Part shown: positions 1 to 34,620 of the stretch, piece by piece
How positions within the stretch are numbered: the first letter of the stretch is position 1
Layout of the letters: every line of letters begins with the position of its first letter
Source of the DNA: a virus
DNA: 34,620 nt
Virus record (IMG/VR): IMGVR_UViG_3300022748_000033
Location: 1 to 34,620 of that record
Reading direction: 5' to 3' (one strand)
The notes under the pieces: model-generated
What the model was told of the DNA's origin: nothing
The model's input: the letters and a program-made list of their open reading frames with translations, nothing else
The model's database searches: none
Position numbers and translations under genes: made by a program

Positions 1-148
1 GCGCATCGATAACCGCTTCAACACAAGCAGACAGGTCTGCGTACTTTGAGCGAAAGTGAGGATTCGTTGAGGACTTGAGCGCAGGGCCAAATGCCTTCTG
101 TGCTTTAACAAATGCTTGGGCGACTTTTGCGCCAATGACTGCTTCCAT
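1..148 (-). CDS. erf: ERF-type single-strand annealing recombinase, N-terminal part (cut by window edge)
   Basis: This is the first 49 codons of an ERF (essential recombination function) protein, a phage single-strand annealing recombinase. The segment around residues 19-46 (KAFGPALKSSTNPHFRSKY and the following ADLSACVEAV) has the conserved ERF N-terminal pattern of an N-P-x-F-x-S-K-Y-A-D-L motif before a helix ending in V-I-D-A. The ATG at 148-146 directly follows the TAA of the upstream 38-codon gene (TAAATG), so translation is probably coupled. The frame runs off base 1. The rest of the same protein is found at the right edge of the window (34188-34620), which implies that the two ends are neighbours. 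Family assignment is from recognised motifs; the joining across the ends is inference. Confidence 0.85.
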   Translation of the reverse strand, partial: MEAVIGAKVAQAFVKAQKAFGPALKSSTNPHFRSKYADLSACVEAVIDA

Positions 149-265
149 TTATGCTCTCCAAACAAAAAGGTCAAGAAGCACCACACAGAGTGCGGTGAGT
201 GAAACTGCCCAAAGAGCGATGCGCTCCCAATTGGTTGGTTTTTTGTAGTGTTCAATATCAAACAT
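149..265 (-). CDS. 38-aa single-span membrane micro-protein
   Basis: This is a short gene with a strong Shine-Dalgarno site (GGAGGA about 6 nt before the ATG at 265-263). The product is 38 residues: a polar, basic N-terminus (about residues 1-15, ending WERI) followed by one hydrophobic helix (about residues 16-36). The start overlaps the end of the preceding 59-codon gene by 8 nt and the stop abuts the erf ATG, so it sits inside the leftward early operon. Function is unknown. The charge pattern suggests a cytoplasmic N-terminus. The ribosome site and tight packing are seen directly; membrane location is inferred from hydrophobicity. Confidence 0.7.
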   Translation of the reverse strand: MFDIEHYKKPTNWERIALWAVSLTALCVVLLDLFVWRA

Positions 266-437
266 TTGAGTCCTCCACAAATTTAGAAAGTTCGGCAATG
301 AGTTGTTTAATTTGGTCTTGAGCCAGATAGGTGGAGGCGTGTGCGCCTATCTTCCAAATTGAAAAGATGACTTCACCACACTCGTAACTTTGAATGTTGA
401 TGGTGTCGGATTCGTAGGCTTTGATTTGTGTTTCCAT
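258..437 (-). CDS. Small hypothetical protein, 59 aa, early leftward operon
   Basis: The product starts METQIKAYESDTINIQSY and has a mixed N-terminal half that could form beta strands, then an amphipathic C-terminal helix (about residues 40-55). The ATG at 437-435 is preferred because GAGGA lies 6 nt upstream; an in-frame TTG four codons earlier would put the ribosome site inside the gene. It follows the 30-codon gene by 8 nt and overlaps the next small membrane gene by 8 nt. I do not recognise the family. Being one of the first genes behind the leftward promoter suggests early expression. Confidence 0.65.
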   Translation of the reverse strand: METQIKAYESDTINIQSYECGEVIFSIWKIGAHASTYLAQDQIKQLIAELSKFVEDSNV

Positions 438-445
438 AATGTTCC

Positions 446-538
446 TCAAAAGGGTGAGTCCTCAAAGTTGTCGGGATTGAATGGTGGGATGGATCGCCTC
501 GGTGGGATCGGGGCTGGTGGGAAAGGCCATGTGTGCAT
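446..538 (-). CDS. 30-aa proline-rich peptide ending in an SSB-like acidic tip
   Basis: This is the first gene behind the leftward promoter. AAGGAG lies 5 nt before the ATG at 538-536, and the TGA is 8 nt before the next start. The 30-residue product is very Pro-rich (residues 5-22) with two Arg, and ends N-F-E-D-S-P-F. That end resembles the C-terminal tip of bacterial SSB (acidic residues followed by P-F), which docks many replication and recombination proteins. No OB fold is present, so it cannot bind ssDNA like SSB. It could act as a decoy or tether for SSB partners. The ribosome site and tail are seen directly; the function is inference. Confidence 0.6.
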   Translation of the reverse strand: MHTWPFPPAPIPPRRSIPPFNPDNFEDSPF

Positions 539-583
539 TGATGCTCCTTAAAGACCGCTTGCGTTGCGCTACGGCATGGAGAG

Positions 584-612
584 AATGTTAACACAATTAA
601 ACAATCCGTCAA
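584..612 (-). promoter_or_regulatory. Leftward early promoter (sigma70-like)
   Basis: Read on the minus strand there is TTGACG (612-607), a 16-nt spacer, and TAACAT (590-585). With a 17-nt spacer the -10 would read AACATT. Transcription would begin near 577 and give a leader of about 40 nt before the 30-codon gene at 538. It is the only good promoter I see for the leftward early genes, including erf, and faces away from the Cro-like gene. Confidence 0.6.
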
Positions 613-621
613 GACTATTTT

Positions 622-638
622 CTAGGGACTTTCCCTAG
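622..638. promoter_or_regulatory. 17-bp perfect palindrome, candidate Cro-like operator
   Basis: The sequence CTAGGGA-CTT-TCCCTAG is a perfect 7+3+7 dyad. It lies in the divergent intergenic region, 10 bp upstream of the leftward -35 box and about 37 bp upstream of the Cro-like ATG. Size and place fit an operator bound by a dimer of the HTH protein encoded at 675. A looser dyad (CTAGA...TCTAG, 857-872) lies just past that gene and might be a second site. Binding is inference. Confidence 0.55.
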
Positions 639-662
639 TGTCTCTTTTTTGCTAATTTACCT

Positions 663-668
663 TATCAT
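663..668 (+). promoter_or_regulatory. Possible rightward -10 box giving a leaderless Cro-like transcript
   Basis: TATCAT (5 of 6 matches to TATAAT) lies 6 bp before the ATG at 675, so transcription would start at or next to the start codon. No Shine-Dalgarno sequence precedes that ATG, which is consistent with a leaderless message. No good -35 is visible, so the promoter would be weak or activated. An alternative is a poor TTTCCC-17-TAATTT promoter (630-658) overlapping the palindrome. Confidence 0.3.
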
Positions 669-674
669 TCGGGG

Positions 675-839
675 ATGACAAAAGATCAACTAGTCCAACT
701 CGCTGGCTCACAAGCCAAACTCGCCAGGATTCTCAAAATCAGCCGTGCGGCTGTGAGCATCTGGAAACAGAAAATCCCCCCGCTCAGGATGTATCAACTC
801 AAAGAATTGAGACCCGAGTGGTTTAAGGCCAAAAATTGA
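675..839 (+). CDS. Cro-like repressor (YdaS/DicC-type HTH)
   Basis: This 54-residue DNA-binding protein has the single helix-turn-helix typical of Cro/YdaS repressors. A first helix with G-S-Q-A-K-L-A (residues 11-17) is followed by turn and recognition helix K-I-S-R-A-A-V-S-I-W (21-30), and then the I-P-P-L-R-M-Y segment (34-40) that ends these folds. It reads away from the leftward promoter and beside a palindrome it may bind, so it probably controls both divergent units. The ATG is preceded by CGGGG but no true Shine-Dalgarno. No partner CI-type repressor is seen nearby. The fold call is confident; the operator assignment is inference. Confidence 0.8.
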   Translation: MTKDQLVQLAGSQAKLARILKISRAAVSIWKQKIPPLRMYQLKELRPEWFKAKN

Positions 840-889
840 TGTATGATGCAAACCGTCTAGAGTGGCATCTAGGCGATGAAGTGACCAAT

Positions 890-1009
890 AAACCCCGCAG
901 GTTTCTGTGTGGTCTTGTCGTACGGCAAGCGAGTCTTTTGAGTCACTTCAATCGCTTCGCTGTTGCTCTCGCCAAGAGCCAAGACCACAGAGCGACTTGC
1001 GGGGTTTTT
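890..1009 (+). ncRNA. Candidate structured RNA: Y-shaped hairpin with terminal T-run
   Basis: Two perfect 10-bp helices (890-899 with 998-1007, and 908-917 with 980-989) are separated by an 8x8 internal loop. They enclose a junction with two arms: AAGCGA/TCGCTT (927-932, 952-957), continued by TTGA/TCAA, and GCTCT/AGAGC (965-969, 975-979). The basal stem is GC-rich and runs into TTTTTGCTTTT, like an intrinsic terminator on the plus strand. It follows the Cro-like gene by 50 nt. It could be a small RNA that ends itself, or an attenuator for the rightward operon. All pairings were read by eye; no known RNA family was recognised. Confidence 0.5.
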
Positions 1010-1056
1010 GCTTTTGGACAGCGCAATGCGGTACGTCGATGGTTGCGTTTGAGATA

Positions 1057-1085
1057 CCCCGATACACGTGCAAGCCAAATCGGGG
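1057..1085. other. GC-rich hairpin in the noncoding early region
   Basis: CCCCGAT (1057-1063) pairs perfectly with ATCGGGG (1079-1085) around a 15-nt loop. It lies between the Y-shaped structure and the replication genes, in a stretch (840-1247) where I find no convincing gene. No T-run follows, so it is not a plain terminator. It may be part of a larger folded RNA or a protein-binding dyad. Confidence 0.4.
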
Positions 1086-1173
1086 AGCGTGGGCGAATTC
1101 CTAGAGCGCGGTGGTTGAAAACAGTCTGGGATAGTGCGATTGCGATGACATGGCTCCATACAAAAGGAACCGC

Positions 1174-1216
1174 AGCACAGAGCGAACCTTGATTTTGATC
1201 ACGGTAAGGCTGTGCT
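1174..1216. other. Hairpin just upstream of the 69-aa gene
   Basis: AGCACAG (1174-1180) pairs with CTGTGCT (1210-1216), and stacked inside it CCTT (1187-1190) pairs with AAGG (1206-1209), leaving a 6-nt bulge on the 5' side. It ends 31 nt before the ATG at 1248, a position where it could affect translation or mRNA stability. With it, most of the 400-nt gap between the Cro-like gene and 1248 is taken up by stems. Confidence 0.35.
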
Positions 1217-1247
1217 TTGCTCCAACATTCACCACCAAAAGGCATAT

Positions 1248-1457
1248 ATGAAATACCTGATCAACCTGAGGAAAGATAGTAGTAAGGCACATCTGTGGGA
1301 TGACGGTGACACATACTGCAAGATGTACAGCACGGGTGGGATGAGGAAAAAGAGATATCAGGTTCTTGAAGACAAAAACGACCGCGATGTCTGTGTGATG
1401 TGTCAGAACGTGTGGAACGAAATTCACGAATTCACAAAGGACGGGAATCATGTTTGA
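1248..1457 (+). CDS. Hypothetical 69-aa protein with CxxC motif
   Basis: The product has Cys24, then C-V-M-C at residues 49-52, and a basic middle (G-G-M-R-K-K-R-Y). The Cys pair with one further Cys suggests a small metal site, but a full zinc-finger set is not evident. The ATG at 1248 has AAAAGG 6 nt upstream; an upstream in-frame ATG at 1212 falls in the hairpin region and has no ribosome site. The stop overlaps the next gene by 8 nt. I do not know its function; its position next to a replication-type protein suggests an early role. Confidence 0.6.
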   Translation: MKYLINLRKDSSKAHLWDDGDTYCKMYSTGGMRKKRYQVLEDKNDRDVCVMCQNVWNEIHEFTKDGNHV

Positions 1458-1812
1458 GTCAGGCTTTGATCGATTTTGGAAGGCATACCCAACAAGCCCC
1501 CGCAAAGGAGCAAAGAAACAGTGTTTGCAGAAATGGGAGAAATACCTCTGCGAACACTGTGCTGATCAGATCATCAAGCACGTTGAGTGGATGAAAACGA
1601 CCGATCAATGGAGGAAAGACAACGGTGCGTTTATCCCCGCTCCCTTGGTCTACCTCAACCAACAACGCTGGGATGGCGCAGAAGTGCCTGAGATGCCTTC
1701 AAAAACCGCTGTTGACCCCGTACTCACCAGGATGGCTGAAGAACGCTCCAAAGCAGTTCCTATGCCCGATCACATCCGTGAGAAATTGGCCCAGATTCGG
1801 GGCAAATTGTGA
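1450..1812 (+). CDS. Phage replication protein-like (DnaT/O-type C-terminal domain)
   Basis: This 120-residue protein opens with the F-D-R-F-W-K-A-Y-P motif (residues 6-14), a Lys-rich segment, a W-E-K helix and a P-L-V-Y-L-N-Q-Q-R-W segment (66-75). That order matches the small domain at the C-terminus of many phage replication initiators and primosome-loading proteins. Here the domain stands alone with no DNA-binding N-terminus, so it may be a loader or accessory factor rather than an origin-binding initiator. It overlaps the 69-codon gene by 8 nt. No helicase or polymerase gene is seen in the genome, so host enzymes are probably recruited. The domain call is from recognised motifs. Confidence 0.65.
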   Translation: MFESGFDRFWKAYPTSPRKGAKKQCLQKWEKYLCEHCADQIIKHVEWMKTTDQWRKDNGAFIPAPLVYLNQQRWDGAEVPEMPSKTAVDPVLTRMAEERSKAVPMPDHIREKLAQIRGKL

Positions 1813-1937
1813 CAGGCTGGCGCAAAAAGCAAATTGAAAACCTTGAACAGGAGGCAACCATGTCCATCTGGCAAAAGATCAACCGCTGGGCAATCCGTCA
1901 GGTCGTGAAGTTCTACCAGAGGAAACATGGACGATAA
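1809..1937 (+). CDS. Small basic protein, 42 aa (GTG) or 25 aa (ATG)
   Basis: Two starts share one frame. A GTG at 1809 overlaps the previous stop (GTGA) and gives a 42-residue product beginning T-G-W-R-K-K-Q-I after the start, a motif I know from many tiny phage proteins. An ATG at 1860 has an excellent AGGAGG ribosome site 5 nt upstream and gives only 25 residues. The C-terminal part is basic and aromatic (W-A-I-R-Q-V-V-K-F-Y). Both products may be made. The stop overlaps the next gene by 11 nt. Function unknown. Confidence 0.55.
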   Translation: MTGWRKKQIENLEQEATMSIWQKINRWAIRQVVKFYQRKHGR

Positions 1938-2151
1938 ACCGATTTGGCAAGAAGCCTGGAGGCAAGAGTGTGAAGCCAGAGAATGGCTTAGGCGCTTTGA
2001 CGAACAGAAAAAGCTCCGTGGGGTCGCCAAAGCAAACCAGTGGTGGGTCACGACCATTAAAGACATTGAAAGACGCAGAGGGGTTGAGGCAGCAGATACC
2101 CTGCGAAACAACATGAACAGGATCAAAGATGCGGTACGCGGCAAGGGTTGA
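1927..2151 (+). CDS. Hypothetical helical protein, 74 aa
   Basis: The product is highly charged and mostly helical (many E, R, K, W), from M-D-D-K-P-I-W-Q-E-A-W to a basic C-terminus. AGAGG lies 4 nt before the ATG. It overlaps the preceding micro-gene by 11 nt and the following nuclease gene by 23 nt, so the three are translated as a block. No catalytic motif is visible. It may be a nucleic-acid- or protein-binding partner for the replication or nuclease neighbours, which is only a guess from context. Confidence 0.6.
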   Translation: MDDKPIWQEAWRQECEAREWLRRFDEQKKLRGVAKANQWWVTTIKDIERRRGVEAADTLRNNMNRIKDAVRGKG

Positions 2152-2395
2152 TCAAAACAAAGACCAGATCGTGTCGGCACTGCGGGCAGCTGGGGCTTAT
2201 GTGTGGGACTTGAAGCTCCCCGTTGATCTTTTGGTTGGGTACGCTGGGAAAACTGTGCTGGTTGAAATCAAAAGGGACGGGAAAGCCCCTTTAACCAAGC
2301 TACAGCGTCAATTCTTTGAAGAATGGACGGGTGGCACTCTCGCCAGGATTGACAGCCCAGAAGCCGCTTTACGCATGATTGGGGTTGCCAAATGA
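2129..2395 (+). CDS. PD-(D/E)XK nuclease, VRR-NUC-like
   Basis: This 88-residue protein has a compact PD-(D/E)XK core: L-P-V-D-L-L-V-G-Y (residues 30-38, catalytic Asp33), then V-L-V-E-I-K (43-48, with Glu46 and Lys48), then P-L-T-K-L-Q-R-Q-F-F-E-E-W (53-65). That arrangement matches small phage VRR-NUC-type enzymes, thought to cut branched DNA such as Holliday or replication forks. A second nuclease (3334-3648) lies at the end of the same operon. The start overlaps the 74-codon gene by 23 nt and the stop overlaps the next gene (ATGA). Catalytic residues are intact, so it is likely active; the DNA target is inferred from the family. Confidence 0.75.
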   Translation: MRYAARVDQNKDQIVSALRAAGAYVWDLKLPVDLLVGYAGKTVLVEIKRDGKAPLTKLQRQFFEEWTGGTLARIDSPEAALRMIGVAK

Positions 2396-2565
2396 CCTGC
2401 GGTCACGAATCCTGCGAGGGTTGCGTGAAGCAACTCAGCAGAAAAGAACTTGAAGATGCTCAAGCTGAAGATGAGGCGTTTGCCATGATCCCCAAGACCT
2501 GCGACCAACTTGGTGTTTGCCAGAGTCGCAACCCACCCTGCCAAAACTGCCCGAGGCTCAAATGA
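2392..2565 (+). CDS. Cys-rich 57-aa protein, probably zinc-binding
   Basis: The ATG overlaps the nuclease stop (ATGA). The product has seven Cys in two clusters: C3, C8, C11 near the N-terminus (with His5) and C37, C43, C50, C53 at the C-terminus, separated by a very acidic helix (about residues 19-30). The second cluster, C-x5-C-x6-C-x2-C, could bind one zinc. The stop is 10 nt before the exported-protein gene. I do not recognise a named family. The overlap and regular Cys spacing support a real gene. Confidence 0.6.
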   Translation: MTCGHESCEGCVKQLSRKELEDAQAEDEAFAMIPKTCDQLGVCQSRNPPCQNCPRLK

Positions 2566-2575
2566 AAGGCTCGTC

Positions 2576-2881
2576 ATGAAAAAACTTCTTCTAGGGTTGC
2601 TTTTCTGCGGAATGGCACACGCAGATTCAATCGCTACGCTGAACAACAAGGCGGGTGGCATGATTGTTCTCACGGATGTGCCGTGCAAAAACGACATGGG
2701 GTTTTATTCCTATACGTCGAGTCAAACCTCATCCACCCAGTTTGGCTGTTGGTGGTCTGATGACACCATGATTCACATTGTCTGGCTGGCTGACAAGGAT
2801 TTACGCTCCTACCCGATCAGCGCTTTTACCGTCAACATTGAGAAAGCCACCAAGCTCAAAAAGAACCAGGAGCGGTATTGA
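2576..2881 (+). CDS. Exported small protein with signal peptide
   Basis: The product is 101 residues and begins with a classic signal peptide: M-K-K, a hydrophobic core L-L-L-G-L-L-F, and an A-H-A cleavage site near residue 16. The mature part has Cys in V-P-C-K and F-G-C-W-W, which may form one disulfide, and several aromatic residues, as in a compact periplasmic beta domain. The ATG is chosen because an upstream start at 2510 would bury the signal peptide. It overlaps the next gene (TGATG). An exported protein in an early operon could alter the host envelope, for example to block superinfection, but nothing in the sequence proves that. Confidence 0.7.
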   Translation: MKKLLLGLLFCGMAHADSIATLNNKAGGMIVLTDVPCKNDMGFYSYTSSQTSSTQFGCWWSDDTMIHIVWLADKDLRSYPISAFTVNIEKATKLKKNQERY

Positions 2882-3210
2882 TGAACCCAGAAGACCACGC
2901 AGAAGCAATCCGAGAACTCTCACCCCACTATGGCGAGGCAAAAGCCCAGCGCATCTACCTCGAGGAGTTCCGCAAGTCTAAAAAGGCCATGCTCATGCGT
3001 GATGCCCTGCTAAACGGGATTGAAGCTGCGAACCACCAAGAGCGGGAAGCCTATTCAAATCCTGAATACTTGTCCCTTCTAAAGGGGCTGGCAACCGCGA
3101 TTGAAAAAGAGGAAACCCTGCGCTGGCAACTTGAAAGCCACAGGCTTGAGATTGAAATTTGGCGCTCCCGTGAAGCAACCAACAGACAAACGGACAATGC
3201 ACACCGATGA
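2881..3210 (+). CDS. Conserved phage hypothetical protein, 109 aa, helical
   Basis: The protein is charged and helical, with the recognisable stretch A-K-A-Q-R-I-Y-L-E-E-F-R-K-S-K-K-A-M-L-M (about residues 21-40) and L-R-W-Q-L-E-S-H-R-L-E-I-E-I-W-R (about 80-95). I know this pattern from small phage genes located near nucleases and recombination genes, but it has no established activity. The ATG at 2881 overlaps the preceding stop (TGATG), and the end overlaps the zinc-ribbon gene by 4 nt. It probably works with the neighbouring nucleases or replication proteins; that is context only. Confidence 0.65.
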   Translation: MNPEDHAEAIRELSPHYGEAKAQRIYLEEFRKSKKAMLMRDALLNGIEAANHQEREAYSNPEYLSLLKGLATAIEKEETLRWQLESHRLEIEIWRSREATNRQTDNAHR

Positions 3211-3443
3211 AATGCCCTCGCTGTAACACCCAAGCCAAGTCCCTTGAAACCCGTACCCGCACAGACGGTGTGGTGCGGAGGCGCTACCAGTGCGCCAATT
3301 CACATAAATTTACAACTCTGGAGTCATTCGTACATGATCCCGAAACACAAATACATACGGAGTCCGAAGCTCCTCAAGCTCGTAGCAGGATTGGACTGTC
3401 AGAACTGTGGTTTGGGAGGAATGAGTCAAGCCGCCCATACTAA
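3207..3443 (+). CDS. Zinc-ribbon protein (NrdR/Ogr-like N-terminus)
   Basis: Residues 1-39 form a zinc ribbon: C3-x2-C6, then a basic strand V-V-R-R-R-Y, then C29 and H33, followed by K-F-T-T-L-E. This resembles the N-terminal ribbon of NrdR and phage Ogr-type activators, with His in place of the fourth Cys. The remaining 39 residues are unlike either family and are encoded in DNA that also encodes the start of the next gene in another frame (110-nt overlap, 3334-3443). It may be a small transcription regulator. The ribbon is clear; whether the C-terminal half is selected is doubtful. Confidence 0.65.
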   Translation: MKCPRCNTQAKSLETRTRTDGVVRRRYQCANSHKFTTLESFVHDPETQIHTESEAPQARSRIGLSELWFGRNESSRPY

Positions 3444-3648
3444 CTGGGGCGGGGGGAAAGGGCGAGGGATCAAGGCTGACGATAACCTTGTCGCTGCCCT
3501 TTGCTTACGATGCCATTACGCCATCGATCAGGGCAAAGACCTGACCAAAGAAGAGCGCCAAAAGCTGTGGGAGAACGCCCACCGCAGGACGGTGGAGACA
3601 CTGGTTTCTATGGGCGCATGGCCCGCCAATGTCCCACTGCCTCAGTAA
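3334..3648 (+). CDS. DUF1364/YbcO-like nuclease
   Basis: This 104-residue protein has the DUF1364 layout: a start I-P-K-H-K-Y-I-R-S-P-K, C-Q-N-C-G (residues 22-26), Q-A-A-H-T-N (32-37), G-K-G-R-G-I-K-A-D-D-N-L (41-52) and C-L-R-C-H-Y-A-I-D-Q-G (57-67). The two Cys pairs likely hold zinc, and the HNH-like His residues form the active site. The family includes E. coli prophage YbcO and sits with phage recombination genes. The ATG at 3334 is chosen because family members begin at this point and a GGAG lies upstream. It ends the rightward operon and overlaps the convergent leftward gene by 7 nt. Confidence 0.8.
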   Translation: MIPKHKYIRSPKLLKLVAGLDCQNCGLGGMSQAAHTNWGGGKGRGIKADDNLVAALCLRCHYAIDQGKDLTKEERQKLWENAHRRTVETLVSMGAWPANVPLPQ

Positions 3649-3854
3649 GACCGCATATTCGGTAGAGGTGCGGCTTTCTGTTCGTGGCTCAGAGGCGGGT
3701 GAGCCTGTTCCATGCTGGTTTTCTCATGGGCTTTGAGTTCCTTTTCCAGTGCCGCTACCTTGCGGGCTTCCTTCTTGAACTCACGCTCCACCACGTAGTG
3801 CTTGGGTTCTGAACACTTGCCCGATTCACGGGTGATTTTGAAGTTGGTTGCCAT
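3642..3854 (-). CDS. Hypothetical 70-aa charged protein, last leftward gene
   Basis: The product begins M-A-T-N-F-K-I-T-R-E-S-G, has a Lys/Glu-rich helix that could form a coiled coil (about residues 26-45), and ends in a Pro-rich tail. GAGGAG precedes the ATG at about 6 nt. It is the last gene of the long leftward unit, directly after the endolysin, and converges with the rightward operon with a 7-nt overlap of stop ends. A weak stem (CCGCA/TGCGG, 3651-3673) lies inside its 3' end. Function unknown. Confidence 0.6.
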   Translation of the reverse strand: MATNFKITRESGKCSEPKHYVVEREFKKEARKVAALEKELKAHEKTSMEQAHPPLSHEQKAAPLPNMRSY

Positions 3855-3863
3855 GATTTCTCC

Positions 3864-4292
3864 TCAGTAAGGGCGTGTACCCTGCTTGTCAATGATAAGG
3901 GCTTGTCTGCGGGGCTTGCCAGCAGAATCGTTGGGGATTGAGATGTGCGTCCAGCGGTCAAATTCTCGGATCACCTGATCAAACGGAAGACTGCTGTTAA
4001 TGACTGCCTTCACAACTTGGTCAGGGGTCATGCCAGGAACGCGAATGTCAGCAGCGCACCCAACCCGATGTTGGGACGAATCCTTGCTCCCCACCGCATC
4101 GTTGACCTGCTTACAGCGGAAAGCCGAGTTCACCATGATGGGCTTCCCGTCCAACAGGTCTTTGACCTCCTCTAGGAACTCAGCCAAGCGGCGCAGGTTC
4201 GCAAGCTCTTGATCGTTGGGCGTGTTGTCAAACTCACGGTGATCGGTATGCGTAAGTTCCTCAAGGGAAAAGTGTTCTGTGAGTTGCATCAT
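3864..4292 (-). CDS. Endolysin, peptidase M15 family
   Basis: This 142-residue protein matches M15A zinc peptidases used as phage endolysins, which cut peptidoglycan cross-links. The zinc ligands are visible: S-S-Q-H75, C-A-A-D82-I, and W-T-H116-I-S. The N-terminal M-Q-L-T-E-H-F-S-L-E-E-L and N-L-R-R-L-A-E-F-L segments are also typical. There is no signal peptide, so it needs a holin, and two membrane genes lie immediately upstream. The ATG at 4292 overlaps the holin stop (ATGA); a second ATG one codon later is equally possible. Length is normal for the single-domain form. Confidence 0.88.
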   Translation of the reverse strand: MMQLTEHFSLEELTHTDHREFDNTPNDQELANLRRLAEFLEEVKDLLDGKPIMVNSAFRCKQVNDAVGSKDSSQHRVGCAADIRVPGMTPDQVVKAVINSSLPFDQVIREFDRWTHISIPNDSAGKPRRQALIIDKQGTRPY

Positions 4293-4699
4293 TTGTCCTT
4301 TTTCATGTCCATGATTTTTTCAAGGGTGCGACCACCGAAATAAAACGACATGATCAACATCCCCCATTGCCCAAGAAGCTCCACGTAGTTCCCGCGAGTC
4401 TCAAGGTCAAACGCACTCATCATCGCAAAGATGAAATACGCAGCGAGAATGAAAATCAGCGTCAATGGTCTGATGTTCTTAGACAACCAAGAGTCAGAAG
4501 CCATGTCGGCTTTGAGTCGGTCAGTGAGGTTGTTCTGCTCGGTCTTGTAGTATTCCAAGTCAACATTCAACTCGGCAAGCCGACCCTCTTGTTCAATCTG
4601 TTTGAGTTTGGCTAAAGCCTCACTCTTGGCTTGTTCGTTTGGCAAGACCCTATCAAGAATCTTGCCCCCAACCTCAAGCAGTGCTGGCAGTGGAATCAT
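4289..4699 (-). CDS. Holin, 3TM type (GTA/PF11351-like)
   Basis: The product is 136 residues. The N-terminal 70 residues are amphipathic (I-P-L-P-A-L-L-E-V-G-G-K-I-L-D-R-V-L and a Gln/Glu-rich helix) and are followed by two clear hydrophobic spans (about residues 78-96 and 104-122). A final basic tail contains F-G-G-R-T-L-E-K-I. The R-P-L-T-L-I-F and GGRT-E-K signatures are those of the 3TM phage holin family. It overlaps the preceding membrane gene by 26 nt and the endolysin by 4 nt, forming the classic holin-endolysin pair. Confidence 0.8.
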   Translation of the reverse strand: MIPLPALLEVGGKILDRVLPNEQAKSEALAKLKQIEQEGRLAELNVDLEYYKTEQNNLTDRLKADMASDSWLSKNIRPLTLIFILAAYFIFAMMSAFDLETRGNYVELLGQWGMLIMSFYFGGRTLEKIMDMKKDK

Positions 4700-4970
4700 C
4701 TTTCTTTTCCTTTTCGGGTTCGGATTTGTTGCTCAGGACATCTTTACCTTTGATCGCCAGCAACGTGGCAAGAGAACCAAGAATGTATTTGCTCATGTCA
4801 TTGAGCAGATAGAAGAAGTTTTTGTCGGCAGGGGCAATGCCGTTCATGGGCTGAGTGACAAAAATCACCGAGTAGAGCGACAACACCACCATGGCAAAAA
4901 CAGTGAGTGAGAACACAATCCCAATCACAAACCGCAGCCAAGCGTCCAATTGTTCTGGTGATTTATTCAT
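4674..4970 (-). CDS. Two-span membrane protein, holin-like or antiholin candidate
   Basis: This 98-residue protein starts M-N-K-S-P-E-Q-L-D-A-W-L-R. It has one long hydrophobic span (about residues 14-37), a polar loop, a second shorter span (about 55-72) and a Lys/Glu-rich cytoplasmic-type tail. The ATG at 4970 overlaps the stop of the 24-codon gene; an in-frame start at 5021 would run through that gene. It sits directly before the 3TM holin, so it may be a second holin, an antiholin or a lysis regulator. The spans are seen; the role is inference. Confidence 0.65.
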   Translation of the reverse strand: MNKSPEQLDAWLRFVIGIVFSLTVFAMVVLSLYSVIFVTQPMNGIAPADKNFFYLLNDMSKYILGSLATLLAIKGKDVLSNKSEPEKEKKDDSTASTA

Positions 4971-5041
4971 AGTCCAAACAATGCCCCCAAAAAATAACAA
5001 GTTGCTCCAAACACAAGCCAAGCCAAGGTTTCGTAGATCAT
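4967..5041 (-). CDS. 24-aa single-span membrane peptide
   Basis: A very strong ribosome site (GGGAGGA, 4-5 nt before the ATG at 5041-5039) precedes a 24-residue peptide that is almost wholly hydrophobic after M-I-Y-E-T (residues 6-24). The ATG overlaps the lipoprotein stop, and the TGA overlaps the next ATG, so it is locked into the lysis operon. Size and hydrophobicity recall tiny lysis or toxin-like peptides. It may modulate the holin. The gene is supported by its signals rather than by homology. Confidence 0.6.
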   Translation of the reverse strand: MIYETLAWLVFGATCYFLGALFGL

Positions 5042-5220
5042 TTTTCCTCCCGATCTTCAGGCCGAGTGAGTTGGTCAGGACAGGTTGAAGTCACCGCACA
5101 AATGGGACGCTTGCAGTCTGGCTTGTCCCAGTTGCGAGGGTCTTGGCAGGGATAGCGAAACTGATCACTGCACCCATATAGTGAAGTTATCAAAGTTATC
5201 AAAAGAACATAAACCTTCAC
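5038..5220 (-). CDS. Small lipoprotein, candidate outer-membrane spanin (Rz1-like)
   Basis: The 60-residue product has a lipoprotein signal peptide, M-K-V-Y-V-L-L-I-T-L-I-T-S-L-Y-G-C, with the lipobox L-Y-G-C17. The mature part (43 residues) contains C25, C36, C41 and C47 and several Pro, a short extended chain that could be disulfide-bonded. The gene follows, with a 4-nt overlap, a gene for an inner-membrane protein with a periplasmic coiled coil. That pairing is the layout of separate i-spanin/o-spanin genes. I know similar Cys-rich lipoproteins from lysis regions of aquatic phages. The spanin role is inference. Confidence 0.65.
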   Translation of the reverse strand: MKVYVLLITLITSLYGCSDQFRYPCQDPRNWDKPDCKRPICAVTSTCPDQLTRPEDREEK

Positions 5221-5522
5221 TCTTTGTCCTCTATTTCTTTCCGAATCTTTTCCACCTTGACCCGCTCCTCATGGACTTTGCGAATCTCAATCTTGACCTG
5301 CTTGGTGAGGGTAGAGATCTCAATGTACAACATCAAAATCAAAGGCAACAGAATGGCAAAGATCACCGCTCCAATGAGCGCAGTCACCAACCAGACCATT
5401 GACCCCTTCTGTGAAGACTGATCGCCCACAGAAGCCCCCACATTTCTAGAAGCACCACGCCCAGACCCACCAACCACAGAACTCGGTTTTGCAGAACGTC
5501 CTTGCGTTGATCGCGTTGCCAT
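5217..5522 (-). CDS. Membrane-anchored coiled-coil protein, candidate inner-membrane spanin (Rz-like)
   Basis: The 101-residue product has a Ser/Gly/Arg-rich, basic N-terminal 41 residues, one hydrophobic span (about residues 42-66), then a heptad-rich charged helix (about 67-100). The basic N-terminus predicts that the coiled coil lies in the periplasm, as for Rz. The neighbouring small lipoprotein gene overlaps its end by 4 nt. Unusually, the first 46 codons overlap the end of the 230-codon upstream gene in another frame (139 nt, 5384-5522), which may explain the low-complexity N-terminus. The ribosome site is weak. Confidence 0.6.
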   Translation of the reverse strand: MATRSTQGRSAKPSSVVGGSGRGASRNVGASVGDQSSQKGSMVWLVTALIGAVIFAILLPLILMLYIEISTLTKQVKIEIRKVHEERVKVEKIRKEIEDKE

Positions 5523-6076
5523 GATTCAAGTGCGTCCTGCTTTTCTTTCTCTGCCCTGGCAATCTTCTGTTCTTGGGTGATCTGCTCTCGCATTTCCTCA
5601 AACCTTGTCCACAAATCACCAAGTTCTGTCGGTGAGTGATAGACCATCGTTTCGCGCATTTCTTTCTGCATTGCTTCAAGTCGAGTGCGGATCATCACCC
5701 GTTGCAATGCCCTCCTCTTGAGCGAGACATTGCCCGAGTAAACCCTCTTTGATTCACGCTCCTCTTGCCAGAAAAGCTCCTCAATCTTGTCAACGGCATC
5801 GAAAAAATCACCAAGCTGGTCGCTGACCTTTGCATAAACATCATTCGGGTCTGACTTTGCAACCTCTTGGACTCTCTTGCGCTCCTCGTTGTACTGAACG
5901 ATCTCGGCTTTACTTGGAGGCTTGTCCTTGTGCTTAGTCTTAAAGGTTTTTTCAAGGTCATCCAGTACTTCTTTGACTTGACCAGCCGCGCCCTTAATTT
6001 CTTTGTAAAGCGCGCAACCCTTCTTGACTGCATTGACTGCGGATGAAGCAAGAGCAAGAAGCGTGAATGGATCAAT
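5384..6076 (-). CDS. Conserved phage protein with C-terminal membrane span, apparent ATT start
   Basis: A 230-codon frame begins I-D-P-F-T-L-L-A-L-A-S-S-A-V (first codon ATT at 6076-6074), followed by K-K-G-C-A-L-Y-K-E-I-K-G. Relatives I remember begin M-D-P-F-T at exactly this point. AGAGGTGAG lies 3-4 nt upstream, and an in-frame TGA is two codons upstream. No ATG, GTG or TTG occurs in frame until codon 124. The middle is charged and helical (coiled-coil tendency), and residues about 197-219 form a membrane span. Its place before the spanin-like pair links it to the lysis region, though a virion role is possible. The ATT start is my reading; a base error from ATG is the alternative. Confidence 0.7.
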   Translation of the reverse strand: MDPFTLLALASSAVNAVKKGCALYKEIKGAAGQVKEVLDDLEKTFKTKHKDKPPSKAEIVQYNEERKRVQEVAKSDPNDVYAKVSDQLGDFFDAVDKIEELFWQEERESKRVYSGNVSLKRRALQRVMIRTRLEAMQKEMRETMVYHSPTELGDLWTRFEEMREQITQEQKIARAEKEKQDALESWQRDQRKDVLQNRVLWLVGLGVVLLEMWGLLWAISLHRRGQWSGW

Positions 6077-6079
6077 GGC

Positions 6080-6301
6080 TCACCTCTTTATCCAAGCAAT
6101 CAAAAAGCCAACTGCGCTTGAGATGAGCGACACAAAAGCCATGCCCGCCCAGAATCCACCTCGACCCTGATTGGCAAGAGCCACCAATCGATCCACCTGA
6201 TCTTCCAAGCGGTCAATCTTCTTGTCTAAGGCATCAAACCTGCGCTCATAGTCCTCAACCTTTTGCCAAAGAGTGCCATATTTGACGGGGTCAATTTCCA
6301 T
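6080..6301 (-). CDS. Coiled-coil plus membrane-anchor protein (XhlA-like layout)
   Basis: The 73-residue product has a heptad-patterned helix (about residues 12-45, including D-K-K-I-D-R-L-E-D-Q-V-D-R-L) and a C-terminal hydrophobic span (about 50-70) ending W-I-K-R. This layout resembles XhlA-type haemolysin/holin accessory proteins of phages, though sequence identity to that family cannot be shown here. It begins 3 nt after the collar-protein stop and is followed by the ATT-start gene, opening the lysis block. Confidence 0.6.
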   Translation of the reverse strand: MEIDPVKYGTLWQKVEDYERRFDALDKKIDRLEDQVDRLVALANQGRGGFWAGMAFVSLISSAVGFLIAWIKR

Positions 6302-6303
6302 GA

Positions 6304-7047
6304 TTAGCTCTTCATCACGTACGCCAAAGCGTAATAAGGAGGAATGTTGGTAAATGCTGCACCAGAGCCAGTGGTGCTGTTCGCCACACTGATACCCGTG
6401 GTCGCGGAGTTGGTGCTGCTGACAGTGCCCGTGCCACCGTAATAAATGCTCCCAGAAGTTGCATTCGTGTTTTGAGCAGCAATCGCAGGGCTGAAAGTGT
6501 GCGAGTGACCAGGATCAGTCACGGTTGCCGTGTGCGTGTGGGCGGGCAGTTCGTTCGTGGTCAACGTGTTTGTCGCAGTTCCACCTGTTGCACCCACCGC
6601 GTAAGAAGACCCAGCAGCAATCACAAACCTGTCGCGCAGGTCAGGTGTGCCGTTCGTCCCATCGCACAAATACCAACCCACAGGGATGCTTCCAAGCGAT
6701 CCATACCACAGTGAAATCATGCCAGCAGGAATGGTCGTGCCAACTGCAGACTGCACACCCACAATGCCATAAATGTTGTCATACGTCCCAATGGTCACAC
6801 CAGCGGAAGTCTTGAGGACAAACTTGTAGTTGTACCCATACGTCAGCCAGACCTCGCTCATCAACCTACCAGAGGTATCAAGCACAATCGGATTGGTGTT
6901 GGCAATCGTCCCGCCAATGTCCGTGTAGGTGGTCAGCGGAGTGGTTGAACCTGCTTGGTAGGTGTAGAGCAAGCCAGCATTCAGGGGCAAGCCCGTGTTG
7001 TCAAAGAATTGCTGACCGTTGCCAATAGGAGAGAGATTGACTGCCAT
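6304..7047 (-). CDS. Tail fibre protein with phage tail-collar domain
   Basis: The 247-residue protein has an N-terminal beta-rich segment (Q-F-F-D-N-T-G-L-P-L-N-A-G-L-L-Y-T-Y-Q) typical of podovirus fibre attachment regions. A tail-collar domain follows from about residue 105: P-V-G-W-Y-L-C-D-G-T then L-R-D-R-F-V-I, a Gly/Thr-rich loop, E-L-P-A-H-T-H-T and D-P-G-H-S-H-T metal-site His pairs, and a closing N-I-P-P-Y-Y-A-L-A-Y-V-M-K. The His repeats bind metal in related fibres. AAGGAA precedes the ATG. It is the last virion gene before lysis and probably contributes to receptor binding. Confidence 0.85.
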   Translation of the reverse strand: MAVNLSPIGNGQQFFDNTGLPLNAGLLYTYQAGSTTPLTTYTDIGGTIANTNPIVLDTSGRLMSEVWLTYGYNYKFVLKTSAGVTIGTYDNIYGIVGVQSAVGTTIPAGMISLWYGSLGSIPVGWYLCDGTNGTPDLRDRFVIAAGSSYAVGATGGTATNTLTTNELPAHTHTATVTDPGHSHTFSPAIAAQNTNATSGSIYYGGTGTVSSTNSATTGISVANSTTGSGAAFTNIPPYYALAYVMKS

Positions 7048-7049
7048 GA

Positions 7050-9101
7050 TTATTCCTTAGTGATTCCTGCAAAAGGATCGGTGGCTTGTTTTGCAAAACC
7101 TTCTTTGCTCATTTTGCCTAAAAACTGTCGCGCCAACCCAGTAGCAGGCAACGAAGCCCCACCCGTCAATGCTGCAAGTTTGGCCTCAGTCGCGCTTACA
7201 GCGCCTTGCTTTGCCATGTCAGACAACATGGAACTGTAAGTGTTGGAATAGTTGAACGTGCCTGTCTTGGGCATCCCAATTTTGCTGGTCAACGCACCAA
7301 GCTCCACCAAGTCTTGCATTGCGCCAGGAGACACAGCGTCCCTCAACTTGCTGGCGTTGTCTCTCAAAAATTTGGCATACTGCTCAGGAGTCAGATTGCG
7401 TTCACTCGCGTTGACCGCTGCGTTCTTAGCGCGATTGAGTTCTCCAAACGTGATGGCCTGATGTGCAATGTCACCCTCAGGGATTTCTGCCTTCATGCGA
7501 CGAATGGACTCAGGAGTTCCATTGGCAACATATTTCTGATGGAACTTGGCAGCGTTAAGGCTTTCACCCTGGGATGCCGCATCCTTGAGCGAACCAAACT
7601 CATTGACAGCCGCCTTATATGCGGGGTTGCTGTTCAAGACCGAATATCGCTCTTTCACAAGTGCTCGGGCATTATCAGCCAAAGCCTTCAATTGCATGGC
7701 TTGAGGAGAACCCGTGTTTTCCCCAAAGATCGGCAACTTTTCCAACTGATCGCGCACGATGTAAGCAGCGGCTCTAGCGTTCCCGTTGGAGTTGGAGCGC
7801 ATTTCGTTGGCAAGGTTCGTCCTCAAAGCCTCATAAGCCTCAAAGGTCGGGTTCTTGGTGAAGTCAGCAAGATCGGACGCAATTGATCCAGGCAAGTGGT
7901 TTGTCTTGAGATTGCGCGACAACTCAGAGGTGATGTTCTGGTTGAGCGCAGACACATCAATTGGGAAATTACCCCCAGCCGCATCGGTGAGTTTTTGGTA
8001 GGCATCACGGATTGCGTCAGTGCGGAGTTTGTCTTTAGCCGCCAAAGCATTGATCTGTAACTGCCCCAACTCTGAAGCATCAGCAGTGGACGGAATGTCG
8101 GGGGCGTGACGTTCTTTGGCACGTTCAAATGCCGTGGAAATCTGGACAGGTTGCTCGTTGAAGTGGTTGCCCAAGGTTGGAGTCTCACCGCGCCTGTTCC
8201 ATTCCTGAGAATAGAGCGCAGTGTCACCAGTTCTTTGACCTTGAGACAGATTCACGCCATGCTTCTCCTCCAAGGCGCGAGTCTCCAAAGCGGGTAGATT
8301 GACTGCCCTTGGATTCTTAGAGGCAATGTGTGCCTGTAGTTCTGGAGAAGCGTTCGTCAGAGCAGCTTCAATGTTTCCGCGAATTACGCTTTCAGGCAAT
8401 GCCGCTGCCGCGCCCGCGCTCTGCATCCCCGCTTGAGTAGGTGCAACTTCACCAGTTTTGAGTTCCTTTGCCCATGCTGGGGTTTCAGCAAGGGTTCTGC
8501 CCGCCATCTTGCCGACCTTAAGACCGCCAGCCACAAGCAAGGGCGCATTGACCACAAGTTGCTGGGCATCAGTCGGGTTCATGCCCTGCTTGACCAAATA
8601 CTCAACCGCTGGTTGTGCGCCATACTGATCAATCAAACCCATGATGCGCGACATGAAGCTCATGTCATAGGCTTTGCTTCCCTGACCGATCCCTGCCTGA
8701 GGATTCATGGCAGTAGCCAATTTCCCAGGCTCAAGATATGACAAAGGCAATGCCACACCTTCAGATAACTGTTGCGCCCGTGCTGGCTCTGTGCCAAACA
8801 AACGGGACGCACCATAGGTTAATCCACTTGCAACTTGCTTGGGAAGACTGAGCACCATGTCAGCGAGTGACATACCCGTGGCCTGAGTGCCTTGCCGAGC
8901 CTCCAAAGCGTTCTTGATGATGTTTTGACTCATCGTCAGCTTGGGCGCTGGTTTTGGCGCTGCGACAGGCAACGGCTTGTTTGAGAAAGCCGCAATCAGA
9001 GGGTCATTCTCGTAAGAGTTTTGGGGCGCTGGTTGAGATGCACCGAACGCAGAAATCAAAGGGTCTTGCGAGTAATCAGCAGGTGTGCGTGATGTGGTCA
9101 T
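7050..9101 (-). CDS. Large helical virion protein, probable DNA-ejection protein
   Basis: The 683-residue protein is mainly helical. It contains a duplicated N-terminal motif (D-P-L-I-S-A-F at about residues 13-19 and D-P-L-I-A-A-F at 33-39), a Pro/Ala linker and a possible amphipathic segment around residues 165-205. It follows two other ejection-type genes with a TGATG overlap, in the position that P22 gp16 and gp20 occupy. No enzymatic motif, such as a transglycosylase site, was found. I assign it as an internal protein released with DNA on the basis of order, size and composition, not of clear homology. Confidence 0.6.
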   Translation of the reverse strand: MTTSRTPADYSQDPLISAFGASQPAPQNSYENDPLIAAFSNKPLPVAAPKPAPKLTMSQNIIKNALEARQGTQATGMSLADMVLSLPKQVASGLTYGASRLFGTEPARAQQLSEGVALPLSYLEPGKLATAMNPQAGIGQGSKAYDMSFMSRIMGLIDQYGAQPAVEYLVKQGMNPTDAQQLVVNAPLLVAGGLKVGKMAGRTLAETPAWAKELKTGEVAPTQAGMQSAGAAAALPESVIRGNIEAALTNASPELQAHIASKNPRAVNLPALETRALEEKHGVNLSQGQRTGDTALYSQEWNRRGETPTLGNHFNEQPVQISTAFERAKERHAPDIPSTADASELGQLQINALAAKDKLRTDAIRDAYQKLTDAAGGNFPIDVSALNQNITSELSRNLKTNHLPGSIASDLADFTKNPTFEAYEALRTNLANEMRSNSNGNARAAAYIVRDQLEKLPIFGENTGSPQAMQLKALADNARALVKERYSVLNSNPAYKAAVNEFGSLKDAASQGESLNAAKFHQKYVANGTPESIRRMKAEIPEGDIAHQAITFGELNRAKNAAVNASERNLTPEQYAKFLRDNASKLRDAVSPGAMQDLVELGALTSKIGMPKTGTFNYSNTYSSMLSDMAKQGAVSATEAKLAALTGGASLPATGLARQFLGKMSKEGFAKQATDPFAGITKE

Positions 9102-10663
9102 CAGAAATCACCCCTTTGGAGTTTGCGTAGATTGGTGGCTTTCTCACGCAGTTTAGCCAACTCTGAATCTGTTGCAATCCCAAGAATGCGCTTGATGTCT
9201 TTTTGCTTTTCCTCAGGCTTGAGGTTGGAATTGTTGATGTTCTCAACCATGAAGATTCTGGGGTCGTAGTTGTCTTTCCAAGCCTGTTGGAATCGATCAG
9301 CGTGAATCGCAGAATTCAATGGGTCGCGGGTCTTGTACTTGGACAAGCCCTCGTTGTACATCTGCACCGCAAGGCGTGTGGCATCCGCACGTTCCACAAT
9401 CTTTGCCAATGCCTTGGGATCAATGTCGGCTGAACCGTTTGCAGTCTCAACGATGTTTTGAGCGTGAACAGTGTCAGCGCCCATCAGTTTTGCTTGTGCA
9501 AGTTGGTTTTCAGCCAGATTTTTCAGCAGGGTATCCAACTCTTCACTACCAGCAATAAATTTGCCAGCTTGCCTCAGCAACTGCCCAGGCTTGCTGCTTT
9601 GGGCTTGAGCAAGGTTTTTCTTGATGTTGTTCAAGATGTTCTGTTGATCAGCCGCTTTTTCATTGAGGTCTGATGCCTGAGCAAACAATGCCTGACCTTG
9701 GTCATATCGTTTTTTCTGCTGTTCGTTCATCTGACGCAAACCACCAGCGGGAACAGGCATATCCTCTTTGACCAAACCAGAAGGTTCAACCAATGGTTTG
9801 TTGGGGTTGTACTGACTCAAAGGCGAACGCCCAGGTTGGGCGGGAGGTTGAGCAGAAGGTTGAGCGGGTTGAGGCGCAGGTTTTGACTCAGAACCGGCAG
9901 GAGTCAACGTGGGTGAACCTCCAGCCTGTTTGGGAGGATTCACAAAGTATTTCACCCCGTTGATTTCCACCACAGAAGGCGCAGGAGTCACACCGCCAGG
10001 GGTTTCATAACTGACTGTTGGCTGTTTGCCATAAATTTGAGGCTCAGTGCGGACAACCTGACCAGCACCAGTGGTTTCAACCTTCTGAAGGCCAGCAGCA
10101 CGTTTCTCAGACGCAGACATTCCAATGGCAATCATGTTCTGCATATACGCAGGGAAAGCCTCAGGATTACGCATAGCGGCGGCCATGGCTGGGGCAGTGA
10201 TCATGTCCACTTTCTTGGGATCAATACCCCGCGCTACCGCTTGCTCTTTGACCTCATGCAACACATCAATGGCGTTTGAGCCGTTCTTCTTGAGCGCATC
10301 AGGAGACAGGCGAGGGTCATAAGCAAACCCAGACAGGATCTTGGTGAAGTCATCCTGTTGGTTTGCGTCAAGACCATACTGAGCTTGCAATTTTTGAATG
10401 AGCGCAGTTTCAGCTTGAGTCTTGGCTTGTGAAATTCTTGGATCTGCGGTTTCTCTTGAGACTCGCGTTTCAATCCCAGTTCTTTCAATATCAAGCGGTG
10501 TGGTTTCAGTCAGCTTTTGCAGTTCCAACTGCTTTTGCCTCAACAGCATGGGGTTCATCTGTTGAGCTTGTTGCAACTGAGTGGCAGCGTTCGCCATGTT
10601 GAGCATATCGCCCAACGTCATAGATTGCGGTGGTTTAGATTGAAGTGCTACAGGTTCAGCCAT
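9101..10663 (-). CDS. Internal virion/ejection protein, Gln/Pro-rich
   Basis: The 520-residue protein is rich in Gln, Ala and Lys and predicted mostly helical. A Pro/Ala/Gln linker (about residues 255-300, with repeated P-A-Q-P units) separates the two halves. The first 70 residues are coiled-coil-like. It lies between the P22 gp7-like protein and the 683-residue protein, overlapping the latter (TGATG). This trio in a row strongly suggests the ejectosome set. No catalytic residues are visible. Confidence 0.6.
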   Translation of the reverse strand: MAEPVALQSKPPQSMTLGDMLNMANAATQLQQAQQMNPMLLRQKQLELQKLTETTPLDIERTGIETRVSRETADPRISQAKTQAETALIQKLQAQYGLDANQQDDFTKILSGFAYDPRLSPDALKKNGSNAIDVLHEVKEQAVARGIDPKKVDMITAPAMAAAMRNPEAFPAYMQNMIAIGMSASEKRAAGLQKVETTGAGQVVRTEPQIYGKQPTVSYETPGGVTPAPSVVEINGVKYFVNPPKQAGGSPTLTPAGSESKPAPQPAQPSAQPPAQPGRSPLSQYNPNKPLVEPSGLVKEDMPVPAGGLRQMNEQQKKRYDQGQALFAQASDLNEKAADQQNILNNIKKNLAQAQSSKPGQLLRQAGKFIAGSEELDTLLKNLAENQLAQAKLMGADTVHAQNIVETANGSADIDPKALAKIVERADATRLAVQMYNEGLSKYKTRDPLNSAIHADRFQQAWKDNYDPRIFMVENINNSNLKPEEKQKDIKRILGIATDSELAKLREKATNLRKLQRGDF

Positions 10664-10672
10664 GATGACTCC

Positions 10673-11389
10673 TTATGCGGGGACATAAGCACTTGATGCG
10701 CCACCATAAGAAGCACCAGTAACTGCTGGCGCACTCATGCTAAAAGTTTTGGGCGCAAGCAACTGCGAAAGCATATATTGATTCCCTGCGTTTGTGATGC
10801 CAGTTCCCAAAGCATTACCCTGCGCCACCTGCCCAGCGCCCAACGCAGAACCAACATTAGAAATTGCGTTCCCGATATTCGCCCCAGCCGTTGTGGAAGC
10901 GTTTGTGGTTTGACCCAAAGAGGTCTGACCCAACCCAGCAATTGAAGACAAGGTGTTGTAGATGTTGCCTCGCTGAAGTTGGAATCGATTAAACGCATTC
11001 CCAAACTCTTGGCTTGCTTGGCCTTGGGTGTAATCCTGCATCGCAGCAAGCGCATTGCCTCCAAGCAATCCACCTGCCTGATTCTGCTGGGCTTGCAGTG
11101 CCCGTTGACCTTGAGCCAAGCGGAACGCATACCCAGGGTCAATGTTCTGTTGGAAAGTTTCAGGGGTAAATTGCTGGGTGAAGTAAGGCTTCATCCCAGC
11201 AATGTCGGACAGCGCAGAATACCCAGCCTCACGGTATGGGGCTTGTTGCGCGTTCTGAATGTCAAACATCTGCTTTTGCAGTTGAGCAGATTCCCGAGCC
11301 GCATCAGCTTGAGTTTTTGCCCCAGCAGAAGCACCCATACCACTGAGCAATCCACCCAGTGCAGCACCGCCCGCCATAATCCAAGGCAT
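10673..11389 (-). CDS. DNA-transfer/ejection protein (P22 gp7-like)
   Basis: The 238-residue protein has a Gly/Ala-rich hydrophobic N-terminus (A-G-G-A-A-L-G-G-L-L-S-G-M-G-A-S-A-G) followed by the recognisable P-Y-R-E-A-G-Y-S-A-L (about 51-60), D-P-G-Y-A-F-R-L-A-Q-G (84-94) and G-N-A-F-N-R-F-Q-L-Q-R (129-139) motifs of phage DNA-transfer proteins. The hydrophobic N-terminus may enter the host membrane at ejection. AGGGGAA precedes the ATG. It starts the ejection block after the tail genes. Confidence 0.75.
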   Translation of the reverse strand: MPWIMAGGAALGGLLSGMGASAGAKTQADAARESAQLQKQMFDIQNAQQAPYREAGYSALSDIAGMKPYFTQQFTPETFQQNIDPGYAFRLAQGQRALQAQQNQAGGLLGGNALAAMQDYTQGQASQEFGNAFNRFQLQRGNIYNTLSSIAGLGQTSLGQTTNASTTAGANIGNAISNVGSALGAGQVAQGNALGTGITNAGNQYMLSQLLAPKTFSMSAPAVTGASYGGASSAYVPA

Positions 11390-11390
11390 A

Positions 11391-11687
11391 TCAGTTCCCC
11401 TTAATCAAAACTTCATCCACTTTTGACGGGTCTTTCTCGTCAGTCGCATGGATGCAATACCAAACACAATCCGTCAAGGCTTTCACGCCATGATTCAATC
11501 CCGCCTTAATTTCAATACAGGCTGGGGCTTCAATGATTTGATTCTCGCCAGCGTTCGCAAGAATCACCTTCCCTTTTGCCAACACACCAAAATGACTGTA
11601 GGTGTGCTGATGTTGCACCAATGTCTGACCCTCGGAAATGTGCGTTTCCTTGGCATAAAGTTGGTCAGCAAAATGGTGGATGATCAT
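11391..11687 (-). CDS. Cupin-fold small protein
   Basis: The 98-residue product shows a cupin pattern: H-I-S-E-G-Q-T-L-V-Q-H-Q-H-T-Y-S-H-F-G-V-L-A-K-G-K-V (with the His triad H-x-H-x3-H) and a later G-L-N-H-G-V segment giving another metal-ligand His. The ATG at 11687 is one base after the preceding stop, with no ribosome site, so reinitiation is likely; an in-frame ATG at 11726 overlaps the previous gene. Small cupins occur in tail/ejection clusters of podophages, perhaps binding sugars or metals in the virion. A housekeeping enzyme is unlikely in this context. Confidence 0.65.
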   Translation of the reverse strand: MIIHHFADQLYAKETHISEGQTLVQHQHTYSHFGVLAKGKVILANAGENQIIEAPACIEIKAGLNHGVKALTDCVWYCIHATDEKDPSKVDEVLIKGN

Positions 11688-11688
11688 G

Positions 11689-11925
11689 TCATTGATTGTA
11701 ATAAGGGACTTTGAAATTCTGACCATTCACCGTGACATTGATGAACCCCACAGGATTGGCGGGCAAGGTCGCAGACCCAGCCGTTGCTGTGGTCGCGGAA
11801 GAGAAATTGATCAGGTTCAGGAAAAACTGCTGCCATGCCCGAGTCGGACGGTTCGTGGTCTTGTCCAGAAACTCCGCTTGCGGGTACGGGTTGGTTTGGC
11901 TTGCGCCATAGAGTCCAGTTGCCAT
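11689..11925 (-). CDS. Small virion-region protein, 78 aa
   Basis: The product contains T-T-N-R-P-T-R-A-W-Q-Q-F-F-L-N-L-I-N (about residues 23-40) followed by a short beta segment ending V-P-Y-Y-N-Q. I have seen this pattern in small genes beside gp10-like genes of aquatic podophages, without known function. The ATG overlaps the stop of the gp10-like gene (TGATG). It might close or cap the tail hub, in the place where P22 carries its needle gene, but it is much shorter than gp26. Confidence 0.6.
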   Translation of the reverse strand: MATGLYGASQTNPYPQAEFLDKTTNRPTRAWQQFFLNLINFSSATTATAGSATLPANPVGFINVTVNGQNFKVPYYNQ

Positions 11926-13913
11926 CAGTTATCCCCCACAGATGCTTTGAGGTTTGCAGACACAATCACAGCGTTTACAGGATCGGTCACCACGACTTCA
12001 AAAACCCTGTCGCGGGCCATGCCCAAACGCCTCCAAATGGCTCGGTTCTTGTACCGACCCTGCTGACCAATCGTCACCCAATGCTCATTTGACCAAGTAG
12101 ACCCGCCATCGTTTGACCAGCGAAGCATCGCCTGGGGGTAGGTCGTGGGGGTGGTGGGCAGAAGTTGGGCTGCCGAACCAATCGTGTAGGTTTCATAAGG
12201 GCCAATCGTGAAGGTCGCATCTGACGCAATCACATAAATTGACCCCAAAAACATCCCGTTTGAGTAGTCCTGAAGGACTCCCGTAGTCCCAACCCCAGGC
12301 TGGAATTGAATCTGTAGCTCGTCAAAATAACCGCGCTGAAGGTCGCTCACCAAATGGGGCGCTCTACGCAATCTGCGGATTTTTTGACCAGAATCAGTGT
12401 AGTTTTGCTTGTCCAACTTGTAGATCGTGCCGTTGGCATAGTCGCCCACCAACACCGACCCCTGGAAGACCGCACAGCAGTTTCCACGGTGACGCTCGTA
12501 TTGGTTTTTGTTGTTGCAATACAACCACTTATGCCACATATTTGAGGCGATATCGTATGCCCAAGTCAGGTTCAGGGTGGGGAATGAAATCACGTAAACC
12601 TCATGCCCTTCCAATTGATAAGTCCAGGCAATCGCATCGTCCACGTACTGCCCCGTCAGGGTGTACTCAACCGCATGGTTGGAGATGCGCTGGGGGATGT
12701 ACCCGTTCATCTGCATGATTTCAGCCTGACCTCGGTTGTTTCGGGACAGGTAGGCAAACGAATTCCCAAGGCGGGACACTGAGAAGGCCGCAGCAATGCC
12801 GTGCTGGGTGGAAGTCCCTGGGATGCGCTGGAAGGGAAACTGAGCCGCGCCCACATCCACCCAGACTTCAGAAGATGCCTCACCCAACAGGTAGACCTCT
12901 CGGTGATCCACGATCAGCGCCACCAGATTGTCAGGTGAGCCGTCCTTTGAGGAAAACGAAGTCCCCACCGAAATCGGAGAGAGAGCATTGCTTGACCCCC
13001 ACTGTTGGGAGTTCGGTCGGTTGTAGACGAAGTAGTTGTCCACAATGTCCACGGTGTTCGCACCCGTGAATGCCCCGTCAGTGCTGGGCATGATCGCAAA
13101 ATTCAGCCCGTAAAGCGTTCTGGAGGTCACGGTCTGGGAAGTGCTCACCGTGTAAGTTCCAGCGCCTCCTGTGCCCGTTCCGAGGGCTGTAATCATGGTG
13201 TTCGTGGCGACCGTTGATCCTTGAATTGTCTGACCCACGTAAAGAGTGCCAGAAGTGACCGAAGTCACGGTCAAAGTCGTGCCAGAAATCGATCCCGTCA
13301 CCACCGCGCCCACGTTGACCGAGTTCATGAGTTCGCTGCCCACGGTCATGGACTGATTGATGGTGTACGTCCCCACCCCGCCCGTGCCCGTGCCCAAAGC
13401 GGTGATCACCGTTTCTGAAGTGATCCCAACCCCGAAAAGCGCCTGATTGATGCCAATCGTCCCGTTGGTCACCGCTGTGACGGTCAGGGTCGTTCCAGAG
13501 ATTGAACCCGTGAAAACCGCAGAGGAGGGGCTGGAAATGCGCCAGGTATAGCGGTTTGTGCCGTCCACGATGTAGGCGTTGATGCCGTTGTCGGTGATGC
13601 CCACCCGCCCTGTAGAGGTCGCAAGCTGACCCACAATCGTTGGAGTGAAGGTTGAGGTCAGCGAGTAGACGTAAGGCCCGCAGACCGCCATCATCTGAGT
13701 TCCTCCTGACAGGGTACGCATCCCGCGCACCTCTTGGGAGTTCTGGAACACAACTTGTGGAGTCAACCCAGGCGTTGGGTAAAGCGCCACCACGCCCCGA
13801 TCCCCAGGTTGCTTGTAAGGATCAATCTCAGGGTAGAAATTGATGCACTCTTGAGCGTCCTGGTAACCAGATTGCGCTGTGTAGCTTGGGCCAACGAATC
13901 CAAAGTCGGGCAT
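11925..13913 (-). CDS. Packaged-DNA stabilisation/tail hub protein (P22 gp10-like)
   Basis: The 662-residue protein resembles P22 gp10: the N-terminal C-I-N-F-Y-P-E-I-D (residues 23-31), Y-P-T-P-G-L (45-50), and later [14 protein letters not shown] and F-A-Y-L-S-R segments. P22 gp10 is about 472 residues. Much of the excess here is two back-to-back modules of about 65 residues (134-198 and 204-270), inserted between normal gp10 parts. The protein probably forms the hexameric hub below gp4. It sits between gp4-like and ejection genes, as in P22 order. Confidence 0.82.
13104..13304 (-). repeat. Beta module copy 2 in the gp10-like protein
   Basis: Residues 204-270 read [13 protein letters not shown] then G-Q-T-I-Q-G then A-L-G-T-G-T-G-G and G-T-Y-T-V. 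This is a near copy of the module at 13320-13514 and is also related to one in the gp4-like gene. It looks like an inserted Ig-like or beta-sandwich surface domain. Confidence 0.7.
13320..13514 (-). repeat. Beta module copy 1 in the gp10-like protein
   Basis: Residues 134-198 read [13 protein letters not shown], then [17 protein letters not shown], then G-T-Y-T-I-N-Q-S. The pattern repeats in copy 2 and in the gp4-like gene, including at the DNA level (GGCACGGGCACGGGCGGGG-type stretch). Confidence 0.7.
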
Positions 13914-13922
13914 GGCTTGTCC

Positions 13923-14894
13923 TTATCTGAAGAAGCCGCCGCTCAAAATCCAACCAGCATCCTTGGCTTTGCCCACTAGGAGGCTGTCGGGATAACGGGC
14001 AGCTTGGACAGGGCGCATATTCGTGCGCTTTACAGTCGCTTTACCTTGGGCGGCAAAGCCCTGAATCATGGCGATCTGGGTCGGTGAGTTCTTGCCGTAC
14101 ATTGGCATCAGACGTTCAGCCAAACACCAGCGAAGCGCCATTGTGAAGCCCTGAGGAAGGACAATCGGGTCATAGATGGAGGTGTACTGCCTGAAAATTG
14201 TGTCGCAGAACAGGTGCATCTCACCCTGGCTGGGGTTGGGCCACACAAAGATGTTCCCCAAAACTTCAGTGGGTTGGTAGTAGATCGCCTTGGGCCACGG
14301 GCCTGACAGGGTTTTCAACCCGATCATCTCGTATTCCTCAATGTTCAAGATTGCCACGGGGTAGTCAAGGCCACCATTGACAATCGGCTGACCGTTGGAA
14401 TTGGTGTTGATCCGCACAAACGCAGAATTGATCACCAACGGGCGCTGATAGTAGGCATTCATCGTGGTGGACGCGACACTCTGGCTGATGTTGACCGTGT
14501 ACGTGCCCGCCTCGTTGACGTTCCCGCCCGCGCCAGAACCAAAAGCCGTGATGGTTGTCCCTGCGGTGATGCCCGTCCCACTTAGGGTCTGACCAAGCGC
14601 AATCGCGCCCGAGTTGATGGAGGTCACCGTCAGGACGTTGCCAGAAATGCTGCCGACAAAGTTTGCGCCAATCTGCCCACCAGGGCCGATGGTGTATTGG
14701 GTCTGACCAGAAACGATGGGAAACACAACCTCGGTCTTGTAGTAGACCATCATGTCTTCATTTGACCATTGGTCAAGAAGATCGTTCAGCATTTCAAAAG
14801 CGTCTTGAGCAGCATCAGCGGTGGGCACTTCCCCAGCTTCCAATGCTCCGATATCCTTCAAAGCTCTGCTGATGATGTCAATCGGTGTTGCCAT
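13923..14894 (-). CDS. Head-to-tail connector (P22 gp4-like)
   Basis: The 323-residue protein begins [15 protein letters not shown] and has [13 protein letters not shown] (31-43), the helical core of P22 gp4-type tail accessory factors that bind the portal. P22 gp4 is about 166 residues. Part of the extra length is one beta module (about 79-146) of the same type as in the gp10-like protein. The C-terminal half has [11 protein letters not shown], typical of the family. No transglycosylase motif was identified. It lies 9 nt upstream of the gp10-like gene. Confidence 0.8.
14457..14660 (-). repeat. Beta module in the gp4-like protein
   Basis: Residues 79-146 read [13 protein letters not shown], then [19 protein letters not shown], then [11 protein letters not shown]. 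This is the third copy of the module found twice in the adjacent gp10-like gene, here interrupting the strands after Y-T-I-G. Confidence 0.7.
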
Positions 14895-14903
14895 GAAACC
14901 CTC

Positions 14904-15224
14904 TTATAAATTTGGCGTGAAAATCTGCGGTAGCCAAGGGGCGACAACAACTCGATTCTTCTTCAGATACGCTAGTTGTTCCTCAAGTCTGGATTCTATT
15001 AAATTCTCCCCGTATTGGGTAGTCTCTTCCTTGATCCACTTGGCAACATCATCCTGGGTCACCTCTGCAAACGGCTTGATGATCTCCTTGCCGTTGAACC
15101 ACCAGTTCCCCTCAGTCTCCACGGTTGTGCCGTCTTCATCCTCGGCAATCACATGATATTTGGCGTGGGTGATCAACTCACCATCGGCAGATACCTCTAG
15201 GATTTTCCAAGTAAAGCCAGCCAT
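14904..15224 (-). CDS. Tail-region hypothetical protein, 106 aa
   Basis: The product starts M-A-G-F-T-W-K-I-L-E-V and has a beta-rich first half (A-K-Y-H-V-I-A-E-D-E-D-G-T-T-V) and a helical second half (T-Q-D-D-V-A-K-W-I-K-E-E then R-L-E-E-Q-L-A). Proteins with this layout follow fibre genes in marine and freshwater phages. The ATG at 15224 is one base after the preceding stop; a longer in-frame start (15302) would overlap that gene. It may be a fibre assembly factor or a minor virion protein. Confidence 0.6.
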   Translation of the reverse strand: MAGFTWKILEVSADGELITHAKYHVIAEDEDGTTVETEGNWWFNGKEIIKPFAEVTQDDVAKWIKEETTQYGENLIESRLEEQLAYLKKNRVVVAPWLPQIFTPNL

Positions 15225-15225
15225 C

Positions 15226-15666
15226 TCACACCACCGAAGGGTCTGCTGCCCACTGCACCGTAATGGCTTGCTGAAGGGTCGGAATGTCCGTGGAAGCCGC
15301 AATCGCCTGTTTCACGGTCTTGGCCTGGGCACGAATGGCAGAGCGCCATGCCAGCCAATCAGCGGGAGGCGTGTACTCAGGGTCATTGGCCTTGCGCGAG
15401 TCCATGTAGTCGGTCTTCTGAAGCATCAGCCAAACGGTGTCATCAACCCATTGAGTCCACTGCTTTTTGAGTTGGTCAAGGTCTTTGGGGTTGTTCACAC
15501 CCCAGTAAAACCGATCATCGTACGGTTCTGGATCAGGCACTTCTGTGATGCCGATGGCTTGCTTTTCTTCCAAACTGGTGACTCTGAGCCAGTTGGCGGG
15601 GTAATGAGTTCCATCCACCTCAAACGCGGTGTCGATCGGCAGGGGTTTGTTGTCGAGCATGAACAT
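15226..15666 (-). CDS. Probable tail-fibre assembly protein
   Basis: The 146-residue protein has an N-terminal fold with H-Y-P-A-N-W-L-R and S-L-E-E-K-Q-A-I-G-I-T-E-V (about residues 21-43), D-R-F-Y-W-G-V (51-57), then a long helical part with W-L-A-W-R-S-A-I. This resembles short chaperone-like proteins that follow phage fibre genes. GAGGT lies 8 nt before the ATG, and the gene is 5 nt after the LamG/SPRY spike. It probably helps fold or trimerise that spike. Confidence 0.65.
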   Translation of the reverse strand: MFMLDNKPLPIDTAFEVDGTHYPANWLRVTSLEEKQAIGITEVPDPEPYDDRFYWGVNNPKDLDQLKKQWTQWVDDTVWLMLQKTDYMDSRKANDPEYTPPADWLAWRSAIRAQAKTVKQAIAASTDIPTLQQAITVQWAADPSVV

Positions 15667-15671
15667 GCTTG

Positions 15672-18095
15672 TTACCTCGCAAGAGAATATTTGAATGGGT
15701 TTTCGGCAAATGCCGCGTAGATGTATGTGCCGCCAGAGTTGTTTACTGCGTTGCCCGTGCGTCGAAGTTTGAATCCATTTGAAAGGAAATCAAACGTAGC
15801 GCCACCAGCAGTCGTTTCCGCTATAGCGATGTTAAGGTCAAGTTCCGCATCAAGTGCGTTGTATGAATTCCTTGAAGTATCAAAGGTATACCAATCTGCC
15901 GTTGTGTCAATGCGCTTGACGAATACATAACGAGGACGGAATCCGCAATACACAAACGGCCCATCAGAAGACCCGTTGCCTGTGTATGACCCGAACTTGC
16001 TGAAGCCTGCGACTTCAGCGAATAGGTAGGCCACGAACCTGAGTGTGTTCTGGTTGACGGACGAATAAGTGCCGAGCGAGAACACGCTGGAGTTCGCCGC
16101 CGTGGAGTTCCACAGCGACGATGCGCCAGCATTTGAGTTGGCATCAGTGCCGTTCAGGATCAGGCGACCAGTTCCCATGACAATGCCAGTGTGTCCAACA
16201 ATCCAGGACGGGTCGGTGGCAGAGTCACGGCACTTGATGATGATCATGCTTGGCGCAACGCCCAGTCCATGTCCCACAGTAGCGTTCGCACCAGTGCCTG
16301 TATAGGTTGCGATGGAGAAACCAGCCGTAGCATTCACACTCACAGTTGATGTGATTGAGCCATTGGTGTTGGATGAGGATGTGCCACCTGCTTTCCATTG
16401 CCAAGCGACATAAGTTGCTGTGTTGTTGTTGTAGTTTGTGTCTGAACCAACAGTGAATCCAGTTGATCCAAATGCAGTTAGGCCGTTTGTGTCGGTTGCT
16501 TCTGCCGCAGTTGAATTAGACACCAAAGACTTTGTTGCCCCACGAACAGAATCAGTCAATTCATTGTTTGTCGCACCAGACCTAGACTTAATCCAAACCC
16601 AATCAGGTTGGAATGAAACGTTATTGACGGCATTGCTAATGGTTTGGCTTGAACCCGTACCCGTGTACAACGATGCCGCCATCACAGTCGCACCATTCAC
16701 AATGGTTGGCGTTGGCAGGTTAAATGTGTTCAGTGCTTTGAAGCCAGAGGGCGGGGTGTAGCTGAATGGGCGTTGACCGAATGTCGCATTCCACACATAG
16801 GCTGTGGAGTTCTGTCCATCGCCAACACAAGCTGAGAAAGAACCAGACAGTCCTGTGTAAGCCGCATTCGTTCCTGCCGCTGGATCACCGCTTGCTTGCC
16901 ATGTGCCATTCTTGCTGAACCAGATTTTCCCGTTGTCCATATCAAGCGCAACGCCAATCACATCACCGCTTGTATATGAGTTCCCATAAGAAGTCGCTCC
17001 ACCGCCAAATACAGTGGTTACTTTTTGCCCATCAGAGAAATAGAAATATCCTGCGCCATCAGAAGTGCCTTGCACGGTAGTCAGACGAACACCACAAGCA
17101 CCATAGTTGCCACCAACAGTGCTTGCCGTCACTTCCCAATACCACTTGCCAGAAGTGACTCCAAAAGAGCCTTGCGCCGCAACTCCATAGCTTGTAGACG
17201 CATCAGAGGCAGTCAAGTTGCCGTTAGTGATACTTGCACTGCCCCCTGCCATTTGGCTTGGAAGTGCTGGGTTCCACACGCAGTAGTTTGAACTCGCCGC
17301 ACTCACTGTCGGCGAATCAATCATGGAGTCGTAGGTCACACCAGAGGTCACGCTGATGTTGTTCGGTGTCCAGTTGTTGCCGTTGCCTGAGTAGTCTTTG
17401 CCGATTGCGGCGGCAGTGGCGGCAGAGTTATCTGAGAAGTTCAGATAAAAGCCATTCGTGCCGTATGTACCTGTGTATTTGATAGGTTGCCATACGCCTG
17501 TGACAGAGTTCGTTTGACCAAACGATGATGGTGTCAGGGCTTGACCGTCAATGAAGTTGACCTCGGTGAGGTAACCGTCAAAGTAATTTGTTGTGGCGTA
17601 ATTTAATTGACCAAGCGTGTGGATGACATTGGTGTTTACAGATGTAACTTGGTTTTGAGAAATCTGCGTTGTAATTGTTAGGGTTTGCTGAACTCCGTTT
17701 ACATACACAATTACTCGATTTGCCGCTGTTGCTTGAGTCGTATCAATTTTCATGACAACGTGATACCAAGCAGATGGGTCACGAAAAACCGCAGGAGTTG
17801 AAACATCAATAATAGTTGCCGCACCTGAGTTCGTAGCAACAACACTTAATGAGTCGGCATTGAACCTAATCTGAAACCAATACGAACTGCTACCGCCAGC
17901 GTAAAACAGCGTTCCTGTAACACCAGAACCTAAAGCTCCACGTTTGACCCATGCACTCCAAGTAAATGTCGTTTGGTTGGTAGAACTAGCAGGCGTCCTA
18001 TTGAAATAAGCAGACGCACTAGAACGCAACCGAACAGAACGGCTGATTGTGTACCCACTGGGACGAGTAAAGAGTTCGTTCTTTGCGGCAAACAT
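15672..18095 (-). CDS. Receptor-binding tail protein with LamG-like and SPRY-like domains
   Basis: This is an 807-residue protein. Residues about 20-195 look like a LamG/concanavalin-type jelly roll (F-T-W-S-A-W-V-K-R, W-Y-H-V-V-M-K-I-D, Y-F-D-G-Y-L-T-E-V-N-F-I-D-G). Residues about 300-450 look like a SPRY fold (G-K-W-Y-W-E-V, Y-G-A-C-G-V, G-D-V-I-G-V-A-L-D-M-D-N-G-K-I-W-F-S-K-N-G). After that a Y-T-G-x-G...P-x-x-V-x-I-K motif repeats at about 477, 598 and 712. The domains are typical of glycan binding, so the protein probably recognises cell-surface polysaccharide. The ATG overlaps the previous stop (TAATG). Confidence 0.78.
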   Translation of the reverse strand: MFAAKNELFTRPSGYTISRSVRLRSSASAYFNRTPASSTNQTTFTWSAWVKRGALGSGVTGTLFYAGGSSSYWFQIRFNADSLSVVATNSGAATIIDVSTPAVFRDPSAWYHVVMKIDTTQATAANRVIVYVNGVQQTLTITTQISQNQVTSVNTNVIHTLGQLNYATTNYFDGYLTEVNFIDGQALTPSSFGQTNSVTGVWQPIKYTGTYGTNGFYLNFSDNSAATAAAIGKDYSGNGNNWTPNNISVTSGVTYDSMIDSPTVSAASSNYCVWNPALPSQMAGGSASITNGNLTASDASTSYGVAAQGSFGVTSGKWYWEVTASTVGGNYGACGVRLTTVQGTSDGAGYFYFSDGQKVTTVFGGGATSYGNSYTSGDVIGVALDMDNGKIWFSKNGTWQASGDPAAGTNAAYTGLSGSFSACVGDGQNSTAYVWNATFGQRPFSYTPPSGFKALNTFNLPTPTIVNGATVMAASLYTGTGSSQTISNAVNNVSFQPDWVWIKSRSGATNNELTDSVRGATKSLVSNSTAAEATDTNGLTAFGSTGFTVGSDTNYNNNTATYVAWQWKAGGTSSSNTNGSITSTVSVNATAGFSIATYTGTGANATVGHGLGVAPSMIIIKCRDSATDPSWIVGHTGIVMGTGRLILNGTDANSNAGASSLWNSTAANSSVFSLGTYSSVNQNTLRFVAYLFAEVAGFSKFGSYTGNGSSDGPFVYCGFRPRYVFVKRIDTTADWYTFDTSRNSYNALDAELDLNIAIAETTAGGATFDFLSNGFKLRRTGNAVNNSGGTYIYAAFAENPFKYSLAR

Positions 18096-18778
18096 TATGC
18101 GAACGCCTGTGCAATCGTGCCATACCAGTTCGTTCCATCGCTGACAAAGGTCAGAATGTCACGCCCAGTTGTGGCGGTGGTTGTAATTGTGGGAGCCGCT
18201 CCACCGGGCCATTTCACAGAAGTGAATGTGGCAGTTCGCCCACCCGTTGAGTCTTGAGTCAGGATCAAAATGAACGATTTACCCGCAGTTGCTGTCGGCA
18301 TCGTGAAAGTACAGTTCCCGGTCAAGGTCGCCGTTTGGAATGTCCCGCTGGTCAACGACAAGGTTTGGGAAGTGCCTGTGTTTCCGATTGCCACAACACC
18401 TTCGGTGTAGTTGTTTACGCTTGGATTGGTCAGCGTCTTGTTGGTCAGGGTCGCAGTTCCATCAACAGTGACCGCACCGCCAACGGTGTTGACCGCAGTT
18501 CCCAACGCAGTCGCAACGCCACTGCCCAAGCCACTTACGCCCGTTGCAATCGGCAAGCCCGTGCAATTGGTGAGCGTTCCCGCACTCGGAGTGCCCAAGT
18601 TGGGGGTGGTGAGCGACAAGCTCGCCGCCAACATCGTACTGGTGACAGTAGCCGTGTCTCCAGAAGTAATGAGGTTTCCAGTGACCGCAGGAACGGTGAT
18701 TGTGTAGGTGGATGCGGTGTTCGCCCCAACCAAACTGATTTGTCCACCTGATGCTGCTTGCAAAACAAGAGTGCTCAT
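18095..18778 (-). CDS. Tail fibre shaft-like protein, 227 aa
   Basis: The Thr/Gly/Ala-rich protein begins M-S-T-L-V-L-Q-A-A-S-G-G-Q-I-S-L-V-G and contains T-P-N-L-G-T-P-S-A-G-T-L-T-N-C and T-L-T-N-K-T-L-T-N-P, motifs of repetitive phage fibre shafts. The C-terminus (W-P-G-G-A-A-P-T-I to F-V-S-D-G-T-N-W-Y) forms a small beta cap. AAAGGA precedes the ATG at 18778; a longer frame start would overlap the gene upstream. Together with the two upstream genes it likely builds the fibre. Confidence 0.7.
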   Translation of the reverse strand: MSTLVLQAASGGQISLVGANTASTYTITVPAVTGNLITSGDTATVTSTMLAASLSLTTPNLGTPSAGTLTNCTGLPIATGVSGLGSGVATALGTAVNTVGGAVTVDGTATLTNKTLTNPSVNNYTEGVVAIGNTGTSQTLSLTSGTFQTATLTGNCTFTMPTATAGKSFILILTQDSTGGRTATFTSVKWPGGAAPTITTTATTGRDILTFVSDGTNWYGTIAQAFA

Positions 18779-18788
18779 AATTTTTCCT

Positions 18789-19118
18789 TTACCCGACTCG
18801 ATACCAAGAAGTGTCGGCGGCTCGATACAAGTATGAAACCGCACCACCCGCCAAAAGAGTTGTAATCGCATTGCTCACGGTTTGCCCAACATTAGGACTC
18901 AGCGTCAGCGCAGTGATTGTTTGTGTCGTTGAAATTGTGACCGTCATCCCATCGGACGGGGATAAAGGCATTGTGACCGTGCCAGTGGCTAACAATCCAA
19001 GAGGCTTGATGATGACCACCTGAATTCCAGAGCCAACCGTGTAACTGAATCCAGTTGTCGGGGTCTGGTAATCCACATTCCTCAAAATTCCATCTTGACC
19101 ACTGATTGCAACCGTCAC
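18789..19118 (-). CDS. Small fibre-associated protein, GTG start
   Basis: The 109-residue product (start, then T-V-A-I-S-G-Q-D-G-I-L-R) is beta-rich, ending S-Y-L-Y-R-A-A-D-T-S-W-Y-R-V-G, a common end for phage fibre caps. GGAGGG lies 4 nt before the GTG at 19118, and that GTG overlaps the long fibre stop (GTGA). An in-frame TTG at 19130 would put the ribosome site inside the gene. It may be a head or tip piece for the 883-residue fibre. Confidence 0.65.
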   Translation of the reverse strand: MTVAISGQDGILRNVDYQTPTTGFSYTVGSGIQVVIIKPLGLLATGTVTMPLSPSDGMTVTISTTQTITALTLSPNVGQTVSNAITTLLAGGAVSYLYRAADTSWYRVG

Positions 19119-21766
19119 AATACCCTCCAAACAGATGAGCTTCCAATCGTCACGGTGACACCGGAATTGAGTGAAAGTGGCCCAACCGAAATGCCATTGT
19201 TGCCGTTGATTATCGTGTAATTTTGGCTTACTGTGGCTGAATTTACAGCGATGCCGTTTGAGGAAACCATCTCATAAGAAGACAACTCACCACTGCTCGG
19301 GTTGTATTGATACTTCGTCGAACTGGTGTATTCCGTTGAGACAGTTCCAGAGGTTGCATTCGCAAAAAGCGGATACCTCGTGGCGTTCGTGGTCGTGTCA
19401 TCAGACAGCGTAATGGATGTGCCAGAAGATGACCAAACAAACGCCGATCCGTTCCATGTAAGCGATGTGCTGGCTGTTGTCGGAGCAGTAATGAACGAGG
19501 TCGCACCAGCCCCAGTTTGGTAATGAATCTGGTTTGCCGATCCACCAGCCACATTGGTTGCCGTGGTTGCCGTGGCGGCGTTCCCGCCAATTGACAGACT
19601 AGAGGCAGTCCCGGTCAGCCCCGTTCCTGCGCCACTGAAAGCCGTTGCGGTCAGCGTTCCGGTTGAGGGCACAAACTGGAATTTGGTCGAACTCGTGTAC
19701 TCGGTGGTGAGGTTGCCCGTGGTTTGATTTGCGAACAACGGATAACGGGTGCTTGCCGTGGTCGTGTCGTCGGTGACCGTGGCGTAAGCCGTGGGGGTCA
19801 CCCAAGATGGCGCACTAGTTCCGTTGGACTGCAAAACCTGACCAGAAGTTCCAGCAGAGGTGAAAGCGTAAGCCGTGCCAGTTCCATAAGCCACTGCCCC
19901 AGCCGTGGGAGTCGCCGTTCCATTTGTCCCGCCTTGCGCTATGGCAACCTGACCAATGATGTAACCAGTATCAATTGATTGGTTCATCGGGTTGATGTAC
20001 AGCTTGCCGTTATTGGCATTGGAGTACAAACAAACGCCCATGTGAACCGAATAATTTGGCGTACTTGGCTCAGTTTGAGTGATTGCGCCAGCCGTTGTAG
20101 CAGACAAATAAATTGGGTTTCCTGCGGTCAGCGCACTAGTGTCAATGTTGCTAACCGTGCCCTGAGTGACGATATATCCGTTGGAATTGTTGGGAATGTC
20201 CTGATTTGCCACCCCAATGACCTGCGAGGACACATAAGCATTCGCTTGAGCCAGAATGATGTTGCCTTGCTGACCAGTTGAGCCAGAGATATAAACAACC
20301 TGACCCTTAAGAATCGTTGACCCAGTGGAATTCCTGACCTTTTGCTGGATTTCCTGACCAATGTGAACCACATTATTGGTGGTGTCGTTGTAATAGGACA
20401 ATGAAGCCGATGCGCTGTCATACCAAACCAAACCAGCCGTATAAGTTGGCGCAGTCGTTGCCGTGAATGCTTGGTAATTGCTGATCGTTGGGTTATTCAG
20501 GGTTGGCGCAGTCGCCAACGCCAAAACCGTTCCTGTCCCCGTTGTGCTGTAACTTGTGCCCCATGCTGTTCCGGTGGAATTGGGGATGCCAGAACCCGGA
20601 TAAACCATCGGCGCAGAGTTGGTGATGGTGACCGCTGCAGAGCCGTTATAACTAGTCCCCGAAAGCCCAGAACCAATGGTCAAAGCAAACAGATTTGACC
20701 CCAAGGAAACCCCTGAAATCGTGCTGTTTTGCAACTGAGCATTAGTGATTGTTCCGCTCAGATCAGTGGTTGGAATGGTCGTTGAGGCCGTAAATGCGCT
20801 CGTGCCATTGCCCTTCACATATCCCGTGAGCGTGGTTGCCCCTGTCCCGCCATAAGCCACGCCAATCGTGCTGGCGTTCCATATCCCTGCGGTAAGCGTC
20901 CCAACCCCTGTAATTCCGGTGTAAGAACCAGAAATGTAGGCCGATCCGACAGTGCCCGAGGTGATTTGGCTACCAGAAATCGCAATGGATTGAGCCGAAA
21001 GCGAGGTCAGTTGGCCTTGGGCGTTAACTTGTGCGGTCAGGCTTTGCGATGCAGAGCCATAAGTCCCGGCAGTCACGCCCGTGTTGGCAATGCTGAAGGT
21101 GTTAGCTAATAGACTTAGACCTGTGCCAGCGTAATAAGTGCCAGAGCCTGAGAACTGAACCCAAGGCATTGCAGTAACACCAATTGTCCCGGTGTCAGAG
21201 GCCGTACACACCCAAGAGGTGTTCACATTGACCGAACCATTCAGAATGACGGTGTACGCTCCGGGCACTTCCGACCACACATCCATGTCAACGGTGCGTG
21301 TCCATGCGCCAGATGAGGCGGCATAAATGCCATTTTCAGCCGTGTTTGTCTGGTTTTTTACCAATACCCTGTCGCCAGCCAACGTGGTGTAAGTGTCAAT
21401 CGTCTGCAAGCCCGAAAGGGTGATATTTGCAGTCGTAGCGCACTTGACAGCCTGTTTGGGGTTCAATCCTTGGGCAATTGAATCGACATAAGCCTTGTTG
21501 GCAATGTCAGAAGCCGATACCGGAGCAGTCGTGATTTGCCCGGTTGTGGTCAGAATATTGGTAAAAACCCCAGTAGAGGGGGAGGTTGCGCCGATTGTGC
21601 TTGAGTCAATCGTGCTGTTTGTGATGATCAAGCCCGACTGAATCGGGTTAATCGTTGCGTAAAACGGCTGACCCTGCCCAATGAAGGTTTGGAATGTACC
21701 GTCAACAGAAAAATACGCCTGAACTGGCAATAAGTTCTGTTCAAGGACTTTTGCGGGGTCAGCCAT
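19115..21766 (-). CDS. Long tail fibre protein, 883 aa
   Basis: This is a Thr/Ser/Gly-rich fibre. The N-terminal ~100 residues include D-I-A-N-K-A-Y-V-D-S (87-96), a frequent phage fibre motif, and the middle has G-I-W-N-A-S-T-I-G and V-A-Y-G-G-T-G-A-T-T-L shaft motifs. A segment D-D-T-T-T-x-x-T-R-Y-P-L-F-A-N with T-E-Y-T-S-S-T-K occurs twice near the C-terminus (about residues 676-711 and 792-827), a duplicated beta unit. It probably forms a trimeric fibre for host contact. Homology to a named receptor-binding protein cannot be shown by eye. Confidence 0.78.
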   Translation of the reverse strand: MADPAKVLEQNLLPVQAYFSVDGTFQTFIGQGQPFYATINPIQSGLIITNSTIDSSTIGATSPSTGVFTNILTTTGQITTAPVSASDIANKAYVDSIAQGLNPKQAVKCATTANITLSGLQTIDTYTTLAGDRVLVKNQTNTAENGIYAASSGAWTRTVDMDVWSEVPGAYTVILNGSVNVNTSWVCTASDTGTIGVTAMPWVQFSGSGTYYAGTGLSLLANTFSIANTGVTAGTYGSASQSLTAQVNAQGQLTSLSAQSIAISGSQITSGTVGSAYISGSYTGITGVGTLTAGIWNASTIGVAYGGTGATTLTGYVKGNGTSAFTASTTIPTTDLSGTITNAQLQNSTISGVSLGSNLFALTIGSGLSGTSYNGSAAVTITNSAPMVYPGSGIPNSTGTAWGTSYSTTGTGTVLALATAPTLNNPTISNYQAFTATTAPTYTAGLVWYDSASASLSYYNDTTNNVVHIGQEIQQKVRNSTGSTILKGQVVYISGSTGQQGNIILAQANAYVSSQVIGVANQDIPNNSNGYIVTQGTVSNIDTSALTAGNPIYLSATTAGAITQTEPSTPNYSVHMGVCLYSNANNGKLYINPMNQSIDTGYIIGQVAIAQGGTNGTATPTAGAVAYGTGTAYAFTSAGTSGQVLQSNGTSAPSWVTPTAYATVTDDTTTASTRYPLFANQTTGNLTTEYTSSTKFQFVPSTGTLTATAFSGAGTGLTGTASSLSIGGNAATATTATNVAGGSANQIHYQTGAGATSFITAPTTASTSLTWNGSAFVWSSSGTSITLSDDTTTNATRYPLFANATSGTVSTEYTSSTKYQYNPSSGELSSYEMVSSNGIAVNSATVSQNYTIINGNNGISVGPLSLNSGVTVTIGSSSVWRVL

Positions 21767-21771
21767 ACCGC

Positions 21772-22116
21772 TCAGGATTGGTCAGCGGCGGGGGTCACAT
21801 ACAAAATTCCTGCCGTGGCATTGTTGCTTTTGGCAGTCAAATAGTATGGAGTCGTGGGCGTGGCAATGATCATCGGCAATGTCATGTTGGGGGGCAACAC
21901 GAAATCACCATTTGTGCCATCAGTCGGGAAAACAGGTGCGCCCGGATCAGAATTGCCCCAACGAACCGCAATCGGGTATGCGCCCAAATTGAGGAACGAG
22001 GTGTAGTTGATCTGGTCATTGGTAGAGTCATCGATCAAAACCGCTGCATGGGCAGTGGAAGTGACCGACAACGCAACCGTTGGCCCTGCGTTTCGTTGAA
22101 CGGATGAGCTTGCCAT
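21772..22116 (-). CDS. Small beta-rich virion protein, 114 aa
   Basis: The product reads like a small beta barrel (V-A-L-S-V-T-S-T, V-L-I-D-D-S, P-I-A-V-R-W-G, F-V-L-P-P-N-M-T-L-P) without Cys, typical of capsid or tail accessory proteins. It starts 2 nt after the preceding stop and ends 5 nt before the long fibre ATG. It may join fibre to tail or decorate the head. No named family was recognised. Confidence 0.6.
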   Translation of the reverse strand: MASSSVQRNAGPTVALSVTSTAHAAVLIDDSTNDQINYTSFLNLGAYPIAVRWGNSDPGAPVFPTDGTNGDFVLPPNMTLPMIIATPTTPYYLTAKSNNATAGILYVTPAADQS

Positions 22117-22118
22117 GT

Positions 22119-22445
22119 TTACACCGCCGTGACGGGTGCTGGGCCTTCCAAACGCACAATCTGGAGCGTGTAAACACCAGCGGCGGGGGTGGCAGAAAGA
22201 GCCGTGACGTTGCCAAACTGAATGGTCAGAATGTTGGCGGTCAGGCAGTCAGCTTCCGCAATGATGATGCCAGCGGTTTGTGCGCCGTTGTATCCGACAA
22301 CCATCACAATGTCAGTGGTCTGCAAACCGGGCACAGAAAAGGTCTGAGCCGCTGTGGTGTTTGCTGAAACTGCCGAGGGAGTAATGGAGGGCTGGATGTA
22401 AAAAGTCTCGTGCGAATTGCCACGAGTTACGGTGGTAGAAGACAT
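22119..22445 (-). CDS. Small virion protein, 108 aa
   Basis: The product is beta-rich with T-F-S-V-P-G-L-Q-T-T-D-I-V-M-V-V-G-Y-N and Y-T-L-Q-I-V-R-L-E-G-P. CAGGAGAA precedes the ATG. It is the first gene after the terminator that closes the head genes, so it may have its own promoter; ATTGTA at 22469-22474 reads TACAAT on the minus strand, a good -10 without a clear -35. It is probably a minor capsid or tail protein. Confidence 0.6.
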   Translation of the reverse strand: MSSTTVTRGNSHETFYIQPSITPSAVSANTTAAQTFSVPGLQTTDIVMVVGYNGAQTAGIIIAEADCLTANILTIQFGNVTALSATPAAGVYTLQIVRLEGPAPVTAV

Positions 22446-22477
22446 GATTTCTCCTGTGAAGTGGTCAAATTGTAGTT

Positions 22478-22514
22478 TAAAAAAAAGAAAAAGCCACCCC
22501 TTTTGAGAGTGGCC
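22478..22514 (-). terminator. Intrinsic terminator after the head genes
   Basis: On the minus strand GCCACTC (513-507 of 22.5 kb) pairs with GGGTGGC (22499-22493) with one G-U pair and a 7-nt loop, followed by T5-C-T8. It lies 22 nt past the stop of the 141-codon gene and would separate abundant head transcripts from the tail genes. Read-through or a promoter just beyond must supply the tail genes. Confidence 0.8.
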
Positions 22515-22534
22515 TTTTCATCGGTTCATACAGA

Positions 22535-22960
22535 TCAGCTATATGTGCTGAAGTCGTAACCGTAGACGTAAACGTCCATCGTAGCGGCAGCACCTTGTGC
22601 CGTGCCCACGTTCAGATACAGGTTTTGACCCGACTGAGTAGCGGTGGCGGCGACAGTGCGCTGAGACACAACGGTTGAGCCAGTCAGAGCAGACAAAGCG
22701 GCGTTTGCCACGATTGCCGTACCACCTGCGCTGGGGGCTGTAAACAGACCTGCAGCGGCAGTGGTCAGGCTGGTCGAGGCGTTCGTAAACACCACATTGC
22801 TGACTGAGTAGTTGGTGGAGTTGATGATCTGCAAAACTGCTTGATCACCAGTTGCGTTCACATTCACGCCAGTTGCGGATGCCAACAGACGAATCGCCTG
22901 ATTGGAAGCCACGTTTTGGGGATGAATTGTGGTCGTTGATGCTGGTCCGGGGTTTGCCAT
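22535..22960 (-). CDS. Probable head decoration protein, 141 aa
   Basis: The Ala/Thr/Asn-rich product (Q-A-I-R-L-L-A-S-A-T-G-V-N-V then a beta-rich body ending D-V-Y-V-Y-G-Y-D-F-S-T-Y-S) follows the coat gene by 26 nt, has AAAGGAA before its ATG, and is closed by a strong terminator. A small, well-translated protein right after the coat gene is typically a decoration protein. No named family was recognised; the assignment is by position and composition. Confidence 0.6.
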   Translation of the reverse strand: MANPGPASTTTIHPQNVASNQAIRLLASATGVNVNATGDQAVLQIINSTNYSVSNVVFTNASTSLTTAAAGLFTAPSAGGTAIVANAALSALTGSTVVSQRTVAATATQSGQNLYLNVGTAQGAAATMDVYVYGYDFSTYS

Positions 22961-22986
22961 GATTTTGTTCCTTTCAAAAAGTTAAA

Positions 22987-24243
22987 TTAGGCTGCAACAC
23001 GGCAAGCGAGTTCGGGGTAGAGGGGAGCCCAACCGTACAACACATCCAAACGAGTCGGGATTGAATCGTTGTTGATGGTGTATTGGCGAACCACACGCAT
23101 GGACAGACCGATTTCCTTGTCGGAAGCACGACCAGCGAAATGCACACCTTCAGGCAACTCAAGATCAGCAACTGCCAAAGTGAAGGCGTTGCGGTGCATG
23201 ATGATGTTCTGAGGCGACACAGTGCCAGTGCTGTTGAACTGAGTCACAGCGGCAGAGCTAGAGGTCGTGGGGATGGTCACGTTCTGGAATTGACCAGCGG
23301 TGATGACTGCGGGGCTAACCACAACAGAACCAGACGAGCCAGAAGCAATCGAGGTGGTCTGCTTGACCACGAAATTGCGGAGCTTGTTAGAGCCGTAGGC
23401 TTGACGGTTTTGGGGGTTAACTGCGTACACACCAGCAATGGTGATCACATCGCCAGCATTCAGGTTCATCGTGCCAGTGTTGGCGGCGGTGAGCGTGATG
23501 GTGCTAGAAGATGCCCAACCAGAGGTCAGGAAACCAGAAGCGGTGGTGGTGTTCACAGAAGCGGTCACGGTCGTGGTGGTGTTCGAGCCAAAGGTCTGGC
23601 TCACCACGTTCTGATCCATCTTCCAGTTCATGCCAGCGGAGTCACGACCCATCAAGCCTTTGCGATATTGCTCGCCAATAGCTTCTTGGGGCACGAACAA
23701 ACCTTTCAAGCTGTCCACAATGGTAGCAGAGGTGAAGGGTTCAACGATGCAAGAACGGCGACCATCACGGGGCGCACCTTCAGCGTCCAAATACGCACCT
23801 GCGGTCAGGTAAGTAATCAGACCAGTGGGGGGCGTTCCAGCAGTACCAACGATGTTGGCGGTTTGCAGGGTAGCCATAGACATACCGTCACGGTCAATCT
23901 TGTTGGCGATTGCAGCGACAGCGGGCTTCAACACTCGGTCAGAGAACATATCCAAAGACAGAGCCAAATCCTGAGTGGTGAATTGGGTGTCAACGTGGAA
24001 CTGGGTGGACAGAGTGACGGGCACACTGGTTTCGTTGAAATCTTCAACGTTCAGTGCAGGGCCAGTCGTACCGATGAAACGACCGGGTCTACGGACGTTC
24101 ACGGTGTTGCCGATCTTTGCGCCGACAACGGCGAATTGATCGTCATAGTTACGGTCAACTTCAGAGGTGAAAGTCAATTCGTTTTCCAAAACCATCAACG
24201 CTTCGTTGGTGATCTTGGAGATCGTTAAAAGTTGGTTTGCCAT
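22987..24243 (-). CDS. Major capsid protein (P22 coat-like)
   Basis: The 418-residue protein has the length and motifs of P22 gp5-type HK97-fold coats: an N-terminal helix with I-T-N-E-A-L-M-V-L-E-N, G-N-T-V-N-V-R-R-P (45-53), H-V-D-T-Q-F-T-T-Q-D-L-A-L-S (83-96), V-A-A-I-A-N-K-I-D-R-D (108-118) and a C-terminal R-L-D-V-L-Y-G-W. A central segment (about 215-340) rich in Thr/Ser probably corresponds to the inserted domain of P22 coat. GGAGA precedes the ATG. It builds the procapsid with the scaffold encoded just upstream and may need the phage GroES-like factor to fold. Confidence 0.88.
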   Translation of the reverse strand: MANQLLTISKITNEALMVLENELTFTSEVDRNYDDQFAVVGAKIGNTVNVRRPGRFIGTTGPALNVEDFNETSVPVTLSTQFHVDTQFTTQDLALSLDMFSDRVLKPAVAAIANKIDRDGMSMATLQTANIVGTAGTPPTGLITYLTAGAYLDAEGAPRDGRRSCIVEPFTSATIVDSLKGLFVPQEAIGEQYRKGLMGRDSAGMNWKMDQNVVSQTFGSNTTTTVTASVNTTTASGFLTSGWASSSTITLTAANTGTMNLNAGDVITIAGVYAVNPQNRQAYGSNKLRNFVVKQTTSIASGSSGSVVVSPAVITAGQFQNVTIPTTSSSAAVTQFNSTGTVSPQNIIMHRNAFTLAVADLELPEGVHFAGRASDKEIGLSMRVVRQYTINNDSIPTRLDVLYGWAPLYPELACRVAA

Positions 24244-24267
24244 TTGGTTTCTCCAAAAAGATTAGGT

Positions 24268-25152
24268 TTATTTGATCTTTCCGGCTTTGCGGTTGGCCTT
24301 CCACTGTGCGTAAGTTCCATGAAAATCTCCATCGGAGCTAATCGGAACATCCACCGGGGCTGACCCGCCACGAATCGGATTGATCGGTGCTGGTGCTCGA
24401 CTTTTGACCACAGGAGTTTCCAATTTCACTGGCTTTGCGCTTAAACGCTCTTCCAGTTTCCCAATCTCTCGCAATGCCGCTTTCGTGGACATACCTGAGA
24501 TTTTCTTGGCAAGTTCGTCGTTTTCAGCTAGGTGATACAGGACTTGAGGCCCAACATCACTCTCCAGAATCGCATCTCGAACGTCATCATTTACGACAAC
24601 ATCGCTCGACGCAACGACCTCGTCAAAATCAGGCAAATCCGCTTTGGCTTGCTGAACCTTACTTGCCCAAGTCTCAATGACTTTTTGGCGTTCTTGTGCA
24701 ACTCGCTCCTCAGCTTCTTGCTTTTTCATCTCAGCGATTCGCTTGTCAGCCGTGTACTCTGCTAGAGCCTTGGCATATTCAAACGCATCCTGAAATTGGC
24801 TGGGTTGAGGTTCTTGATCTTCCTCCACCACGGTGGGTTTAGGTTGCTCAAGTGCCTTAATCCTTGCTTCCAGAGCCTCCCTAGCTTCACGCTCCCGCCT
24901 TGCTTCCGCTCTGGCTTCTTCACGTTGCTTGGTTATCTCTGAAAACCTCCTCTCAAGTTTGGGATTCGGCTTTTTCTCTTCTGTGGCCTTGGCTTCTTCC
25001 TGCTGTTCAGGTTCACTCTGCACCACCTCCTCAACTGGCTCGGTCTGCGCCGCCTCAGTTGGCTCGGCCTTGTCAGCTAAACCTAATCTCTCTGCATAAA
25101 ATTCAGCCGCATTTTCACTGGTCAAAACTTGACCTGCTTCTTTCTCAGACAT
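24268..25152 (-). CDS. Scaffolding protein (P22 gp8-like)
   Basis: The 294-residue protein is extremely charged and helical. The acidic first 70 residues are followed by a long Arg/Glu coiled coil (about 70-110, R-E-E-A-R-A-E-A-R-R-E), and a basic C-terminus (W-K-A-N-R-K-A-G-K-I-K) of the kind that binds coat in P22. The ATG at 25152 has GAGGA upstream; a TTG four codons earlier is disfavoured. It lies between portal and coat, as expected for scaffold. Confidence 0.82.
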   Translation of the reverse strand: MSEKEAGQVLTSENAAEFYAERLGLADKAEPTEAAQTEPVEEVVQSEPEQQEEAKATEEKKPNPKLERRFSEITKQREEARAEARREREAREALEARIKALEQPKPTVVEEDQEPQPSQFQDAFEYAKALAEYTADKRIAEMKKQEAEERVAQERQKVIETWASKVQQAKADLPDFDEVVASSDVVVNDDVRDAILESDVGPQVLYHLAENDELAKKISGMSTKAALREIGKLEERLSAKPVKLETPVVKSRAPAPINPIRGGSAPVDVPISSDGDFHGTYAQWKANRKAGKIK

Positions 25153-25172
25153 GAGTTTCCTCAAGAATTAAC

Positions 25173-25189
25173 CCAGTGAAGCCCACTGG
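25173..25189. other. Hairpin between portal and scaffold genes
   Basis: CCAGTG (25173-25178) and CACTGG (25184-25189) form a perfect 6-bp stem with a 5-nt loop. On the minus strand no T-run follows it, so it is not a normal terminator for the head operon. It might instead protect the scaffold mRNA 5' end or tune portal/scaffold ratio. On the plus strand a T7 lies 5 nt past it. Confidence 0.4.
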
Positions 25190-25211
25190 TAGGCATTTTT
25201 TTACCAAAAAA

Positions 25212-27317
25212 TTACTGCTGTGTCAAAGGATTTGCACCAGATTCAATATCTTGCGCTGCAAAGCTCATGGACGCTTGTTGTTCTTGATCCCGCTTTTTGA
25301 TCTCCTGATTTAAGCGAGCGGTGTCCATGTGATGAAGCAAAAGCTCCATGATGGCCTCAATTTCAACCTTGTTTTGGCTGGTAATGGCTCGGGTGTTTTG
25401 GTCATTGACCTTAACTTCAGCCATTGTTTCGGTGTTGTGCGCCTTGGCAGTTTGACGGAGCATTTCACGCTTGGTTTCGGCTTCCTGTCTAACCGATTCA
25501 ATGTCTTGACGCTGCTTGATGATCATTTGCAACTGCTCAATTTGCTGCGCCATCTTCTGCATAGCATCCTGACTTTGAGCCAGTTGCATCTGAACTTGCA
25601 TCGGAATCGGGCTTTTGTCATCCACTTTAGACAACGGATTAAGAGTCGCCAAGCGGTCAGCAATCACATCAGCACCGGGCCAATCCATGTTTCGGAAAAT
25701 CAGGTCACCAGCGGTCTGCATGAGGGTTGGGTCTGCCTTGAGCATCCCAAGCATTGAATCCACAGCCTCTTGACGCTTGGAGTTGTAACCCGGCCCGGTT
25801 TCCATGACCACATCGTAATCACCCACCGTCATGTCGTTCAACACCTTATCCACGGCGACCCGCTGGTTCAAAGTGATCAACTCTGGCTTGCCATCGTCCC
25901 CAATGATCCGCATTGTCCTTTCGGAGTCATAAATCTTTGGAATCAGGTCAAGAATGATCTTTCCGGTATGACTAATCGACCTTGTAAGGTTGTCGTAATA
26001 GTCGTAATTGGTCATATCAATCTGTTGCTGCTGACCGTTCAGAGCCTTGCCCGAAATGTTTCCGGTTGGCAATTGGTTGGGGTCAAAAATCCCCATGATG
26101 GCTTGCAAGTCTTGATTGATTGTCCCGGCAGCGGTAATCACGCCAGCCGGGGGTGGTTCAGGCTGGAGTCGTTGGGGAGGGGGCGCAGGTTGCCCATCCG
26201 TGTCCCGTTGTTTGTAACGCAAATAAGGCGTGGACTTGACGTTGGCCTGTGCCCACTCGTTCTCGTGTCCTTCGTCCTGTCCTTCTGCCATGATCCATTT
26301 GGCTTTGGGGGCAAGAGCAATCGATTCGGTCAGCGAGGTCTGCCAGAAGTTGTACATCCGCTGGGGGTCTTTGGCGTGACGAATCATGCCGAAAACCTTG
26401 GTGCGGTTGCCGATCACGACCTTTCTGCCGTAGACGGGAACGATTGGGATGAAGCGTCCGGGCCAATCACGTTCTTCAATGACCTCAATGGCGGTGAGCT
26501 TCTTCCATTTGATCGTTTTCTTAAACGATGGACGCTCGTTGATGACGGTCAAACCCGCACCCTCAACACGCTCAAAGAAATGGGCATCATCAGCGAATCG
26601 GCTTGTGCCATCACTTAACAAATAAAGGATTGCGGGTTCTCTGACAGTGTAAAAATACTCAGCAAGGCGAATGTCCTCTTTGGTGATCCACTCGGACTGG
26701 CTGTCGCCCGTGCCCCGCTGAGTGAAGCTCGTGCCATCGTCCAAGTCTGGGTATAAAGTCCGGAACACATCCTTGGGCATCATGGTGGTGATCAGGCACT
26801 TTTCAGCGTCAGAGCCATCAGGAGCAACCGAATTGGGGTCGAAATAGACCGTAAACGGGTTGTCCACAGGATCAATGATGATCTCTTGATCAAAACTGTC
26901 CTCTTTGATGTATTTGGTATTGACCCGCCAATAACCCCAACCCATCCTCACAGCGTAGTCAAACGCATTGTCATAAGCGTGGTCGGCGTTGGAATTGACC
27001 TCAATGTGACGAATCAAACCTGAAATCACCTGTGCGGTCTTTTGGTCGGCCTGAGTGTTGGTGGCGTGAACCTTGATGCGTGGACGCTGTTGCCTTTGTT
27101 GGTTCGTGACTTGTCGGCAGTAGGTGTCGAGCTTGTTGATGGTCAGAACGGGGCGAGACTCAAGGTTTCTGGAGTTTTGAAGCTCAACAGGCCATTGGTC
27201 ACCGTTGACAAACTTTAGGTCTTCAAGTGCTTCCTGACGGTTTGTGGTGTTTGCGTCATTGCAGAACTTGAGGAAATCGATTGCCTCTTGGATTACTGGA
27301 TCGTAGTCATCAGCCAT
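25212..27317 (-). CDS. Portal protein (P22 gp1-like)
   Basis: The 701-residue product has the P22-type portal pattern: N-T-T-N-R-Q-E-A-L-E-D-L-K-F-V-N-G-D-Q-W (about 23-42), N-K-L-D-T-Y-C-R-Q-V-T-N-Q-Q-R (64-78), a long wing/stem/crown body and a C-terminal Gln/Lys coiled coil (about 590-690) like the P22 barrel. The ATG at 27317 follows the terminase stop by 2 nt with a GGGGT site; an upstream in-frame TTG is unlikely. It forms the dodecameric DNA channel and binds terminase and gp4. Confidence 0.88.
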   Translation of the reverse strand: MADDYDPVIQEAIDFLKFCNDANTTNRQEALEDLKFVNGDQWPVELQNSRNLESRPVLTINKLDTYCRQVTNQQRQQRPRIKVHATNTQADQKTAQVISGLIRHIEVNSNADHAYDNAFDYAVRMGWGYWRVNTKYIKEDSFDQEIIIDPVDNPFTVYFDPNSVAPDGSDAEKCLITTMMPKDVFRTLYPDLDDGTSFTQRGTGDSQSEWITKEDIRLAEYFYTVREPAILYLLSDGTSRFADDAHFFERVEGAGLTVINERPSFKKTIKWKKLTAIEVIEERDWPGRFIPIVPVYGRKVVIGNRTKVFGMIRHAKDPQRMYNFWQTSLTESIALAPKAKWIMAEGQDEGHENEWAQANVKSTPYLRYKQRDTDGQPAPPPQRLQPEPPPAGVITAAGTINQDLQAIMGIFDPNQLPTGNISGKALNGQQQQIDMTNYDYYDNLTRSISHTGKIILDLIPKIYDSERTMRIIGDDGKPELITLNQRVAVDKVLNDMTVGDYDVVMETGPGYNSKRQEAVDSMLGMLKADPTLMQTAGDLIFRNMDWPGADVIADRLATLNPLSKVDDKSPIPMQVQMQLAQSQDAMQKMAQQIEQLQMIIKQRQDIESVRQEAETKREMLRQTAKAHNTETMAEVKVNDQNTRAITSQNKVEIEAIMELLLHHMDTARLNQEIKKRDQEQQASMSFAAQDIESGANPLTQQ

Positions 27318-27319
27318 GT

Positions 27320-28591
27320 TTACCCCATCCAACTGTTTGCCGACCCATATAAAGGCATCGGTTTTGGTTTCTTGCGTTCTCTCGGCTCACTCACCATCAA
27401 TGCGATATACCTGAAGGCATCTGCCCCGTGTGAATACTGGTCATGTAGCGGTTTCCTGCTGAATTGACCAGTTTCCGGATCAGTTTCATATCGATAGTGT
27501 CGCAAACATTGTAAGCCTTCGTGGCAATTTTCTCTATCAAAATAACACGCCCTGAATGTTGTCCTGGCAGCGTTAATTGAGTCCAGCACCGGAACACGCT
27601 CCAAGACCCTTGTCTTATACCCGCTTGCCCTGACGATTTCCTCAATGCTCTTGCCTTGTGAGGCCAGCGTTTTGTTCTGAGCGTCATGGGGTAGCCAAAG
27701 CGTGTCGTAGACGTACCCAAAGCTCTGCATCTTGGCTAGGTAATGGCTGATGGTTTGTTGGCTGTCCTCAAAATACCGAATCAGGCGGGTTTCCATACCG
27801 ATAAATTGCACGAACCAGATTGCCGTGGAATCTGCCCAACCCAAGTCAAAGACCGCATGGACGGGCTTATTGGCATCGTATGGGACTCGGGTGATTCGCC
27901 CCTCCATCTCAGCCACCTGAATCTCACGGGCAAAGATCGCCCCGTCAATGGTCTGCCGACAAAACCCCTCCCAAACAGTGCGGTGGGCTTCCGGGTCACG
28001 CATCTTGAGGCTTTCCATCTCAAGGCGCAATGTGTCAGGAAACCAAGGATTGTCCGACCAGTTGATCTTGGTCACCACGGCATTTTCGGGCTGATGCACC
28101 ACAAACCGCTGATAAGTCTCGTCAGTCTCAAGTTCAGGGTTAAAGGTCACCCAGATTTCGGAGTCAGGCTTTCGGATGGTCGGGATCAGCACATTCCAAC
28201 TCATCCGGGTCACTGTTTGGGCTTCCTCAACCCAGCAAATATCGATGCCTTCGTAAGACTTCACATTGGCGACATTGTTCTTCAAGCCAACAAAGCTAAA
28301 TTCCGACCCGTTTTTGCCCCGGATGCTGGCTTGGGTGATTTCGTAGAAGTCAGTCAGTTGCAGGTCAATGATCTGGTCACACAAGAGTTTGTGGACTGAA
28401 TCCCTCATGGATGTCATAAATTCTCGGGCGCACAGGATTCTCAGGGGGTCTTTTGCTGCCTTAATCAGCAATGCTCGGGCGACTCCCCATGATTTAGCAC
28501 CACCTCGCCCACCATAAAGCACTCGGTAACGGCTTTGGAGCGGGTTGAATAGACACTCAAGTTTGGCAGGAAATTGGGCGTTGGAAATCAT
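27320..28591 (-). CDS. terL: Terminase large subunit (PBSX family)
   Basis: The 423-residue packaging motor has Walker A at G-G-R-G-G-A-K-S (27-34), Walker B with I-D-I-C-W-V-E-E (116-123), and a RNase H-like nuclease with D249 (F-D-L-G-W-A-D-S), D303 (L-P-H-D) and the C-terminal S-H-G-A-D391-A-F-R-Y. This set fits PBSX-type (Terminase_3) enzymes. All catalytic residues are present. It overlaps terS by 4 nt and is followed by the portal. Family members usually package by headful, in keeping with a circularly permuted genome. Confidence 0.92.
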   Translation of the reverse strand: MISNAQFPAKLECLFNPLQSRYRVLYGGRGGAKSWGVARALLIKAAKDPLRILCAREFMTSMRDSVHKLLCDQIIDLQLTDFYEITQASIRGKNGSEFSFVGLKNNVANVKSYEGIDICWVEEAQTVTRMSWNVLIPTIRKPDSEIWVTFNPELETDETYQRFVVHQPENAVVTKINWSDNPWFPDTLRLEMESLKMRDPEAHRTVWEGFCRQTIDGAIFAREIQVAEMEGRITRVPYDANKPVHAVFDLGWADSTAIWFVQFIGMETRLIRYFEDSQQTISHYLAKMQSFGYVYDTLWLPHDAQNKTLASQGKSIEEIVRASGYKTRVLERVPVLDSINAARTTFRACYFDRENCHEGLQCLRHYRYETDPETGQFSRKPLHDQYSHGADAFRYIALMVSEPRERKKPKPMPLYGSANSWMG

Positions 28592-28938
28592 TCTGGCTTA
28601 ACAAAGCTGACATTGATTCCAGTTACCAACGGCTCGCCATCTGCTCCCGTCAGTTCTTGTTTAACAGTTTCCGACCACCTCATTTGGCTTTTTGTCCACC
28701 AAATCAGGCTGGTCGTATCTCCCGCCACAGCCTTTGAATAAAGCGTCTTGGCAATTTGGCTGTTGGCCTTTGCTTTTCCGGCATCAAGCTCATGCCTGTA
28801 ATACTTACGCAAAGTCTTGTCATCTATGCCCACCAAAATGGCAATTTGCTCGTGCGGCAAGCCCAACCCGCTGGTGCTTTCAACCAATTTACGGCTTTCG
28901 TCCGTTGGGATGTGAGGTTCTTGTGGAATGACTGGCAT
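28588..28938 (-). CDS. terS: Terminase small subunit
   Basis: The 116-residue protein has an N-terminal HTH (L-P-H-E-Q-I-A-I-L-V-G-I-D-D-K-T-L-R-K-Y-Y, about 27-47), then a helical oligomerisation part (A-N-S-Q-I-A-K-T-L-Y-S-K-A-V-A-G, about 58-73) and a C-terminal tail that may touch TerL. This is the usual small-terminase layout for DNA recognition at packaging start. The ATG lacks a good Shine-Dalgarno. It overlaps terL (ATGA) and follows the methyltransferase by 25 nt. Confidence 0.82.
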   Translation of the reverse strand: MPVIPQEPHIPTDESRKLVESTSGLGLPHEQIAILVGIDDKTLRKYYRHELDAGKAKANSQIAKTLYSKAVAGDTTSLIWWTKSQMRWSETVKQELTGADGEPLVTGINVSFVKPE

Positions 28939-28963
28939 TTTATTAAGGGGAACTCGTTGATAT

Positions 28964-30178
28964 TTAATCAGTTTCGGTTAGTTCTGTCAATAAAACGGCT
29001 TTTTTGCCTGTAAAGTCTTCCCATCGTTTTACTATTACATCGCAATATTTTGGGTCTAGTTCCATTAGTCTGGCATGGCGGTTTTGTTTCTCACAGGCAA
29101 TCAATGTGCTTCCCGAGCCACCAAACAAATCTAATATCTCATCACCTGCTTTGCTAGAGTTATTTATGGCTCTCTCAGGTAGTTCCACAGGCTTTTGGGT
29201 TGGGTGATATGTATTCTTAGATTCTTTTTTTAGTTCCCAGACAGTTTTTTCATTAGTTGGCCCATACCAAGCAGGCGAACAACCATCTTTGTGTAAATAC
29301 ATACATGGCTCAGAGTTTGGGATATATTGAGACATAAATGCCCCAAGTCCAGACTTTACTTTGTACCATTGAATTACTGCTCTGAGTTTTAATGGCAGTT
29401 TGGATAGTGCCGCATAAGTCTCTATGGATTTACCAGAAGCATACCAAACATAAAAAGCCGCACCATCCTTAGTATTTGGCACAGCCGCCATTAGCGCACC
29501 ATAAAATAAACCTGTAAGGTCATCGCCCTCTAGCGTGTCAGCAATAATGCCTTTGCGCTTTTTCTGATTATGTCCACCTTCATACGCCACACCATAAGGC
29601 GGGTCAGTAAATACCATATCGGCTTTCTGCCCATCCATCAATTTATCCACAGCGTCAATGCTGGTGCTGTCACCACACATTAGCCGATGGTTGCCCAACT
29701 GGTAAATATCACCTAATTTGGTTTTCGGCTCTTCTGGCACATCAGGAACGGCATCTTCATCGGTCAGCCCTTCCACAACCTCTGGCTCTAGCAAGGCGGC
29801 TATTTCTTTCGGGTCAAAGCCTAATATGTCCAACGCAAACCCATCTGCCAATAGGTCGTTTAACTCTATGGTCAGCATTTCGTTATCCCACCCCGCGTTA
29901 AGCGCTAGGCGGTTGTCGGCAATGATGTATGCCTTCTTTTGCGTTTCGGTCAGGTCTTTGAGTTCTATCGTGGGAACTTCGGTATGCCCTAACTTACGGG
30001 CGGCCATAAGCCTGCCATGCCCAGCAATAATGCCGTTTTGTCCGTCTATCAGTATTGGGTTAGTCCAGCCAAATTCCTTAATGCTTGCAGCAATCTGTGC
30101 CACCTGTTCGTCAGAATGGGTTCGACTGTTGTTGACGTAAGGAATTAGTTCTGCGACCTTTCGAGTCTCAATTTTCAT
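28964..30178 (-). CDS. ParB-domain/N6-adenine DNA methyltransferase fusion
   Basis: This 404-residue protein has two parts. Residues about 1-95 form a ParB/Srx-like domain (V-A-E-L-I-P-Y-V-N-N-S-R-T-H-S, G-I-I-A-G-H-G-R, Q-K-K-A-Y-I-I-A-D-N-R). Residues about 155-400 form an N6-adenine methyltransferase with D-P-P-Y (192-195) before the SAM motif D-L-F-G-G-S-G-S-T. The catalytic motif is intact. No partner restriction enzyme is seen. It likely marks phage DNA against host restriction or adjusts packaging, as it sits directly before terS. GGAAGAAG precedes the ATG at 30178. Confidence 0.85.
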   Translation of the reverse strand: MKIETRKVAELIPYVNNSRTHSDEQVAQIAASIKEFGWTNPILIDGQNGIIAGHGRLMAARKLGHTEVPTIELKDLTETQKKAYIIADNRLALNAGWDNEMLTIELNDLLADGFALDILGFDPKEIAALLEPEVVEGLTDEDAVPDVPEEPKTKLGDIYQLGNHRLMCGDSTSIDAVDKLMDGQKADMVFTDPPYGVAYEGGHNQKKRKGIIADTLEGDDLTGLFYGALMAAVPNTKDGAAFYVWYASGKSIETYAALSKLPLKLRAVIQWYKVKSGLGAFMSQYIPNSEPCMYLHKDGCSPAWYGPTNEKTVWELKKESKNTYHPTQKPVELPERAINNSSKAGDEILDLFGGSGSTLIACEKQNRHARLMELDPKYCDVIVKRWEDFTGKKAVLLTELTETD

Positions 30179-30238
30179 CTTCTTCCTTTGGTTGTTGATG
30201 GCAGACCGGGCGATCTTGTGCATAAGCCAATGCGCTTA

Positions 30239-30292
30239 ACCACTAACACGGCTGGGGACTGAGCGACTGGTTCGGGGTTTAATCCTAGTGGT
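30239..30292. other. Inverted repeat upstream of the methyltransferase gene
   Basis: ACCACTA (30239-30245) and TAGTGGT (30286-30292) are perfect 7-bp arms 40 bp apart. The gap of ~180 nt (30179-30357) between the DUF6496 gene and the methyltransferase holds no convincing gene; it holds this repeat and a hairpin at 30331-30353. A TTGACC near 30301-30306 (minus strand) might be part of a weak promoter. tRNA-like look was examined and rejected. Confidence 0.35.
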
Positions 30293-30330
30293 CATCTCTT
30301 GGGTCAAGCCCTTTTCAATCCCCATGCGTG

Positions 30331-30353
30331 TTGACCCCCTTGCGGGGTGTCAA
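30331..30353. other. GC-rich hairpin in the gap after the DUF6496 gene
   Basis: TTGACCCCC (30331-30339) pairs with GGGG and GTCAA (30344-30353) with one bulged T and a TTGC loop. It lies 5 nt past the DUF6496 stop on the minus strand. No T-run follows on either strand, so termination is doubtful; it could be an mRNA stabiliser or processing site. Confidence 0.4.
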
Positions 30354-30357
30354 GATA

Positions 30358-30516
30358 TTACTTCTTTTTCTCGGCTTTGCCACCTTTTTTGGCAATCGCC
30401 TCCTTTTGCACAGAATACCCAATCGCAACTGCTTGCTTCACAGGCTTTCCAGCCTCGATCTCTTTTTTGATGTTCTTCTGACGAGTCTTGTCAGATGTTC
30501 CCTTAGTTAGCGGCAT
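30358..30516 (-). CDS. Lys-rich small protein (DUF6496-like)
   Basis: The 52-residue product starts M-P-L-T-K-G-T-S-D-K-T-R-Q-K-N-I, then K-P-V-K-Q-A-V-A-I-G-Y-S, and ends in a K-rich tail. This is a widespread small phage protein type (DUF6496). About a third of residues are Lys or Arg, so it may bind DNA or be a packaged internal protein. GGAG precedes the ATG, which overlaps the previous gene by 14 nt. Confidence 0.72.
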   Translation of the reverse strand: MPLTKGTSDKTRQKNIKKEIEAGKPVKQAVAIGYSVQKEAIAKKGGKAEKKK

Positions 30517-30658
30517 TTTCTTGCTCCTTTTTCTCGATTTCTGTAAGCATCCACTGACATTGCTGCAGTGCCCCGTTGATTTGGTGAATCTGGGTTTCCA
30601 ATTCCTTGCCTTTGGCAATCAGGTCTTGGATTCGCAATTGAATGAGTTCTTTTTCCAT
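30503..30658 (-). CDS. Small coiled-coil protein, 51 aa
   Basis: The product, M-E-K-E-L-I-Q-L-R-I-Q-D-L-I-A-K-G to Q-C-Q-W-M-L-T-E-I-E-K-K, is one long heptad helix, a layout known from small phage genes beside DUF6496-type genes. The ATG at 30658 follows the DUF6321 stop directly (TAAATG) with only a weak ribosome site, and it overlaps the next gene by 14 nt. It may oligomerise; function unknown. Confidence 0.62.
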   Translation of the reverse strand: MEKELIQLRIQDLIAKGKELETQIHQINGALQQCQWMLTEIEKKEQENAAN

Positions 30659-30931
30659 TTAGCAGTTCCAATTTTTTAGTGATGCTTTAGCCCGTTCTGC
30701 TGGGCCTTTTGAGTGCTTAACCACGCCCTCCATCCTTGCACAAAATGACGCTTTCCTGCCCTCGTCCTTCTTTGTCTTGGGATTTGGCGCAGGTGGCTTC
30801 AGATTGGCGTTGTTTTTGGCGTTGTATTCAGCACGACCCTTCGCAGTCATCCCAGCACCCTTTTCAGTCGGGTTGTAGGTCTTGCCCTTGCCAGTGGTCT
30901 TATGCTCAATGGGTTTGTCGTGCTTTTTCAT
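30659..30931 (-). CDS. DUF6321-like basic protein
   Basis: The 90-residue product contains the recognisable core P-T-E-K-G-A-G-M-T-A-K-G-R-A-E-Y-N (about 21-37) and G-R-K-A-S-F-C-A-R-M-E-G-V-V (58-71), ending K-N-W-N-C. It is strongly basic. The family is widespread in aquatic phages without known function. The ATG overlaps the previous gene (ATGA). Its basic charge suggests nucleic-acid contact. Confidence 0.75.
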   Translation of the reverse strand: MKKHDKPIEHKTTGKGKTYNPTEKGAGMTAKGRAEYNAKNNANLKPPAPNPKTKKDEGRKASFCARMEGVVKHSKGPAERAKASLKNWNC

Positions 30932-31089
30932 TTTTTAGCCGTTTTTGCTGATTCTTTGAATGCTTTGGCTGTGGGCGCACCCTTTTCACCGGGCTTCCTC
31001 ATCTTTTCCACAGGTTTTCCCTCGGCTTTCTCACGCTTGATGCGCTCTTGCTTCGCATGAATGTTGGCATATAACCCAGATTTAGCCAT
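30928..31089 (-). CDS. Basic phage micro-protein, 53 aa (GLYANIHAK type)
   Basis: The product begins M-A-K-S-G-L-Y-A-N-I-H-A-K-Q-E-R-I and ends G-A-P-T-A-K-A-F-K-E-S-A-K-T-A-K-K, a short protein type I know from many aquatic phages, usually beside DUF6321-type genes. GGAGGG lies 5 nt before the ATG at 31089, which directly follows the GroES stop. It overlaps the DUF6321 gene by 4 nt. Function unknown. Confidence 0.72.
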   Translation of the reverse strand: MAKSGLYANIHAKQERIKREKAEGKPVEKMRKPGEKGAPTAKAFKESAKTAKK

Positions 31090-31347
31090 TTATCCCTCCA
31101 CAACCGCACAAATGTCGGCTTCCTGAATGATTTGATAGTCCTGACCGTCAACATTATGCACAGGCCAGTTCAAATAGTCACCATTGCCATATTTAACGAA
31201 ATCACCCACCTTGGTCTGCTCAACCAATGGGCCAATCGCCACGACAGTGCCCTCGTTAAAAGGCTCTTTATTGTTGATGATGAGGATTTCTGACAAAACC
31301 CTGACATTGGGCTTGATCACAACTCGGTCACGCAGAGGCTTGATCAT
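31090..31347 (-). CDS. GroES-like co-chaperonin
   Basis: The 85-residue protein has the GroES core: I-K-P-L-R-D-R-V-V-I-K-P (2-13), E-G-T-V-V-A-I-G-P (31-39), T-K-V-G-D-F-V-K-Y-G (44-53) and D-Y-Q-I-I-Q-E-A-D-I (71-80). The mobile loop (about 14-30, V-R-V-L-S-E-I-L-I-I-N-N-K) is shorter than in E. coli GroES and keeps a hydrophobic triplet (I-L-I) where GroES has I-V-L for GroEL docking. AGGAGG lies before the ATG at 31347. No GroEL gene is present, so it should work on host GroEL, perhaps to fold coat protein. Confidence 0.85.
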   Translation of the reverse strand: MIKPLRDRVVIKPNVRVLSEILIINNKEPFNEGTVVAIGPLVEQTKVGDFVKYGNGDYLNWPVHNVDGQDYQIIQEADICAVVEG

Positions 31348-31510
31348 CTTTAGCCTCCTTTTTCTTGCGCTGGTCGGGCAATTTATGCTCACCGCACCAC
31401 TCGGATACCGAGCGAGTCTGAAAAACGGGGAAACGGCGGCATGACCCCATCCGATCCCCAAAACCGATCACAAAGTATCGGCAACTGCTACATACAATTG
31501 GTTCAGCCAT
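31328..31510 (-). CDS. Small four-Cys zinc protein, 60 aa
   Basis: The product has C7-S-S-C10, C24 in G-S-C-R-R-F-P, and C39 in S-E-W-C-G-E-H-K, then a Lys-rich tail. The spacing, with R-Y-F after the first pair and W-C-G-E near the end, is a familiar small phage zinc-binding type. AAGGA lies upstream of the ATG. It overlaps the GroES-like start by 20 nt, so the two are co-translated. Function unknown. Confidence 0.68.
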   Translation of the reverse strand: MAEPIVCSSCRYFVIGFGDRMGSCRRFPVFQTRSVSEWCGEHKLPDQRKKKEAKDDQASA

Positions 31511-31534
31511 ACAAAGATCCTTTTTGTGTGGTTA

Positions 31535-31568
31535 GAAACGCCCTTGGTCTGATCACCTTGGGCGTTTC
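31535..31568. terminator. Strong hairpin between the 113-aa and zinc-protein genes
   Basis: GAAACGCCC (31535-31543) and GGGCGTTTC (31560-31568) are perfect 9-bp arms, with an inner GGT/ACC stem. It lies 4 nt past the stop of the gene to its right (minus strand). The T content after the stem is poor on the minus strand (TTTC) and better on the plus (TTTCGTTTT). It may be a partial terminator or attenuator before the GroES genes. Confidence 0.5.
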
Positions 31569-31571
31569 GTT

Positions 31572-31913
31572 TTACATACCGTCTTGTTCGTGAGCGACCC
31601 GCTTGTGGTCATAAACCACTTTTTCGCCCATGTGACCCTTCATTTCGCCCAAGCGACCATCGTGCTTGCCCATGTGTGAGCCTTCACGCAATCCCATGCC
31701 GTCAGCTTTGCCCATGCCCACGCCACCACGAATGGGGGCTTTGCGCTCGCCAGTGGTGTCGCTAGACAATGCGCCCTTGGGAGGAGTTGCGCCAGTACGA
31801 CTTGGAACTCCCATGCCTTCCTTGTCAACACGGCTTGCGCCAACAACTTTCTCACCAGTGCGGTCACTGGATTTCACGCCCTTGGGGGCGACTTCTTTTC
31901 CGTAATATCCCAT
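31572..31913 (-). CDS. Gly/Lys-rich phage protein, 113 aa
   Basis: The product begins M-G-Y-Y-G-K-E-V-A-P-K-G and has repeated units S-S-D-R/T-T-G-E-(K/R) at about residues 15-22 and 49-56, V-P-S-R-T-G, and M-G-K-x-D-G or G-K-H-D-G-R motifs. It is low in hydrophobic residues and probably disordered. AAGGAAAG precedes the ATG at 31913; an in-frame ATG 11 codons upstream is possible. The repeats suggest a binding scaffold. I recall similar genes near co-chaperonin genes in aquatic phages but no function. Confidence 0.65.
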   Translation of the reverse strand: MGYYGKEVAPKGVKSSDRTGEKVVGASRVDKEGMGVPSRTGATPPKGALSSDTTGERKAPIRGGVGMGKADGMGLREGSHMGKHDGRLGEMKGHMGEKVVYDHKRVAHEQDGM

Positions 31914-31957
31914 TTTCTTTCCTTGCAAGGTTGGGGGAGATTTCATTCTACATATTT

Positions 31958-32056
31958 TTAATCGTTTTGGAAGTGGGTCAAGATCAAGAAAAACAACGCA
32001 ACAAACCCGATCCCAAGCGCAGCACCCACCAGCAAAATCAGTATGGTTTCAAACAT
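31958..32056 (-). CDS. 32-aa membrane micro-protein
   Basis: AAGGAGAAG lies 5 nt before the ATG at 32056, and the gene overlaps the previous stop by 8 nt. The product is a single hydrophobic helix (residues 5-26, including V-G-A-A-L-G-I-G-F-V-A-L) with short polar ends M-F-E and T-H-F-Q-N-D. It is one of three tiny membrane proteins in this genome. Role unknown. Confidence 0.62.
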   Translation of the reverse strand: MFETILILLVGAALGIGFVALFFLILTHFQND

Positions 32057-32426
32057 TGTTCTTCTCCTTGAGTTTGGCTTCGATGGCACGGACAATACTG
32101 TATTGAGGGGCGATTGTGTTCACGGCTTTATCCCAACAAGTTTGCGTCTCCTCATCCGTCAGCCACTTCCATTCACGCTTTGGCTGTGGGTGAGTGTAGA
32201 GTGCCAATCTTCCTTCTGCTGGATGCCTATAAATAGTTCCGCAACTTACCAATCCCATGTGTTCAACAACCTCATCACGATTTACATAACCAAATGGCTC
32301 TTGCTTCTCTGCCTCTGCGATGGCTTGGCGACCTTCCTTGGCATATGCGTAGAAATCAACACCGCCACCTTCTGCGGCAATCTCCAACGCCTCGACCATC
32401 TGTTTCATTGCTTCAATGTGGTTCAT
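32049..32426 (-). CDS. Phage hypothetical protein, 125 aa
   Basis: The protein has an N-terminal helical part (M-N-H-I-E-A-M-K-Q-M-V-E-A-L-E) and then a segment L-A-L-Y-T-H-P-Q-P-K-R-E-W-K-W-L-T-D-E-E-T (about 74-94), a motif common in uncharacterised Burkholderiales phage proteins. The ATG at 32426 overlaps the previous stop (ATGA). The last part is a helix ending K-L-K-E-K-N. Function unknown. Confidence 0.65.
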   Translation of the reverse strand: MNHIEAMKQMVEALEIAAEGGGVDFYAYAKEGRQAIAEAEKQEPFGYVNRDEVVEHMGLVSCGTIYRHPAEGRLALYTHPQPKREWKWLTDEETQTCWDKAVNTIAPQYSIVRAIEAKLKEKNNV

Positions 32427-32674
32427 AGCTTGATGCACTCCATGCCTTCCCACTTGCACACAGGCTCTTCCTTGCACATGATGACAAATCCTTCAATGTC
32501 GCCATCACCGCCACATGACTGCACTTCATAGCCGTAGTCGCCGACTTGAATAATCATCGGCTTGTCTGGGTTGATTAAGTCGCCTGTATCTTTCCATTTG
32601 CTGTTACGCCAATGGTCTTCAACGTCCATCATGCTTAACATGACAAATCGCATGGATAGTGATTTCAAAATCAT
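32423..32674 (-). CDS. Hypothetical protein, 83 aa
   Basis: The product has a hydrophobic, Met-rich N-terminus (M-I-L-K-S-L-S-M-R-F-V-M-L-S-M-M), then a polar body with D-Y-G-Y-E-V-Q-S-C-G-G-D-G-D-I and a Cys-containing end. GAGGAG precedes the ATG, and both ends overlap neighbours by 4 nt. No family recognised. It lies in the early gene block between the winged-helix and GroES genes. Confidence 0.6.
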   Translation of the reverse strand: MILKSLSMRFVMLSMMDVEDHWRNSKWKDTGDLINPDKPMIIQVGDYGYEVQSCGGDGDIEGFVIMCKEEPVCKWEGMECIKL

Positions 32675-32814
32675 TGTGGTTTCTCCTCGTCTCCAAAATC
32701 CATATCAATAGGGTGTGGCACATCGTCATGCACGATGACACCGTGCTCATCTGCTGGCAAAAACCTGCCGCATATCACGCAGTAGTAGCCCTGTTTCATT
32801 GCTTCAATGCTCAT
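32671..32814 (-). CDS. 47-aa protein with possible zinc site
   Basis: The product begins M-S-I-E-A-M-K-Q-G-Y-Y-C-V-I-C-G-R-F and has His residues at 24, 29 and 34 after the C12-x2-C15 pair, so a C2H2-like site is possible. The second half is acidic. Both ends overlap neighbours (ATGA at each side), which supports a real gene. Function unknown. Confidence 0.6.
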   Translation of the reverse strand: MSIEAMKQGYYCVICGRFLPADEHGVIVHDDVPHPIDMDFGDEEKPQ

Positions 32815-33119
32815 TTAACAAGCCTCCATTCACGCTCAGACCTTTTGGACTTGGAAAGCACAGTTTTCCCGGTCAACTCAATAAGACCCATTTTTTGAAG
32901 CTCACTAAGCCTTCGTGCCACCTGATTGCTGTCCAGCCCGGTCACATTAGAAATCCCATCCTTACCCAAATCAGCCATTTTTAAGGCCTCAACGATCATC
33001 AGGCAATGCCGACTAGCCAACTCTTTGGCCTTGTCTGCAGCCTGAAAAGATGTGATCGGATCGCTTGCACGAACCCTTGGAAACTCCAAATCAGGAAAAA
33101 AGTTCTTCATGAAACCCAT
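32811..33119 (-). CDS. Winged-helix DNA-binding protein, 102 aa
   Basis: After a short N-terminal part (F-F-P-D-L-E-F-P-R-V-R-A-S-D-P-I-T-S-F-Q-A-A), residues about 55-100 form a winged helix: I-S-N-V-T-G-L-D-S-N-Q-V-A-R-R-L-S-E-L-Q-K-M-G-L-I-E-L and a basic wing S-K-R-S-E-R-E-W-R-L. This domain is frequent in phage early regions, but its exact role is not known. AGGAGC precedes the ATG at 33119. It may regulate transcription or bind at the recombination module beside it. Confidence 0.72.
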   Translation of the reverse strand: MGFMKNFFPDLEFPRVRASDPITSFQAADKAKELASRHCLMIVEALKMADLGKDGISNVTGLDSNQVARRLSELQKMGLIELTGKTVLSKSKRSEREWRLVK

Positions 33120-33129
33120 GATGCGCTCC

Positions 33130-33357
33130 TTAAAAAGGGAAATCTTCACTGTCGGTCTTTTCTTTCTTTTCAAGGTCGTAGCAGTTCGCCCAACCCGACC
33201 ACCCACCCTCAATTAAGGGAATGGTGTCCAACTTGATCTTCAAGTTTTCGTTATCGTCCACAAAAACAGAACCAATCGTCTGGTAACGCTTTTTTTCCTC
33301 GCCAGAACGGTTTTTATAGACCCCAGTCACCACCACAATGTTTTTGAATCTTTGCAT
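33130..33357 (-). CDS. Small protein with SSB-like C-terminal tip, 75 aa
   Basis: The first 58 residues are beta-rich (I-V-V-V-T-G-V-Y, R-Y-Q-T-I-G-S-V-F-V, L-K-I-K-L-D-T-I-P-L), then a charged linker leads to the end D-S-E-D-F-P-F. This end closely resembles the SSB C-terminal tip. The body might be a minimal OB-like fold, but a complete OB fold is usually ~100 residues, so that is uncertain. It follows the exonuclease gene with one base between stop and ATG, in the recombination module, and so may be a phage SSB-like adaptor. AAAGGGAAA is in the tail coding region. Confidence 0.65.
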   Translation of the reverse strand: MQRFKNIVVVTGVYKNRSGEEKKRYQTIGSVFVDDNENLKIKLDTIPLIEGGWSGWANCYDLEKKEKTDSEDFPF

Positions 33358-33358
33358 T

Positions 33359-33973
33359 TCAGACTTTCAGTTTGTTAAGTTTTTCAATTTTGGCGTTCAG
33401 TTCCTCAAGAAATAACGCCACCTCACCCTCCAAATACGCAACCATTTGCGTATCTAGCTCCACTCTTTTGACAAAGAGTTGAAGACCTTCGTCCATTCGT
33501 GGGTCAAAACTCACGAAATCGCACCACTGACGCTGGGTACAGGCCATCTGCCACTGCATCTGGATGTTGTACTTTTCTGGGACTTTTTGATCCAACAAGG
33601 TTTGAATGTGAGTCGCCGTGTTGGGACACTTGATCTCCACCAATCCAAAAAGCCCCACCAAGCCATCAGGAGACGCTCCAGAGCCTTCAATTCTTGGATG
33701 CAATATCAACCCCACCTGCTCCACCAAAACATCGGCATGGGACTCATAAGCGGCCCGGGCAAAAGGTTCTTGCTCAGTCCCCCATTGCATTGCAGCGTTT
33801 GTGAAAGACTCTGCAGGTTTTCCTGTCATGCGTTCGCAAACGAGTTGAGCCATGTAGTTGTCACGGCTGGCTGAGTAGCCTGATTTGGTCTTGGCAACCA
33901 CATCTGCCACACGGCTGGCGGTGACTTTCCCGCATCGAGCTTGAAACCATTCTGGTGTTCCTTGTTCAATCAT
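33359..33973 (-). CDS. YqaJ-type (lambda-exonuclease-like) recombinase exonuclease
   Basis: The 204-residue protein has the YqaJ motifs: M-I-E-Q-G-T-P-E-W-F-Q-A-R (1-13), K-V-T-A-S-R (16-21), W-G-T-E-Q-E-P (64-70), the catalytic G-A-S-P-D103-G and L-V-E113-I-K115, and Y-N-I-Q-M-Q-W-Q-M (about 135-143). It should digest one strand from a DNA end, 5' to 3', to make ssDNA for ERF. Active residues are complete. The ATG overlaps the previous gene by 4 nt. This is the Red-alpha-like partner of the ERF annealase. Confidence 0.9.
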   Translation of the reverse strand: MIEQGTPEWFQARCGKVTASRVADVVAKTKSGYSASRDNYMAQLVCERMTGKPAESFTNAAMQWGTEQEPFARAAYESHADVLVEQVGLILHPRIEGSGASPDGLVGLFGLVEIKCPNTATHIQTLLDQKVPEKYNIQMQWQMACTQRQWCDFVSFDPRMDEGLQLFVKRVELDTQMVAYLEGEVALFLEELNAKIEKLNKLKV

Positions 33974-34191
33974 GCTTTCGCTCCCAGTTGTTCAGCAATT
34001 CTTTCAATCGCTCCTATACAACTAATGTTCAGTGCTGCTCGAATCAATCTTATTGACTCATCAATCATTTCGTCATAGGTTCCGGGGTCAGCATCTTTAA
34101 TTGCCTCTAGCGTTGCTTTGGCATCTTCCAATGCGTCAATGTCTACACTGTTGAGTTTCAACAGCAAATCAATGTCAGATTGGATGTTCAT
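33970..34191 (-). CDS. Small helical protein between erf and exonuclease, 73 aa
   Basis: The product begins M-N-I-Q-S-D-I-D-L-L-L-K-L-N and is acidic and helical, without known motifs. The ATG at 34191 overlaps the erf stop (ATGA), and its own stop overlaps the exonuclease start, so the three are translated together. A coupling role in the recombination complex is possible; nothing more is visible. Confidence 0.65.
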   Translation of the reverse strand: MNIQSDIDLLLKLNSVDIDALEDAKATLEAIKDADPGTYDEMIDESIRLIRAALNISCIGAIERIAEQLGAKA

Positions 34192-34620
34192 TTCTGCTCC
34201 AGTTGTTTTTTCTTGCTGTCTTTCTTTGCAATGACTTGCTTTTGCCACATCGCCTCACCTTGGCAAGCAGCGTATGCCGCCTTATATGTTTTCTGAAGCT
34301 CATCAAGTGTCTGGCAATCATCCATCGCAACCATGAGATCAGCAATCTGGCTTTCATTGACGCTGGATTTGATTTCAGTGCGCCTTGATGCAAGGTTGCC
34401 ATCATCGTCTTCAGGAGCAATCCCACAGGCCGCCATGAGGCTGTAACGCCTTGCGTATGTCATCGCAGAACCATAACCCTGCGGGTCTTGTTTGGCGGCT
34501 GGAACATGAAGCAAACCACAATCAATCACTTCACCAGACTCGTGCATAAACACAGTCTCAACCATCACGCCATCACTGCATTCGTAAGTTTTCTGAATAA
34601 GAGCGATGTTGTTGGCGTTG
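34188..34620 (-). CDS. erf: ERF-type recombinase, C-terminal part (cut by window edge)
   Basis: The frame enters from the right edge reading N-A-N-N-I-A-L-I-Q-K-T-Y-E-C, then V-M-V-E-T-V-F-M-H-E-S-G-E, then D-P-Q-G-Y-G-S-A-M-T-Y-A-R-R-Y-S-L and the signature E-D-D-D-G-N-L-A. These are the conserved ERF core motifs, and they directly continue the N-terminal piece at 1-148. The first full codon is at 34619-34617, so one further base is needed to join base 1 to 34620 in frame; a CTC Leu would restore the family pattern. Joined length would be about 193 residues, normal for ERF. The last ~50 residues are Lys/Gln-rich. The stop overlaps the next ATG. Confidence 0.88.
   Translation of the reverse strand, partial: NANNIALIQKTYECSDGVMVETVFMHESGEVIDCGLLHVPAAKQDPQGYGSAMTYARRYSLMAACGIAPEDDDGNLASRRTEIKSSVNESQIADLMVAMDDCQTLDELQKTYKAAYAACQGEAMWQKQVIAKKDSKKKQLEQK

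Follow-up and report, generated by a model that had tools for sequence, protein, structure and literature searches.

Gene order around the microprotein

The window is the whole 34,620-nucleotide stretch of the viral record IMGVR_UViG_3300022748_000033. It encodes, on the minus strand, a peptide of 30 residues, and the features that bear on this gene are the following.

675..839, plus strand: divergent P22-Cro-like repressor gene (E 3.7e-11), which marks the early control region
585..612, minus strand: candidate leftward early promoter, TTGACG-16-TAACAT with TG before the second hexamer, by consensus match only
544..549, minus strand: Shine-Dalgarno sequence AAGGAG of the microprotein, read from the sequence, 5 nt ahead of the ATG
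446..538, minus strand: the microprotein MHTWPFPPAPIPPRRSIPPFNPDNFEDSPF, ATG at 538-536 and TGA at 448-446, 30 amino acids plus TGA
459..463, minus strand: GAGGA within the E-D codons of the C-terminal tip, with the next gene's in-frame TTG start 9 nt further on
258..449, minus strand: next gene, 63 amino acids from TTG 449 (overlap TTTTGA) or 59 amino acids from ATG 437
149..265, minus strand: 38-residue protein MFDIEHYKKP..., with a hydrophobic segment, kept ahead of ERF in relatives
1..148, minus strand: N-terminal part of an ERF single-strand annealing protein (ERF Pfam E 1.3e-23), continuing at 34619
34188..34619, minus strand: C-terminal part of ERF
33359..33973, minus strand: YqaJ-family exonuclease (E 2.3e-31)
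33130..33357, minus strand: 75-residue protein ending DSEDFPF, from a family with an SSB-type tail, used here as an internal control

The microprotein has the C-terminus FEDSPF, and the plus strand holds no open frame at 446-538. A promoter-like sequence is located about 47 nt upstream of it (two matches found against 0.3 expected, counted as consensus matches only). Together with the AAGGAG and the divergent P22-Cro-like gene behind, this match makes the microprotein the opening gene of the leftward early operon. Downstream of it follow the 59/63-residue protein, the 38-residue protein, ERF, one ORF, the YqaJ exonuclease and the 75-residue protein. A search for relatives of the 59-residue form of the neighbouring protein found none, and it has no assigned function. 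The window ends divide the ERF gene (148..1, then 34619..34188) and meet one base short of an in-frame closure. Positions 1 and 34,620 are probably the ends of a circularly permuted genome that has lost one base at the join. To place the microprotein in one operon with ERF and the exonuclease is to take the genome as circular or permuted, which is very likely, and on that assumption the initial annotation was right to place the peptide first in a recombination operon with ERF and an exonuclease.

A lone short ORF with an acidic-P-F end is within chance expectation, but the roughly 190 conserved relatives described below exceed it. We also considered that the peptide could be the frameshifted tail of an upstream protein; this was rejected, since no in-frame upstream fusion was seen and the ORF has its own ribosome site in the window. 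Judged from its sequence and that of its relatives, the ORF at 538-446 is confirmed as a real protein-coding gene.

Extent of the family and selection on its protein sequence

A tblastn search with the window peptide against an annotated phage collection gave no match, and none of the models in Pfam, PHROG and NCBIfam matches the microprotein. Comparison with solved structures returned a chance match only, and a text search for the WPFP motif in papers found none. A search of 50 related viral records revealed two homologues (E 6e-7 and 6e-5), and the homologue MWPFPPFPNPMDKGTKRPKFNPDNYEESPR is placed exactly between ERF and the YqaJ exonuclease. Degenerate DNA scans of viral contigs then gave 46 stretches with the C-terminal motif, 105 with the N-terminal motif and at least 120 with a wider N-terminal pattern; the scans for the two motifs amount to at least about 190 family members. 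Residue counts below refer, where so stated, to 155 unique N-anchored peptides among the matches listed. The members are often related, and all counts are of contigs with kinship ignored, not of independent events, so that significance values are indicative.

A typical member reads M(T/N/S)WPFPPFPNP-linker-FNPDN(Y/F/H)E(D/E)(A/S)P-x-stop, and total length varies from 29 to about 40 residues with both ends kept. All complete matches to the C-terminal motif carry an upstream W/Y-PF-[PQ], which is WPFP in every case except one Tyr-for-Trp variant, and nearly all matches to the N-terminal motif end in E-(D/E)-(A/S)-P-x. Each end was sought without the other, yet they were found together, which argues that the two ends go together. 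The window peptide has the WPFP head, the variable linker and the E-x-(A/S)-P-x C-terminus that define the family, and in the alignment P-F-P is invariant while W, E and P are nearly so. The initial annotation had described the peptide as only a Pro-rich linker plus a tip; this has to be abandoned, as the N-terminal WPFP is the most conserved segment. The WPFP peptides form an undescribed family of phage microproteins, whose disorder is inferred from composition. One complete public phage record, that of the environmental phage MW202701, has a member, MTWPFPTQLPIAPANGAVPKFNPENHEDALL, located in a gap where the gene is not annotated. Two strict matches to the N-terminal motif in bacterial genomes both lack the tip and were set aside as chance.

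Selection was assessed on 101 unique sequences of 29 codons, the commonest length class. The pN/pS ratio was 0.16 across the whole peptide, with 0.035 in FNPDN and 0.25 in the linker. The scan pattern pulls the N-terminal value of 0.004 down, a bias from which the remaining codons are free. Pro at position -2 draws on all four Pro codons and Ser at -3 on both Ser codon boxes, so these positions are conserved as amino acids, and WPFP, FNPDN and A/S-P as a whole are kept as amino acids with free use of synonymous codons. An ATGA overlap with the stop of an upstream gene forces the second codon to start with A; members of this kind insert T, N or S ahead of a preserved Trp, which again points to selection on the head at the protein level. 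Sequence comparison has thus shown the family to be under strong purifying selection at the protein level. This bears out the claim of a real, translated-looking stand-alone peptide, with an acidic-(A/S)-P-hydrophobic end conserved at the protein level. Well over a hundred uncultured phage contigs carry a member of this strongly conserved family, whose proteins of about 30 residues have no family model, and real, selected microproteins made of two short linear motifs are being missed.

In contigs L257 and L271, and in the truncated L236, the tip is lost and the WPFPPFP head continues in frame into the following MSKEEVINAL-type protein. Possible distant members of 47-55 residues, with a long basic linker, a WPFPPFPR head and an EEAPF end, are found in L227, L244 and L270; they sit in a different gene context and may be convergent or chance.

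The C-terminal tip and the start of the next gene

Among the 155 unique N-anchored peptides, Pro occupies position -2 in 144, Ala or Ser position -3 in 146 and Glu position -5 in 140. The last residue is far more variable (Leu 67, Arg 19, Ile 17, Val 16, Phe 15, Tyr 12, Trp 2). The tip is a free C-terminus in the window peptide and in the great majority of the family; at least six contigs extend 3 to 12 residues past it, for example with APVWTS, APLVKAQQGRPLP or APLCSPR.

In most members the gene ends NNx-TGA and the next gene begins at the xTG, so that stop and start overlap by four nucleotides. An ATG start imposes a final A on the last codon and thereby excludes Phe; the residues found at ATG overlaps are Leu (65), Arg (24), Ile (20) and Val (15). 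With a TTG start (the TTTTGA class), Phe, encoded by TTT, predominates. Members whose next gene begins 20 bases upstream end in Tyr (the APY class), and three members ending in Trp use a TAA stop. The switch is also seen on the same backbone, since peptides with TPIP or MPVP linkers end in SPF or APF with TTG and in ALI with ATG. Where the final codon is free to end in a base other than A, the peptide mostly closes with F, Y or W, and from these patterns an aromatic or bulky hydrophobic end seems to be preferred, Phe being included but dispensable.

The codons of the tip have an additional task. The GAG-GAN of E-(D/E) is a GAGGA ribosome site located 9 nt ahead of the start codon in the overlap, and TGA, with the base that precedes it, supplies that start codon for the next gene. 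The ribosome site and start codon of the next gene thus lie in the tip codons, which shapes the last residue that is seen. At Glu(-5) the codons are GAG in 149 and GAA in 26 cases, as compared with 35 and 40 at the other Glu residues of the peptide. In the APY class, where the site is not needed, the acid at -4 is replaced by P or Q and A-P-Y is retained. The GAG bias and this loss suggest that the acidic character of the tip is at least partly a by-product of a translation signal. A caution follows: where phage genes overlap, acidic residues at a C-terminus may be there for the ribosome site of the following gene and not as a binding motif.

This raises the question whether the peptide does anything beyond its own locus. 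As a cis-acting translational coupler or leader, its translation would bring ribosomes to the next gene through the GAGGA and the xTGA overlap, and the peptide would be inert in trans. The codon bias at Glu(-5) (Fisher p ~1.5e-9, relatedness ignored) and the presence of GAGGA in 108 of the 124 members of the ATGA class agree with such a role. Four-nucleotide overlaps are, however, ordinary in compact phage genomes. Furthermore, a purely cis role explains GAGGA and the overlaps but not why WPFP, FNPDN and A/S-P are conserved as amino acids when their synonymous codons are free. The ends stay the same across members whose linkers and downstream genes differ widely, which is ill-suited to an arrest peptide of fixed register; ribosome-arrest leader peptides conserve the spacing between key residues and stall site, whereas length in the microprotein family varies. 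We regard a purely cis-acting coupler as quite improbable.

Comparison with SSB tails and possible roles

The initial annotation interpreted the microprotein as a free SSB tail, that is, a mimic of the SSB tip that would bring in, or compete for, ExoI, RecO, RecQ, PriA or a phage annealase. The likeness is clear in the window peptide, where a disordered Pro-rich stretch is followed by an aromatic, acidic residues, Pro and a C-terminal Phe. An adjacent ERF, helicase, polymerase A or DUF1376 gene is frequent among members, and there is a precedent in the phage annealase Sak4, which is recruited by a phage SSB tail (PMC5928155). Across the family, part of the interpretation survives: the E-(D/E)-(A/S)-P-hydrophobic end, including the penultimate Pro, is conserved, and F, Y or W predominate where nothing obliges the last codon to carry a final A. 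The terminal Phe of the window peptide, on the other hand, is usually replaced in its relatives by Leu, Arg, Ile or Val. It is the last residue in 15 of the 155 unique peptides, compared with 19 for Arg, and lack of conservation of the terminal acidic-P-F residues, which had been named beforehand as evidence against this interpretation, is largely what was found. SSB itself loses partner binding when the last Phe is deleted, and basic residues anchor its alpha-carboxylate (PMC10164576); the extensions past the tip would bury that carboxylate. The acidic pair is confounded with GAGGA, and its -4 acid is lost in the APY class. In addition, the microprotein, as a stand-alone ORF of 30 residues, has no OB-fold, and it differs from SSB tails in its WPFP head, in Ala/Ser at -3 and in acidic codons that double as a ribosome site.

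The unannotated 75-residue protein encoded beside the exonuclease in the same operon also has an acidic C-terminus ending in P-F, and its family shows the opposite pattern. Phe is the last residue or nearly so in 67 of 70 relatives, typically as DDIPF, DDVPF or DDDIDF, so that Phe is fixed and Pro variable as in canonical SSB tails. Several contigs hold members of both families, with ends EESPI (microprotein) and EDLPF in L125 and EDAPL and DDIDF in L136. Only the 75-residue protein has a predicted beta-rich domain (AlphaFold, pLDDT 78). A search of the PDB gave no match to its fold and its relatives are uncharacterised phage proteins only; naming it an SSB was dropped for want of a PDB fold match. 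By its sequence pattern the 75-residue protein is nevertheless a better SSB-tail candidate than the 30-residue peptide.

On balance, the free SSB tail is an unlikely description of the microprotein. A related proposal, which we likewise consider doubtful, is that of a phage-encoded, free-standing decoy of the bacterial SSB tail whose last residue would change between Phe and Leu, Ile, Val or Arg with the start codon of the next gene. If true, one short stretch of DNA would be at the same time a mimic of a host hub, a ribosome site and a start codon.

The explanation we favour, with middling confidence, is that of a disordered adaptor or competitor with two motifs, which would act in trans in phage DNA replication or recombination. 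The Trp/Phe/Pro-rich head would bind one partner, and the C-terminal tip a second partner or a different site; host or phage proteins of DNA replication and recombination are the likeliest candidates. The tip may use an SSB-tail-type pocket loosely, without being a strict SSB tail.

Gene neighbourhood offers limited guidance on partners. The genes directly upstream of members, linked to them by TGATG or ATGA overlaps, include those for SNF2-type helicases, ERF, polymerase A and DUF1376 proteins, and a replication or recombination gene is found within 6 kb on the same strand at 127 of 191 loci. Replication genes abound in the early regions of phages, so this neighbourhood is weak evidence. The microprotein occurs in 3 of 80 ERF loci and so is accessory, not part of the ERF machine. 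Among the 80 closest ERF loci, none was found to have a conserved acidic-P-F peptide immediately ahead of ERF, and the relatives sit elsewhere. A cluster of 'MTKDEAL' neighbours, present at 130 of 191 loci, was examined as a possible partner and rejected, because single-linkage clustering had chained together mixed small proteins and the cluster is also present at 38 of 80 control ERF loci.

A role in host takeover or counter-defence, common among small phage proteins (review PMC11323111), would direct the microprotein at a target outside DNA repair, such as RNA polymerase, a protease or a defence complex. Its early position, small size and accessory, mobile distribution among contigs fit such a role, but the recurrent placement beside replication and recombination genes fits less well. 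This candidate role is in our view of low probability.

A close parallel by position is Arf of P22 (accessory recombination function, 47 residues), which is also very small and encoded in the leftward early operon upstream of erf. The two give no local alignment, however, and Arf is acidic throughout, without WPFP or the tip. Arf ends directly at erf, whereas the window peptide is located two genes further upstream and the position varies among other members. One contig, L128, carries two different microprotein copies about 560 bases apart, with the ends EDAPW and EESPF.

Follow-up and report, generated by a model that had tools for sequence, protein, structure and literature searches.

Locus and predicted fold of the RNA

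The DNA analysed here is a stretch of 34,620 nt from a lake/freshwater phage (IMGVR_UViG_3300022748_000033; hereafter the window). On its plus strand, directly 3' of a Cro-like gene, it carries the predicted RNA element which is the subject of this study. A palindrome, CTAGGGACTTTCCCTAG, which is possibly an operator, is located 5' of cro at positions 622-638. Downstream, a small ORF with a CxxC motif (1248-1457) and a replication-initiator-like gene are found. Alignment of the protein encoded by the latter to known initiators is limited to their C-terminal part, and judging from its sequence it may be a shortened form. The features of the locus are as follows:

675..839, plus strand: Cro-like regulator gene, outside the RNA (Pfam P22_Cro, 3.7e-11)
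842..847, plus strand: -10-like box TATGAT of a predicted promoter; the window has no good -35 at the usual spacing
854..1015, plus strand: whole predicted small RNA, type A, approximately 162 nt (covariance model R1)
854..875, plus strand: P1 hairpin, CGTCTAGA-GTGGCA-TCTAGGCG (854-861 with 868-875); six of eight pairs changed on both sides, loop invariant in the alignment
877..885, plus strand: 5' strand of P2, a predicted pseudoknot with the partner 942-950; 8-12 bp in 131 of 133 sequences, 78 distinct helices
890..917, plus strand: P3 and P4, 5' strand; 97.8% of the P3/P4 cells paired, eight pairs changed on both sides
923..962, plus strand: P5 hairpin (923-932 with 952-962); 93.7% of cells paired, four pairs changed on both sides
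942..950, plus strand: 3' strand of P2, inside the P5 loop; 8-12 bp in 131 of 133 sequences
965..979, plus strand: P6 hairpin, GCTC-TCGCCAA-GAGC (965-968 with 976-979); its loop has GCCA (971-974), the complement of UGGC in the P1 loop (863-866)
980..1007, plus strand: P4 and P3, 3' strand, closing the RNA (fold and covariation)
1005..1015, plus strand: U-tract TTTTTGCTTTT, probable intrinsic termination site; nearly invariant in A1 (mean entropy 0.11 bits)
1016..1222, plus strand: second structured RNA block, module 2a, directly 3' of the U-tract (RNAalifold, 47 sequences)
1450..1812, plus strand: replication-initiator-like gene, downstream, outside the RNA (phrog_9474, 1.4e-15)

A previous reading of the window from its sequence only had described two 10-bp helices around a junction with two hairpins, the stem running into T5 (1005-1009), and we found them as described. 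The outer helix is formed by AAACCCCGCA (890-899) and TGCGGGGTTT (998-1007), the inner helix by TGTGGTCTTG (908-917) and CAAGACCACA (980-989). In the comparison with dinucleotide-shuffled controls, which had been proposed as a check, the region 890-1009 folds far better than its shuffles, with a minimum free energy of -62.6 kcal/mol versus -33.96 +/- 3.51 (z = -8.16; none of the 200 shuffles was as good). The reverse strand of this region also folds (z = -5.9), which is expected since the region is largely self-complementary. Thus, the assignment of the strand needed other evidence.

In two respects the earlier description was incomplete. The extent of approximately 120 nt is correct for the part described, but the complete RNA comprises approximately 160 nt, its start being located about 36 nt further upstream, at the hairpin 854-875: in the A1 alignment (83 sequences), conservation extends from this 5' hairpin through the U-tract at 1005-1015. 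Similarly, the simple Y shape is right with respect to helices and junction, but the pseudoknot between 877-885 and 942-950 (P2), which is missed by nested folding, was overlooked. For P5, we used a register with more standard pairs than that given by RNAalifold. The covariance model R1 matches the window at 849-1026 with 196 bits, the window itself being among the sequences from which R1 was built. All parts by which type A is defined are present in the window, namely P1 to P6, the P2 pseudoknot (9 bp in the window) and the U-tract.

Covariation, strand and coding potential

The comparison set consisted of 134 distinct sequences from IMG/VR. Compensatory changes in homologues, the absence of which had been named in the sequence-only reading as a refutation, are abundant. 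Changes on both sides were counted in 26 pairs and 357 cells, and neither figure was reached in any of 500 shuffles, although the cell counts are inflated by shared ancestry and the cells are not independent events. RNAalifold alone gave double changes in 15 of 40 nested pairs. Over the whole structure 94.2% of the cells are paired, versus 36-46% when the partners are slid by one to three columns. For P2, partners were determined in each sequence separately without use of the alignment, and 8-12 contiguous pairs were found in 131 of 133 sequences, corresponding to 78 distinct helices; when partners were mixed across sequences as a control, mostly 4-6 bp were obtained. A single inherited change cannot explain this diversity of P2.

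A further contact is probable between the loops of P1 (GUGGCA) and P6 (GCCA), which share four complementary bases in every A1 sequence. On its own, the invariance of this complement proves nothing. The sole variant among all sequences (L133), however, has both loops changed, with UGGU in one and ACCA in the other, and the type B RNAs described below have the same combination (P1 loop UGGU, P6 loop ACCA). Based on these sequences, the contact could be intra- or intermolecular.

At the level of nested pairs, 340 G.U pairs stand against seven A.C pairs, the latter corresponding to G.U on the opposite strand. The functional form is therefore RNA of the plus strand and not a DNA cruciform, and we regard it as virtually certain that the locus encodes a structured RNA of this strand. 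A DNA element, for example a hairpin replication origin acting as single-stranded or cruciform DNA, would be in keeping with the adjacent replication genes, but it is very improbable in view of the tolerance of G.U on one strand only and of the orientation of promoter and U-tract, which agrees with the G.U-tolerant strand.

It had also been stated that no convincing gene covers the element. This conclusion holds, since many relatives have shifts or stops in the reading frame, but an ATG frame of 117 codons (839-1192), which overlaps the stop codon of cro, does span the element. A protein-coding gene with an incidental fold could account for the length of this open frame, for its start at the cro stop and for its preservation in many relatives. 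A protein search with the frame (P0001) even matched 80 IMG/VR contigs, but the matches are in different frames or contain stops, and P0001 was rejected as a conserved protein. The reading phase differs between the two ends of the element in 42 of the 134 sequences, 49 of 134 contain an in-frame stop, and variability is nearly flat with respect to codon position (0.105/0.136/0.150). Codon-level selection, which had been named as an observation against a structured RNA, is thus not seen in this frame. Further, neither a Pfam nor a PHROG match was found for it, and the compensatory pairs also argue against a gene. Judged by these comparisons, the frame is not protein-coding; the explanation as a gene is extremely improbable.

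Transcription signals and the place between cro and the replication genes

A -10 motif with at least five of six matches precedes the P1 loop by 12-20 nt in 126 of 132 sequences, in comparison to two of 132 at a control position, and a -35 motif with at least four of six matches is present in 91 of 132. This strongly suggests that most relatives have an own sigma-70 promoter, from which an RNA starting at P1 would be transcribed. In the window, where the own -35 is poor, transcription from the cro side may be more important than the own promoter. At the 3' end, the terminator-like stem encloses a very large loop, unlike the standard short hairpin, and a stem with so large a loop is not covered by a simple terminator scan. 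Of the small regulatory RNA which had been considered in the earlier reading, the small-RNA part is likely, given the promoter at a fixed place in the relatives; the more general proposal of a structured phage RNA with an own terminator-like end is strongly supported by the compensatory changes and by the missing codon-level signal. We consider the existence of a discrete small RNA in most relatives to be likely, and in the window itself somewhat less so.

Directly downstream, module 2a shows double changes in 13 of 38 pairs and a G.U to A.C ratio of 259 to 4 (RNAalifold, 47 sequences), while as a single sequence it folds no better than shuffles (z = +0.35). Among the relatives this slot is filled by at least four interchangeable, unrelated block types. 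Since the second RNA begins within approximately 10 nt of the U-tract and has no obvious promoter, either termination is incomplete or another transcript supplies the second RNA. Probably, some transcription passes the U-tract. A minority of phages have a relative of the CxxC ORF after the RNA block; one of them is a 52-kb phage with a type B RNA (L311). As a regulated gene, the small cysteine-containing ORF after module 2 was rejected, because among 234 copies of type A just 17 are followed by it.

In 83 of 135 loci the RNA is preceded by a Cro-like homologue, in most cases immediately adjacent, and a homologue of the replication initiator is located downstream in 103 of 135, with a spacing of 108-748 nt in nearly all of the 103. 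This arrangement raises the possibility of a cis-acting leader or attenuator, which would end the early transcript after cro, while leaky or regulated read-through would set how strongly the second RNA and the replication genes are expressed. Such an element is our main rival explanation, which we nevertheless regard as unlikely. Its position between the Cro-like and the replication genes in most relatives and the stem plus U-tract fit well, and its best argument is the second RNA directly after the U-tract, which makes some read-through likely. However, by inspection we found no mutually exclusive antiterminator pairing, the relatives have an own promoter, the type B and C copies adjoin different genes (primase, other ORFs), and the distance to the replication gene is as variable as given above.

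The early-operon place after cro and the compact RNA fold are also reminiscent of processive antitermination. The put RNA of phage HK022, an early-operon RNA near cro, is an antiterminator with two simple hairpins. A put-like element would act on the RNA polymerase transcribing it, and a terminator-like U-tract at its own end speaks against this role. The type A RNA shares with put the early-operon place near cro but differs in its U-tract end and its pseudoknot, and from what the sequences reveal a role in antitermination appears quite improbable.

Related RNAs and proposed role

Among loci which were fetched by the replication protein and are devoid of type A, another RNA is often present in the same place; the others contain coding sequence. 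Two such RNAs, types B and C, are unrelated to type A in sequence and likewise combine a promoter, a long-range variable pairing and a U-tract at similar places. Type B (40 distinct sequences) follows the order of type A, with P1, P2 (short and variable), P6, a closing stem and a U-tract, and a -10 box is present in 39 of 40. Its P2 mostly comprises 6-7 bp, for which the cross-pairing control is weak, since the compared stretches share conserved flanks. Some type B copies, in larger phages, are flanked by a primase-like gene on the upstream side and a RuvC-like gene on the downstream side. In type C (105 analysed) the loop of a 5' hairpin forms a variable contact of 7-10 bp with a central loop, in 25 distinct forms; here the cross-pairing control is soft because one form is common. 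A -10 box was found in 59 of 101 type C sequences, and the U-run is plain in those printed. No fetched stretch carries two types. With R1, type B reaches a score of only 21 bits, and the three types may be homologous or convergent. The B and C RNAs (type B at L237, L240 and L299-L348; type C at L269, L390 and L452, among others) appear as promoter-driven RNAs with a pseudoknot or kissing loop, many of them in or near replication regions, and have no Rfam match. In named phages no match was obtained with a single query each for types B and C, and L399, seemingly derived from an isolate, was discarded as a chance match of the type C pattern.

The slot of the second RNA is filled at two of these loci, just downstream of the type B or C RNA, by the Betaproteobacteria-1 RNA (RF02932; L306, 10563-10680, and L390, 8239-8356). 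RF02932 is also present in the Acidovorax phage AP1 (host Paracidovorax oryzae) and in a spring-water phage. Its occurrence next to type B and C RNAs and in AP1 suggests betaproteobacterial hosts. All of these matches are located in phage replication regions, among them those at L476:2893-3016 and L477:3902-4019, and in the spring-water phage five tRNA genes (L477:3152-3633) lie between a primase-like gene and the Betaproteobacteria-1 RNA.

No Rfam 15 family matched the window above the gathering cut-off, and with E up to 10 in the region 600-1500 only sub-threshold matches were obtained; the RF02932 model, also with E up to 10, had no match in the window. Type A was not found in named phages and plasmids. 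A pattern scan of GTDB yielded 14 matches, which are devoid of the other features of the RNA and were read as chance. In 398 genomes of one phylum R1 gave only two weak matches (28-29 bits), and RF02932 had no match in 369 genomes. Type A is absent from Rfam 15 and, apart from a possible unnamed entry in catalogues of candidate structured RNAs, undescribed.

Several known RNAs resemble it in part. The pRNA of phage phi29 is a small phage RNA in which a Y-shaped junction is combined with 4-nt loops complementary to each other. Type A has both a Y-junction and such loops, but there is no link in sequence or gene context, its loop contact could form within one molecule, and the phage of the window has an ordinary terminase and a P22-like portal (Pfam). 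The type III antitoxin RNAs ToxI and CptI are small, pseudoknotted and linked to a terminator, and consist of repeats upstream of a toxin gene. Type A is likewise a small pseudoknotted RNA with a terminator-like end; no direct repeats were found in the region 600-1500, and no toxin family in the adjacent and downstream genes tested. GOLLD and ROOL, which are encoded by phages, are structured RNAs containing pseudoknots and kissing loops, and their function is unknown (PMC12286853). They form multimeric cages and are much larger (GOLLD often more than 800 nt) than type A with its approximately 160 nt. The Betaproteobacteria-1 RNA is also a structured RNA of phage replication regions and occupies the adjacent slot at L306 and L390, but its sequence and model differ from those of the RNA in the window. 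These ornate RNAs of phages (GOLLD, ROOL) and the Betaproteobacteria-1 RNA are closest in kind to type A, which is a member of neither.

What could such an RNA do? The parts of type A differ strongly in their variability. The mean column entropy is 1.48 bits for P2, 0.5-0.6 bits for P1, P3 and P5, and 0.08 and 0.02 bits for P4 and the P6 stem, respectively, the invariance of the last two being partly selected, because the retrieval patterns demanded parts of P4/P6; the P1 loop also has 0.08 bits or less. Of 40 loci fetched via the replication protein instead of the RNA, 39 have an intact P4. Type A contains no long, conserved single-stranded seed. Antisense action via P2 was considered and rejected, since P2 8-mers show no excess in the remainder of the same phage DNA (44 versus 39.6 +/- 5.8). 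Thus, with fixed helices, a fixed contact and no conserved single-stranded seed, recognition of the shape by a protein is favoured over antisense pairing.

We propose that type A is a noncoding phage RNA of approximately 160 nt, which would be transcribed rightward as a discrete molecule and released at its own stem and U-tract. Its 5' end would be locked in P1/P2 and its 3' end in P3, and early in infection it may be produced as a stable particle resistant to nucleases. P2 would serve as a structural strut, the sequence of which may drift provided that pairing is kept. Most likely the RNA would act in trans by presenting its shape to a host or phage protein, because the invariant parts are helices and the loop contact (P4, P6, P1 loop) and not a seed. 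Taken together, a discrete, stable, trans-acting and probably protein-binding RNA is the explanation that we favour with some confidence, mainly on account of its structural and transcript parts; for trans action and protein binding taken alone, the sequences leave the chances slightly short of even.

By analogy with the ornate RNAs and pRNA, it is tempting to go further and to imagine the fast-changing P2 and the loop contacts as a private recognition code, by which copies of the RNA would pair into homo-oligomers and which every phage lineage would diversify against mixing with the RNAs of co-infecting phages; the slot beside the replication genes would then take one of the interchangeable knotted RNAs A, B or C. 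This idea is improbable. The locus adds a widespread set of small pseudoknotted RNAs, located between early regulation and replication genes, to those of lake phages. That RNAs with a similar plan but unrelated sequences are present in this neighbourhood suggests that selection for such an RNA is strong here, and precise compensatory mutants for tests of function can be derived from the alignment.

The one locus fetched via the replication protein in which P4 is not intact (L219, 2501-2702, type D) is matched by R1 with 58 bits. It has a different P4 and the same GUGGCA and GCCA loops, and is a bridge toward more distant relatives. A possible P2 in this RNA is formed by GCCAAGAG and CTCTTGGC.
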